DNA of 64,000 bases from positions 155,253,121 to 155,317,120 of the forward strand of contig CM056742.1 in the NCBI GenBank assembly GCA_029851415.1, in the 5' to 3' direction. Origin of the DNA: Eretmocerus hayati. Taxonomy: Eukaryota > Arthropoda > Insecta > Hymenoptera > Aphelinidae. Below are positions 1 through 64,000 of this stretch, one piece after another. Within the stretch, counting starts at the first letter, position 1. Each line of letters opens with the position of its first letter. The translations under genes and the position numbers were made by a program. The notes under the pieces were generated by a model. The model saw nothing but the letters and a program-made list of their open reading frames with translations, was not told the DNA's origin and did no database searches.

Positions 1-1060
1 TTGGCATTGAAATTCTTGGGGCGTAACACTGAAGAAACTATCAAAAATCCATCAAGGATCTCGTAGAAGGCTGAAAGTTTATTGTGCAGTATTGCACAAT
101 TGTTTCGAAGCCAGATTTTCGGAATTTTGCACCAAAATCTTCCAGAAACATTTTAGAAACATTTAAGAAACACTTCAGAAACATTTCAGAAAAGTTTCAA
201 AAACAATTCAGGAATATTCCAACAACGTTTCAGGAATATTTCAGACCCGTCACAAACCTCTCAGAAGTCTTTCAGAGACTTTTTGAGGAGCTCTTAAGAA
301 CCTTTCGAAAAAACTTCGGGGATCCTCCAAGAATGTTTAAATAGGAATATCTCTCACATTTTTCTACGGGCACTCAAGAATCTTTCAGAATTCTTCAGCG
401 CGAGGTTGCTGAAAGATTGTTAAGGAAATAATGATGGGATACTTAGAAGTCATGTATTGGGATTATTGCTTTGAAATCTCTAACAACCTTTCATACACCT
501 CACGTAAATTTCTCCGAATCAAGATTCTTGACAGATTGCCGTTGAAATATTGCAGGGATTTTCGGGAATGATATTCCCGGGTTATTGAACTGGATTGAAA
601 TTTCCGAGGGAGCTTTCGAGAACCTTTTAAAAATCATTCGGAAAGCTTTCACTTGGTCCACAAAAGTCTCTCAATATGAGATTGCTTTAGAATTATTGTG
701 CAAGATTCCAGAAATATTTCGAAGTTGTATCCATGGAATATTGCACTCGAATATTTCAAAAACCTTTCAAAAACCTTCCAGATAAACATGTCTGGAAGAT
801 TTTCAGAAATGTTCCATGAAATGTTTCGAGGAGCTCTCCGAAAGATGTTCACGATATATTGCAATGAAATATTACAAGAACATTCCTTGAAATGTTTCTG
901 CGAGGTTTCTGGGAAATTTCATTGAAACATTGCAATGAAATATCACAAAAACATTTCCTGAAACGTTTCTGCGAGGTTTCTGGAAGATTTCATTGGAATA
1001 TTTGACTGAAACGTTTTCCTGTGATATTCCCATGCTGTGTGGGAAGCTCCGAATCACTCT
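1..1060. repeat. Degenerate AT-rich tandem repeat region
   Basis: The segment is built from short imperfect repeats around the words TTTCAGAAAC and GAATATTCC, densest at about 100-350. The clearest tandem copy is at 861-1000, where a unit starting GCAATGAAATAT recurs at 932, giving a 71-bp period with shared GTTTCTGCGAGGTTTCTGG. Open frames here on both strands are low-complexity by-products of the repeat and show no protein family. It is likely a decayed satellite or minisatellite. Confidence 0.55.
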
Positions 1061-4000
1061 TTTTCAATTTTCCTACACGTATTCTATTGAAAAACCCTTG
1101 GAACTTTTGTTATAGATCGATCCGTCCACTCATCTTTTTTATTTTTGAAGATTAAGGGTCAAAATGTCAGTTCCATGCACGATTCTCATTTGTCAAAGGG
1201 GTAGTCTTATGCTTGCAGACTTGCTGTAGCGAGGCAAATAATTATTCTCGCAATATTCCATCAAAGTATGGTATAGAACCAACTATTTCTCATAGGTTCC
1301 AAGTCCTAAACGCGTGGCGTGACCCCTACCCAAGTGGTTTATGCGTGTTACGAGGGTTTTGTGTCAATTCCGTGCATATCCTTTTAGCCTACTAAATAGT
1401 GACCTACATATATCGTAGCAATTTTTTTTCAAAGTAATATCACAGCATTAGATGAAATCTCCGAGATGAAAGCGCTACATTGATTCCCGTGGCCTACAGA
1501 ACCATAAAGGGGTATGCACGGAACTGGATATGTCAGGGTAAACTATCCCGATAATAACCATACACGCGAAGAGTTTTATCCTGAAATTCAAAAAATGAGA
1601 TTCAAGGTTTCGGTAAGAATATGAGTATTGGATCAAACATGGATGAAAATAACCACATGTCAAAGTTTTTTTTTTTGGGAAAGAAAGATAATCCATGGAT
1701 GTATGAGTCAATTTTTTGTTACAGATTATTCCATGAACGAAATATGTTCATTTTTGGATGGTAGCGTTTTGAGGCCGTGGAGTTTATGGAAACGACAAAA
1801 TAAGATTTATATTGAGAAGTTGGATGAATGTTATTTCAAATTTTCAAAACTGCTCGGAAGAATTTGAGAAATTCCCTATAAAAATACTCGCGCGAGGTCG
1901 TATTTTATTTGAAATTATGAGTCACAAGAGCGGTAATAATTATTTTATAGATATCGGAATTAGAGTTTGATGGATTGTCGAAATCAGACGCTGCTGCAAT
2001 GACTGAGGGTAATCGTAAAAACTGAGGAAAGTATACGTATAAATTAGTCTGTCTAAGATTCGTTCCGAGTCACTTTCAACTATTGACTTAGTACTTCTTA
2101 CAAAGATTATGAGCGCCTGAGACATATTATTACTAATACTATTAGTGAAATCTAAGATATTGCGCTCTCTAAAATTGAAGAATGTCCTTTATTCACCATT
2201 CTAAGACTTTTTAACTTTTCCAGTGAATTCGATGATAGGGGTAAAGATTCCCGAATTTAATCAGTGTGACGAATCAGTTGGATTTTACTCGGCTTTGAAG
2301 GGCTCTCGGAATATTCATTCGACCAACGGGTTCGAGTTTAGCAAGTCAAAATGCGCAAAAGTTGTAAGATACTGCAGTCGTCAAAATGTCCCCCCCCCCC
2401 CCATCTTCCTTTGCCATTCTACTCTTTCTTATATTTACCTATAGAGATTGAACGCAAATCGGACTTGCTGAAGACATGCTATCTCAGATTATTAGTGGAT
2501 TTTGATATGGAGGGCCGAAATACTGATTTTCATGGTCCGAGAGTTGTTTTTGGCTTCGAGCTTTTCATCCAGGATTTGAAATTATAGCTCGGAAAATAAA
2601 AACTGTATCCAATGGAAATCCGTGATGAACTTTTGTTTCGTCGGCGCGTGAAAGAAAATCTAAACCCCGTCAAATAATGAATTTTTCACGCAAGACAATG
2701 AAAAACGTGATTGAGAAGGAATTTTTGAGGGGTTGCGCGTAACTTCTGCCACTATCCATTCTCGAAGCTAGTGCTCACTACCGCAATCTCGACCGTCCAT
2801 TATGAAACCAGTCCAATGAAGAATTTTACAGTTTCATAAGAAAGTTATTTTGTAAAGGTTTGCCATTGAAAAATTTCGATCGTGAATGATTGGTATTACG
2901 ACAAAATATTTGAGCTGACATTCCACGGAAAATTTTCGATTAGAAATTATGACGTCTCGTGATATCGAAAAGTGCTTTTGAGCCTTTGAGCTCTACATAC
3001 ATACATATTATACCTAAATACACATGTATACATTCAGCACAGATACTTCAAGAAAAGTCAATCATATGCAATATTTTGGAAGTCTCGATCTGGCACGCTC
3101 TATTCTTGCTTGAATGACTTTCTTAATCATCATTCATGAGAGGGGCTTCATCAAATCAGAATTTTTTCTAACAGTATGTTGTTTTACACGCAGAAAAATC
3201 AGTCTCGATAAAGAGACATTGCAATGGATTTTTATTGGAGAAAACGAAGTAATGGTATGTTTTGCACCAAGTTCATGAGGTTGTAGCTCGCTTCTGAGCG
3301 ATTGGTTTTCGGCCCGAGCCGCAAGCGAGGGTTGAAATAATCGCTCGGAAGCGGGGAACCTCAACAACGAGGTGCAAATACTATTTTATGCAATTTTACG
3401 AGCACCCAAACATCGGAGAATTGCATAAATAGGATTTTTTCAAAACCCGATACATAGAAACTCTACGTCGAAGTAGTGGAGCTAAATATTTTCCAGGGTC
3501 CAAAAGGAGCTATGAAAAATCACAGCGATCTCAGAGACACGGAGGGTTGGGAGAGAAAATTTTTCAGAGGGTTATCAATGTTAAAAAAATGGTTTGCGTG
3601 CGGCAGCTGGGGATTCATCGCACACGGTGCGGCAAAAATTTTCTCCCATTTTTTTGGTTCAAAGACTGGAAATCCACGATCGTATTGTGGAATATCGAAG
3701 TTTGGAAAATAAGGAAATAAGGAATTTGGATTTTGGTAGAAGAGAAGAATTTTCCTCAAGGCGAAATTTTTGAAAATGTCGCACTCGCATTCGTTGCTTC
3801 CTTCTAGGGATTCTATCGTTGCTTGCACTGTGCTGCACTCTGATGGGAGTGGCCGAAATCAGACGACTCGGAGTTTACAAGCATCTTTTTAGAATGCGAA
3901 ACTATTATTTTTAGTAACATGCCTAAATTTTTTTAAACTTTTGGACGTTATCAATCGTTACTTCGCAGGTGAGTTCCATTAAACATTATACCTATACTTA

Positions 4001-4370
4001 GTTCATCTGTGAATTTCACATTATTTCAATTTTTACTCAGTAAGTTGAGCCACTCCATGCAAGCATTCATAACCTTGAAACACAGTGAAACATTCGTTTG
4101 TACTGAGACGGCTGTGTGGCACGTCTGGAAGATTTCAAATTTTGTAAAGTTGATTTTGAAAGCACAGTTCTACACGCTGGAATCATATGTCTTACAGTCA
4201 GCATTCCTCATTGAATTGAGCTGAAGGGTTGTTTTCACAGTGAATTCAACAGGTTGCAAGTTAGCAACGCAACAGGTTGATCCCTGGATCCTGAATCGAC
4301 GTGAAACATCTTCTCTCAGTGCTTTACGCCTGTTTGTTTTTTGAGGGGCTATACATTATCTGAAACCAAC
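1061..4370. other. Non-coding region upstream of the SMYD4-like gene
   Basis: No convincing gene. It contains a 13-nt C run at 2390-2402. At about 3350-3430 a stretch resembles 58435-58513 in the same orientation, so it is a dispersed repeat. The last few hundred bases before 4371 should hold the promoter and 5' UTR of the SMYD4-like gene, but I could not fix a start site. Confidence 0.4.
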
Positions 4371-5241
4371 ATGAACAGTGCAGAAAGATTGCTGCATGAG
4401 AATGATTCATTTTTTCCTGAGTTCGGTGAAACTCTTGCTATCGATGGTAGTGAAAGACGAATCATCCAACAAAAATGCTCTTTAGAAGCAATCAAGTTTA
4501 GAAAGAAAGGAAGTGATCTGTTCAACCAGAGGAAGCAAGATGAGTTGACACACAGACTGATACTTTCATATTATTCAAAAAGCATAGCTTATGCACCAAG
4601 CAATTCTGAAGAACTTGCATTAGCTTACAATAACAGATCTTTACTATGGTTGCGTTTACATAAGCGTGATTTCTGCTCCAGTGATATTGAGAGGGCTTTG
4701 AAGATCACCAAATCAAATGAGCTGAAACAGAAGCTACAAGCTCGCAAAAACAAATGCTCAAACTCGAGTCATGATCACAACCCTGAAACAAGCGCAGAAA
4801 TCTCGCTTTCTACTGCATCAAGAAATATTGTATGTGGATCCGATTCCATAACTGTTGAGTATAATGAAGACTGTGGCAGACATCTTGTCGCCACTCGCAA
4901 TATTAAAGCAGGAGAAGTAATATTACATGAGCAGACTCCTTACGGATTTGTTGACCTCCACAATTTCTATCTCATTTGCTCGAACTGCCTAAAATATGCT
5001 TGGATTGGTATCCCATGCGAATATTGTGTCTACACAATTTACTGCAGTGAATCTTGTAAGTCAGAAGCTTGGCTTCAATACCATGATGTGATGTGTCCTA
5101 TGCTTCCATTTCTCATCAACAAAGCAAACAAACCTGTTGCCTGTATGCTTCTCAATATGATGAAAATGTTGATAATTAACATTAGAAGAGAGGGTCTGGA
5201 AACTGTCATCAGTGAAGCAGAGAAAATTGACGATGGAGATG
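4371..5241 (+). CDS. Smyd4: SMYD4-like exon 1 (TPR, SET N-part, MYND)
   Basis: Encodes MNSAERLLHENDSFF to about residue 290 and ends at a donor (G|GTGAGT) in phase 1. The MYND finger runs from C203 (CSNC) through CEYC, YCSESC and YHDVMC to C242, with the standard C-x2-C spacing. The TPR part contains SYYSKSIAYAP and ALAYNNRS, which resemble the TPR consensus. Reading on past 5241 reaches a stop within about 24 codons, which supports the splice. Confidence 0.85.
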
Positions 5242-8200
5242 GTGAGTCAATGCTCAATTCATTGATTGATTCATTTATTCCATGCATGATGATATTGTGT
5301 AATTTTTTATAGATGAGAAGAATTTTCTTCAAGCCAAAAGATTCGACTGTCACAAGTTCAGCTCTTTGTACAATCTGAAAAGCTATTTTGATGAAGAATG
5401 TGAGGAGACAGATATTCTTGAAATGGGTATCGATACTCATGTATCAAGCTTGTTGCAATTGCTGAGCAGATCTCCAATCATTAACAACCCATCCCAAAAT
5501 CTTGACCAAGAAGTAATCCAGTCTTCATTGGAGTGGATACTGAAGAAATTATTTGTGATACTATCATCAAATGGCTTTAAGGTAAAAATTCCTACAAGAA
5601 TACTGCCTGTCGAAGAATGTAAAAGCAATTATTTATTTCATTAGAAGACTTGACTTTAATTTCTTCAGATGACTCACTCAATAATCTTCTTTTCTACCTC
5701 CAGTTTGAAGACGTGACTCTGGGTTATAGAAATTTGACTGAATCAACTTGTATCTCTGTCAGAGGGACCATAGTTGGACCTTGCAGTAGTCTAATTAATC
5801 ATAGCTGTGATCCAAATACCAGTATGATGTATTTACTAGGACCAAGAATAGTCATGTACACTATTCGACCTGTGAAGAAGGGGGAGCAAGTAAGTTTCCC
5901 TGATTTGAATTTTTATTTTTATAGTTACAACTCGCAGAAAATACGTGACGGATATTAAATTTCTTCACCTATGAATTATTAAGAGCATGTGATCCTTGTT
6001 GAACATGTTAATGCATGAAACCAGAAGATTTATCTCGACTTTAATGAAGAAAGAAACCGTACTTGTTTAAATTAGGAACAAAACTTTCCTTGCATTTGTA
6101 AGAATGAAACGTCCTGGCTACCGTTTGAGGAATAATAATGCTTCATAACAGAAACAACCTGAGAAAGCATGTTTAAATACTACAAATTATTATCCCTTTA
6201 TAAGCGGGTGGGTGGGTCCTGCATTGCCCATACGGCTTGATATTGCCGACTGTACCTATCTACGTAGGAACGGGCGTAGCTATGCGAGATGATGACATAG
6301 TTATGTAGGATCGATTCTGCAGCCGAATTTTCATATTGTCATTAATGGATTATCACTGTACGAACACTATTTTACGTTTTATGAGATGCGGATCGGGTCT
6401 AAGGCCATGTCGGAGTCCCGCGGCAAAAACGGAGTTACAGCTTGCGCGGTGGTTTTTACACCAGTTGAGACGGGGGCGGTCGCAAATGACTCTGAATTGC
6501 TTTAGGGATGTGCCTCTGGTGAGAATTATAACGTCACTCACTCTTGAGGAGGAATCGATGAATCGCGAGATATTCCAATTCTGATTCGCAGAGAGCGTGA
6601 CCTTGCACCTTACCTCGAGTTTCGAGGGAGATAGAGACATATGTCCTTACTGATCGTACTCATTCCTGAAGCAATTCCAAGTCATTTGCAACCAACCCCG
6701 TCTCAACTGATTGAGAAACCATTGCGAAAAGTGTACCCCGTTTTGCGCGAGACTCCGTTATGGCCTTGATTTAATAGGTATTTTTCATGGATGTAAACAC
6801 GACATCTTTGACCAAGAATACACAACAAGAGTATTTGTAAGAAACATTTCAATCTCTAGAAATTTTATCACGACGATTTACACGGTCAAAAACGAGATAT
6901 TTCTGAATATTTTACGAGATTTTACGTGCATTCCGCCTTATTGGAACCTCTATAGAAGATAATCAACTCGAATAATCAAATACTCATGCGTTTCTAGATA
7001 GTCTGGATTGTACAGGTTTCAAAAGCTTCATCAGAGAATTTTTGGAAAACTAATCCGTTTATCAGAATCAGCGCGGAAAAGCCATTGACTCGAAGTATTC
7101 GTGCGCTTGGAAGCTATGTGAGAGTTATATGTTGTCAACAAACAATTTAATTGCCGCTAGACTCTTTTGTGATATTTAATTTTACTTCAAAATTAAAAAA
7201 TCACCAGTTATGAAAAATAACGTTTACGATGGAAAATGAACAATGTTAGACTTTCAGAGTATTCTTGAGTAAGGCATAATTGATCACACAGTATTCGATT
7301 GAAAAACTGCCCCGGTTTAAAATCTCAGAGGTCAGAAGAGCTTCAATTCCAAATCCCTATAAAGGGCCATTCAAATCTCTCCGAGTCGAGTAAGTCTCGA
7401 AACAGTCAAAAAAGGATTTTTATTACCTGAAAGTTTTGGATAGACCTCTTTAGCTCGGCTTCATATGGATTAGTATTTTTTCAAAAATGAGGCAGAACTC
7501 TTTACTCCTTACGAAATTAGATGAGGACTTTCAAGTTCTCATTGGTTGAACCATGTTGCATCTATGTAAGTGCTATCAATCTTCCAGTAATATCAAAGAA
7601 TATTTCATCAATACCAAAGTTTTCTCTTGAACAACTTCAATTTCATCATTTGCAATGTGTATGTACAACATACATACGTACAGATGATACATTCGATTGA
7701 TTATATTGATTATATTGTTCAATTTGCAGCTTTGTATCAGCTATGGACCGACTGCTACTCAGGACTTAGAAACGAGGCAACATGGATTACGGAACACCTT
7801 TTTTTTTCGATGTAAATGCAAGCCTTGTGTGGAGGACTGGCCAGATTTGGATGATTTGGTAAGTGGATGATTATGATTTTATCATATTTTTATTTACAGA
7901 TAAGAATGCAGGCTGAAGTGGCTATTTGCAAAAATTCCTCACATGTGAATTTTCACGAACATATCGAACTTGTAAAAATACGCAATCCTCAACGCAATGA
8001 AGAACGCAACCGGTTCCAACATGGGTGCATTTTTTCCTAAAAATTATTTTGAGAATAAGAATGAGAAAACTTTGATAAACAGACAACAGACTATAGAAGT
8101 ATCTTGGGTTAATGAATTCAACTTTTATACTATTGAATATTTATACTATTATTTGATGTCTGTGGTGCCGAAAAATAAGTTCTTGGTTATACAGAAGCTT

Positions 8201-11200
8201 TTGGCGAGCTACTGAGCTCGACTCAATTCGAAACCTTGTTGAGATGCACAGTCACGAGCCACCCTGATGACGTGGATAAAGACTTCAACGTAGAGAACCT
8301 ACGTTAAAATTCAAATTTTGATTGGTACTAGTGTGATTTTTTACAGTGTGCCTATTTTGATCGCTTCGGTGGTTCAGACCCACCATTAACTGTTAGCTTC
8401 ACAAATTAATCTCGTGAAGAGGTTGAGAATGCGTCATTAGTAAGAAGGCCAAGGTCATACTATGGTGCTTAATTAGCCATGAAGTTTGTGCATAACTTGA
8501 GTTTCAAGCATTCAATCACACAAAGAAATTCAGTTCAACTTACTCGGCCATGAATGGAAACTAAGCCATGTAATACTCATTTATGTTTCGGTATTTCAAT
8601 TTACACTTGTAGCTCCCTCATGTGCGGATTTACATACGACGGCGGACTCTCACATAACAAAATGCTAGACAATCGCCCCTATCATCTCAAGTGCTTTTCT
8701 GGCGTAAAAACATATTTTTTAGTTAAAAAAATTTGCGTAAAACGGTCAAATTCAATTAAGAAAAATTTTTGTTCTCTAATTTTCTTGTTTTAGCGATTCA
8801 CTATTCATTCCACATAGGTACACTCTGTCAAGTTTCTACATCACGTGGCTAGACATTTTTCAAAAGTTCTCAATATATTTCGATGCACCCAAATAGTGTA
8901 TTTCCGTACTGACAATGAGTGCGTTAGCCAATTTCGGGGCCTATATGTATATTGAGTTTGTCTGTCAAGCGAAACGAGACAAACGAAGTGTCAGAGCGGA
9001 AAATCTGTTCGAAAGAGACACTTTGTCACACAGAGTGGCAAAAATGGTCCTTACTCCTCCATACGTTAGATGAGCAAGAATCATTGTTTTCACGTCGATT
9101 TACAGTGAATTTTTATTCATCTGATAATCAAAACGGTACTTCTCGAGCTGTTTCATTTCATTTTTCGCTTCTTTATTTTCTTTCTCGCATGCACCGGTTA
9201 ACACTTCTTTCCATTTCTCACACAATTTTGGGCATAGCAGCAAGTGTTTACGCTAATTAATAAAGATAATAATATGGTGAGCAATGCTATCGAGAAGCTT
9301 CTATCATTCGCCATCTTCTCCGTGCTCGTGTGACACTTCTTACATTCGTAGAGGATTGAGATGGAAGGATTTGGCGATTCCCATTATACCTTTGTATAGC
9401 TCAAATCAGCCGACCATATGAGTTGTATATTTTTACTGCATTCGTGATTCAGTATGATATTATTCATCAAATCTTGAAATGACCGCCCTCGTAGAGAACG
9501 CGGGAAATCATCCTACTCTCGTTCCTCAACTTTTCTTTTTCGGATCGGCTAATAAGATAACCAAGACTTTTGAGAGGGTGCATATCCTATCCCTTGATAA
9601 TGGCATACTTACATATTCTTTTTACGAATTTTCAATTGATAGCATTACCTCAAATCAATTGTTATGACTTATCATCTGTTTCATTCTTTTAATATTATAA
9701 TTTTATTAGATGCGACTCTCAAATTTTGCATTTCTGCAAGATGTTTAAGAACAAATATCTTTTCAAGTGCATATTAGATAAGTTTTGAGGAGTTGAGAAG
9801 CTCTGATGCGCAAGAACCAGAGCCTCGGCTGAGAGACTGTCGGTGAATGTGATTAAGTCGAGGATTATTGCAAGTCAACGGATTCGAAAAACAAGAAATC
9901 CTGACGAATGGCACCATCATTTCAAACATCTTTCGGATTTGCATCTCTTTTCTTACAACACAGCACTATCTACTGAGATGGAAAATTGTTTCCCAGAATC
10001 TTGAACTGCCGACTCCGGAGAACTCCGTCATGAATAATGTCTCTTGGCTAATTTTTCCACAGTAAATGAATTTAAATTTTGTCCCAAACCTTCCGAGAAC
10101 CTCATTTGAAAAATGCTCAACGTAGAAAGCGTCATACTGCTATGGGCGCCGCGGGCCGCAGTGTGCTGAGTGCCTTTCATCTTGGCTATCTCCGTGCCGT
10201 ACTTTTCTCTGAAGAATCGCACCCGAGCTTGGTTCACATTTGATCAAAATATAGTTCGACAACTTTTTCATGGACAAATTCTCCAAAATTGAACAATTAT
10301 GGCATACTTTTACATTAAAAATTTCAGATGAATCATGAGAGCACTACCGCTTCCTTGAAAAACTGAGAAACATCTGATAACTTCTGGTTAAACGGAACTA
10401 TCTTGTTTACTCTGGGCCATCAATATATGTGGGAACTCAAGAGGGGCTAGTTTTATCATAACTGAATTTGGCAAACGTGTGGGTCAATGCGCACTTATCT
10501 TCGGTCTGGTTCCACGATCTCGTATTTTTTTTGTATTGGTTCATGGTTGATCATTTCAAAAAATTGAGGATTGCCAAAATCCGAAGAGAATATCAAGGTG
10601 TCAGTTTGATTTTGATCGAACTACAATCAAACAATCTGCTCCAGATCAATACCGAACACGCTCCTTGATACTATCTTCGGATTTTGGCACTTATTGTATT
10701 CTCGTTTCGTTGAAATAATTAAGCACGAGCCAATACAAAGCAATACGCAATTGCAAAATCAGCCCGATTGGCTTAAGAAATAGGTGCGCAATGACCCACA
10801 CGTACGTTCGCCGAATTCACTTATGATAAACCTCCCCCGTTCTGAGCTTCCACATATACAATTTATTCGTTGGGCTTGGCGTTGTTGATCTCATCATTTT
10901 CCAACCCAAAGATATTGTGACTCAGATTCAGAACTAGCCCGAAATTCAGGCGCACGTTGACGTCGATCGAAATCGCCACATAATCCCACTATTCCCATGC
11001 AATGAGGGGAATTTTCTATAGATCAAATTACTCAAAATGAAAAGGGCATCGAGTTTTGTGACTACGCGACTAGGGTTTAGTGTTCTGAGATTTCGGTTGA
11101 GATCTATCGTTTCGGTATACTTTTATATTTACAAGTGTACTGAATTATAGGAATTAGGGTTTAGGTCAAACTGTTGTTTGAACGAAAATAAAATTCCTAT

Positions 11201-11896
11201 AATTCAGGACGAGATCTTTTGATTGTTACATCAGTATTATTGTTACATCAGCATTTCAGAGACATCTTCAACAAGTGTAGAATTTTTGGAAGATTCGTGA
11301 CAAATTTGAAGGATATTCATTGAGAACTTTCCGAGTAACGATGTTGAATTCATGAAAAAACTTGCCGGAGTCAAAAGTTCCAATTTCTAAAGAACATGAT
11401 TATATATTTCAGTAGATGACGGTTCAGTCGGAAAAATGCAAGTACAAAATATGTCCCCGTTTGATTGATACTATTCGTTTGCCTCTTTTTTGTTTTTCGT
11501 ATCCTTTGACTTACTCGCCACTCTCTCCCAGCCGAGCTCTGGCTCTCGGGTATATCTCTATGGTACCAGAACAAGTTCTTCGATACTATACCCTTCCATT
11601 TTTATCATCCCTCGTAACTATTTTACTTGCAGGTAATGGACCCTCTCAAAATGCAAATGCTGTCGAAAAAAGTCCAAGACACTTTCGGGAGACACGCTAG
11701 TATGTTCTCGCAACCTCCTGATACTTGGATCCACAGTAAATCTTTATTTGACAAATCTTTAGAATTGTGCAATTATGTTCATCAACATTTTGATGAAAAA
11801 GCAGCTTTTTGGCTTACCGAACCATACAGATGGTACATCGGTATTTCCTTCCACAAGTTTTATTGTGAGAATGTAGATTTACTCATCTCATCTTGA
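4371..11896 (+). CDS. Smyd4: SMYD4-like TPR/MYND/SET-domain protein (whole gene)
   Basis: Proposed coding exons are 4371-5241, 5313-5581, 5704-5889, 7730-7858 and 11633-11896. Together they make 573 codons with compatible phases (1,0,0,0). The order is an N-terminal TPR-like helical region (about residues 45-125), the start of a split SET domain (GRHLVATRNIKAGEVIL), a MYND zinc finger (residues 203-242), then the SET core with NHSCDPNTSM and SYGPTATQ and a post-SET cysteine cluster (CKCKPC). This order is the SMYD4 architecture. Family members are protein-lysine methyltransferases or methyltransferase-like regulators. The ATG at 4371 is preferred over the upstream in-frame TTG at 4341. Vertebrate SMYD4 is longer, so this may be a shorter insect paralogue. 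The long introns hold non-coding DNA and a foldback element. The family call is firm; the last exon is not. Confidence 0.85.
5313..5581 (+). CDS. Smyd4: SMYD4-like exon 2 (SET insert region)
   Basis: Begins after TTTTTTATAG and completes a GAT codon from exon 1, then reads EKNFLQAKRFDCHKFSS to SSNGFK. The 71-bp intron before it is short, as is common in insects. It ends AAG|GTAAAA in phase 0. It corresponds to the SET-I linker between MYND and the catalytic SET core. Confidence 0.8.
5704..5889 (+). CDS. Smyd4: SMYD4-like exon 3 (catalytic SET core)
   Basis: Acceptor CTACCTCCAG is followed by FEDVTLGYRN to VKKGEQ, with donor GTAAGT at 5890. It holds the SET hallmark LINHSCDPNTSM, in which NHS is the cofactor-binding motif of the fold. 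Phase 0 at both ends. The intron downstream (5890-7729) has no recognised gene. Confidence 0.88.
5890..7729 (+). other. Intron 3 of the SMYD4-like gene
   Basis: A 1.84-kb intron with normal GT-AG ends. No conserved gene or clear repeat boundary was seen. A GC-richer patch at about 6200-6480 differs from its AT-rich surroundings and may be an old insertion. Confidence 0.6.
7730..7858 (+). CDS. Smyd4: SMYD4-like exon 4 (SET end and post-SET cysteines)
   Basis: After TTGCAG it reads LCISYGPTATQ, then LRNTFFFRCKCKPCVEDWPDLDDL. The tyrosine in SYGP is the expected catalytic-site residue of SET proteins. The cysteine cluster CKCKPC is the start of the post-SET zinc site. Donor TTG|GTAAGT, phase 0. 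Confidence 0.85.
7859..11632 (+). other. Intron 4 of the SMYD4-like gene (if exon 5 is correct)
   Basis: AT-rich DNA without a recognisable gene apart from the foldback at 10425-10862. A small hairpin occurs at 11138-11206, where CTGAATTATAGGAATT is answered by its reverse complement 37 nt later. Confidence 0.4.
10425..10862. mobile_element. Foldback (long inverted repeat) element in SMYD4-like intron 4
   Basis: The left part (ATATATGTGGGAACTC, TTTTATCATAACTGAATT, GTGTGGGTCAATGCGCAC, TGCCAAAATCCGAAGA) returns as the reverse complement in the right part (TCTTCGGATTTTGGCA at about 10673, GTGCGCAATGACCCACAC, AATTCACTTATGATAAA, GAGCTTCCACATATAC). Arms are about 200 bp around a short loop near 10600-10660. 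Ends are approximate and no target duplication was resolved. No transposase frame is present, so it is a MITE or foldback. Confidence 0.65.
11633..11896 (+). CDS. Probable SMYD4-like last exon
   Basis: A good acceptor (TTTTACTTGCAG) is followed by an 88-codon frame, VMDPLKMQMLSKKVQ... to VDLLISS and a TGA. It is in phase 0, matching the donor at 7858 across a 3.77-kb intron. The peptide is helical, has aromatic residues and includes SKSLFDKSLELCNYVHQHF, which would suit the C-terminal helical region of SMYD4 proteins. I do not recognise a specific motif, so it could belong to another transcript. Confidence 0.5.
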   Translation, partial: VMDPLKMQMLSKKVQDTFGRHASMFSQPPDTWIHSKSLFDKSLELCNYVHQHFDEKAAFWLTEPYRWYIGISFHKFYCENVDLLISS

Positions 11897-13025
11897 GGTC
11901 ATGGTTTAAAAAATCGAAAATAATGTACTGGAGCTATTTTTTGTTTATTCTAATTTTTTACAAGATACGACTTGCATGCATCTGTTCTTGAGATCGCTCA
12001 ACTGTACAAGCGATTTATCGTTACGAATATCATCGTATAATATATGTTTTAACATCAAAAATCCTGTCTGAATTGATATCATGCAACCCCCACAACCATT
12101 GCATACGATTCCCATCCTTGATTTCTTCTATTAGAATGATCAAATTTGGTGAACCTTGCTTTCGTTCACTGTATAGCTTTCATTTTCATAATATCTTATG
12201 ATTATTAGTGATGTCCATAATGCACTGACGGGTCTTTCTAAGTAAGCGTGTCGAAGATCGGAAAACTGAACATAATGGAAGTAACTGTAACATATATATA
12301 TATGGTGAAATAACCATCATTGATCTTGGAAGACTGGGTTTAGAGTAAAATACTCTACAGAAATGGTAAAGAAAGGAATATGAGAAATTACAATTACTAT
12401 TGGAAATTAGGTATGTATCCTCTCAATTGATAAGTATAATAGGATGAACGATTCTGAGTTGTTGAATTAGTCATGTCTCATTGAATAGCTTTTGAGGGAA
12501 GTTTTTTGAGTTTTTCTTTGAAGTGTAAAAATACAAGTGAATCGCGATCTGTTTCAGGAAGAATGGATGATCTAGGGTGTCCCTTCAATCTCACCAGATT
12601 GATCATACTGTTCAAACTCAATCATTGCGCGGAGTGCACTCAGACCATGGGATTTCATTCCCAATCTTATGCAAGAGAATGTGACGATTTCAAGTTTGAG
12701 AAAATTTGTCGAAACATTGTCATTGCTCAACTTGTATTCGACAGATCTTGTTTGAGCTGAGATCGCAAGAATATCGGACAGGAGTGGATAAGACTTAGTC
12801 ACTGGATTGAGCCCATAATATAGGTATAATCTCATTCTTGAATTCTCTTTCCGGGGCGTAAACTGGAACTAGAATGGATGTATTTTGTAGAACAATCGTT
12901 CGTGAAATACTGGGGTAAGATTCATACATTCTCTTATTTGTAAATGATAGGTTCATCGCTGGATTCGAAATTCATATTGAGGAAGTAGGACTTTGAGGAA
13001 AAGTACTAGCGAATTCTTTGACAGT
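11897..13025. other. Intergenic, no gene seen
   Basis: AT-rich spacer between the 3' ends of the SMYD4-like gene (+) and the first EcKinase-like gene (-). A short (TA)n run lies near 12293-12302. Nothing else is supported. Confidence 0.45.
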
Positions 13026-14231
13026 TTAAACGGCAAGTGATAAATGTTTCTCTTCTTCAATCAAGTCAGATACAATTGCCGTCATTCTTTCCTTATAAAT
13101 CGGGTCTTCGTCAATGGCCTTACTAATCAAGCCAAATCTATCTTTAAACAACCATTTTTCCAAAATTTTTGGATCGTTCATCAACAAGTCCGACTTCTCC
13201 TTCTTCAAATAATGTCCAGGCAAATACATACACGCATAAGTCATTCCAACAATCCTTCTTTTTTGCCAATCTTCCTTGAGGGCTTCGCACGAAGGTAAAA
13301 CAATTTCGGCATCGCTCCTTGAAATTGCATGGCGAAGAGCTTCATAATAATGTTCAATCATTTGACTCTCCATTTTTTTTCTGAAATCTGGTGTGCTGTT
13401 GATGTACAAAAGCATTCCCACGTCGATCGATGGCGATGCGTACCGTAGAAGCTGAAAATCCACTAGGACACATTTTGGTGGCTGACTCTGGTCAAACATG
13501 AGATTATTTTTCCATAAATCCGAATGACAGATCACATTGGGCACCCGAGCATCTTTTGCTGGTCTGACACTTTCATAAACCCTTCTCATTATTTCAGGTA
13601 CCAAATTTGAATCTAGTCCGAGCTTTCGGGCCATCAGCTCAATGGTCTTGAATCCTAAAGCAATGATTTCCCCGTACTTGTGGCCACTTGTGAAGACTCT
13701 TTCTTTGAATGCGTTTGGAAAAATTTCAGTCAATTTCTTGCTTGACTGGCCTTCGAACATCAACGAGTAAGCATGGAGTTCGGCCAAACTTGAGAGAGCT
13801 GATCGTATATCAGTCTCATTAAGAGGAAAGCTCTCGCGAATGGAAAAGCCTTGAGCTCGCAAATCCTCGAATACGAGTTGTTTAGGCTGAACCAAGTAGC
13901 ACGTTGGGAGCCATTTCTCATGTCTGCAGGTCCTGGAAAGGGTTGTCAAGACTTTATCGAAAAAATGAGTTTCCTCGATGAAGATTCCGTCCATAAGTTG
14001 AGCGATTGCCGTCGATTCGTCTGACAAGGATTTCACGAAGAAACTTTTATGGGTGGCACTAGTCCGTGTTTGATCAGAAATCTGAACACGTAACAGTTGG
14101 TGTTGGCCTAAGATACCAGCTTTTGATTCAGAGTAGGGCTCTAGTTCGTATCTCACAATCTTCTCGCCCGAATTAAGAAGGCCTGCTCGTAATGCCACAG
14201 TCTCTACGTTTTCGCGAGTCAGGGACGTCAT
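13026..14231 (-). CDS. EcKinase-like (CHK domain) protein A
   Basis: Intronless frame of 401 residues from the ATG at 14231 (MTSLTRENVETVALRAG); an in-frame TTG five codons upstream is not a likely start. The family comprises ecdysteroid-22-kinase-like proteins, which have an aminoglycoside-phosphotransferase/choline-kinase fold and are thought to phosphorylate steroid hormones or xenobiotics in the cytosol. The catalytic loop reads CHSDLWKNNLMFD (H-x-D-x4-N form) and the metal-binding motif VDFQLLRY replaces DFG. An early KSFFVKS segment probably supplies the ATP-binding lysine, and VFEDL with SLAELHAYS are family features. Full length (about 400 residues) is usual. The paralogue at 15884-17089 has identical length and opposite orientation. 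The substrate cannot be told. Confidence 0.92.
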   Translation of the reverse strand: MTSLTRENVETVALRAGLLNSGEKIVRYELEPYSESKAGILGQHQLLRVQISDQTRTSATHKSFFVKSLSDESTAIAQLMDGIFIEETHFFDKVLTTLSRTCRHEKWLPTCYLVQPKQLVFEDLRAQGFSIRESFPLNETDIRSALSSLAELHAYSLMFEGQSSKKLTEIFPNAFKERVFTSGHKYGEIIALGFKTIELMARKLGLDSNLVPEIMRRVYESVRPAKDARVPNVICHSDLWKNNLMFDQSQPPKCVLVDFQLLRYASPSIDVGMLLYINSTPDFRKKMESQMIEHYYEALRHAISRSDAEIVLPSCEALKEDWQKRRIVGMTYACMYLPGHYLKKEKSDLLMNDPKILEKWLFKDRFGLISKAIDEDPIYKERMTAIVSDLIEEEKHLSLAV

Positions 14232-14269
14232 GGCCTTCCGTGCCAAACAACCTCATACGATATTCCAAT

Positions 14270-14353
14270 ACTGATACGGATTGAGTGCTGGAGTCAATAC
14301 TACTGGTATCTCGTTTGTCAAGATTTTATCGGCGATGATATAGAAGCGATAAG
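14270..14353 (-). promoter_or_regulatory. EcKinase-like A promoter: GATA pair and initiator
   Basis: Read on the minus strand, CTTATC (14353-14348) and GATAAA (14330-14325) form an inverted GATA pair, followed by TCAGT (14274-14270), an arthropod initiator match about 40 bp before the ATG. The same order occurs upstream of the plus-strand paralogue. GATA factors drive gut and fat-body genes in insects; the role here is inferred. Confidence 0.45.
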
Positions 14354-15771
14354 ATGGCACTAATATGCGAAAGCAAATTTACAGGAAGCTGATGCGCGAT
14401 CATCGTGTCAATCAGAAGTGAAAGAGATAATTTTCGATCTATCGAAGTTTACGAGTGAAGATCGAATCTTGATTGATCACTCGTGGATCTTAAATTCTAG
14501 AATTCTTCGTAAGTTCTGTGACTTGAAACAAATTATAACGAGAAATTAAATCCCTTGAGTATTATCCACTGGTCCTATTACAGACCTAAACAAATTTGAA
14601 AGGAACTAACATTCGCAATAAGTCCCCAAGTTATTGAACCGCGGCTGTAGTCGGCTTTTCGTGCCCGTTTATTTTTGACAGCCTGTTACATTGTTTGAAC
14701 TTCGAGCGAGTGAAACTTCGAAAACAAGATCTCTTATAGAACCTCAAGAATAATTCTATAAGGAATTCGCAATACTAGCTCCACGTAAAAGGATTGACAT
14801 GTGCTTTGATGATATTTACAACTTTGCTCTCGTGATTTTTTGAGAGAACTATTTTCAGAGTTACAAAATTTGTTTGAAATTTTTTTTCACAGGATTGAAC
14901 TTTTCAACGCAAGTATCTCTGAAAATGATGGATAAAACACGTTTCTTCGTATACTCATAATACTACTCAAACTATTCAAGAATATGGAGTATTAGCAAAA
15001 TCTCAATCATGAAATTTTAATTCCAAATTGATCGCCTCATATCAAATCCTACAGAATATTCCTTTCGGTATCGTGGCGCCATCAGGCTCTGAAACTTTTT
15101 TCTGCCCTTTCGTGCAACTCATCCTCATTATCATTGTTTAAACTCTCATTAAAATTTGATATACTCAAACTTGACTCCCAAAGCTCTCAAATAATTCCAA
15201 GTATAATTGGAATGAGCACTCCCAGTAATAAGAGGCTCTTCTACTCGTAAGGCATTTTCTGTAATAATGTTACTGTTTTACCCGATATGATGTAAGTGAC
15301 GTTATCATCCTTTGATAAAAACAACACTGTAGATAGCGCTGATCAAAAATCAAATATGAATTCTTCTACACGTTTTTTCAGTGTTGAGTACCAGATAAAT
15401 TTTTTCTCCAATTCTTGAATCATGTTTCACAAATTATACTCATTGGCTGAATTAGTTATGTTTCTGCTCTTAGGCAGAAAAAAGCGCATCTGTCTACACT
15501 CATCTATCCACAAGCGAACAGAATTTTGAGAAGGATTCAAGAATCCGAGATCTACCAACTATCATCTTGTGATAATCTTGTACATTACTTTAATCACATA
15601 AATACATCAATAATATCCACTCATTATGTCCCACTCTTTTTGATCCCTATGCTTTACATGATCGGTATCTATGATATCCGTCTCGTCCTCTTGTTACGTT
15701 AATGATTGGCTTCAAAATATTTTTCGTGCACTATTCCAGTACAAATTTGCATTTGTTCATAATGACACCAC

Positions 15772-15845
15772 CTTATCGCTATCGCTGATAAAGATTCTAA
15801 CGAACGAGATACTGATATTAACTAGAGTAGTTCATCTAAGACAGT
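15772..15845 (+). promoter_or_regulatory. EcKinase-like B promoter: GATA pair and initiator
   Basis: CTTATC (15772-15777) and GATAAA (15787-15792), then ACAGT (15841-15845) about 40 bp before the ATG at 15884. The arrangement aligns with the promoter of the minus-strand paralogue, so it predates or was copied with the duplication. Confidence 0.45.
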
Positions 15846-15883
15846 CTTCGGATATTGTGTGAGATTGTTTGACGTACAAGGCC

Positions 15884-17089
15884 ATGACGTCCCTGACTCG
15901 CAAAGACGTAGAGATTGTGGCATCACGCGCAGGACTTCTCAATTCAAATTCACAGGTTACAAGTTATCAATTTGAGCCCTTTTCTAAACTAAAAAATGGC
16001 ATTTTGGGCCAACACCAGCTATTACGGGTTCAAATTTCTGATCCAACGCTGACCAGTGATACCCATCAAAGTTTCTTCGTGAAATCCTTCTCAGACGAAT
16101 CGATGGTAAGCGGGGAAGCTCTGGATGCAATCATCTTCGAGGAGACGCATTTTTACGATAAGGTCTTACCAGTTTTACTGGAAACCTGCGAAAATCAAGA
16201 ATGGCTCCCCAAGTGCTACTTAGTTCAGCCAGAAGTTCTCGTGTTTGAGGATTTACGATCTCAGGATCTTTCCATACGCGAAAGCTTTCCTCTTAGTGAG
16301 ATGGACATCCGGTCAGCCCTATCGAGTTTGGCCGAATTTCATGCTTGTTCTTTGGTGGTCCAGGGCCAAGGGAGAAAGCAACTGACCGAAATTTTTCCAA
16401 ATGCATTCAAAGAAAAAGCCTATACTAATGATCACAAGTTCGGCGAGATGATGATTTTAGGATTCAAAACCATCGAGCTGATGGCCCGAAAGCTCGGACT
16501 AGATTCAAATTTGGTAACTGGAATATCGAGAAGGGTTTATGAAAGTGTCAGACCAGCAAAAGATGCTCGGGTGCCCAATGTGATCTGTCATTCGGATTTA
16601 TGGAAAAATAATCTCATGTTCGACCAGAGCCAGCCACCAAAATGTGTCCTAGTGGATTTTCAGCTTCTACGGTACGCATCGCCATCGATCGACGTGGGAA
16701 TGCTCTTGTACATCAACAGCACACCAGAGTTCAGAAGGAAATTGGAGTGTCAAATGATTGAACATTATTATGAAGCCCTCCGCCATGCAATTTTAAGGAG
16801 CGATGCCGAAATCGTTGTACCTTCGTACGAGGCCATCAAGAAAGATTGGCGAAAAAGAAGGATTGTTGGAATGACTTATGCTTGTATGTATTTGCCTGGA
16901 CTTTACTTGAAGAAGGAGAAGTTAGAAGTATTGATGAATGATCCAAAGGCCTTGGACAAATGGATGTATGAAGATAGATTTGAGTTGATTAGTGAAGCTA
17001 TTGACCAAGATCCAGTTTATGAAGAAAAAATCAGGGAAATTGTAGCTGAATTGATTGAAGAAGAGAAACGTTTATTACGCGACGGATAG
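15884..17089 (+). CDS. EcKinase-like (CHK domain) protein B
   Basis: Intronless, 401 residues from the ATG at 15884 (MTSLTRKDVEIVASRAG). The catalytic loop HSDLWKNNLMFD begins at residue 236 and the DFQ metal-binding motif at residue 258. SFFVKSF likely carries the ATP-binding lysine. It is co-linear with protein A, with no length difference. Residues about 200-285 are almost identical to protein A, also at synonymous sites, while the N-terminal third and the tail are clearly diverged. This suggests gene conversion. Like its partner it is probably a cytosolic kinase for a steroid or a dietary toxin; the substrate is unknown. Confidence 0.92.
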   Translation: MTSLTRKDVEIVASRAGLLNSNSQVTSYQFEPFSKLKNGILGQHQLLRVQISDPTLTSDTHQSFFVKSFSDESMVSGEALDAIIFEETHFYDKVLPVLLETCENQEWLPKCYLVQPEVLVFEDLRSQDLSIRESFPLSEMDIRSALSSLAEFHACSLVVQGQGRKQLTEIFPNAFKEKAYTNDHKFGEMMILGFKTIELMARKLGLDSNLVTGISRRVYESVRPAKDARVPNVICHSDLWKNNLMFDQSQPPKCVLVDFQLLRYASPSIDVGMLLYINSTPEFRRKLECQMIEHYYEALRHAILRSDAEIVVPSYEAIKKDWRKRRIVGMTYACMYLPGLYLKKEKLEVLMNDPKALDKWMYEDRFELISEAIDQDPVYEEKIREIVAELIEEEKRLLRDG

Positions 17090-19550
17090 AAAATGTAAGA
17101 TTTAGATAGAATGTTTGTAGCGGGAGCTTGAACTTACTGATAACGATTCAGCTCTGAACTTGTCAATCATAGATATGAGAACGTATGAAAATCCTCTCAG
17201 TATTGTATGTACAAGTGATTGTGTAAAATATATTCCCAATCAGTAAAAACTATTACTGCGTGACTCCATAACCAAAATAGTCAATCATACTCCCAAGTGC
17301 TGAAGAACAAAGAAAAAATTGAGCAAAGAATTCGGGATCAATATTGTGACCGATAATTTAGTGAAGTATTCATTCTCCAAGATCCATGATTCATAATATC
17401 AACTCCAAGATTCAAGATACGTGAATTTGCATTAAAAATGGGTATGATCAGCAATGAAAAATGAGTGTTGTTCAGATATTCTAGGTGTCTCACAAATTTT
17501 AAGTACGGACCGATAACCTAAGCACTCGATTCCAATATACATTAAAGATGGATACTTGCTTACGAGGAATTCCGCGCGAAAGCGGACCACGAATTGCAGA
17601 CATGTCTCAGTCTCAGATATTGTTTTTCCACCATTCTTAATCGATCCTATGTTTTAAAAATGAACTTTTCACTTCCAATGGGGTCCCAAAAACTTTTTTT
17701 GTCTCCCTGGGGAATATTTTTTTGATCGTGTGTTATGAGGGAAATTTTAAATTCTTCCAGTAAAATGAGTGTAGTTCCGATTTGAGGTTGCCTTTCCATG
17801 GCAGATGGCGCGGGTACGCTCTCAATGTGTAAGAGAGAGAGAGACACCAAAGTCGTGCCATCTCTCTCGCCCTCATTGTTAGGTTAGAGGTTTTCAAATC
17901 TCGCGGGCTGATTCTGGCAAAATATTTGTCCCATGGAAAGGCAGCCTGACGCCAGATACGAGCACGCGCTTCAAGGCATTTGAAAGGCCTTTAAAAAACC
18001 TATCGAAATACGTCGTGACGGAATTTTTTGAGGTCATGGACGTCTCCTAGGAGCAAAAAAGTGGAAAACAGATTATTCAATTTCGCAAAAACATATTTTT
18101 TTTTAATCTCAAAAGTTCATATTTCGATGTAAAATATTGTGTTCTTTTAGAAAAAAATAATCCCACACTTTGTTTTTGGGTCCTACGCCGTTTTTTTACA
18201 TTCATTGAAATTTTCAGCCTCTTGGGCTGAAAAATAATTGTATTCTCTGCGCATGCGCAGGAATTTAGGCGACTTAAACTATTTTCATCGAAAAGCCAAG
18301 GAAATTTCCTTGAAAACGGTCACTCAGCGAAGTCAATTCTCAATTTCTTCTTCTTCATTGTGTATAAGAAGCTTTCTGTATGGGAGAAAGATAAAAAATA
18401 TCTCAAGTCAGACGTATTATCATTTCTTACTTTCTTGGGAGTAGATAATCATTTTTCCGCAGCGTCTTCGGCCATCGATATAGGCTCCCAAAAAGCTGAA
18501 GAATAGGATCACTGACTTTGGTGTTCCGAGTACCTCATTTCCAACCACGTGGAAAGAGTTAACCGTATGGGATTCGTATATAGAGGTGTGAAATTGATGA
18601 CAGAAGGTTTGTCGATTACAGGTGCAATCACTTTTGTAACCTCCTATCTAGAACGAAACATCGGGAGAAAACTTTGATGAGTAGACATCTTCCAATTTTC
18701 TCTTATGCGAAAATGAGCCTGAGAAGCAAGGACTTTTTCTTATATTTCGAATTGAAATCTTCATTCAGGTGAACGAATTTATAAATAGAAATAATTTGAT
18801 CAAATATAAATATTTCAGCTGAAAACTTCGTGGCCGCAGTAATATTCAGTTAGAAAATTAGTATCTTAGGCTCTCGGTTCATAAAATAGCCACGTCGTGT
18901 CTCAAAGAGATATATTGTAGAAGATTGAATAGCTTTTTTGCCAATTACTTATCTAACAGCAACGCAAGGCAGATTATGTTCATGTTGCCATTAATTTCTA
19001 GATTCACTCAGAAATTAGTTGATTCAAAAATCAGTAGTAAGACTCATTTTGAGGAAAAAATGATAAATACTTATGTTGAGATCGAATCATTGGTGTTGCG
19101 TGGCCCAGTGTACTAAGAATTTATGATAGCAAAGGATTTCCGACCATCACCTATTGCCAAAGTAATTAATAGTTGATCAATGACTTATAATATACATATG
19201 CAAAATGATCTCGCTTTCAATATATTTCGGATTGAGAAACAGTTAGTTAGAAAGATCAAATCAGATTGACATGATGAAATTAGACATTTTATTCATGAGA
19301 CAGATATGCGTCTGCTTATCTGGGAAGCCGATCATTATCAACTTACGGTATCAACTATATTATTAATGCTTCAAGTTCCTCGAAGCGCTATTGTAATATT
19401 CCTAAATATCATATGGGACTGAAGTGACAATGTCGAATCAATAAATAATCGAAATTTCAGAATGTGAAAGAGTGCAATTGTCTTGAAAATGTGTACCCGA
19501 GTGTAAAAATATATTAAAATGAATCATGTAAAAATTTAATATCACATGTG
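17090..19550. other. Intergenic, no gene seen
   Basis: AT-rich. A (GA)n tract sits near 17831-17842. The word TGCCTTTCCATGG at about 17789 has its reverse complement at about 17931. No protein family was recognised in any frame. Confidence 0.4.
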
Positions 19551-19559
19551 ACCTTAAGG

Positions 19560-21251
19560 AGGCTCGCGCGCATGGTGCCGTACCGAGCGCGGGGCCCTAT
19601 ACGCAGGTAGTCAGGCAGTGAAGAAGCAGCGCTGGGAGGCGCGAGGAACGCGGAGCGGTGTGGCGGTAAATTTCGAGATGTGAGGAGAATCATTATAATA
19701 TCAATGTTTTGTGTTTGAACGATATGTGAATAAGTGCATAGTGGAAGTATTCTCAGAAGTCCATCATAGTTAGTTGAAGAAGTAATAACAATTTTGTTGT
19801 GAGTAATAATTGTTGATCTACAGATCAAAAACCGTTGTAATATCTATATTGTAAGCGACTCTGTGACACACGTCTTGAAACATCATCAGTCGTTGATCCG
19901 TGTGTTTACAACTGTAAGATCCCACAGGTAAACTCGACCTTTCTATATCCTCACACGTACGTAACGTTGACGAATATAAATGTCTGGAAACAAGGTGAAT
20001 GAAATGAATATTAGATCGAATCGTTACAGCCAAAAGGCTTCAACAGGATCCAGAAAACACCTTGAAGAAATATATGAGGCTCAGAAATTGAATCGTTTCA
20101 ATAATAAGACCACTGGTTCCTGCATTGTTCACGTATTTGATTCAAGAAACAGTTTCAATCTTGGAAATTTGAATCGCTTAAAATTCCGCCAGATACTTGA
20201 CAACTCGAGATACAAGCGATAAATCACATATTCCGATTCGGCCCTCTGAAGTATGCCATCCGCTTTAAAGATCACCAAACTGCCAATCGTTTCGTGGAGA
20301 ATCAGGAAATTATTAAGGCTAATGAATTCTGGAGAGCTTTTATCCCAGATTCGAGCTGCTACGAAATAGGTCTGATATTTAGAATCCACCCTTCGATATT
20401 AGAATCTAATATACTAAATGGCCTGAATGTTGAGTCTCGGAAAAAAATTTGTAAAGTCAAAAGAGTTTTCAGTAAGCGCAAAGATGCGTCAGGCTCTGAG
20501 ACACATATCAAAACAGATCGAGTGAAAATTTATGAGGAAAACCAGCTCCCTTCACATATACGATTATTCGGATCAATTTACAGAGACGTGAAATACTATG
20601 TTACACCGGTCATACGTTGTTATAACTGTCAAAAATTTGGCCACAAAGCAAACTTCTGCAAAAACGTAAAAGTATGTCAGAATTGTGGCTGCAGCCACCC
20701 GATTTCAGAATGTAACAATCCTGAGAAATGTGTAAACTGTGATGGTGGACATAGAGCATCAAATCGATCTTGTCCAGCTTTTGCCTTTAATGTCAATGTA
20801 AATTTGGTATGCGCCATGAGAAATGTCAGTAGAACAGAAGATTTCAAATAGTGCAGACTAGCTCAAAAATTAAGATTCTAGGGTACCAAAAACGCATCAA
20901 TTCGTGTCACGATTCCAAGAAACGAAACGAGAACGAATCCGAAATCCTTCCTGATAAATGCGAAAAGGTGGTTTCAGAGATCGAAAAAAACGAGAAGGAT
21001 TGTGAGGACTCGGACAATAACAACCAAAAAGAGAACGTGATTGTAGAATCGATAAATAGCATAGACACATTTACGGTGACTGACGAAAACTCCACTCTGA
21101 ATGGTGACTCTAAAATCGAAACCTTGCCCGTAGATTCACAGACCCAAAAGCGCCATAAGGACGACACTACCAATACATTAGATGCAAAATCACCAATTAG
21201 TCCGACCTTCAAAACTGAAGTAACGGGAGATAAGCGAAGCGACCAAGCACA
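19560..21251 (+). pseudogene. Non-LTR retrotransposon ORF1 (gag with CCHC knuckles), frameshifted
   Basis: A GC-rich leader (about 19560-19700) resembles a LINE 5' UTR. ORF1 opens with an ATG at 19980 (MSGNKVNEMNIRSNRYS). The frame shifts near 20160-20220: the 5' frame stops at 20222, while the next frame carries FGPLKYAIRFKDHQTANRF and FIPDSSCYEIGLIFRIH, typical of Jockey/I-type gag. Three zinc knuckles follow: CYNCQKFGHKANFC, CQNCGCSHPISEC and CVNCDGGHRASNRSC. A second shift lies next to the TAG at 20849-20851, after which an acidic tail runs to the foldback at 21252. ORF1 proteins are RNA-binding chaperones of retrotransposition. No reverse-transcriptase frame follows, so it is a dead or truncated copy. 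Confidence 0.75.
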
Positions 21252-22433
21252 CCCGGCTGAAAATGGTCGCGCAACAGTGGCGCTTCTGTCCCGCCACCGT
21301 CGCGCGACCGTCGGGCTATGCTCATGGCCCGCGAATGTCGCGCGACCGGCTGGTGTGGGATATGCAGGCGGTGGACTGTCGAAAAATGCCAGAAGGCGAC
21401 GAATACCACGGAGGTACGGATGGCACCCATAACAGTCCTGGACAAGCTACTGCTGATACCCCATACACTGCCAGGATGGTACCCGCTCCATCTGGTCGCG
21501 CGACAGTTGCGCGATGGTCGCGCGACCGAGTACCAAAACCCCGAATGTAATTGCGTTGATTTGCGAAGCTATACAGCTAAATTTTGGCTCGGATCAATAA
21601 TTTTCTACAGTTTGCACGTATTTAATAGTATTAAACAAGATGCAAAAGTCTCTTCTTGTTTTAATGTGGCATCGTATACGATACCCATCAAAATATCAGA
21701 GCGCAATGGCTAACACCAGCTAACACCATCGATCGCTCCTGTGAACGTTTGCTTCTGGGGTACTGTATACCGACATCAAAGTTCCTCTTGAATGTTGCGG
21801 AATGAGGTCCCCGCCACCTAGCGGTGGAGTTGGCGGAAAGAAATTCTGCACTTTTCGTCAGAAGTAAAAGGTTGGCTCATCACCAGTAGGTGGCAGTGGC
21901 TTCATTCTACAACATTCAAGAGGAACTTTGATGTCGGCATACAGTACTCCAGAAGCAAACGTTCACAGTAGAGATCGATGGTGTTTGCCGTGGATCTCTG
22001 AAATTTTGATAGGTATCGTATACGATGCCACATTAAAACAGGAGGAGACTTTTGCATCTTGTTTATTACCAATAAACATGTGCAAACTGTAGAAAAGTAT
22101 TAATTTGAGCCTAAATTTAGCTGTGTAGCTTCGCAAATCAACGCAATTACATTGGGTGTTTTGGTACTCGGTCGCGCGACCAGATGCAGCGGGTACCAAC
22201 CTGGCAGTGTATGGGGTATCAGCAGTAGCTTGTCCAGGACTGTCATGGGTGCCATCTATACCTCCGTGGTATTCCTCGCCTTCTGGCCTTTTTCGACAGT
22301 CCACCGCCTGCATATCGTACAACAGCGGTTGCGCGACATCCGCGGTCCATGAGCATAGCCCAACAGTCGCGCGACGGTGGCGGGACAGAAGCGCCACTGT
22401 TGCGCGACAGGCACGCGACCATTTTCAGCCGGG
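21252..22433. mobile_element. 1.2-kb foldback element with GTCGCGCGAC motifs
   Basis: A long inverted repeat starts CCCGGCTGAAAATGG at 21252 and ends with its reverse complement at 22433. Arms of about 550 bp stay complementary in to about 21800 and 21905 (for example GTTCCTCTTGAATGTTG against CAACATTCAAGAGGAAC), leaving a loop of about 100 bp. The arms are GC-rich and repeat the palindromic word TCGCGCGAC many times. Apparent open frames on both strands are mirror images from the palindrome, not genes. It interrupts the retrotransposon ORF1. No target duplication was found. Confidence 0.8.
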
Positions 22434-23076
22434 CAGGCCCAAGATCCGATCTCCAAATTAGAAAATTCTATTGCGTATAAAAGTATGAACAGAGCTGCAA
22501 AAACCGCTGCCTAGCGGAAACTTTTGAAAGGGCTTATAAACAAAACAAGCAAGCGAAAAAAAAAACCGTGTGATAACGAATTCACAGACCATCTTAACAC
22601 TATGCACAAAAGGGTTTCAACTTTGTAATTTTATAATTTTGCATAATTTTGTACTTGATACTTGACAAGGGCTCCTGATGTGCCCGCAGCGAAGGAACGA
22701 AAAATTGACGATAATTCATGTAAATTCATCGACACGCACGTCTAGGTGAGATGTGTTTTCGAACTAGATGTGACAATCACATATAATAGCTTTTAAGCTC
22801 TTGAAATGTTTGTTACCATGTATACTGTAATGAGAATGCTTCCTTCGCAATTTTATGATTTTGAGTTTCGAGAAATCTGTATCCTAAACCTCCACATCGC
22901 TCCGTGACGTCAAAAGTTTTACCAACCACACCTCAGTATAAGAAGTAGTATTCCTTAGATTCAGCCAATGGCTGACAGTGGTATCGGCCACATCCCAGCA
23001 ACCAGGCCGAGATAGGCAGACGGAAAAAAAAGGTAGTCAGGCCTTTCTATTTTCCGATACGATCCTCACGCTACAT
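22434..23076. other. Spacer, no gene seen
   Basis: It may hold the remainder of the retrotransposon after ORF1, but no reverse-transcriptase motif is visible. Confidence 0.35.
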
Positions 23077-23829
23077 CCCGGTAAAAAAGGATTACCTGAT
23101 CAGGTCACCTGACCGGATCAGGTGAGTGCGTCACCTGGATTACCTGACTGTATGGCCCATCAGATCAGGTGATCCTATTGTCTGTAGAGGGCTTGACTAG
23201 TGCGGTTTTCCGGTACGATCCGTGTTGTATTATTATTGGTATGCGCAACAGGCAGCATTCATCACAAGCGCATGCTTTAGTGCTACGTTATTTCCCTCAG
23301 ATTTATTATGTAAAATAATTTTGAAGTCAAATAAATTACACGCATTGGCGTCATTTCTGAATCATGGAAATAATTCCAGATATACCTGTACCATGTAACC
23401 TGACCGAGATATAAATTTTTAGATTAAATCGCTGGATTTGGATGGATCAGCATAAAACTATCATCTGAATTGTAACATGAAAAATTCAAAATTGCGAGAA
23501 AAAAAAACCAAACGTCAAGTTTCGCTCCCGAGTGCTCAACTAAATTACTTTTACGGAAAATGACTAAATTTCTGTACATCCTCACGTATTGTGGAGAATT
23601 TCGACAACAAATTTTCTTTTAAAAAATGTTCCACTCGGCTGAATACTCGGAGGATTATTACAAAATTACGTCCTGTGTTGCAAGAAAAAGTACCAGAAAA
23701 CCGCACCAGTCAAGCCCTCTACAGACAATAGGATCACCTGATCTGATGGGCCATACAGTCAGGTAATCCAGGTGATCCAGTCACCTGATCCGGTCAGGTG
23801 ACCAGATAAGGTAATCCTTTTTTACCGGG
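23077..23829. mobile_element. 753-bp TIR element (MITE)
   Basis: Ends are CCCGGTAAAAAAGGATTACC at 23077 and its inverse at 23829. The inverted repeats extend about 140 bp, to GGTTTTCCGG near 23215 and CCAGAAAACC near 23690. Inside each arm TCACCTGATC-type words repeat several times, suggesting binding sites for a transposase. The 470-bp centre is AT-rich and non-coding. Flanks could share only a 2-bp AT. Confidence 0.75.
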
Positions 23830-26090
23830 ATACTTATAAGTATACTCACAGTGCAAGCTGTGCAATGCGGCGCGCTGCTCCACGCTCGAAACTCACTTTG
23901 AACTCAATTTACTCAAAATTTAGATCTCCGACGTGTTAATTTCTTCACACCATTAAACGCGTGATGCAAAATAGCGTCAAATTATTCCATGAATGTCGAT
24001 TTTGGTCGTTGAGTTGTCGCACCAGCTCGTTTTAACGTGTTTATCCCATAAGATTACGTGTGTAAGGTTTTTTTCTGCCAAACGGGTTTACTCGTGATTT
24101 TCATCGCCAACCCCTACTTTTCTTGATGGATTATGATTCCTCATTAGTTTATCTATTAATATAAGTAACTTTTAAGCAATTTCTTCGTTTTGTTAAAATT
24201 TGCGCGAGCCTCCTTAAACAAGTAAAATCATGCTCACGGTCGGTTACGTTCGAATAGTAAAAATGGCTATTTTCGACTTGGTGAATGGAACCTACAGGTC
24301 GCTTCTGGCTTGAAGCTCGTCTCCAGAATCGTTTACACTTATTTAGGGATACTTTGGGGCGTACTTCGACACAGATAGGCACATATTAGTTCAGATGAAA
24401 GCATAAGCGACCGTGGCCAATGGTGCTGTTTTTGCAGAAATGACAGAATTCGTCATATTCAACGTTCTGCAAAAAAAATTCTACAATATTATAGCTCCGC
24501 AAATTCTTCTTACTCAAGAGGTAGTCTGGGACAAAATTTTCACCAAATTGAACTAAAATATATTGGAGTTATTCAGTGCTGAATTTTCGACTTTTTCGTA
24601 AATTGATCAAGTTCTATCGACTGTAGCTCCTAAGAAAAGTATGATTAGCGACTTTCAACAGTAGGCACATTGTACATTTCTCCAAGACCTTCAGAATAAC
24701 CCATATGAGAAGTCGATTATCACCGTCCTAGTCCGAGCTTTAGATCGTTAAGAAGGTGACCCAAAGTCACTAGAATTTGCTCTTGGTTGAGAGCTTACAA
24801 GATCCGCTAGGGTCGTTTATCAGTTTTGGTGAGTTTTTTGCAGAGAAGTACTCACATCAACGAGAAAAAAATACTCACGCATAATTAAAAATAGTTTAAT
24901 TTGGTCGGAGCTTTGATTTTTTGTAGATAGGCTTTGAAAAGGCTCAAATGGCGTTTTTACGGGTTGTAAGGCCCACGGGGGGGGGGGGGGGTGGTTGAAA
25001 AAATCTGAAATAAATTTTTTGTGCTATTTTAACGTGGGTACTGACAGGAGAAATTTATTTGGATTCCTTTCTAGATCCTCGCGGGTGACGATTTTGTCCA
25101 GCTTGCTCCAGAACTATTCATGTAACATCTTGCATGCCCACAAATAGGATTTGAATCCAATCTGATTGTATCACGAATTTCATGCGATTCTGTATCAATC
25201 TCTGATAATTTATTCTCGACTGATGCGCTGAATAAGCGTTTTTCCGTGGTAAGTCAAGAAAAACCATCGTGTATCTCTTGCAAAGAACGCTTTTCTCAAC
25301 AAGACTCGTGACTTCACTGACTTCACTGACGCTCAGCACTCGTATCGTGAAGAAAAGTTGCATATCCTACAACTCAGTACATGATATATTACCGTGAGGA
25401 TTTATATAAATAAATTGATATACAACCAATTATACATGATAAATAAACAACCGTTAGCCTAGCACGAACAAATATTGTCTCTCATAGAGCTCACGTGACG
25501 GACATATATTACAATTTTAAAATTGTTGTGGTTGGCCACTGCCGTAAACAACTCCCAAAAGAATGATTCATGTGCTATTTTAACAGTTATTTTCCAAAGG
25601 TTCTTGAGTTGACATGCCAGGGTTACGAATTTCGGTTACAAATCTTAGTAGGGATAGTGGATGACGAAAAGGTCACGCGCCGTATTTATGCCAATTCAAA
25701 TGGACGCTCATCGCGGGTTGCAGCAAATAAGATGCGAGCATTAAAATAATTTGTTGGCTTCTCGATTGAGTAATCTTATGTACGAGATGTTGGGATATCG
25801 CTTGAGAACTTCATTATTGCACCAAGAGGAGAATTAATCGAACGATTGCTGCGTGTTGAGGAATTGATTGAGAAGTCGCTTTTGTTCTTCCAAATTCAAT
25901 ATTTTAATGTGGCAGCAACTCTTTCGTAGTCCTGTATCCGGAGGACCAATCTTTGTGGAAAAAAATGCAATTTCCAGTTAAGATAAACTTAAAATTCAAG
26001 CTACTTCACCAAAATATTGTTCCTCAAAGAGAGTTTTGACATGCGAGGTTAACTATTTCACAGCAACCAAGGCTTATTCCAATTGAGGGG
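23830..26090. other. Intergenic, no gene seen
   Basis: AT-rich, with a 15-nt G run at 24977-24991. No family was recognised in the short frames present. Confidence 0.4.
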
Positions 26091-26094
26091 ATGG

Positions 26095-26470
26095 AAGGGA
26101 AAAGGGCGTAACCGCCATTACGCCCTTTTTTCCGCCCCGCCTTTTTTGAGCCTCTGTACCAAGATCTACCACCCCTCGAAATCCGTTTTTCGTAAGAACC
26201 CGAAAACTGCCTGACAACAAGAAGGTCGCAATGGCGCTTAAGCCCCTTTAACGGCAGAATGAAGCCACTTAAGCCCTTTCTCTGAATATCACGGCAGTTA
26301 CCCCTTTTTACCGGCATAATGATTGCACTTATGCCCTTTTTCTGAATATTACCGCAGGTACGCCCTTTTATTGGCAGAATGATTGCATTTTTACGCCTTT
26401 TTTTCGAATACCACGGCAGTTACGCCCTTTTATCGGCAAAATGATTGCACCTATGCCCCTTTTTCCGAAT
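26095..26470 (-). repeat. Minisatellite array, minus orientation
   Basis: Units of about 61 bp, each made of two of about 30 bp, repeat the words GGCAGTTACGCCCTTTT and ATGATTGCACTTATGCCC between about 26220 and 26470. A short palindrome (AAGGGCGTAACCGCC against its inverse) lies at about 26100-26130. Read on the minus strand the unit is AAAGGGCGTAACTGCC, the same family as 27055-27400. Confidence 0.7.
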
Positions 26471-27054
26471 AGCGCGCCATGGCACGTGTAAAAATACAGA
26501 CGCGAGGCCCGTGCATGTTCGAAAGCAAAGTGACGCCCACTACTAGAGGGTGTCGAGTTCAGCTTCGATGGATAGACCTTTGTGTAGTATCAGCAAGTGT
26601 AAATTTTGAAGTCGTAAGTAACTCTCGATTCATTTTTCGGTTAATCGATAATTTTTCTCAAATTTACAAATAATTTAATCAATACCAAACTGTAGCAGAT
26701 TGGAAAATTTGGGATATTACAAACGAGCGGAACAATAGCCAGACATCTAAGAATCATTATAAATATCTTCCGATGGAAAGAAAGGTCTTGAGTTTACCCG
26801 AAAAATTCCGAAGTGAAGTCAGTTCTGGAGGTCAGGCTGATGCCTAATTTCTTGTGATTCCAGTTGTGAAATTCAATTTCGAAATGATTTTATCAAAAAA
26901 ATAGACCTTGAATGACCTTCCGAGGCTCAATTCGGGTGAATATGTTGAAAACTAAACAAAATCCCTTAGTTTGGTTTTATGTTTTCTATGTCGATTCCAA
27001 CATGACAACATCGGTTGCCGAGTATAAGTATTACACGACTTTTAAAACATTTTG

Positions 27055-27400
27055 AAAGGGCGTAACTGCGATGAGTTAAGCTCAAAATGGCTTAACTGAC
27101 ATCATTGATTGCAGAAAGGGCCTAACTGCAACCAAAACTCATGAAAAGTGCGTAACTGCTATATTAGAATCCTAAAAAGGCGTAACTGCTATGATGGACT
27201 TTTAAACGGGCGTAACTACGATCATTGTTCTCAGGAAGGGCTTTATTGCATCCAAACAAGTTCAAAAGGGCTTAATTTTTTGCTCAACCCAAAGAGATTT
27301 GGAAAAAGGTCTTAAGTAGCTGACAGAAAAGATTTGAAAGGGCGAAATTACTCTGCAACGGGCGTAAGTGATGGCAAATCTGGAAAAAGGCCTAATTACC
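27055..27400 (+). repeat. 30-bp minisatellite array, plus orientation
   Basis: Eight consecutive units begin every 30 bp from 27055 (27055, 27085, 27115 and so on to 27265) with consensus AAAGGGCGTAACTGC. In each unit the first 15 or so bases are conserved and the second half is nearly free to vary. Decayed units continue to about 27400, with a stray copy at about 27740. It is the inverted counterpart of the array at 26095-26470. Confidence 0.75.
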
Positions 27401-30400
27401 AAGGAAATTTTTTAAAAAATTCTCATGAGCCTGGCAACGCTTTTCCACCGAATGTAACGATGAAAACATGTTATTCTACCTCAAAATTGAGTATTTTCAC
27501 CCTCCTCTAGTGAAAATAAGTTCTCACCATTTTCACAAGACTAATGGAAGCTTCCCGTGTCCATAGAACTGTTAAGCATGAATCAAGTCACCCCCTCGAG
27601 CACCCCCTAGCAATCAGATATCTTCCAAAACATGTCCAGAGATATTCTTGTCGAATTTGGAGACAATTGGATCTTATCTTGAGATTCTATTACGCTTTTT
27701 GTGAGGAAATAGGACCGAAATTGGACCCTATATTCGGAAAAAGAGCGTAACTGCATTTTTTGAAAAAGCTGGAAAAAGCTCAAAATCAAGTTTGAAAGGA
27801 TTTTACTTGATCTCAAATTTTTTTTATCCAAAGTTCACCTCACAACTAACCAATCACATTTGAATGAATTTTATGATCGAAACAATAATCTTTGTATCAT
27901 TTCCTACCGCATTGCATAATACGAATCAAAATCCCTGAACTATCAATTCTGCATCAAAATTGAAACCGGCAACCCCACAAACCTCCAAATCAATCAATCA
28001 TCAACTCCAACAGCAAAAACTTGGGTCAAAGAGCGTACCGACAAGAAGTTCAAGTAGCTTGGAGCTTACTCGCTAATAAGTAGACACCGCAACTGATGAA
28101 CCTGCCGATCCAAATAGATCGATTGATACCCTAGCATTAGCCACACGCTGTGTGCCATCCGTAGCAAATAGATCTGAGGCCACGTACAGCTCGCAAGCTC
28201 TGGGATATTTGCAGCGAGGGCACGTATAGTCACAGCGACTATTCAACAGCGTATACGCAAGCTCATAAGCACCTGCAGTTGCATCTGAGAGCCGATGTAT
28301 ACATGCGTGTGCTTATGAGTATGAGAGTCTGCTGCGCTATACTCTTAAGCGATTGCCGCGCTGCTGACATAGATAGCCCGGCAAATTTGCAAGCTCTCAG
28401 AGTAAAAGCTTAATTCAACAGATAGTCAGTCGCGGAGCCGTTGCCGTCGAGCCCGCCCGCGGATAACCGCTCATTGCAGTGAGCCTACGTTTATATCTTG
28501 ACATTTTTTTTTCGCATCTAGTCACGACCACTTTGCGCCCACGTTTGGCACTCTTTTATTTTTCTCTCATTCTCTTACTTTCGCATTTTTCATGCATGCT
28601 GCTTGCAAGCTCGCACAAAAAAATGTCGAAATTTCATTGCATTCTCGTGGAAGCTCGAAGCGATCGGTTGCGTGACAAAAAGTGATGATATGAAAATCGA
28701 ATAAAATACCGATCGTTGCGGGCAATTTTTGAATTTCGCGCCACAACGAAAGCTTGACTTTGCAGTGCTGTTTTTTCTGTGTATCGCCATGATTTTTTAG
28801 TCAATACGCTTCATTCATTCGCAATTATGCACCATGCTCGCTCATTATTCACAATTACGCTGGAAGCTTTGTAAAACTGCTTCGCAAGCTCTAAAACATA
28901 TCTCACTCGCTCGATTGAAGAGGTGTTGGGACACTCTGTACAAGAAAGAAGTTTTGGTGAAGAAAACATCTGGGACTCAGGCCATGTGATGTGTGCTGTG
29001 TGCTGTATCTGCCGTTCGTAGTGTATATTAGAGTGACTTCGATCTGATCTCAGAAAAAAATGAGAAAATTCGACGCTGCGGTGTTCATCTCATTGCAACA
29101 TCGAGCCGAGCGGACCTTAGACACATAAGTATCGCCTCAACAGACTCTTTTAACAATCTCGATTGATCCCCAATCTATCGAATTTGATTACTCAAATCAT
29201 TCGGAGCACGTCATTTTCTAGTACTGCATTCCCATTACTCAGTTTTAGGATTTATCTAAAGTTTTTTCATTTTTCTCGGCAATTTATTTTTGAACGGTTG
29301 GATTCTGAGCGAAAAATTCAGTCCCCAGAATAACCAAAGAATCCCGTCTATTATCTTGGAACATTTTTGGAGATTCCCATATATTCGTATGAAGTTTAGA
29401 GGGTGTTGAAACTACATTATGGACGAGTGACTTTCCTCAACTACTTGGCTTGAACATTGAGAATATTTATAATCAATATTCTACGATCGAAGAAATGAAA
29501 AGTGAATCGGTATATCGTTGCAGTTTGTCACGTCATGCTGTTCGTCTCAGTCTTTTCTATTATTATATCGAGTGCTCTGGTTTCTTTTTTGCTACGCGAA
29601 TCGAGTCAGCCCAGTGCAGCCTTTTTCGCGTTTCGTATCCTTCATCGGTATCGATGCTTTCTTTCTCGTGTCTCGTCGCGCGGCGCCGCGCTGAAAATGT
29701 TCTATATCAGAATATATATCTATGCCTCGATACTAATGTGTCGATCTGTGATGAAAGCGATTCAACTGTGGTTCAAACATCTTCTGTCAATGATCATAGT
29801 CTATTACAATCATACAAGGACGTACTCAATCTTGTGGTTTATGCCATGTTTGCTAACGGACAAATAACTTTTCAAAAAAATATGTAACTGCAATGATAAG
29901 TTCTGTGAGAAAAAGCCAAAAAAGGTTCGGGACGAGGTTGAAATTTTCGTAAAACATTGTCCGGGACGCTTAAACTGACGTGAAAACTTCTTTGAAAATC
30001 GCAATGAAACAGAAATGGTGTGAAAAAAAGCAAAAGGCAATAAAACAAGACGAGTAAACGAAACCAGAAAATCTTAGAAAACAAATTGAATCGAAAACTG
30101 TGGGTAATTCTCATCGATTTGCAACAAAATTTCTAGCTGGTGGTATTCTGTAGAGTCTGTATTGATGAAATCACTTTACAACATAATTCTTGGACAGATA
30201 ATGATGATCATGTTCTCAAAGTTGGTAACGAAAACTTTAGGGTTAGAGTGGATAGGCTTCCTAGCCAGCTTGCAGGAATCGGACAGGCAAAGCTATCAAG
30301 ACCTTAAAAGAATGATCGCCCCTGGCATTTTATTTCAACCATTCTTGAGATTTTTAAAATAAATGTTTTATCTGATGAGACTTCCTATTCTTTCCTCATT

Positions 30401-32610
30401 GTCATTAACTCATACCAGAGATGAACGATATCACTGTACTTTAATGGAGGGCTCAATTTTGAACAATATGAAAGCACAAGTGCAGTTTCCACAATTTAGT
30501 TGTTTCATTTTGGACGTTTACAGCTTCACTCACCGTTCAAAAGGATCAATCTGCGAGCGTCCAAGTGTCGTCAAGAGGGTGATCATGTTCACGACATATT
30601 CTTAATTTCCACGACAGCTCTTCACATAGCAAACACATCATGAAAAACTCATTTGCACTCTGCTTCCGTGGTCAAATTTTAGATATTCATACGTGCGCTG
30701 GATGGTCTATTATTATTATATATTATGTTAGAGGTATGCGGACTGCAGCCAGCAAATTCTGGCGAATATTTGCAAGCATAGGTTACTCGAGGCCTCTTTT
30801 CACGCTATCTGTCTCGCGTTCGCCTATCTCTTTTCTCTTCTCTTGTCTGAGATGTATACCTTGGTCTCTTGTCTCTTTTTCTATAGCCATTCGTGTACTT
30901 TGTTTTCTCGGCTTCTCCTTTGTTATGCGGTCCGGAATTATGTAATGCTTTCACAGCAGAGCTACGACACTTTTATTGCTATTGATAATTTAAAGATTTT
31001 GACCATCAGAATATGAATATTAATTGATTTGTCCTCAATAATCCGGGAGAAAATCACGTCATGAGGTGATACTTCATGTCCTCATCCAAATTAAAGTTTT
31101 CAATAAAAATTATGGCCTGTTGATTTTGAATTATTGCGCAGATGAATTTTTGTATAAAGAAGTGTTCAAATCATAGAATTAATTCCAATTTTCGCACAAG
31201 GTCGAAAGCCTATAAGAAAAAGTTGTGCAAGAACCCGTGAATCAATGAGTTGGATTTTGTACATTCCACAGAACGGTGAAGCTGTCTCGAAAGACTCGCG
31301 TAAAATTAACGCGGGCGGGGGGGGGGGCGTTTTCTCTGGAGGACGTTCACGAGATTCTTTTAGGACAAAATCAGATCATAATTTTCAAGGATGGCTCGTT
31401 CTTCTGCAAAGTAAGGATTCTTGATCCTTTCGGTAACTCCGAAGGACTTTGGTTCAAAACGTATAATTTATCTACAAGTAAAGGTTCTTACAACTTTCGT
31501 TTCAGGTCGTGCATCAGTAATTTTTTCAAACCATATTTCCTTAAAATTAAATTTGTCAACTTGGGTAGATTTTAAGCTGGGGCGGAGGAGGGGATTGGTG
31601 TAGATTCAAATACGAGGTTCTTCTCGAAAAAGGAATTTTATGGAGGAATGAGGTTACATGCTGTCTCCTTTTTCACTATCCATCATGGTGCAATGTTCAT
31701 TTGTCATTTTCAATAATATTCTTCCTATGGATAGATTTGGTTCAATTTTAATCACTGAGTTTGTCAACCAATAGAAAAACTTCAAGTTGGTCGCATCTGG
31801 TTACATTAACGCTTTTCTGTGGTCAAAAAATGTTTTTGGGGTAGGAAATGGCAAAGAGTGGAGAATAAGATATTTCCATATTTTGCATTCCCATAAATAT
31901 AGCCCAATTTATAATCCAACATATTTTTTGTAACGGCAGCCTCTTTTCAGAATTTTCGGGATTCTTTGGATGCACCCTGAAAGAGCTATTTCAAACAGTT
32001 CAAAATCAAAGGTTCTACTGGCTGAACTATAGACAAACCAGGGGAATCCAAGAAATTCTAGAGCGGTCAATTCTGGTCATGCATCAAACATGACAATTGA
32101 CAAAACGACCACCGCTCTGATTGTCTTGGAACATAAGATCCTCGAAAAGCCACAGAGCATGTCAAGGAAATAACGAAATTCTACATGATAATGAAGATGT
32201 CTAATGCCATGAAAAGTCTCAGATGAAGAGTTGGTGCTAATTTTCATCTTTCTCTCTTGGGTTCGTCAGTGAAGTGATGAGACCTGTCTTACATGCTAGA
32301 TATTGTCAATGTGAAGAATTAGCTGAACGATGAAATTTGAGGCTATAAATATGACTGGAAAGAGTGAATATCAAGGCTATGGATTGTAGATTGATTATAA
32401 CATCACGTTTCTATAGCCTTATATTTCACCGTTAAGATAATTCCTCACATTGACAACAGTGTCTAATACAGGTGTCTTTTCGTCTTACTGACGTGCCCAA
32501 GATAGAGACTAGGGTGGAAAACATCATTTACAACATTAGTCATTTCAGTTCAGTACAATCTCGTAAAGGGATAGGGGCGAAAATCACGACCAACTCTCCA
32601 CATGAGACTT
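27401..32610. other. Intergenic, no gene supported
   Basis: More than 5 kb without a recognised gene. A GC-richer stretch at about 28100-28480 ends in an initiator-like TCAGT at 28426-28430 and could be a promoter or untranslated exon. Two overlapping frames at about 29450-29887 show no family and no codon signal I trust. An 11-nt G run is at 31317-31327. Confidence 0.35.
28426..28430 (+). promoter_or_regulatory. Possible initiator (TCAGT)
   Basis: TCAGT lies at the edge of a GC-rich block with CGCGGAGCCG just downstream. It could be the start site of the PDZ gene that first codes at 35237, or chance. No TATA or DPE match was clear. Confidence 0.2.
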
Positions 32611-33439
32611 TTAACCCTCGGCTGGCACACTTGGGTGGAGTCCACCCAAGGCCTCCTTCATGAGTACGCTACGATCGTAATTCAGAGTTCCCCGGGTTCA
32701 TAGTGACCTCTGTTGGTAGTCAAGACTTGCCACTTACCGACCGCGCACAGAACGCAAGTTTTGGTGCCCACAGCCGAGCCAAAAACCAAGTGGGTGTTCG
32801 ACACCCAGGTGTGCCAGCTATACGCGCTATTATTTAGTGCATTTTGTTGCAATAGTAAATTATCGCAAAAAATTGCAAAAAAAGGCCTTTCCACTAAAAA
32901 TATTCTAAAGGACGCAATTTTAAATAGAATGAGCTGAAAATTCAACTGAGTCATCTCGAGATCAAGTAGATATGAGAAAAAAAAAGTCCAGTGGTCGATT
33001 TTTCAATGGAGGTCTTCATTCCGGCATAATAGGTGAGAATAAAAATTTTCGATTCATGCGTCGAAATATGTCAGAATAAATACCTTATTTTCAAGATCCA
33101 CTCTTGCGCTACTTTTTCCTTGAATTGGCCTCATCTCGAGATGACTCAGTTAAATTTTTAGCTTAGTTGGATGAAAATCGCGTCGACTAGAATTTTTTTA
33201 GTGACAAGGGTGATTTTTTGCAAATTTTTGGACGTTTGTATTTTTTTATATTTTTCATTCGACCTTGACGACTATCTCGGTACGGTGATCCATTTAGAAC
33301 ATTTCAAAGAGGCTACAGAAAAATTTTGAAACCGAAAGATTGATTTTAGTAGCCACAGCATCAATTTTTCATCGTGGGTGTAATCCACCCAGGTGTGCCA
33401 GCTATGTTATGTGGCAGAAGAGTGCCAGCTAAGGGTTGA
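32611..33439. mobile_element. piggyBac-like MITE with TTAA-type flanks
   Basis: TTAA (32611-32614) is followed by CCCTCGGCTGGCACAC. The other end reads GTGCCAGCTAAGGG followed by TTGA (33436-33439), a one-base decay of TTAA. CCC/GGG ends next to TTAA are the piggyBac signature. Internal copies of ACCCAGGTGTGCCAGCT and an inner inverted pair (CAACTGAGTCATCTCGAGAT at about 32943 against about 33130) add structure. There is no transposase, so it is non-autonomous. Confidence 0.65.
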
Positions 33440-35236
33440 TAGCTATCAACAGGGTTTTTCTTATCTTCTTGACATGCTCTGTCACTTTTCGAGGATCTCA
33501 TGTTTCAAGGCAATCAGAACGATTGTCTGGCCGATTAATCGATTTCCATGTTGAATGCTTAAATGACTCTCAAAATCAGTTACTTCACAACTCCTCATAC
33601 CAAATTTTAAGGAGTGCATACCAATGCATATCAATACCAGTGGAATAGATCGATACTTTTAGAAACCTCAATCTCGGCAGAACTCTATAAAAATGTACAC
33701 ATTTTCGAACCCAGTTGGCAACTTACTAATATTCCGGTCAGACACCTATGAACCTTTTGAACTCGACAAAAAAAGTATTATTGAATAACATGATTGGGCA
33801 CGCACATACGTCGCATGTGTAACGAAAACTGAAATGAATTGTCGAGCATAGAGAAAATTTTGACGATGATACTGTTGGAAGACCATGCGATTGTTCATCA
33901 ACTATTGATGTTTCAAGTTACCATACAATAATTTTATCTTACTGGGGAAAACAATTTTAATATTTTTAGTACATAAATGATAGTTACATCTGATTTCGGG
34001 ACTTTCAAAATTAATTTGATGGGGACTAAAACTCCTACATAATCTCCTCAAAGGGGATATAAAAGTCATTACCCTGAGGAGCTGTCTGTGAGGTCAACAT
34101 CAAATTATTAGAAATGACTCCACGTTACACTGAGAGAAGACTTTTGCCGTCCAAACAATACGACTGTATTTCAACGTGATATTGCTGTCAGACCTATACG
34201 GAATTGTCACCAAAGCATTGTGATTTGTTATTGTAGTTAAAAAACTTCCAAGAATCTTGAGATTGGTAAATCCTCTGGACGGTATTATTTCGTGCAAAAA
34301 TTTGATGTCTCTAGTGGCAAAACAATCATAATGTGATTGTGACTCGATCAAGTATCGACGTATCCAAAATATATGCGCTATAATTATTTATTCCGGCAAA
34401 AATACCAGGTGCCAAATCGATTCGATGGCTTTATGCAGTGACGAAATCGGTACGGGTCTCCTGGCAATACCACTTTTTGGTCATACGACAAATCAATTCG
34501 CCGTCAAGAATTCTTTCTCAGTGTAGATGAATCGACTGATTCTTCATCATTCACCTTGGAGTAATGACTGAACACACTATCACACTATCAGAGTGGTTGA
34601 TGTGCATTTTTCAGTGTTGGTATTACGGATATAGCTTCCATATCCTTTAGATGATACTTTTTCGAGGCACCGTTCTCTCGCGTTGAAATATACTAATCCG
34701 CTACAAAAAATCCAACAAAAAATACAGATAACAAAGGTTGTACTTCTGAACTCAATGAACCGGACTATCATATCTGATTTCACGGCTCTTGAGGATCTGT
34801 ATTCTGGAGATGCCATTCTTCCCGTTTCATGTTTTCTTAGTCATGATGATTTTATTGAATAATCGCCCTTATTATGACGCGGTTAAACACCACCGAAAGA
34901 AAAAGGATCCTGGATCAGTGATACGTCAAAAATGTCAATCTTTTCATCAAGTGGTTCGAAAGAAGATTATGAAAGAAGCATAAATATTTGCAAAAGTTTA
35001 GATAATTTAGATGTCGTGCGTAAAGTGGTGAAACATGTGGTCTAGCTAGAAAAGTTGTGAATCGTGAATAATGAGCGAAGCGTGGCTTTAAAAAAAAAGA
35101 CCATAAAATTATATTGAGAGATGAAAATGACTAGAACTTTGTTCAGTTCAAGTGGTGCAATAGTGACAATGATGGCATGGAATGAACTTTAAAGAAAGGA
35201 CAAACGCATTGTTCACTTTTATAGATGTAGAGTACC
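33440..35236. other. Region upstream of the PDZ gene, no coding seen
   Basis: AT-rich. It must contain the 5' UTR of the PDZ gene, at least just before 35237. Confidence 0.4.
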
Positions 35237-35338
35237 ATGGCGACCCTTGACGTTAAATTTTCAAAATTCGATAATCGGCCATGGGGCTTTCGACTGGCGG
35301 GAGGAAGTGACTTCCCTGAGCCACTCACTGTGATCAGG
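35237..35338 (+). CDS. Zasp-like exon 1: start codon and PDZ first half
   Basis: ATG at 35237 (context TACCATGG) begins MATLDVKFSKFDNRPWGF. The exon ends ATCAGG|GTAAAT in phase 0 and includes the carboxylate-binding loop WGFRL. Confidence 0.85.
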
Positions 35339-38300
35339 GTAAATATTGCTTCTATTTAAAATGGTTATTAATATGCTTATTCAAACAACAAATCTTAGTA
35401 ATTATAATCTAAGAGAGTGTCAGTCATCATATCTAATTCAAGTCCAAAGTGATAATTAAAAAAACAAATTTGTTGAAAAAAGAAAAAAAAATTCATGTCA
35501 GTGAGATTTGAAAAAAATCAAATAAAAGACAACAGAAATTTTCGGTGAGCTAAACGAGGAATTCCAGGTGTCAGAAGGGAGTCTAGCAGAATGCATGGGC
35601 TTGAAAGTTGGAGATGTAGTCGTTAAACTGAATGATCAAGATGTGAGTGAGCTCACCCACGGTCAAGCTCACGAAGCGCTTGTCCTTGCTGGAAACAACT
35701 TCGTTTTAGCAGTTCGAAGGTAACTCATCAAATATCTACAAATTTCAAATCATCTGCCCAAATGTCTGACAAAAAATGTATAAGTAGATGTCTAAAAGAT
35801 ATTATAGTATCAATTACTCTCTTTTCGTATCATTCTCAACAAGTTTTGAATTTTATGCTGTCACTCATGGGCAAAAGCGACGGGTCATAAAACTCGTTAA
35901 TACATATCTTTCAACGATTCGTTAGTTGGTATCAGATTGATATTTATTGCAGTCAGAGAAAATTTACAAAATCTCGCACGAATTCGAGACATTCTTGTTC
36001 AGTCAATAGCATCACAATTTTATTGACTTTTGTTTATGAATCATCTTGTGTCTATTATTCTTGGAAATAAGTTGTGTTGAGGGTTCACGATCAATCAATT
36101 CTAGATTCTGTAACAACCTTGATCGACATTTTAACACGATGATCTATAGGTAAAACACCGAGAAGCTTATTTCAATGATCGAAAGAGACCCTTATAATTT
36201 TTATGAACTATTCATTCTGCATCATCGTCATTTCTAAACCATCTTGGATTTTCAGTTTGATTTCGTCTTTGTAGAAAAATTAAATTGTCTCACGATTGCA
36301 AATTACCTTATTCAAACAAAAGTACCCGACAGGAACGCTTTCTTCATCCTAATCATCTTTCTATTTCGAAATTTCGGAAAGCAGTTCTAGATCTGTGGTG
36401 CAAAATTGGTTCCAAATGAAATTTAACCGTAATTAATTAGATCACCTGGATCCCTATCTAAGTATCTAAGTGTGTTCTGAGATGGCTCAACGTGGATTCC
36501 AATCTCCCAAAAATATTCCAATTTATTTTTAGCTTGAAAAATTCTCTGCGTCTGGATGCATTGCATATACATTCAAATTGTTTTCATTTCACCGAGAAAT
36601 TGAAGTTGAAATCTTGTCTCAGTGATTCGAAGCAAATGTGAAGAACAGAATGAAATTTATCGTTGAAATTCATTGCAAAACCGAAATATGCCAAGTAAAC
36701 AACCCGAAATGGCAATCAGACGCGTGACACACACATCCAGCCATTCAACTTTTGAGCCATCAGAAACGAAAGCGACGCGTCGAGACGGATCGTGAAAAAT
36801 CTGAATTTCGCAAGGTAGTGGAAAAAGTTTGCAAGCATCAGGCAAGTGACCGGCCGGTTTTATCTCTTATTGCCTTGACGAAGCAACATGTGGCAATGTC
36901 GAGACTCAACTAGCCAACATAAATAGCTAACCCAGAATCAAAGCGTGGCTCATCATCTTGTCGCGAAAATATATATGTATATTATTATATGAGAGCTTGC
37001 GATTTGCATACCATACAACACCGATGTAGAAATGAATTTTGATATTCATTTAATTAACAGCGTGTGCAAAATATGTATTTTACCTCGGTTTTTTTTTCAA
37101 ATTTTGAATATTGCGCTATCGTTTGACAGGTGTATTTTGTCTTCCTTACGTATAATCCAAGTTAATTTGTTTTTGTTTTGCACAAGTATAAGCGAGCGAT
37201 GCTGTAGTTTCTAATAAACATGATTTGAAATGATAGAAAATGAATAAGTTTGTTTACGGAAGAATTTTGGTCAATCGGATGTATGATTATTATTATTGTT
37301 TACGAGTCTCGATCTTTATGAATGAAAATTGTTTTGGTCAACTAATGTCGCGCACTCAGATTCCGGGCACGAGATTGTACATCTTTTCAGAAACCCAGGA
37401 TTTATTACCGGATTTCGGGTGATATTTTGAGGTGTTTATTTTTGGTCACCTGGTATTAGCGAATTCGATGCTTATTTTTGACATCTTATCGAAGCTGAAT
37501 CGGACCAGAATCATCATTCAGATCAGAGTCGAATTTTAGAGTCATTGACCTGGCAGTTTTAGATCCTTGAGATAGATTCATGAAATTTTTTTTCTACCTA
37601 TTTTCTGTAAAATTTATTCTTACTTCTTGAATTATGAAATCGTGAGAAGTTCCGTAGTCTAAATAGAATAGAATAGATTGAAAAAACATTTTGAATGGGA
37701 GTTTTGGCCGTTGGGCCAATCAAGGATTAAAACTAATTTTTTTGTCAATCAGAAAAAGTTTGAATCCCGAACGCATTGAAGACTGGAATTTTGATTCATC
37801 GTCAAGATGTCTCAGTTACAGTCATTGCCAAAAATAGAGTAATTAATTTGTGTGCACAGGTGGTGCCACAAGTTTTTTTTTCTTCGACTTCATCACACGA
37901 CTCAATCACACCACTTGAACAAAATATATTTGGATGCTGAAATTGATACAACGGCTTAATTTCTCATGGAACTAAAGTCAGACTGATATCAGTAGATTTG
38001 CAAAATATGTTCAACGAGATGAAACAATTATTTATGAAATCCTGGTCGTTTTTTCGGTAAGGATTATTGGGATTGTCCTCGTTTTCAATGCGCGTTTTTT
38101 TAAGTTAGCCGAGAAGTTAGTGATTGGAGCTAATGATGTGTCATCAATTTGAACATTTGGCGAAATTCATTTCAACAATGAACAAAAATTTTTGCATCGC
38201 AACTAGAAATAGATATTCCTGCGGAACAAAACCTTGAATGCTCGTGGGAAATACCTTCGTCAAAGCTTAGGGACAAATGAAAATTTCGTTTTTCGAGCTA

Positions 38301-41300
38301 TGTTTTCTGCATTCATTGAATTTGATTTTTCCACTATAATTCGGACTGTGCATTTTTGTGAAGCGCCTTGCAATCTCAACCCGTATACAATAAGCAATAA
38401 ATTCTGTATGAAATGAGAATCCAAGGACGAGTTTCATCAAAACTCGAAATAAATCTTGAATCTGTCGACATCCATAAGATCTTATTCAAGATCAGCAGGT
38501 CAAAAGAAAATAACAAACAAAAATACAGCCCAGCCATTTCTTACCAGTCTTGAATTCACAGTTCGTAAATTTCACGAGACGACAAGTCGCGTCGCCGAAA
38601 TTCGATTTCCATCGTGCATGGTTTTAGAGCTTGACAAAATCAGGGCTCAAATTTTTGGCAGAGGATGAACCTCGCCTTTTAGTTTTGCCCCAGTTACGCA
38701 TATACTGCATGTGCACTAGGTATATAATACTCTCTCGAATTCCAAAGCTAGCTCAATCCAAAATGAGCGTATAATAATCTAAGACTAGTCGAGTCGTCGA
38801 GTCGTCGCCCCTTCGGCTTCAATTAGCCCCGAGTCGCATAATAATATATACGCACTTACACATTTTCTCAGACTGAAAATTTATTTTTGCTAGGAATGGC
38901 CTAAATTTGAAATTTCGAATGTCTCGAGAGAGGCATGTGCGACCATTTGGCCTTGTCGGATCTATGAAGATAATAGTTTTGGATGTGTCTGGGCGAATCT
39001 TTCGCAGATGGTAATAATAATATATAAATGTATAGTTTTGAGGTGGCGGTTGAGCGACGCACCGTCGTCGTCGTCGTCGTCGCGCGAGAGTCACGGCCGC
39101 GCGTTTTTCGCGGACGCGAATATTTATATTGTTTATGATACATTAAGCTGCTCATCGCGTGCTACGGCTGTTCAGATTTTGCGCCTGTTATATATTTAGA
39201 TGGTGCAAAAATTTATCGGGACGTTTTCATGAATGGTTTTGGTCTATTTTGGGCTGATGAGTGTGTACGCTGTTTTGATGCAAGTGCGAGCTTATGAATC
39301 ATGCTTTGATGATTGAAATACTACTTACTTATATATTGAGCTGCAATTCATTGAGCTTGCTTTAAGGAGTGCAAGTGATGATGAAATTTCAATGTTTGCG
39401 CTTTGTGATACCGATTGATTGGTTTTGAAAGATGCGAGCCTTGTTCCTGCGCTTCGAAGTGATCACGTATCATCATGCTAAGCGGATGCTTTTGAGGGTT
39501 ACAACCTTGCTTGTCAAAGTTTATTGCCAAAACTGCAATTCTACATTCTTTGCGTGCATATGTAATATCTGAGTGACAGCTTGATTGCCTACGTTGTCAA
39601 TTGCAATGACATTTCTGAGACTCTTCTATGAATCTATCCTTGCCAAAATATGTCTTAGGGGCTATCCATAACTTACTTTTGAGTTTTAGGGCGTGAATAA
39701 GGGAAAGACTTCCTCAATTTCTTACTCTGCATATCATGAGCCAGCAACTTTCAATTAAGAAAAAATTCATATACAGAGAGGAAAGGGTCACGAAATTTAT
39801 AAGATTTTTCCTTGCGTAATTAATGGATAGCCCTTTAGTCGGATGAGAGATGAATTTTGAAAATTTTGTGTCTTAGAACAGAGGATCCGAGTAAAGTGAT
39901 CGAGGAAATTCAAGAGAAGATTGAGCCGTATATGCTCCCTGTAAGTTTACAATAGCAATCATAGTCGCAAGAGTATTACACGATAAGGCCAATAATTAAT
40001 TAGAATTTCCGAGTTTAGATTGAAAAAATATTATTTGATCCACTCGAAGAAAAGAGAGAAGGAACTCCAGACGAAGTTTCAGAAATCAAAGACGAGTCCG
40101 TGCTGCCACCAGAACCGGAGGCTGAAAAAGTCGAGGCTGAAATTTATCCAGAGAAGCCACGTGACGAATATAGTGAGAAGATTCCAAACAAAGATCTCAC
40201 GGACGAGGAGATAGCTCAATTGATTCTCGACGAGGAAGAAGTTTTGAATGAAAAAGGAGTTTTGGGGTGAGTTGATTTTTGCAAACTTGATAACCATGTC
40301 TGGAGTTTTCAATATTTTCCAAATTTGGAATTTGAAATCTTGGAGTGTGATCCCGACACAAACAATGAAATTTAGAAAGTCGACAGGCGTACGAGCACGC
40401 GTGAGATATTTCACCAAGTATACTGTCTATAGACATCATAATATTATCAAGCAAAGTCACAAAAAACTCCGAAGTGGCCATGTCAGGGTTTTTTTGTTTG
40501 CGTGGTGCTTTGAACTTGCGTGGGATAATCGGTCGAGACGATCACTGTGAAAATGTGGCAGGTCAAGTTACTTGATTTCTCAGAAATAAACTTTAGTATA
40601 CGTGAAATTTTTTGTTGAGGAAAATAGACACATTTTCTAGATGATTGGAGTGAGATTATTTGAGCGTTCCTAGGACATCCAGTTGGCATAACTTAGCTTT
40701 GATTTGTGGGAACACAAAATCTCCGACTTTTGATTAGAACTTATTTGGGTCCGGGAGGATCAAAAAAGTTGAGTTGTTATAAGAGATAGTCCACAGGATC
40801 CACAAATATTTATACCAACCCAACGTTGCCTCCCACATCTCACTTCTGAATCGTAATTCCACAGCTAAGATAGGTCCGGAGTCCGCCACCATTTTGGATT
40901 TTCTTTTCAATTTCATGGAATTCTAATACTCCGTAATGCGATTCTGACATGCCTTTTATTCGTGCATACGAAAAACCATGTGATTTGGTTGAGTAAAACT
41001 CGAGTGATTTACAGAACGGATTCCAATTTATCTTCCTAGGCTATTAAATGTGATTGGCTACTCCGGCTTCCCGTTAAAGGAACACATTTCCAAATTGTAG
41101 TAGAAGCAGGATGTCATACAAAAGACTCATCATTGTTTTCAATAGATCAACTAACTTTTCTGAATTTCAGAGTAAACTTCAAGAAGATCAGGCCTCGAGC
41201 GCCACTGTTCAAGCAATCGGAGGTGTTCAAGGAGCTGGTGAAGGAAGAACTCGTAAAGGAGGAACCAGCCCAAGCTCAACATCTCAAACGTCATACAACG

Positions 41301-44300
41301 TTTCTTCAAAGGCCAGAACGAGCTCCGCCAAAACCACGCACCAACAGCCAATCCGAATCTGATAAACCTAGTGGCGAACAGACCGATTCGGAAGGCTACA
41401 AAGTTGTTATAAAAAAACAGCCAAAGAAGAGCGTGACCGAACGTTTACTTGAGCGTGGACTCATCGAGCCGTCTCGCTTAGCAAAGACCCCGAGTCAGTC
41501 CGAGGTAAACGGAGAGCTAACCTTACCAACACCTCTGCCAGCGCGACCCAACTGGTATTTGAGTTCTTGTACGATTGTCAACTCAGACGGAACCTCCCTT
41601 CGCGTGGATAACGATAGTGATAACAAGCAGACCGACATTGAAGAAGACCCATCTGTTACTGAAAAAATCTATCTTCGGGACTACACCGACAATACCGACC
41701 TTGCCGATCTTCAGAAGCAAATAGACTCTACGGATCTTACCGATCTTGAAGACCAGCCTACTGTTACCGACCAATCTCATCTTGCGGAGAGCAGCGAACT
41801 CGACGATCTCACTGATCTAACCTATCTTTTAGAACAAACCGAGCTGAAACATCTTACCGAACTGGAGGAGAGCATTGACCTTACCGACCTAGCTGACTTT
41901 ACCGACCTTACCGACCTCCTAAAACGTACGGAGTTCACTCTCTGTACCGGTCTCACTGATTCTCCTGAGCAAACCGATTCCCTCGATCTCAACGACTACA
42001 CCGATTCTCTTGACCTTACCGACCTTACCGACCACTCCACTATGATATCGATCAACGAAGAATCTGCTCCAACAATTGTACCCTGTTCCGGTACCATTAC
42101 ATCTCCCCGTAAAAAGCAGAGACTTTGTCGTCGTGGACGTTACGCTAAACGATGCCTTTCCAGAGCTTTCGACTCTCTAAAATCTTCTTCCAACTCGACC
42201 AAATCTCCCAGTGGCGGGAAATTTAAACCTCGTCTAGTGCGTAGACCTCACTACTTCGAGCGCATCGTTGGCAAGGGCCTGAATCTTGATACGCCAAACG
42301 ATCAGCGTCGTAGATCGAGTGTGGCTGACGAAGGTTTACTTCAGGTTTTGATGTTGGCTTCGTTGGCACATAGTCTACGCGATACTTACGATACGGAAAT
42401 TTTACATCGAGGTTCAAGTAGACGCAATTCCAGACGCGCTTCAAGCTGTAGACGCGACTCTCAAGCTGCCAACAGCTTTGAAAATGGTCTTTTTGCATTC
42501 AGAGCAGCCCACGAACAGCAACAACTCAATAGTTTTCAAAGCAGATGTGCCGAAGGCAGACGTCGTTTATCGGTCATGTCCATTGCGATTGCAGATAAAG
42601 TCAATAGAGCCATTGGTACCGATGTTGCCAGAGGTATTGCGTACGCCCTCGTGCCATGCGCTTCGGCTCTTGCCTTTTTCATGTTTAATTATGCCAAACG
42701 TTACAATGCACAGGCTATCGCTGATGCTCGTGGTTAAGATTTTCAAATAAATTCATGAGAACGTGAAAAAAGACTCATTTAATCAATGCTGCTGGAAATA
42801 CTGACAGTAGGAAGGAAATCTTTGGAATTGCTGAAATCCCTGAATCTCGAAATTGAACGATGAGGCTATATCGAAATGAATCAAAATCCGATCGCGACTG
42901 ATGTGAAGCACACTGAAATAGTTTATAGTACAAATCATTCTACGAGTAATCAACAAAGAAGAGTTATAGATTATGTAGTTCTCTGCTCATTTATGAACAT
43001 TCATCGTTATTTATTTTAAAATCGTATGATAAGATGCACACTCTCATTTCGAACGATAAATTTCTAGTTAATGTCACCTCTCATTGATGAAATTGACTGC
43101 CTTATATGTGTAACTTTATAGAATAAATATAAATATTAAGTTGATATCAAATTCTCGTCAATTAGCTCGCTTGTTTATATTACCTGCAATGAATTTCTTA
43201 CTACTTTTTCGCATAATTTCATCATATCGTTCATTCATAATTCGATCATGACTTCTTTCATGCATTCATCTCAGGCAATTGTATTCGGCTAATCTTTGAC
43301 TCTGTATTTGGAAGTTAGAAGATCAAGTAACCTTCCAAGTATTGTTCTATCGAACCACCTGCAGTGAAGGTATTATACATAGATATGGATTCGACTTTCT
43401 TTGTCCACATAATATGTGTAAAATAGAAGGGTCGTCAGAAAAGTTTGCCCGACTATGCTGTCTCAAAATACTTCGAACTATTCATAATCTTGAATTTCTC
43501 ATTGTGATCTGGAAACTACTCAGAAACCCTGCACATATGATAGAACAAATTTACTCTTCTATGTAGATATGATTAACGTGGACTAAAAGGAAACTTCGCT
43601 GAAATTTTTCAAAAGAATTTGAAGGAGACGTTGTATTTAGACTTAAGCATAATTATTAAGCAGGTTAGTTCTCTCATCAAATGGGGCATAAAATATAAAC
43701 CATGAAAACTTGTAGGAACATTTCATCGTCAGTCTTTTCAGTAAATCATGATAAAGCTATTTCATTGTAAGTACATCTCAACTCTTGCTGAGTTTTGCAC
43801 AGAAGTTTGATGATTCAAACCAGTCAGCGAATCATCTTCATCAAGAAAGTTTTAATACGGCCGTGTTTAAGAAGAAAATTCTCAAAAGACGAATCTTTCA
43901 CGAGTAACTTCACTTTTGATAATTTAGCTCATTCCATCTTCTCACTTTACATTGACTCATCATTTAGACCACAATACCTCCCAAGTGTCTTTTAATATAA
44001 AGTTAGCAGTTTGAGGAGTAATGCATGAGGATCACCAAATCTTGTGCAATCAAATGCACAAGACAAGTCTGTCTAGTTGGCATGATTATTTTCGGAGAAG
44101 ACTAAGTAGAGGTTGATGCTTGCTTTAGTAGTTAGGAAGATCATACTTCAAACAGAGATGATAACGAAAAAATAGATTCGTCCATCATTTCATCGCACTT
44201 CCTCTAAAAATCTGGGAACGCGAATATTCATGAAACTATTTTTCGAGCTCATGATTCATTACATCATAAGAGAGCATGATGCATGAGTGATGGTCATAGA

Positions 44301-47300
44301 AATAATTCATAAGCCTCGCAAAATTGCAATGGCGATTCAGAATCTAGTTATTTTTCACTTCAAACTTCTAGAAACGTTAATTATCTGTTGAGCCCTGAAT
44401 ATCTTTTATCATTTCGTTTTTGCTTATTGACGTGTGAAATTTAAATCTTGCTTCATGGCCGTCACTCAATGTTTTTTTAGCTTGCTATGAATTGCTGCCT
44501 AACAAATTTAACACCCGCTTTTTTGCTTGCTTTGGCAAAAATATAGAAAACAACTCCTGCTGCGACTCCCGAGCCCAACGCCCAACCTGAGAAACCAGAC
44601 TCTGAATCGCGGCCGCAGAGTCAATCTGAGGTCATCGAAATCGTTGAATCAACGGACGCCAGTGACGAGGCTAAAGGCGACACACAAGAAGAACAAACGG
44701 TATGAAACGATAATTATTGATCAAAATATCTCATAGAATTATTTGATAATCAATGTATGGCATGTAATATTGACGGAATCAATCTTTAGGAATTTTAAAG
44801 GAAACCATTTTGGAACCAAAAAAATGAAGTTATGGTTCAGTGGCATCGGTTACGTCATTTCTGCAAAGCCATGCATAATTAAGAATTCTTCACATAGAAA
44901 TGCCTAATAAGTAAATATACCTAGCTGGCTCTGGTTCAAAATATTGTTAATGGAATGAACACACCTTCTTATTTCTATTTTTAATTAGCTTCAATCAGAA
45001 ATCATTACAGTCAAAATTTACGTGAACCTCGGCTCTTTTTTCACAGTCAAATTTCTGCCCGATTTTGGTCCTGATTGTATCAAAATTTTAAAGAGTTTGC
45101 CATTGAGAATACATTAGAAAGAATCTGTACGTCCCACCATTCATTTGAACCTCTAGTAGATTACTAGAAAGACCATGATACACTCAGTATCACGTTTTTA
45201 ATCAATTTTTATTATTTTTTTTTTTTCATAGCAGCAACCGGAGCCAAAAGTTGAGGAACCAGCGGACGAGGATACGCAACAAGAAAATCAATCGGAAAAG
45301 TTGACCGTCAGTCAGCCCTCGACTGAGGTGGACGTAGAGTTCGCGGTTACAATGGACCGGGACAAGATAAAAGAGCTTGTTACTACAGAGATAAGCCTGG
45401 AGCGTCAACTTGAAAGCGTCCAAAGCCAACTGCTAGCCCTAAAACAGTTACCCAGTGAAATTGAGAAGCATCTGCAGGTCGTTTCGCAGCAGCTCCACAA
45501 AATCATGGAGCTCAGTGGTGCCCAGCAGCAGCAACAACAGCAGTCCGAGGCGCCATCACAGGCCCAGGGTGAGCGTAAAATCAGAGTTAACAACGCGGGA
45601 AATCGTGTGATCAACGAACCAAAAGAATCGCAGGCCGAAGCCCGTAATCCTTGATATCAATCATTGATCATATTTATATTAATTCACTCAATTTTTTAAA
45701 AGAAATTCATTTTAAAATACGAATTTATTGATTGAATTCGTTATGCAAAAGAGATTTTCTCATTCCTGATTCTCATGAACACTTGCAGATTTCAAACTTA
45801 TAGAATAAGCATGAAACAAGATCATCAATGGCGCGGGAGAGAATTGAGTAGTCGTATGATCGGACAGAGAAAATACTTGGCATTTAAAGTTTTTAGTCAT
45901 TATTTTATGTGGATCGTCAACGACTCATTCATCTTGTTCATTCTTATAATGAATCATTTACATCCAAAATGGAGTTACGCTGATGGTCTAAAGTTTTAGG
46001 ACTTCCATAAATATATTCTCCAGTTTTGTAAATTGAACTCTTAGGCTCTACTTGATCAAAAAGAACTTTATCAGGGCTCATTTTGAGGGTCTTTCCGCGT
46101 GCTTCAAGATTTTATGATCCAACTTCATCTGTACGAATTGGGGTTTTCACAGCCCTAGGTTGACGAAGTGTGAATTTTGATGATGTTTGAAGGAATCTTC
46201 TTGGCTCCTGCACATCAGAGGTTCATCAATGTTTTGGTATGGCACATGTAAGACATAAAAGTACAAGTCCATAGGGCTCGAAAATTCGTTTTTGAGGGCT
46301 TCTTTACATTACTCCTAATCCGAGCTATGACATTTCCACTGAAAAAAGTTTTTGCGCAAAAAAGTATCCTTTTCTAAAATGACGAAGAAATTTCTAAAGC
46401 TTTCTCGTTTTCTTTACCAAGATATAGAAGATAGATACCGTAAACTAGGACGTGTGTGGACACTGGGTCGACTCTGCAACACTTTTATTTTTGCGTTTAC
46501 TCTCGATCACATCATTTTGAAGCATTGTTTAGGCTTTTCAATTAAAAGCTTTTGGATAAACCAACAAAATGAGTGTCTATAGAAAGCTCCAGACTGAGCC
46601 AGTCAAGAGTAAACGCAAAAACAAAAGTGTTACAAAATCACCCCGGTATCCAAAGTCACCCCTGTTTACGTTACCTCAAACGAACATTATATCCCTCATA
46701 AATTAATTTCTTCTTTTTTCTTGAACTGAAGTGCTATTTTTTTGCTGATAAACTCTCATCATAGAAAATGTCATAGCTCGGATTGGAAGTAGCGCAGAGA
46801 GACGTTCAAAAACGAATTTTGAAGCTCTGGACTTGTAGTTTCAGGTCTTCAAGTTCCATATCAAACTATTAATGTAATAATGATGTACAGGAGCCAGAAG
46901 ATTCGCTCAAAAAAGATCGAAATCGACACTTTCCCAAGCTAGGATTGCAGAGATTCGGATTGGCGCTGATGAAAAAGAAATATGCTATCTTGAAGTACGT
47001 AGAAAAGCCTTTAAATTGAGCCCTGATGAAGTCGTTTTCAATCAATGAGAGCCTAATGGTCCAATTTACAGAATTGGATGAAACATTTTTGGGTGCCCTG
47101 AAGCTTTTGATCAGCAGTGTATGTTTGATGTTTTAATTGTTACACCATCAGTGGAGTCTAGATAGAACATCCATTATACTCAGAAAAATCTTCTATGAAT
47201 CATTTTCTCATGGTGTTCACTCGTCAATTCAACTCAACTTCGGCGGGATTTCTTTCTATTTTGAAAATCGTATATAAACTAAGTCATTCAGGAGAGCGTG

Positions 47301-50300
47301 CGATGTATCTGTTTAGTCTGACTGATTTCGAATTGAACATTCATCAGCAATCACATATTTGTTTGTAATGTATTTGTCTCTTAATTGTATTCTAATATTT
47401 GACCGAATAAAGAGAAGTATTGTACAGGATGATCTTGTGTTTTTTCTGCTTACCCTTATATTCACGTTCATGAACTATTGCATCAAATGATGCTCAAATC
47501 TCACTTCACTGAGTACTGTTTATTCTCATATGTCGAAATTGAAACAGGAATGAGGTATCAATCAAACTTCTAAGCTCATGTTTGCCGATCAGTTTCATTG
47601 ATTCTGTTGCATCACAGCTCATCCCCATATCAAAATATTAAATCTATGTCTCATCTATTTCAAAAAACGAATCAAATCATTTCGTCATCTCGTCATCTTC
47701 ACATTTTTTGCCTCTTGCTTTCTCTCGAGCGTAAATGAGCCATTCTGAAAGGTTACAACATAATTCTATGGGAAGAAATAGAGACTAAGTAGTGGTAAAC
47801 GATTTTAGCAGAGGATGAAGACGTTTGTTGTCGGCGAGAACAAAGGACAGAGGAACAGGATGAGGGAGGACAAACACATGAAGAATCGTCGTATCGGGAC
47901 GAGGAGTTTCAGCAATATCTGAGAGTAAAAGAAGATGATCAGCCAGTGTCCGATGCCGAGGCTGACGAGTCGTCTAGTTGGGCGCCCCATCTTATATCCA
48001 CAGATCCAGATTTTTCGATAACAACTGAGTCTAAGGAGCTAGAGATATCAGTCAAAAGCAACGAAGACGATGGAAAGAGGGTCAAAAAATATATTGTATC
48101 GTACGAGTCGGAAGTGATACAGGAGGCACAGAAAGCTGAGAGCACCAGGACCTGTAGTCCTGCTCCCTCCCACAGTACGTTCCTTTTAGAATTTTTTCAT
48201 TGCAATAATTTTTGATTGGTTCTTCCAGGTTTGATTCAAAATTGTTCAATTGATTCTTGAGTTTGCCTTGGTAGCGTGAACCGTTTCAATTGATCTAATA
48301 AGGAATAGATATAATATAAGGACTCACGTAAATGGGTCAATTTCAGCTCTCCAATTGAATGACATTGAGTCAATATTCGGCATGTTTTATGTGTCAGTGA
48401 TCAGATTTCGAAACAGACATTAGAATTGGAATTAAAGATATCAAGAATATTTTCTTAATAACGGAAATCGCGGTAATTTTGCCGTTTTGTCCAAGCAAAA
48501 TGACTGTAAAAGAGGCAGAATTCATTTATGAATTCCATACAATGACTCTGCATTCACAATTTTCATTGTGAAATGTTATAATTCAACGAAAAGTTTAGGG
48601 CCAGTTTCAAATTTTAATAATACTTTTTATAATTTTTACAGCAAATTATGAACCAGATCCAAACTTGACGTTGCAGGATCAGCTAGTTCAAGAACTGAAG
48701 GTACGAAAAAAATGATCCCTGCCTGTTTGTCACTCCTTCTCATAATGATCAACTACTTTCATCTTACAAAACGTCAACCCTCCTCCACATCGACAGACCT
48801 CAAATCCCAATCCAGCCTCCGCTCCAAAACAAAGTGAAAAAAAATGAGAACAGGCGACATTTACCCACCTGCATGCACGATTAACCCAGTTTTATGAAGG
48901 AGGTTGCCCTCGCGCAGACGGGCGATTGAGCACATCAGGTTTCTAGGCTCGCGGCAAAATAAGCATCACAACCTGATAGTTATAAGCCTGCAATGAAATA
49001 GCCCGTCAAAAGAGCCGCCACTGGCGCCCTGTTAATCCTATATCAAAAGATCACACGAGCTACGTGCATCATTGGCAAAAGTGACATTCCTTGAGCAGAG
49101 TGAAGCTTTACGCATATACATGTATGTATATTAGCAACAGTGCCCATCTTTCCCATACGAGGCTGAAGCATATTTGATTTTTCTAACTTTTTGAGAATAA
49201 ACATAGTCTGAGAAAATTTGGAAATTTTCAAACTGTTATTGACGAGATAGAAGTCCCCGTGTTCTATGAAAAATTGTGAAGTATATCTCCTGAATATCTC
49301 AATTACACATTCTTTTCTGTAAAAAGCTGGATAGGTACAAATGAACGGAAAATGATTGAATATTTCAGTTATGATATGATTACATTGCTGTAAATCGTTA
49401 TATAATATGATTACATCGCTTCTAATCGTCTGAAAATATACATTACAAGATTATGCGGTTTGTCGTGATTCAGTACGACTTTTACCTGACTTTGAGAATT
49501 TCTTCTTACAGTGATCTTATTAGGTCTTACGTATTAGTATATTATGTGACGAGTGCGCAGCACGAGTCGCAAACGACATTTTCTAGCTGTTCTACGTCGG
49601 AAGCGCGATTTTCGACTCGTCCTCGCTTCGCGAGGACTCGTCTAAAGTCGCGCTTCCGACGTAGACAGCTAGAAAGATCTTATGAATGAGCCAACTAGAC
49701 ATAATTTCGAGAATTTGCTTGGTCATACTAATATTGGGCTAAATTCAATGGCAAACATGAAAAACGTGACGTTTTGGTAGATTTAGCTAGTTTTAATAGA
49801 GCACGCCTAAATGAATTCGAGATCAATAAAAAAAAAAAATGGATTCAAGATTTGTGAGTTTGTGTTTCGACGATCGATTTAGGTCAGAGATTCATGCTTT
49901 CGTTGAGTAACTGATCATCTACACTTCCTTTTTTTTTTTTTTTCATTTTTGTTAGTCAAACGTGCCAATTTTTACATCAGTTGACTTCTCGACTTATCAT
50001 GTTCTTACAAAGTGGATTCGGATTTGAAAACGTGTCCGCAATTATTTCGAAGCTGCGCATTTTGATTTCGCTTGCGGAGGACTAACATCCGTAAAATCAT
50101 TCCTCATCGTAGGAAATACATACCCGTAAAATAAGCTTGTTTGTTAACGATAGATGAACTTTTATCATTTTCTATCAAATTGAGTTGCGAAGTCCCGAAC
50201 TTTTTAAAATAAGACACGAAAGAGTGCTTTCGATTCACATTCTATTAGAAGTTTAATCATCTTTGACGAGATCTTTGATCTTTGCAAAAGTTGCCAAAAT

Positions 50301-53300
50301 TGTTTTTCATTGCAGTTAAGAAAATTTTGCGAGGCTCTTGCTGTGATGCATATCGTACTTATTACATACAAATTTCTTATTCTGTAGAGAAATTTTTCGG
50401 TAACCTCGGTAAATTTATTGAGGTATCGTATGTATATACTAGTGTTGATATGGGAAGAAATTATGAGGCTTCGATGATTTGCAGCACAGGAAAGGGAAAA
50501 AGCGAGGTTCTCGCGACCATCTGTGGCAGCCGCAGGCTAAGCAGCTAGAGCTCACCTATGGGCGCAAATGGAGGTGCCCAAACGATTTCTTCAACGACGA
50601 AATGATCGCGGACGTGCTCTCGTCCCAGGCGGAAGTCATCCGGGGAAGGGCGCTCGGGTAAGTGTCGTGACGATGCCTATGATCTCTTTACCTCCTCCCA
50701 ATAAGGCTCCATCATCGTCGCGCTCTCACCCTATTTAGCCCGGGCCCGATACACGCTCTTGCTCACTTCTCTACTTTCTGTCATCGCGATATCGAACCTA
50801 CTTTAGAACCAATGTGGTTCTTAGCCATATTCGGATGAGATGCAAAATATTACAAATTTAAGTGTATGATACGTGAGTCAAGGTAGAGCCATTAGGGAAT
50901 ATTTCCAAAGACAACCAACCGGAACCAAACAGATTTCTTGAACAAATTGTGGCGAGATTATTTCAGTGATTCTGATCTCAAAACAAATGAAAACAGTGAC
51001 TATTATAGGCAAAATTAAGAACTTCTCGGCAAAAGTTGCATGTATGCTTATTTCAAATTTTTAAAAAAATGTCTTGTTATGAAGTAAGGATTACTGATGA
51101 GAACAGAAGGAAACTTGATGTTTTACCCCACGTTTTTGCACACGATGGCGGTAGTTTCGCCTACTCTACCAGATGTATAATGATTTCATGAAGTACTTGA
51201 TGAATTGTTGCGTTCCCCAACTTGATAATTTTTTTGACAAGTTCAGTAATCATCACGAGCTTGAGAATATGATAACTCCTGATGTTACCTTCCCGTGTCT
51301 TATGAAATTGAAAATTAGAATATTTTCATTCTGTGTACGTCCTTTGATTACAATTTATACGTCCATACGTAGAAACCGCGTGTTTCTAGGCCTCCTCGCG
51401 TAGCGAGGAGGCCTGGAAACAAGCTGTTTCTGCGTACAGACGTATAAAACTGCATACGCGTCTCGTGCGGAAACATTTTTCCTTCGGGAAAACCAAGCTG
51501 GACGGTGCCATCGCCCACGTCCAGCTCGGTTTCCCGAAGGAAAAAATGTTTCCAGCACTCGACGCGTAATGTACTATTTTTGGTGTTCGTATCAATCCAA
51601 TTGAGTTCAAGAGCAAATACGTGGCCAAAGGCGACCATGCGAGAATTTCACTGATCGTTTATGAACACATGAACGAGAGAAAATCTGTTTCAGATTTGTC
51701 ATTTGGTTCTTCGTATGCTCGATTATTCGTTCAATCTAGGAAAAATAATTAGTTGTACCACAAAATGTTAACTCGATCAATGTGCAACATAAGCGCTGTA
51801 AGCTGCTTATTAACGCCTATACCAGAAGAGAAGAATATAACATATATGAACTTCAGAGGAGGAGAAAGATGGGGGGGGGGTTGAGAATAAATTTTCAATG
51901 AGTGTAGTCGATGTGTTAGAAGTAACACGATGTTTTTAATATGCTTGCCCGAAATGAGCATTACTTTTTTTTTTCCTCATCGACCAAGTACGAACTCAAT
52001 GATTATCTTTAAAGAAAAATGCATCATCACATCAATTCCTTACTGCTAAATTGACTCATACGAATAGTGAACCGCAATTTGCGACCTGTATTCAGGGAAA
52101 AGAGTGAGCTGAAAAAATTGGAAAATTTCTTGTTGAACATACGAAGTTTTGTTTTTGAGAATAACAAGACTGCCGTCTTTATCTAATTGTATGTGAAACA
52201 ATACTCGTTTAGTTAAGTTCGAGAGGAGGTATACGATGGTTCAAATCTTTCATTTCTATTGCCTTGAAAATCCCATTGAAAATTGGAAATACGAGTGGAA
52301 ATACGTCCCTTCCAAATTGAGATATGATAGCTCGATAACTCATCATGTCGTGACTCATGCGATGCTTTTTGCAAGATCAATTCCAAAACACTTTTTGAAA
52401 CCGATCTCGCACGTGTGGTCAGTGGTTGAACACTTCAATTATTGATGGAACGTACTCTGACAGAGTATCATTACTCGACACCATTTTCTAATCAAGAGAG
52501 TTGAGTCAAAGTGATACTGACTGATGTATCATCTTATCGTCAAACGTCGGAGCTGGATTATTTTTTTACTGATCGATGTCTCAAATGATACCCTCTGCAC
52601 GCAAATGCAGATTCCCCAAAGCAAAGACATTTCATACTCTTTACACATCTTAGGAAAAAGAAGAGATTAATCTATACTAGGAGCCAATGCTGAACAAAGC
52701 AACAGGTAGAGAAAAATACCGTTTACCGTAACTTGCTACCCATTTGAGCGATCGGCTAAGTAAAGGTCTACCGGCCACAATGTGATTTTCGTTCAAGTTC
52801 TGATTTACTGCTTTGACTCAACAGGAATTTCCAGACCAGATAGGGAGATGACGAGATAATTTTCAACTCTTGGGTTCACTCTTTACGTGCAAAAAGTGAC
52901 TTTACCAGCGTGCCATCGGAAATTGATTTATCACCATCAGTGTAAGGGTTCTCTTTCAGAATTCAACTAGATGGAAGATTAAATTGTCGTTAAAATAGTC
53001 GTAGATTGCGGCACTTGGAAATTTTATGGAGTTGAGAAAATCGCCTCTGGTCATCGGGGTGGAATGTAATGATTCTGAAGGACTTGAACGAGTTTTTCAT
53101 TCAATGGTATTCTTATACCTCTTGTGAAAAATTGAGGGGTTTTCAATTGAACTACCGTATTTCTAATATTAAGCTACAATAAAAAAATTGACGACAGGAT
53201 GAATTGATGAGATAATCACTCACTAGACATCATTTCATTCATGTCAGAAACACTGCTATGCCATCTCCCACAGAAAACCTAAGCACTACTTCTACCCACG

Positions 53301-54825
53301 GACCTTATGTTACACCGCCGGATATCTATCGTGCACTCTTTTCCGGAAACCCAATAAAACCCTCTGTACTTTCGATCCGCTTCATCTTACTGTAACAGTG
53401 CAACATAATGTCGTAAATAAATGTCGAAATGAGAATAGTACACAACCAAGAGCATTCTTGAGAAGTGGTACTAAGACCCCCCAGATCGTTTGGGTACAAA
53501 GTTAAAAAAACGTACGAGAAGTGAATAAGAGCAATGATCGGTAGATGGTTAAAAAATTCACTAGCTGAATTATCGAGGGCACAAAAAACGATGACTTTGA
53601 CCGAGCTATACGATGATGGGCTTCTGGGATATTATGGCTATTTCTCGCGGTCGAGGCTTCTGCTCTCGAGAGCAATAACAATAACTCATGAAGAGTCTGG
53701 TAGGCTATGACGATACTAAAGATGAGGTTCTAAATTGCAGGGTGAACTTTAAAAAGTTTGAGAAGACTTCGCTGCCGAACTACGATCACCTGATGAACTC
53801 AAGCGTGTACAAGATGATTCACAGGATGGAGGCTGAACCGAAGAAAGGAATACCTGCGAGGCCTCCAAAAGTCATCGCTGCTGAGGATATCATTGAGAGG
53901 GTGGTGAGTGTTTCATCTTTCTACTTCTTATTATGACTTTTGTTGAACTCGTTTGTTCTGTTACTTCAAATTATAATCTTTTGTTCACCCTGATTTTAGA
54001 CTTTTTTCATAAATTCTACTATCAGAGTACGGGAGTAGAAAGCGTAGTTATACTTACAAGGGGAGTCCGGAGTCTCCGGGTCCTGAAATCTCACCAAAAT
54101 TTTTTTACAGTTTTGTACCACCTAGAATATGGAGAACCCAATGCAACTCTGTCAAATGGGCCTCTCGTTCAGAGCTACAGCCTACGACGTTAGCATTGCC
54201 CATATAGGCCCGTGTTAAGAAGTGATATATATAGATATACTAGCAATGTTGACGTTTCTGGCTGTAGCTCAGAACAGAAGGCCCATTTGACAGAGTTGCT
54301 TTGGGTTCTCCTAGGGAGGGTAGCTCTACCCTCCCTAGGTTCTCCATATTCTAGGTGGTACGAAACTGTGAAAAAATTTTGGTGAGATTTCAGGACCCGG
54401 AGACTCCGGACTCCCCTTGTTAGTGTGTGTATTTAAATTGTAACGTTCGAATGATTCGATGACGACAAGTTCCATTAGATGGTCAATATAGAACCAATGT
54501 TATTCCACGAGTGACGAGACGCCCTCATTTGAGTGCAACTCGAAATAAAATATTTGATCCTTAGTTGCACTCAAATTATAAGGTATCTTGTAGAGTATCA
54601 GTGATTATCGGCATTAGTCGTATAATGAAACTTGTCAGTAATTTTTTAGTATCCAAATATGAAGCTTGAGATACGAAAAATTGTTATACTCGATTCACAT
54701 AGAAGATTCCAAGCCTAACTAATTTCATTAATTTTTTGCAAAACAACCAACACACAGTTGAATCCATGATTTTTTTATGTCCATTTCAACAGAATACACC
54801 AGTGTGCTGCATGGCGAATTGCTGA
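35237..54825 (+). CDS. Zasp66/67-like PDZ protein (ALP/Enigma family), whole gene
   Basis: Twelve exons join in phase to give 727 codons with stop: 35237-35338, 35568-35719, 39877-39940, 40019-40266, 41171-41504, 44547-44699, 45235-45568, 47809-48174, 48642-48700, 50485-50657, 53741-53903 and 54793-54825. The N-terminal PDZ domain (about residues 4-86) has the PWGFRLAGG carboxylate-binding loop typical of ALP/Enigma and Zasp proteins, which bind alpha-actinin at muscle Z-discs. The rest is acidic, Glu/Gln-rich and probably disordered, with a short helix near LERQLESVQSQLLALKQLP and a conserved-looking VNFKKFEKTSLPNYDHLMNS segment near the end. No LIM domain is seen, which favours the Zasp66/67 branch over Zasp52. 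Two longer exon versions end at 42737 and 45654. The PDZ call is firm; the exact orthologue and last exon are inferred. Confidence 0.8.
35568..35719 (+). CDS. Zasp-like exon 2: PDZ second half
   Basis: Acceptor ATTCCAG, then VSEGSLAECMGLKVGD to NNFVLAVR. GSLAE, LKVGDVVVKLND and ALVLAGNNFVLAV are standard PDZ strands and helix. Donor AAG|GTAACT, phase 2. Confidence 0.88.
39877..39940 (+). CDS. Zasp-like exon 3
   Basis: Completes the Arg codon and reads TEDPSKVIEEIQEKIEPYML. Donor GTAAGT, phase 0. The 4.16-kb intron before it is AT-rich with no other gene found. A (GTC)n microsatellite lies at about 39062-39082. Confidence 0.75.
40019..40266 (+). CDS. Zasp-like exon 4 (acidic linker)
   Basis: Reads IEKILFDPLEEKREGTPDEV to LTDEEIAQLILDEEEVLN and ends VLG, with donor GTGAGT in phase 2. 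Strongly acidic. It can join in frame either to 41171 or directly to 53741, because both acceptors are phase 2 and both continue VNFKK. Confidence 0.8.
41171..42737 (+). CDS. Zasp-like exon 5, long form: TDL-repeat and C-terminal membrane segment
   Basis: After TGAATTTCAG it reads VNFKKIRPRAPLFKQSEVF and stays open for 522 codons to the TAA at 42735-42737. A donor-like GAG|GTAAAC at 41504 would let the short form splice to 44547 in phase 0. Using the full exon gives a 710-residue protein. Its unique part holds about 130 residues rich in TDL units (for example DLTDLADFTDLTDLL), a basic serine/arginine block (RRNSRRASSCRRDS), and near the end a hydrophobic stretch GIAYALVPCASALAFFMFNY followed by 14 mostly polar residues. 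That looks like a tail anchor. An AATAAA signal lies 9 nt after the stop. The length and composition argue that it is coding, not a retained intron. Confidence 0.75.
42746..42751 (+). terminator. Poly(A) signal of the long exon-5 form
   Basis: AATAAA starts 9 nt after the TAA at 42735-42737. A second AATAAA is at 43122-43127. Confidence 0.6.
42752..44546 (+). other. 3' UTR/intron of the Zasp-like gene, no coding seen
   Basis: AT-rich sequence between the long form of exon 5 and exon 6. Confidence 0.45.
44547..44699 (+). CDS. Zasp-like exon 6 (Pro/Glu-rich)
   Basis: Acceptor AAAATATAG, then KTTPAATPEPNAQPEKPDSE to DTQEEQT, donor ACG|GTATGA. Phase 0 at both ends. Disordered, acidic. Confidence 0.65.
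45235..45654 (+). CDS. Zasp-like exon 7, with alternative stop
   Basis: A long T tract and CATAGCAG (NAGNAG-type acceptor, 45232 or 45235) precede QPEPKVEEPADEDTQ. A helical stretch ERQLESVQSQLLALKQLP and a glutamine run (CAG/CAA repeats at about 45522-45542) follow. An internal donor CAGG|GTGAGC at 45568 (phase 1) joins exon 8. Reading through instead gives a stop at 45652-45654 and a 490-residue form. Confidence 0.72.
   Translation, partial: QPEPKVEEPADEDTQQENQSEKLTVSQPSTEVDVEFAVTMDRDKIKELVTTEISLERQLESVQSQLLALKQLPSEIEKHLQVVSQQLHKIMELSGAQQQQQQQSEAPSQAQGERKIRVNNAGNRVINEPKESQAEARNP
45980..47125. mobile_element. Foldback element in Zasp-like intron 7
   Basis: Imperfect inverted repeat of about 1.1 kb. 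Matching pairs include TTTATCAGGGCTCA (about 46067) with TGAGCCCTGATGAA (about 47018), GAGCTATGACATTT (about 46321) with AAATGTCATAGCTC (about 46766), and TTTTTGCGTTTACTC (about 46489) with GAGTAAACGCAAAAA (about 46608). The arms run almost to the centre. Ends are approximate and no coding is present. Confidence 0.7.
47809..48174 (+). CDS. Zasp-like exon 8 (acidic)
   Basis: Acceptor GATTTTAG (or the CAG three bases later), phase 1. It reads EDEDVCCRREQRTEEQDEGG to STRTCSPAPSH, with donor CACA|GTACGT in phase 1. Serine- and acid-rich, no domain. Confidence 0.7.
48642..48700 (+). CDS. Zasp-like exon 9
   Basis: Acceptor TTTTTACAG; completes a Thr codon and reads NYEPDPNLTLQDQLVQELK; donor GTACGA, phase 0. 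Confidence 0.65.
49580..49675. repeat. Short palindrome (hairpin) in Zasp-like intron 9
   Basis: TCTACGTCGGAAGCGCGA is answered by TCGCGCTTCCGACGTAGA. The apex reads CCTCGCTTCGCGAGG and the outer ends TTTCTAGCTG / CAGCTAGAAA. Total about 96 bp. Its GC-rich apex resembles the hairpins at 51354-51449 and 60950-61045. Confidence 0.75.
50485..50657 (+). CDS. Zasp-like exon 10
   Basis: Acceptor TTTGCAG, then HRKGKKRGSRDHLWQPQAKQ and WRCPNDFFNDEMIADVLSSQ to RGRALG. Donor GG|GTAAGT, phase 2. GC-rich compared with its surroundings, which supports coding. Confidence 0.72.
50658..53740 (+). other. Intron 10 of the Zasp-like gene
   Basis: About 3.1 kb, AT-rich, containing the two-hairpin element and a 10-nt G run at 51871-51880. 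No further exon is supported. Confidence 0.5.
51354..51571 (-). mobile_element. Two-hairpin element, copy 1
   Basis: Two adjacent imperfect palindromes. The first (51354-51449) has arms around GTAGAAAC/GTTTCTGCGTAC with apex GCCTCCTCGCGTAGCGAGGAGGC. The second (51453-51571) has arms ACATTTTTCCTTCGGGAAA / TTTCCCGAAGGAAAAAATGT and a GCTGGACG/CGTCCAGC core. A second copy lies at 60828-61045 in the opposite orientation. No coding is supported. Confidence 0.75.
53741..53903 (+). CDS. Zasp-like exon 11
   Basis: Acceptor AAATTGCAG, phase 2. It reads VNFKKFEKTSLPNYDHLMNS then SVYKMIHRMEAEPKKG to IIERV, with donor GTG|GTGAGT in phase 0. It has a mixed, non-repetitive composition, unlike the acidic linker exons. 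The position and sequence could correspond to the ZM-type alpha-actinin binding region of Zasp proteins, but I could not confirm the motif. Confidence 0.78.
54057..54419. mobile_element. 363-bp TIR element with TTA duplication (PIF/Harbinger-like MITE)
   Basis: Ends CAAGGGGAGTCCGGAGTCTC and its inverse, with TTA on both sides (54054-54056 and 54420-54422). A 3-bp TTA target fits PIF/Harbinger elements. Arms of about 165 bp run to AAATGGGCC / GGCCCATTT. The right arm has gained an extra small palindrome (CTAGGGAGGGTAGCTCTACC...) at about 54310-54338. It lies in the last intron of the Zasp-like gene. Confidence 0.78.
54793..54825 (+). CDS. Possible last exon of the Zasp-like gene
   Basis: A strong acceptor (TTTCAACAG) is followed in phase 0 by ten residues, NTPVCCMANC, and a TGA. 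AATAAA occurs at 55152-55157. The exon is short and has no known motif, so the true end may be elsewhere or outside this window. Confidence 0.35.
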   Translation, partial: NTPVCCMANC

Positions 54826-55151
54826 TATACTGGATAATGGCTCTGTAAGTCGAGGAACAATTTGCTGCACTGCCAATAACGATGACGGAAGATGGATTCA
54901 TATTCTTGAAGCGAGCGGCTGGCGAAAATCATCGAGCGGTCTTCGAGACTCCTTGCCTCATCAAAAACACTCAAAAGCGATTGAGCGTCACGAGACAAGA
55001 ACGAAATTTCTAACTCATGCTTTTAGTAATAACAAGAAATGGACATGTTTCCGATCTCGCCCATGAGCAATCATTTATTTTATTTTATATAAGAGTATAA
55101 TTTTTCGAATTAATATTCACAGCTCTACGAAAGAAAGAAACATTTTTTGAA

Positions 55152-55157
55152 AATAAA
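55152..55157 (+). terminator. Candidate poly(A) signal of the Zasp-like gene
   Basis: AATAAA about 330 nt after the proposed stop at 54825. Confidence 0.3.
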
Positions 55158-58100
55158 ACCTATTACACTCAAAAAGCTATATCATATTGTCTCATTTCAG
55201 AATCGATGGGGATGAATCATTAGTTGTATAAAACTCCGATGAGCGGAAACAGACTCGTGTGAAAATTAGGACAATGAATGGTCATTGACTTGTAGTGTTA
55301 TATACCGTATAATGAAAATAACGAGTTTTTTTTGGCGATGCACGATCTATTATCAGATTCTTTTCCACAAGAGTGTACTCGCCAAGGAGCGGTCCAACCT
55401 TGCTAGATGCGGATCGTGCCGAAAATCTGGGGACTATCTTGTTTGGGTTAAAAATCGAGGTATCTTCTACAGGATTTAATGTTATGGTCCTTCTATCCTG
55501 AGATACAGGAATGAAGATTTGCACATCTATGTATGTATGATGACTTTTCCCACAAAGGCTTATGTGGGCAATGCTAATCTCCCGTAAGTGTATCTCAGGA
55601 AAGAGGGCCCATCATGGGGCTGTGAACCCTTGGAGAAACCTCTACTCCACGACAAAACAAGATGATTACCAGAGTTTTGGCATGATACACATTCAACGAG
55701 GTTGCAGTCCCAATTGCCAGATAAACGGACAAAATATCATCGAGCTTCCCTCATTTCACGATTTAGATGGGCACCTCAAAAATTTTCTCATTTTAAAACA
55801 GCTATATTTCCGGTTTTGTGGAATCAATACTAATTGTAGAATGAAATTGCTTCCGGAGTGATCCGATGAGGAGCAACAATGGTGAAAAGTTTTCAGTATT
55901 AGGAACTGTTTTACACGCTAATTTTCCATTTGTTGCATTTGCAAGACAACTCCTGCGCTATTGGACTGGAACCCTATCGGGTTGGGAAGAATTTAAGAGA
56001 CTGGAGCTTTTCGCCAGAACCGCTCACAATAATTTTGATGCTTTTCCCGCGCAAAAACTGTCGCATCAACCAAATGCAAGGTGAGTAATGAAAGATGAGT
56101 CCGAGCACCTAGCAAATTGTACGAATTATTAGAGTGAAAAGAATTGAGCACCAAACGATAGACATGCAAAATAGCAGAAATCGACAAATAGCACGAGAAT
56201 AAGGAATACTCGCACTATGTAAATGCGTATGAATCAATCCTTCACGCTGAAACAGGGCCCTTCCAATTATTTCCCACACAGAAGCATAGAATATGATCCT
56301 TAGGAGCCTCTTTTCGATATTCTAATTTTTCCGTAATTTTGTTCGTTCAAATTCAATGTAAGTTTGGTGGTTTTTAACTCTGCATCTCAGGAATTTGGCT
56401 AGCTGTATACTTGACCCTCGATGTGAGTATATCCCTATAAGCCAACTTAGGTAAATATTCATGCGAAACTTAATTTTCGAGAATTTCCATCCACAGGACA
56501 AGCTGGATTGCATTGGCTGTAACGGCCCGCGTGACCGTTCGAAATCTGTCGTCTCATAGGCCAGTAATTCTCGTGTCAAAATAATCGAATTTCTGCAGAA
56601 AAAAAAGAGAGTGTGTTCTCGATTCCTGTCCGGTCCGGCAAACCTCATAGAATAAAAATTCTGTACGAAGCAAACAATTTTCTATCGCGGCAGATAGGTA
56701 ATTACAAAAATCATTTTATGCAAGATAGGTCTCTTTTTTTCCACTCTTTCCTGCACAATTTTGTGTGTGTGTGTGTGAGATATTTAGAGCGTCTGCTTTC
56801 ATTCCATGTGGTATAGCTAATAGAACTCCCTAAAAAATAAAAAGACAAATCATCTCTCTGTCGTTTGTCCATTCCGAGATATGTATCAACAAAGTGAAAT
56901 TTACCTCAATTTTACCCCCAATTGTAACTTTCCTGGAAATGCACAAATCGCTTATTAGTAATGTCTCATGTATGCATTTTGGCTATACAAGTGAGAATAT
57001 CGAAGCTCATAACGATTCGTGAATTAACAAAGGTACTACACGAGCATTTGTTTAGGTATAGAGAATTAGCCTTTTTTGCAATGTTGCTGGGGCCGTCCTA
57101 TGTCCAGACAACTCTGAGGGGGGGGGGGGGGGGGTGGAATTTCGAGCCTCCTCGAGACCTTTGACAACTAAAAGGAACAAGAAGATCGATCATTTATTAA
57201 TCCTGCGCAGCTGCATCCGTATTTGTTGTGACTTTGTGATTTCTGTAATTTTTTTGCGTGTGGCTCGTATAGACTGACCGGTTGTAAAAATTCTTTCTGC
57301 ATATATCAGTGCTTATTTGTCTCTAAATTCTGGAAAAAAATTGGTTTCCCCAGGATCACTGGAACACAAATTACGTTTTTTTTTTTTTTTTTTCTATGAA
57401 CTCGTAAACAAATGAGCGTGGAAGGCTGAACTTGGAGCATGACATCAATAAGATTTTTAACTTTCATTTTAAAATTGTTACAACTACGGTGCCGTCATTC
57501 TCCTTGTCACAATTATTGATGAAAGTTGTTGCATATCTGTGGGGCAGACGAAAAATAGGTGAACGGTGGCGTGGTCAAATCCGAGCTTGAAAATCTCGGG
57601 CACTATACTGAATAGATTTTCTTCATTTCTTCCTGAGATAGCTCGACGAAAAAAAACGAATTATCGAAAGTTTCGAAGTGATTGTCTGACTTCTGATGTC
57701 CAGGCAGTGGTAGAAGTGGGGGGGTGGTGAATGAAACTGAGCTTTCGAAAGGTTTGGAAAAGTATTTCTAGGTAATTAAGGCGTTGAATCTATTGCACAG
57801 GGCATATGGTTGCTTGTGCGTAAACCCCGGAGTTTACTTGTCATCAAAAATTTCAAGTGCCAATTTATGCATTTTTGCGATTATTCCAGGAAATATGCAT
57901 TCTCATGAGGGATCTAGGGGAATTTAATTTGGACAGTGTAAGATTTACTCAAAAAAAATGTCGTCACAATAAATTTCTCGGGAAACTCAATTCTTGGCCG
58001 TGAAATGTGCGTAAGCTGCTCAGATCGAAATAGATCCCACTGCATCTCAGAGATGATGAACATCCTCTCAAAATGACCACTGATCAAGAAACATGGATCA

Positions 58101-59373
58101 AAACAACGAGAAAAGAGTGCGGCACGAGAGCGGGGCTACAATCAAGAATCAGCTTGGAATCAATACTTTTTATACGATATTATTGCACCGAGCTAGTGTT
58201 TTCTCCGTCCTAGATCTAGTGTTTTTGGTAATTTCTCGAAGCTTCATATGATTGACTTCCGGCTGATTGTTCGTTTGATCTTGTAGGTGTATTCTGAACA
58301 TATATTGTATCGTATCTGAAAGTTTTTCAATTGATGGAAGCATGGTGGTAATGAAAGAGGAGTGACGATTGAATCAGTGCAGCGTGTTAAATTACTTAGT
58401 CATAAATATAAATCTTCAAGATACCGGATTTCGGAAGCGGGGAATCTCAGGGAAGAGGTGCAAAGACTATCTTTTGCAATTTTATAAATACCCAAACATC
58501 AGAAAATTGCGAAGTTTCGATTTCCGCACTCGTCTGGAGAAATCTGCGTTACCGCAACTTAGAGATTATAATTATAACTTACATATCATGTTCAGGGAGA
58601 TAAGGTAATATCTAAACTCGATAGGGAAAGCGGGTGCGACAATAACAAGAGATAGCTCATTCACGCATGTCTGAGGTTCCAAAGCACTTAGTGATATTTC
58701 TGGATGAATCTTCACTTTCTTTCGAAGTAAACACGCGTGTTTAGTTTATGGGTTATGGTTATGGGTTATGCGATTTCGGACAAAATTACATATGGTTTGA
58801 AGAGAAAGATGGAGTGATGGAAATCTGCTGTAAGAAGTGTCGACATGAATGTATAGACAGTCGCGCTCAGCGATAAGGTTTGGCGGAAGATAGTTCGTCA
58901 TATGGCGTTTGAGATTGTGTATTGTTCGTTGTTGCTTGTAGGACACATACTCTTCAGCAAATCAGAAACGAAAGACAGCAGGGTGAAAGCTTGTCACACA
59001 TCTAGTACATACAGGACGATCATTCGCTTTATTGGCTGTCTTACACGGTTACTTTCAAAGCTCAGTTCTCACTTCTCAGTCACTAATGTATAACAAGGAT
59101 AACCTCGCCAATCAAGCAATCTACAATACAATCAAAACATAGCTAGTGTGATTAAATAATAAACCATTGCCAAGTGTATGTAGCATATGCATACTCTGAA
59201 GGTTGTATTGTAAATTTGTTTTGAAGAAAACTACAAGAAAATCAGAGTGGGATATTAGAGGTCAGTGACGTATTTACTACAATGTATGATATCATTGGTA
59301 TATGCAAAACCACGGCTGATAGTGTCTTAAAACTTAATGCTCCAATCACACCATTCTAATACAGTCTCTATGA
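55158..59373. other. Intergenic, no gene supported
   Basis: AT-rich. It has a 17-nt G run at 57118-57134, a (GT)n run near 56760-56777, and at 58435-58513 a copy of the repeat seen at 3350-3430. Frames near 55562-55861 and 55866-56084 have no recognisable family. Confidence 0.4.
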
Positions 59374-60508
59374 ATTCCATTTAAAAACGACACATGAAAA
59401 ATAGTGATGTCTCGGATCGGTTTCTCTGGGTTTTGATTCGATTCTGTGGTCCAACACTGATGGGAGCCTGCGGAGCTATGTTACAGTTTTGCTTTTTGAT
59501 TCCATGAGAGCATCAAAATCATGATCTTTTTTTACTAAATTGCATATATCTCGACTTTGAATCAAGATAATGCGATGCAGTTTGCACCATTAGAAAGATC
59601 TTGAAAAAATCTATCAAAAAGTCTTGAGAATTCTCGTTTAGCCATTTCAGGCTCTGATCAGGCAAAATCCGGAAAAATCAGACTAGCCTAATAATCTCAA
59701 AAAGCAATTTTTTTACTCTTCAAAATATGATGTCTCATGCGAAATTGCACGATCTTTGCGATGAAAAAAGTCCGAAGTTGGTTTTTTACTGTTTTATGCG
59801 TTTTTTGGTCAATTTTCTGATTTTTCATTTTCTGACTAAATTGGAAACAGAGTTTCAAAGTAGTTCCAATCGAAAGCTGAGGAAATTTCCTTTACGATGA
59901 CCTCTTGTGGAACTCAATTTGATCGATCGGAAATGAGATACACGATTTTAAGGGTGCAAGAGAAGGTCTCAAGACTCTAGTTCACGATAGATAGGTCATT
60001 TCGCTCTGGCCATCCTTCTTATTCAATCAAGCTGCCGTAGTTACTGACTGGGAACATGAAATTAACTTTTGCTAGAGGTCATTTTGAAGAAAATTTCCTC
60101 AGCTTTCGATTGGAACTACTATGAAATCCGGCAAACCGCGCGCATGTGCAGAAATCTCTGTTTTCTGATTGGTCAGAGAGTGAAAAATCGGAAAATTGAC
60201 CAAAAACGCATAATTCTCAAGACTATTATTGATAGATTTTTTCAAGATCTTTCGAATAGTGCAAACTGCGTAGCATTATCTTGATCCAAACTCGAGATAT
60301 ATGCAATTTAGTGAAAAATTATCATTATTTTGATGCTCTCATGGAATCCAAGAGCGAAACTGTAGTATAGCTCCGCAGGCGACTCCGAAAATTTTTTGGG
60401 ACCCCCCAATGGGTGGAAACTTCATATTTTGAACCACGGAATCGAATCAAAACCACGAGAAACCGATCCAAGACATTGCTATTTTTCATGTATCGTTTTT
60501 AAATGGAA
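59374..60508. mobile_element. 1.1-kb foldback element
   Basis: Outer ends ATTCCATTTAAAAACGA and its inverse (60492-60508). The arms match nearly to the centre: CGGATCGGTTTCTC with GAGAAACCGATCC, GATCTTGAAAAAATCTATC with GATAGATTTTTTCAAGATC, and CCAATCGAAAGCTGAGGAAA with TTTCCTCAGCTTTCGATTGG. The loop is about 150 bp at 59910-60070. Frames inside are palindrome artefacts. Confidence 0.8.
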
Positions 60509-60827
60509 TGCACCTGTAACGAGTCTGGTTGTTACGAGATTTCGGTCATAATGAGGAAATTCTTTTTCTTGATTTGGTTGACCCTCGAGTGAGCTGATGT
60601 CGGATACCGGCACTGTAGACTTTCGAGTTTATTCGATGGTTTTTTGTGTTATAACGCGTAGTAAAGCTGTCGCGGAATTGGTGAAACATCTAAAAAGCTT
60701 CAATATTTGTCATATTTCAAAAATTCTTCGAATACACTCGAAAGTCCACCATGTCGGTAACTGCGCCATAAGGATACGATTACTGGGCTCCGCACGTTCG
60801 AGCAAAGGTGACACATCGAGAATAGTA
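60509..60827. other. Spacer, nothing recognised
   Basis: AT-rich sequence between two mobile elements. Confidence 0.35.
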
Positions 60828-61045
60828 TATTACGTATCGAGTGCTGGAAAACTTTTTTCTTCGTGGAAATCATGCTGGACGTCGGCGAAGCCGACGTCCA
60901 GTATGGTTTTCACGAAGTAAAAAGTTTTCCACACGAGATACGTAATGTGTTTTACATGCTAGTAGCGTAGAAACATTTGTTTCCAGGCTTTCTCGCCAAG
61001 CGAGGACGCCTGGAAACACGTGTTTCTACGCTACTCGCATGTAAA
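60828..61045 (+). mobile_element. Two-hairpin element, copy 2
   Basis: The order is inverted relative to 51354-51571. First is the ATTACGTATCGAGTGCTGG...CCACACGAGATACGTAAT hairpin with a GCTGGACGTCGGCGAAGCCGACGTCCAG apex region. Then comes TTTTACATGC...GCATGTAAAA with GTAGAAAC/GTTTCTAC and a CTCGCCAAGCGAG apex. Both palindromes align with copy 1 when one copy is reversed. Confidence 0.75.
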
Positions 61046-61149
61046 ATGAATCTCTCTAAGGTAGAAGTAAACAGTAAACAAACCATCACAGAACGGTTTG
61101 GAACTCGATCTACAACCCAATTGATAATATTCCTCGAAATAATTCATCA

Positions 61150-61870
61150 ACTCGAACACGTTAACTTTGTGGGGAGGGTATACACATTTCGTTTCTACAT
61201 TATTGGCGATTCCAGAGCTCATATTACATATTTCATGAGAGTACCCACATATACATATTGAATCGGTGCTGAATTGTCCATTCTGATAGCTCTCAGGTTC
61301 TCAAAATATCAAACTCAACCTCAAAAAGCACTAATTACCGAAATGAGGTTGGCGCATACTCTATCAATGAACATATCTGTGCTTGGAGGTATGTATTCGT
61401 GGGGTCTAAAGTCGGCTCTTCATATTGAGATAATAATTGAATCCATTTTGTTATAAATTCTGGGATGATATTCATCATAAATTTACCAATTTATTGATAA
61501 TTTGACAATAAATTGATGGGAATTATTCAACAAATCGTCTTCAAAGAAGAATTTTACTATTATCTCAATATGAAAAAATCCCTTGTGACCCTTAGAATAC
61601 ATTATAATAGTATAATTATACTCCCAATCACAGACATCTTCATCGATGGAGTATGCGCCAACCTCAATTGTGGTATCCAGTGTTTTATTGAGGTTAAGTT
61701 TGATAATTTGAGTATGTGACCTATCAGAATGTCCAATTTAGCACCAACTACATTTGATATATTTATGGGTACTTCATAAAATATGTAATATTTACGAACC
61801 CTAGAATCACTAATAATGTAGAACTTTCGAAAATGTGTATACCCTTCCCTTGGGGCCAGTTCGGAGGGGA
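61150..61870. mobile_element. Decayed foldback element
   Basis: GGGAGGGTATACACATTT (about 61172) pairs with AAATGTGTATACCCTTCCC (about 61831). GAGGTTGGCGCATACTC (about 61344) pairs with GAGTATGCGCCAACCTC (about 61650). The arms are diverged and the boundaries approximate. Confidence 0.6.
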
Positions 61871-62414
61871 TCTGAATATTTAGCTCAATAAGTTGCGTTT
61901 TGATCGCCCTTATATACATGCAATCGAAGATAATGAATCTATTTTTTGCCAAATAGTATTTCAATTTCACATTTCCCACTCGAAAAAAATGAGGAAGGTG
62001 AAATACCAAAACATTTCCAGCCGAATGAGTTGTTTCATGCCTGGAAATTCTTTCTTTATCTCGAGAAAATCGTAGTTCTTCGATCCGCTAGGCAAGTTTT
62101 TCTTTCTTGAATTCAAAGTTCACGTTAAGATTCGCTAGGCAAGTTATACTAGGTTTATTCGATTATGCAGTTCAGGGCGCACTGGGGCACTCCAGAGCGC
62201 TCTAGAGCACCCCAGTGCGATCCAAATCGAACGAACGTTCGGACAGTTCACACCAGTGCGCTCTAGTGTGCGCTCTGGGGGGCTGTTCCTATGGTTATTG
62301 GTTAGGCGTGTATGCTGATATGACGATGTGGGGTACATAATACCTCACACGCGCAATAGATGGATGACAGATCCAGCTCCTTTCCCGGAATCAACGGCTC
62401 AAAACCTCGATTAG

Positions 62415-62422
62415 TATATAAG
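62415..62422 (+). promoter_or_regulatory. TATA box in LTR1
   Basis: TATATAAG starts 32 nt before the first base of the ribozyme. A typical 25-32 nt spacing would place transcription start at about 62440-62447, right at the ribozyme edge. The same box is at 63010-63017 in LTR2. Confidence 0.6.
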
Positions 62423-62446
62423 AGCGCATAAGTGCTTCATCGCCAA

Positions 62447-62529
62447 GCGCCCAGGGCACCACCTGCAACACCAGCCCTGCTGATGAGTCCGGTTACGATG
62501 AACCAGGTTGCAGGTGGGGGACGAAACGC
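62447..62529 (+). ncRNA. Hammerhead ribozyme, LTR1 copy (variant cleavage triplet)
   Basis: Type III layout: GCG / CGC stem III, stem I CAGGGC/GCCCTG, core CTGATGA, stem II GTCC/GGAC plus GGTT/AACC, core GAAA. The expected cleavage triplet GUC is GCC here (62449-62451), so the A15.1-U16.1 pair is lost. All other core bases are intact. Cleavage is probably slowed or abolished. Confidence 0.85.
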
Positions 62530-62601
62530 ATAAGAGCCTTCTGCTCGAGCGTAGTAGAATCATTCATTAGTAGTGGATAAGCCATGAGCTTATTCCTACA
62601 T

Positions 62602-62621
62602 TGGTAACCCGCGACGTGATT
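62602..62621 (+). promoter_or_regulatory. Primer-binding site (tRNA-Trp type)
   Basis: TGGTAACCCGCGACGTGATT lies one base after LTR1. It differs at two positions from the complement of the eukaryotic tRNA-Trp 3' end, TGGTGACCCCGACGTGATTT over its first 19 bases. Downstream bases (ACGCAAC and GGAGTCAGA by 62655) also match the complement of the tRNA-Trp body. Confidence 0.75.
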
Positions 62622-62904
62622 GAAACGCAACTTTCATGGAGTCAGATCAGTCTGAAGCATATACTCATTGCGAGTACGCTGAGTAAAACCTTCCCTCTCT
62701 TCACATTTGACCTTTAGCTAAGCGCCGTTGTCCACAACACGCAGATAGCCTCGAAGCATCGACTCGGCACTGCACGTGAGACACGGTAGTTCGGTGTCAC
62801 GATGAATTCGCTCTCGGCATTTGCAGCTATAATGCGGGGCCATGGAAGAGATGAAAGTGCAATTTGAATATCAATTAAAATCATCCCTTGAACGCTATGG
62901 CTCT

Positions 62905-62921
62905 GAAGCGGGGGGAGTGGC
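62905..62921 (+). promoter_or_regulatory. Polypurine tract
   Basis: GAAGCGGGGGGAGTGGC directly precedes the TG of LTR2, the place where plus-strand DNA synthesis is primed in LTR elements. Two pyrimidines and a T make it imperfect. Confidence 0.65.
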
Positions 62922-63198
62922 TGTGGGGTACATAATACCTCACATGCGCAATAGATGGATGACAGATCCAGCTCCTTTCCCGCAATCGACGGCTCAAGAC
63001 CTCGATTAGTATATAAGAGCGCATAAGTGCTTCATTGCCAAGCGTCCAGGGCACCACCTGCAACACCAGCCCTGCTGATGAGTCCGGTTACGATGAATAA
63101 CCAGGTTGCAGGTGGAGGACGAAACGCATGAGAACCTTCTGCTCGAGCGTAGTAGAATCATTCATTAGTAGTGGATAAGCCATCAGCTTGTTCCTACA
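62922..63198 (+). repeat. LTR2 of the retrozyme (277 bp)
   Basis: Same TG...CA ends and order of motifs as LTR1, with an extra TAA in the stem II loop of its ribozyme. It is followed by ACGA, the target duplication. Confidence 0.9.
63042..63127 (+). ncRNA. Hammerhead ribozyme, LTR2 copy (intact)
   Basis: Stem III GCG(U)/(A)CGC; cleavage triplet GUC with the scissile bond after C63046; stem I 63047-63052 with 63069-63074; loop 1 63053-63068; core CUGAUGA 63075-63081; stem II GUCC 63082-63085 with GGAC 63117-63120, extended by a GGTTA/TAACC hairpin (63086-63102); core GAAA 63121-63124. A bulge at 63103-63116 lies on the 3' side of stem II. Its GTTGCAGGTGG (63105-63115) is the exact complement of CCACCTGCAAC in loop 1 (63054-63064). 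All core nucleotides are canonical. The open stem III makes it type III. Confidence 0.93.
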
Positions 63199-63318
63199 AC
63201 GAATCTATCGGAGCGCCATCTATCACACATGCATAACCATGCATAGGAACAGCTTGAAATATTTCGGAGGCGCCCCAGCCCAGAGCGCACTGGTGTGAAC
63301 TGTCCGAACGTTCGTTAG

Positions 63319-63448
63319 AGTGCGTCCACAAATGGAGCGCGCGCGCTGCCCCCATGCTCCCGTGCGGCTCCCGGCGCGCGCGCTGGGAGCTGCGGGGGGG
63401 GGGGGGGGGCATGGGGGCCGCGCGCGCGCTCCATTTGTGGACGCACGC
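63319..63448. mobile_element. 130-bp palindromic element with TTAG duplication
   Basis: GTGCGTCCACAAATGGAGCG at the left is matched by its inverse at the right. TTAG flanks both sides (63315-63318 and 63449-63452). The equivalent place in the left arm of the host foldback lacks the insertion, which shows the empty site. The centre has a 16-nt G run (63394-63409). Confidence 0.8.
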
Positions 63449-63520
63449 TTAGATTTGGGTCGCACTGGGGCGCTCTGGAGCGCTCCAGTGCGCCCCGAAC
63501 TGTATAGTCGAATAAACCTA

Positions 63521-64000
63521 CTGCTCGATGTTCACACCCCGTCCTGGTTTTTGCTAACTAGACTTCGAATTTTTAGACATAAAAGAGCTCATTCAATTAG
63601 AAATTTCAATACACAAGCGGGTTGCTATCTGATTTTGGCTGGAATTGTTAGGTTGTTGAGTAATGAGTAGGAATAGGTGAGGCACCACCGCGTTGGGCCA
63701 TGTATTGCCTTCTCATTTTTCTCGTTCCCCATCAGTGAACGGAATGTTATAAGATTTTGTTTGGCCTCATAAAGTGAGATTTGGAAGGTGAGAAGCTAGC
63801 TGGGCAACATATCCAATTCCAATAAAAGCGTATAAACAATAATTCCGCTCTCAGGATCATTGCGTGTAGCCGCAACCTGAAAGTACGCCGGTGCGTGTCG
63901 GGTTGCGGTTTTGCGGGGACTCCGGACTGGACTCAACATTTTCATCACTCATTGTTATCTAGATAACATTATGCCAACTTCGCTTAAACTTTTGAACTTG
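63521..64000. other. Spacer at window end, no gene seen
   Basis: No gene or repeat boundary recognised in this AT-rich stretch. Confidence 0.35.

What the first reader, a model, noticed from the sequence alone, without database searches (positions are those of the whole stretch)
62327..63198. An LTR retrozyme in an animal genome
The element combines TG...CA LTRs, a PBS, a polypurine tract and a 4-bp target duplication with one type III hammerhead ribozyme per LTR and no protein. To my knowledge this plan is described for plant retrozymes, while known animal retrozymes are ribozyme tandem repeats linked to Penelope-like elements with type I hammerheads and lack PBS and LTR signals. An insect version with full LTR-retrotransposon features would be a new class or an independent origin. 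The element may replicate through a ribozyme-made circular RNA while borrowing proteins from a Ty3/Gypsy-like partner.
Basis: partly seen in the sequence, partly recalled or inferred. Interest (0 to 1): 0.95.

Follow-up and report, generated by a model that had tools for sequence, protein, structure and literature searches.

The report
LTR retrozyme in an insect genome
A short, protein-free jumping element in what looks like an insect genome carries a self-cutting RNA motif (a hammerhead ribozyme) inside each of its long terminal repeats, a body plan that the papers I could search describe from plants but not from animals.

Summary
Window 62327-63198 is an 872-bp LTR-type element: two direct repeats (274 and 277 bp, 95% identical) with exact TG...CA ends, a 4-bp duplication (ACGA), and a primer-binding site fitting tRNA-Trp (the best fit to tRNA-Trp in the window). 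It has a weak polypurine tract, a TATA box in each repeat, and no frame over 105 codons. A type III hammerhead lies in each LTR. The 3' one has every core base and matches Rfam RF00008 (36.3 bits, E 7e-6 locally, below the curated cut-off of 48.5). The 5' one has lost the U of the cleavage triplet and is probably dead in this copy. Stem lengths are plant-like (6 and 4 bp), but the enlarged loops share an 11-nt perfect complement. Best reading: a TRIM-like, non-autonomous LTR retrotransposon that processes its RNA with a hammerhead, i.e. an LTR retrozyme in an arthropod, probably moved by a Ty3/Gypsy partner. The papers I could search describe animal retrozymes as non-LTR with type I hammerheads. 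Only one copy could be studied: the whole-genome search did not complete (14 tries). Copy number, partner, RNA circles and ribozyme activity are untested, and the host order is unknown.

The parts
62323..62326 (.). target-site duplication ACGA, left
62327..62600 (+). 5' LTR (274 bp, TG...CA)
62415..62421 (+). TATA box (TATATAA), 5' LTR; predicted RNA start about 62439-62446 (inference)
62444..62532 (+). type III hammerhead in 5' LTR; C at 62450 in place of the required U16.1, probably inactive; cleavage position would be after 62451
62602..62621 (+). primer-binding site, complementary to tRNA-Trp 3' end (1 mismatch, 1 insertion)
62601..62921 (+). non-coding interior (321 bp)
62905..62920 (+). 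interrupted polypurine tract next to the 3' LTR (weak)
62922..63198 (+). 3' LTR (277 bp, TG...CA)
63010..63016 (+). TATA box (TATATAA), 3' LTR
63039..63130 (+). intact type III hammerhead: stem III 63042-63045/63124-63127, cleavage after C63046, stem I 63047-63052/63069-63074, CTGATGA 63075-63081, stem II 63082-63085/63117-63120, GAAA 63121-63124
63054..63064 (+). loop-1 strand, perfectly complementary over 11 nt to loop-2 strand 63105-63115 (same in the 5' LTR: 62459-62469 with 62507-62517)
62452..63046 (+). predicted self-cleaved unit / circle, 595 nt
   Evidence: length; release inferred
63199..63202 (.). target-site duplication ACGA, right

Best explanation
This is a non-autonomous, TRIM-like LTR retrotransposon with a type III hammerhead ribozyme in each LTR, i.e. 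an LTR retrozyme in an arthropod genome. Proposed cycle: (1) A TATA promoter in the 5' LTR starts RNA synthesis about at LTR position 113-120, just upstream of or at the ribozyme (inferred from the TATA box). (2) The hammerheads of the two LTRs cut the transcript after position 125 of each, releasing a 595-nt RNA without repeated ends (motif shown, cleavage inferred). (3) The RNA is closed to a circle by the ribozyme or a host ligase (inferred from plant retrozymes). (4) tRNA-Trp anneals to the PBS and the reverse transcriptase of an LTR retrotransposon copies round the circle, restoring two LTRs (PBS shown, the rest inferred). (5) That element's integrase inserts the DNA with a 4-bp target duplication (ends and duplication shown). 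The donor is most likely a Ty3/Gypsy element with a tRNA-Trp PBS (inferred). This copy is not recent (about 4% LTR divergence) and its 5' ribozyme is probably dead.
For: LTR anatomy. The PBS is the best tRNA-Trp site in 64 kb and lies one base from the LTR end. Intact hammerhead: Rfam RF00008 36.3 bits, E 7.2e-6; 1 descriptor hit in the window against 0 in 300 simulated windows. The 11-nt loop-loop complement reaches its length in 5 of 100,000 composition-preserving shuffles; loop-loop pseudoknots are a known stabiliser of hammerheads (PMC3088659, passages). The same plan is described in plants: HHR in LTRs, 4-bp TSDs, PBS, PPT, no coding potential (PMC4918200, passages). A plant retrozyme starts transcription at LTR position 116 (PMC12029980, section 2.1), close to the position expected here from the TATA box. 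[quoted passage not shown] No AATAAA occurs in the element, in keeping with an RNA end not made by ordinary polyadenylation (weak: the variants AGTAAA and ATTAAA do occur in the interior, at 62682 and 62874).
Against: One copy only. No other copy, empty site, partner, transcript or circle could be looked for in the host genome (14 unanswered genome-search runs). The Rfam score is below the curated cut-off. In the same whole-window scan two microRNA models reach a slightly better E-value (2.7e-4) on probably unrelated hairpins. Only 1 of 2 ribozymes has the intact core. The best nested fold is not the hammerhead but the 11-bp helix (-33.3 against -18.3 kcal/mol for the hammerhead without the pseudoknot). 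That nested fold itself is only moderately better than shuffles: 3' motif z -2.71 (3 of 200 as good), 5' motif z -1.40 (19 of 200), 131-nt stretch z -1.71 (12 of 200). The PBS has a mismatch and an inserted base within its first 10 nt. The PPT is interrupted.
Confidence: 0.8

Rival explanations
1. A TRIM whose hammerhead forms the RNA 3' end in place of polyadenylation. Cleavage in the 3' LTR a few bases past the start site leaves a short terminal repeat (R), and replication then goes by ordinary strand transfer on a linear RNA, with no circle.
For: The TATA box puts the start about 5-12 nt before the cleavage position (inference), so RNA from the start to the 3'-LTR cut would carry a short R at both ends. 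There is no AATAAA in the element. In this copy the 5' ribozyme is the dead one.
Against: At insertion both LTRs are copied from one template, so both ribozymes were presumably active and the 5' one would remove R. Plant retrozymes lose R in this way and make circles (PMC4918200, passages).
Confidence: 0.1
2. An ordinary insect TRIM in which a hammerhead-like sequence is present by chance or as a fossil without role.
For: TRIMs in which no ribozyme is described are known in ants and wasps (PMC3532108, PMC10886601). One of the two motifs is broken.
Against: 0 of 300 simulated windows hold the motif. All core bases and three stems are present in the 3' LTR with an 11-nt loop complement (5 of 100,000 shuffles). 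It sits right behind the TATA box.
Confidence: 0.06
3. A non-LTR animal retrozyme: a 1.5-unit tandem copy from a 595-nt circle, whose LTR look is accidental.
For: Two repeats of a 595-nt unit are formally a partial tandem dimer. Animal retrozymes are tandem (PMC7229834, passages).
Against: The repeat borders fall exactly on TG and CA, next to a tRNA-Trp PBS and inside a 4-bp duplication. A random stop in a tandem array would not be expected to give all of these. The ribozyme is type III, not type I.
Confidence: 0.04

Closest known systems
Plant LTR retrozymes (Cervera, Urbina and de la Pena 2016, PMC4918200)
   Same: Type III hammerhead in each LTR, 4-bp TSD, PBS and PPT, non-coding interior, cleavage sites about 600-800 nt apart (595 here), LTRs of 300-400 bp (274/277 here); stems I and II of 6 and 4 bp (PMC7936874)
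   Different: PBS fits tRNA-Trp, not tRNA-Met. Loops 1 and 2 are enlarged (16 nt and 28-31 nt with an inner hairpin) and share an 11-nt Watson-Crick complement, where the plant type has a 6-8-nt and a 4-nt loop with non-Watson-Crick contacts. Host is an arthropod.
Animal non-LTR retrozymes (Cervera and de la Pena 2020, PMC7229834)
   Same: Non-coding, hammerhead-bearing, expected circular RNA
   Different: Those have type I hammerheads, 170-400-nt RNAs from tandem units, no LTR, PBS or PPT, and, where present, TSDs longer than 4 bp
TRIMs of Hymenoptera: PbTRIM (PMC3532108) and Helenus (PMC10886601)
   Same: Short non-coding LTR elements, 4-bp TSD, PBS and PPT; some hymenopteran Helenus families use tRNA-Trp
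   Different: No hammerhead is described for them in the passages seen. PbTRIM has LTRs of 152-184 bp and a tRNA-Leu PBS. [quoted passage not shown]
Insect and HDV-like type III hammerheads with loop-loop pseudoknots (PMC7936874)
   Same: Type III in animals, base-paired loop-loop contact
   Different: Those have a 5-bp stem I with an internal loop and an extra hairpin, a 6-bp stem II and a 4-nt complement (GCCR/YGGC). In termite genomes they were isolated motifs.

Membership tests
Type III hammerhead ribozyme (Rfam RF00008) | All core bases (CUGAUGA, GAA, A15.1-U16.1, H17) with stems I, II, III | tested here: met
   3' LTR: descriptor, alignment, 36.3 bits. 5' LTR: not met (C at 16.1)
Type III hammerhead ribozyme (Rfam RF00008) | Score at or above Rfam gathering cut-off (48.5 bits) | tested here: not met
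   36.3 bits; probably because of the long loop insertions seen in the alignment
Type III hammerhead ribozyme (Rfam RF00008) | Self-cleavage | not testable with these tools
   needs in vitro transcription
LTR retrozyme | Hammerhead in both LTRs of a non-coding LTR element | tested here: met
   one of the two has lost a core base
LTR retrozyme | PBS next to the 5' LTR | tested here: met
LTR retrozyme | PPT next to the 3' LTR | tested here: inconclusive
   purine-rich but interrupted, longest run 8 nt
LTR retrozyme | 4-bp target-site duplication | tested here: met
   ACGA
LTR retrozyme | PBS for tRNA-Met (plant retrozymes) | tested here: inconclusive
   PBS fits tRNA-Trp; no tRNA-Met sequence was compared. 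If it holds, it speaks against membership in the plant lineage, not against working alike
LTR retrozyme | Circular RNA intermediate | not testable with these tools
   no RNA data
LTR retrozyme | Dispersed family of copies | tested here: inconclusive
   no second copy in the 64-kb window; own-genome search unanswered (14 calls)
Animal non-LTR retrozyme | Type I hammerhead, tandem units, no PBS/PPT/LTR | tested here: not met
TRIM | LTR element under 1 kb, non-coding, PBS, PPT, short TSD | tested here: met
   872 bp, longest frame 105 codons; PPT weak
Helenus (TRIM with tRNA-like sequence in LTR) | tRNA-like sequence in the LTR | tested here: not met
   ARAGORN 0 genes in the window; no tRNA family among Rfam matches, even with E up to 10 over 62200-63400; degenerate tRNA-like sequence could be missed

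The most novel reading that the evidence does not exclude
Arthropods have their own lineage of LTR retrozymes, arisen independently of the plant ones when a Gypsy-dependent TRIM acquired a type III hammerhead. The ribozyme sits at the very start of the transcript and uses a one-turn (11-bp) loop-loop helix. That helix can either lock the active fold as a pseudoknot or replace it as the stable nested fold, so it could act as a switch that keeps the circle closed.
Probability: 0.4. Interest if true: 0.85.

Novelty: new variant of a known kind. Interest (0 to 1): 0.75.

Why it matters
If more copies bear it out, LTR retrozymes are not confined to plants. A hammerhead inside an LTR then arose at least twice or moved between kingdoms, which bears on the proposed origin of viroids and satellite RNAs from retrozymes. 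A review has suggested transfer of type III elements from 'bacteria or insects' as a source of plant LTR retrozymes, citing unpublished work (PMC7761336, passage); this locus makes that question testable. It could also give an animal system in which a circular RNA is the template of an LTR-type reverse transcriptase.

Tried and rejected
Relatives in the held collections: exact patterns from the ribozyme, PBS and promoter gave 0 hits in viral contigs; the ribozyme pattern gave 0 in genome contigs. A looser stem-I pattern gave 5 viral contigs and 1 bacterial genome. None of the 6 loci holds a type III hammerhead by my descriptor. Rfam at gathering level also gave 0, a weak test because the window's own ribozyme fails that cut-off. 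These collections hold viral contigs and bacterial and archaeal genomes, and may leave out records near the window's genome, so the blanks say nothing about the family in insects.

Minus-strand reading of the element: rejected, because the sequence next to the LTR in that direction (printed) does not begin with the TGG of a tRNA-primed PBS (by eye). Bacterial promoter and terminator scan: 0 sites and irrelevant here. tRNA genes in the window: 0 (bacterial settings). Autonomous partner in the window: no second place with this PBS (best elsewhere 11 against 15). A regular-expression look at frames of 60 codons or more for [YF]xDD, zinc-knuckle and one loose motif listed 2 frames: a zinc-knuckle ORF at 20201-20848 and a 61-codon frame (5064-5246, minus strand) that met only the loose motif; no [YF]xDD frame was listed. 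This is a crude test, and Pfam was run on only 9 of the 16 frames listed. Host identification by protein search could not be made.

Papers: search listings only, save those named next. Passages seen of PMC7229834, PMC7761336, PMC10886601, PMC7936874, PMC11722881, PMC4918200, PMC12029980 (28, and its section 2.1), PMC3088659, PMC7555719 and PMC12025293; the first of six parts of PMC3532108. One DOI, taken from memory for a 2010 hammerhead survey, is not held. The statement that no animal LTR retrozyme was found in print rests on searches of an open-access library without preprints and with most subscription journals missing.

Full report
What is there. Two direct repeats, 62327-62600 and 62922-63198, are 94.9% identical: 11 substitutions (9 transitions) in 274 aligned sites, K2P 0.042, and one 3-nt indel. 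Similarity starts exactly at TG and stops exactly at CA on both copies. ACGA stands directly outside on both sides. The 321-bp interior begins with T and then TGGTAACCCGCGACGTGATT (62602-62621). This pairs with the 3' end of tRNA-Trp as printed in a mouse tRNA-fragment table (PMC7555719) with 18 identities, one mismatch and one inserted base. Scanned base by base over both strands of the 64-kb window, this is the best site (score 15; the best elsewhere is 11). The tRNA used is mammalian; that the insect tRNA-Trp has the same end is assumed, and no other tRNA was compared. Before the 3' LTR lies a purine-rich stretch, 62905-62920, interrupted by a C and a T, with 8 nt as its longest pure run; the polypurine tract is plausible but weak. 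No frame in the 872 bp exceeds 105 codons.

The ribozyme. The 3' LTR holds a complete type III hammerhead at 63039-63130. Stem III is 4 bp contiguous, extended in the Rfam alignment to 7 positions with one mismatch. Cleavage falls after C63046. Stem I is 6 bp, stem II is 4 bp, and all core bases are present. Rfam gives 36.3 bits (E 7.2e-6 for the 1.2-kb stretch; 3.8e-4 for the window). This is below the gathering score of 48.5, so the default scan is empty. In the 64-kb scan two microRNA models reach 2.7e-4, so the E-value alone would not convince. The independent test is a strict descriptor: one hit in the window, none in 300 simulated windows. The 5' LTR copy differs at the key place: position 16.1 (62450) is C, so the U16.1-A15.1 pair and the NUH triplet are lost. 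It is missed by the strict descriptor and by Rfam and is found only when 16.1 is left free; it is probably inactive. As LTRs are identical at insertion, this is most simply a later mutation.

Loops. Loop 1 (16 nt) and the 3' side of loop 2 contain CCACCTGCAAC and GTTGCAGGTGG, an 11-nt perfect complement present in both LTRs. Shuffles of the same loops reach 11 in 5 of 100,000 trials. Loop-loop pseudoknots are used by about 40% of hammerheads in one survey; the examples in the passages I saw have 4-6 bp (PMC3088659). The 11-nt version is longer than any I saw; whether all 11 pairs can form inside the active fold was not tested. Computed without pseudoknots, the best fold uses this helix instead of the hammerhead stems (-33.3 against -18.3 kcal/mol; duplex alone -19.6). 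That nested fold is better than most shuffles but not extreme: 3' motif z -2.71, 3 of 200 as good; 5' motif z -1.40, 19 of 200. The RNA may thus either lock the active fold or hold an inactive one, and which happens is not settled here. Between the LTR copies the inner hairpin of loop 2 changes from 4 to 5 bp through the 3-nt indel (structures).

Promoter and RNA ends. TATATAA lies at 62415 and 63010. There is no AATAAA in the element, though AGTAAA (62682) and ATTAAA (62874) occur in the interior. With the usual spacing (established knowledge), RNA would start near LTR position 113-120; the cut is after position 125. The plant retrozyme NbRZ1 starts at LTR position 116, as mapped by 5' RACE (PMC12029980, section 2.1). 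The unit between the two cuts is 595 nt, 49.4% GC. It folds more stably than dinucleotide shuffles (z -2.77, 0 of 100 as good); as a circle it reaches -190.5 against a mean of -168.8 (sd 7.7) for 30 mononucleotide shuffles.

Host. An ecdysteroid-kinase-like gene (PF02958, E 4.3e-42), a second one close to it in sequence that was not scanned, and a MYND-finger gene point to an arthropod. That PF02958 is chiefly an arthropod and nematode family is recalled. Window GC is 38.9% and CpG observed/expected 1.03. The order is not known to me: the protein database was switched off and the genome search did not complete (14 calls, listed under evidence against).

Setting. The element sits inside an imperfect inverted-repeat element (arms 62150-62264 and 63282-63520), which looks like a MITE; its right arm holds a second, GC-rich foldback. 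The flanks show no match to the LTRs.

What it works like, and what it is. In anatomy it is a TRIM with the defining extra of plant LTR retrozymes. It differs from the plant family in its PBS (fits tRNA-Trp, where plants have tRNA-Met) and in the ribozyme's loops. It differs from animal retrozymes in type III against type I, LTRs, PBS and the 4-bp duplication. Hymenopteran TRIMs with a tRNA-Trp PBS, and a Nasonia Gypsy element using tRNA-Trp, are in print (PMC10886601, passages), so a donor of the enzymes is easy to imagine in an insect; none was found here. Earlier structure searches for a different (extended) type III architecture reported none in hymenopterans, hemipterans and a cockroach but some in Diptera (PMC7936874, passages). 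One review mentions type III elements in insects with a reference to work in preparation (PMC7761336, passage), so specialists may already know of related cases.

Verdict. I rate it a new variant of a known kind with fairly high interest. It is limited by the single copy, the decayed 5' ribozyme and the absence of any genome-wide or RNA evidence.

Noticed in passing
window 62150-62326 and 63203-63520: Imperfect terminal inverted repeats (65 nt at 85%, 38 nt at 97%) with TA next to GGTTTATTCG/CGAATAAACC at the outer ends: probably a mariner-type MITE into which the retrozyme inserted.
   Followed up: partly
window 63317-63449: GC-rich foldback (45-nt arms, 93% complementary, with a run of 16 G) in the right MITE arm, apparently flanked by TTAG on both sides: a second nested insertion.
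   Followed up: no
window 13026-14252 (-) and 15863-17089 (+): Two similar ecdysteroid-kinase-like genes, each in one long open frame, in divergent orientation (Pfam run on the first only).
   Followed up: no
window 21261-21713 (+) and 21963-22424 (-): Frames on opposite strands share stretches (e.g. CNCVDLRSYTAKF, QDAKVSSCFNVASYTIPIKISE), so a long inverted repeat of a mobile element probably lies here.
   Followed up: no
window 20201-20851 (+): ORF with CCHC zinc knuckles, like ORF1/gag of a retrotransposon, without a nearby intact reverse transcriptase by a crude motif search; no Pfam match.
   Followed up: no
window 26238-26471: Tandem repeat of 60 bp (3.8 copies, with a 29-bp sub-period).
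   Followed up: no
window 51352-51451 and 10510-10759: Matches far below the gathering scores to microRNA families, probably foldback elements rather than microRNAs.
   Followed up: no
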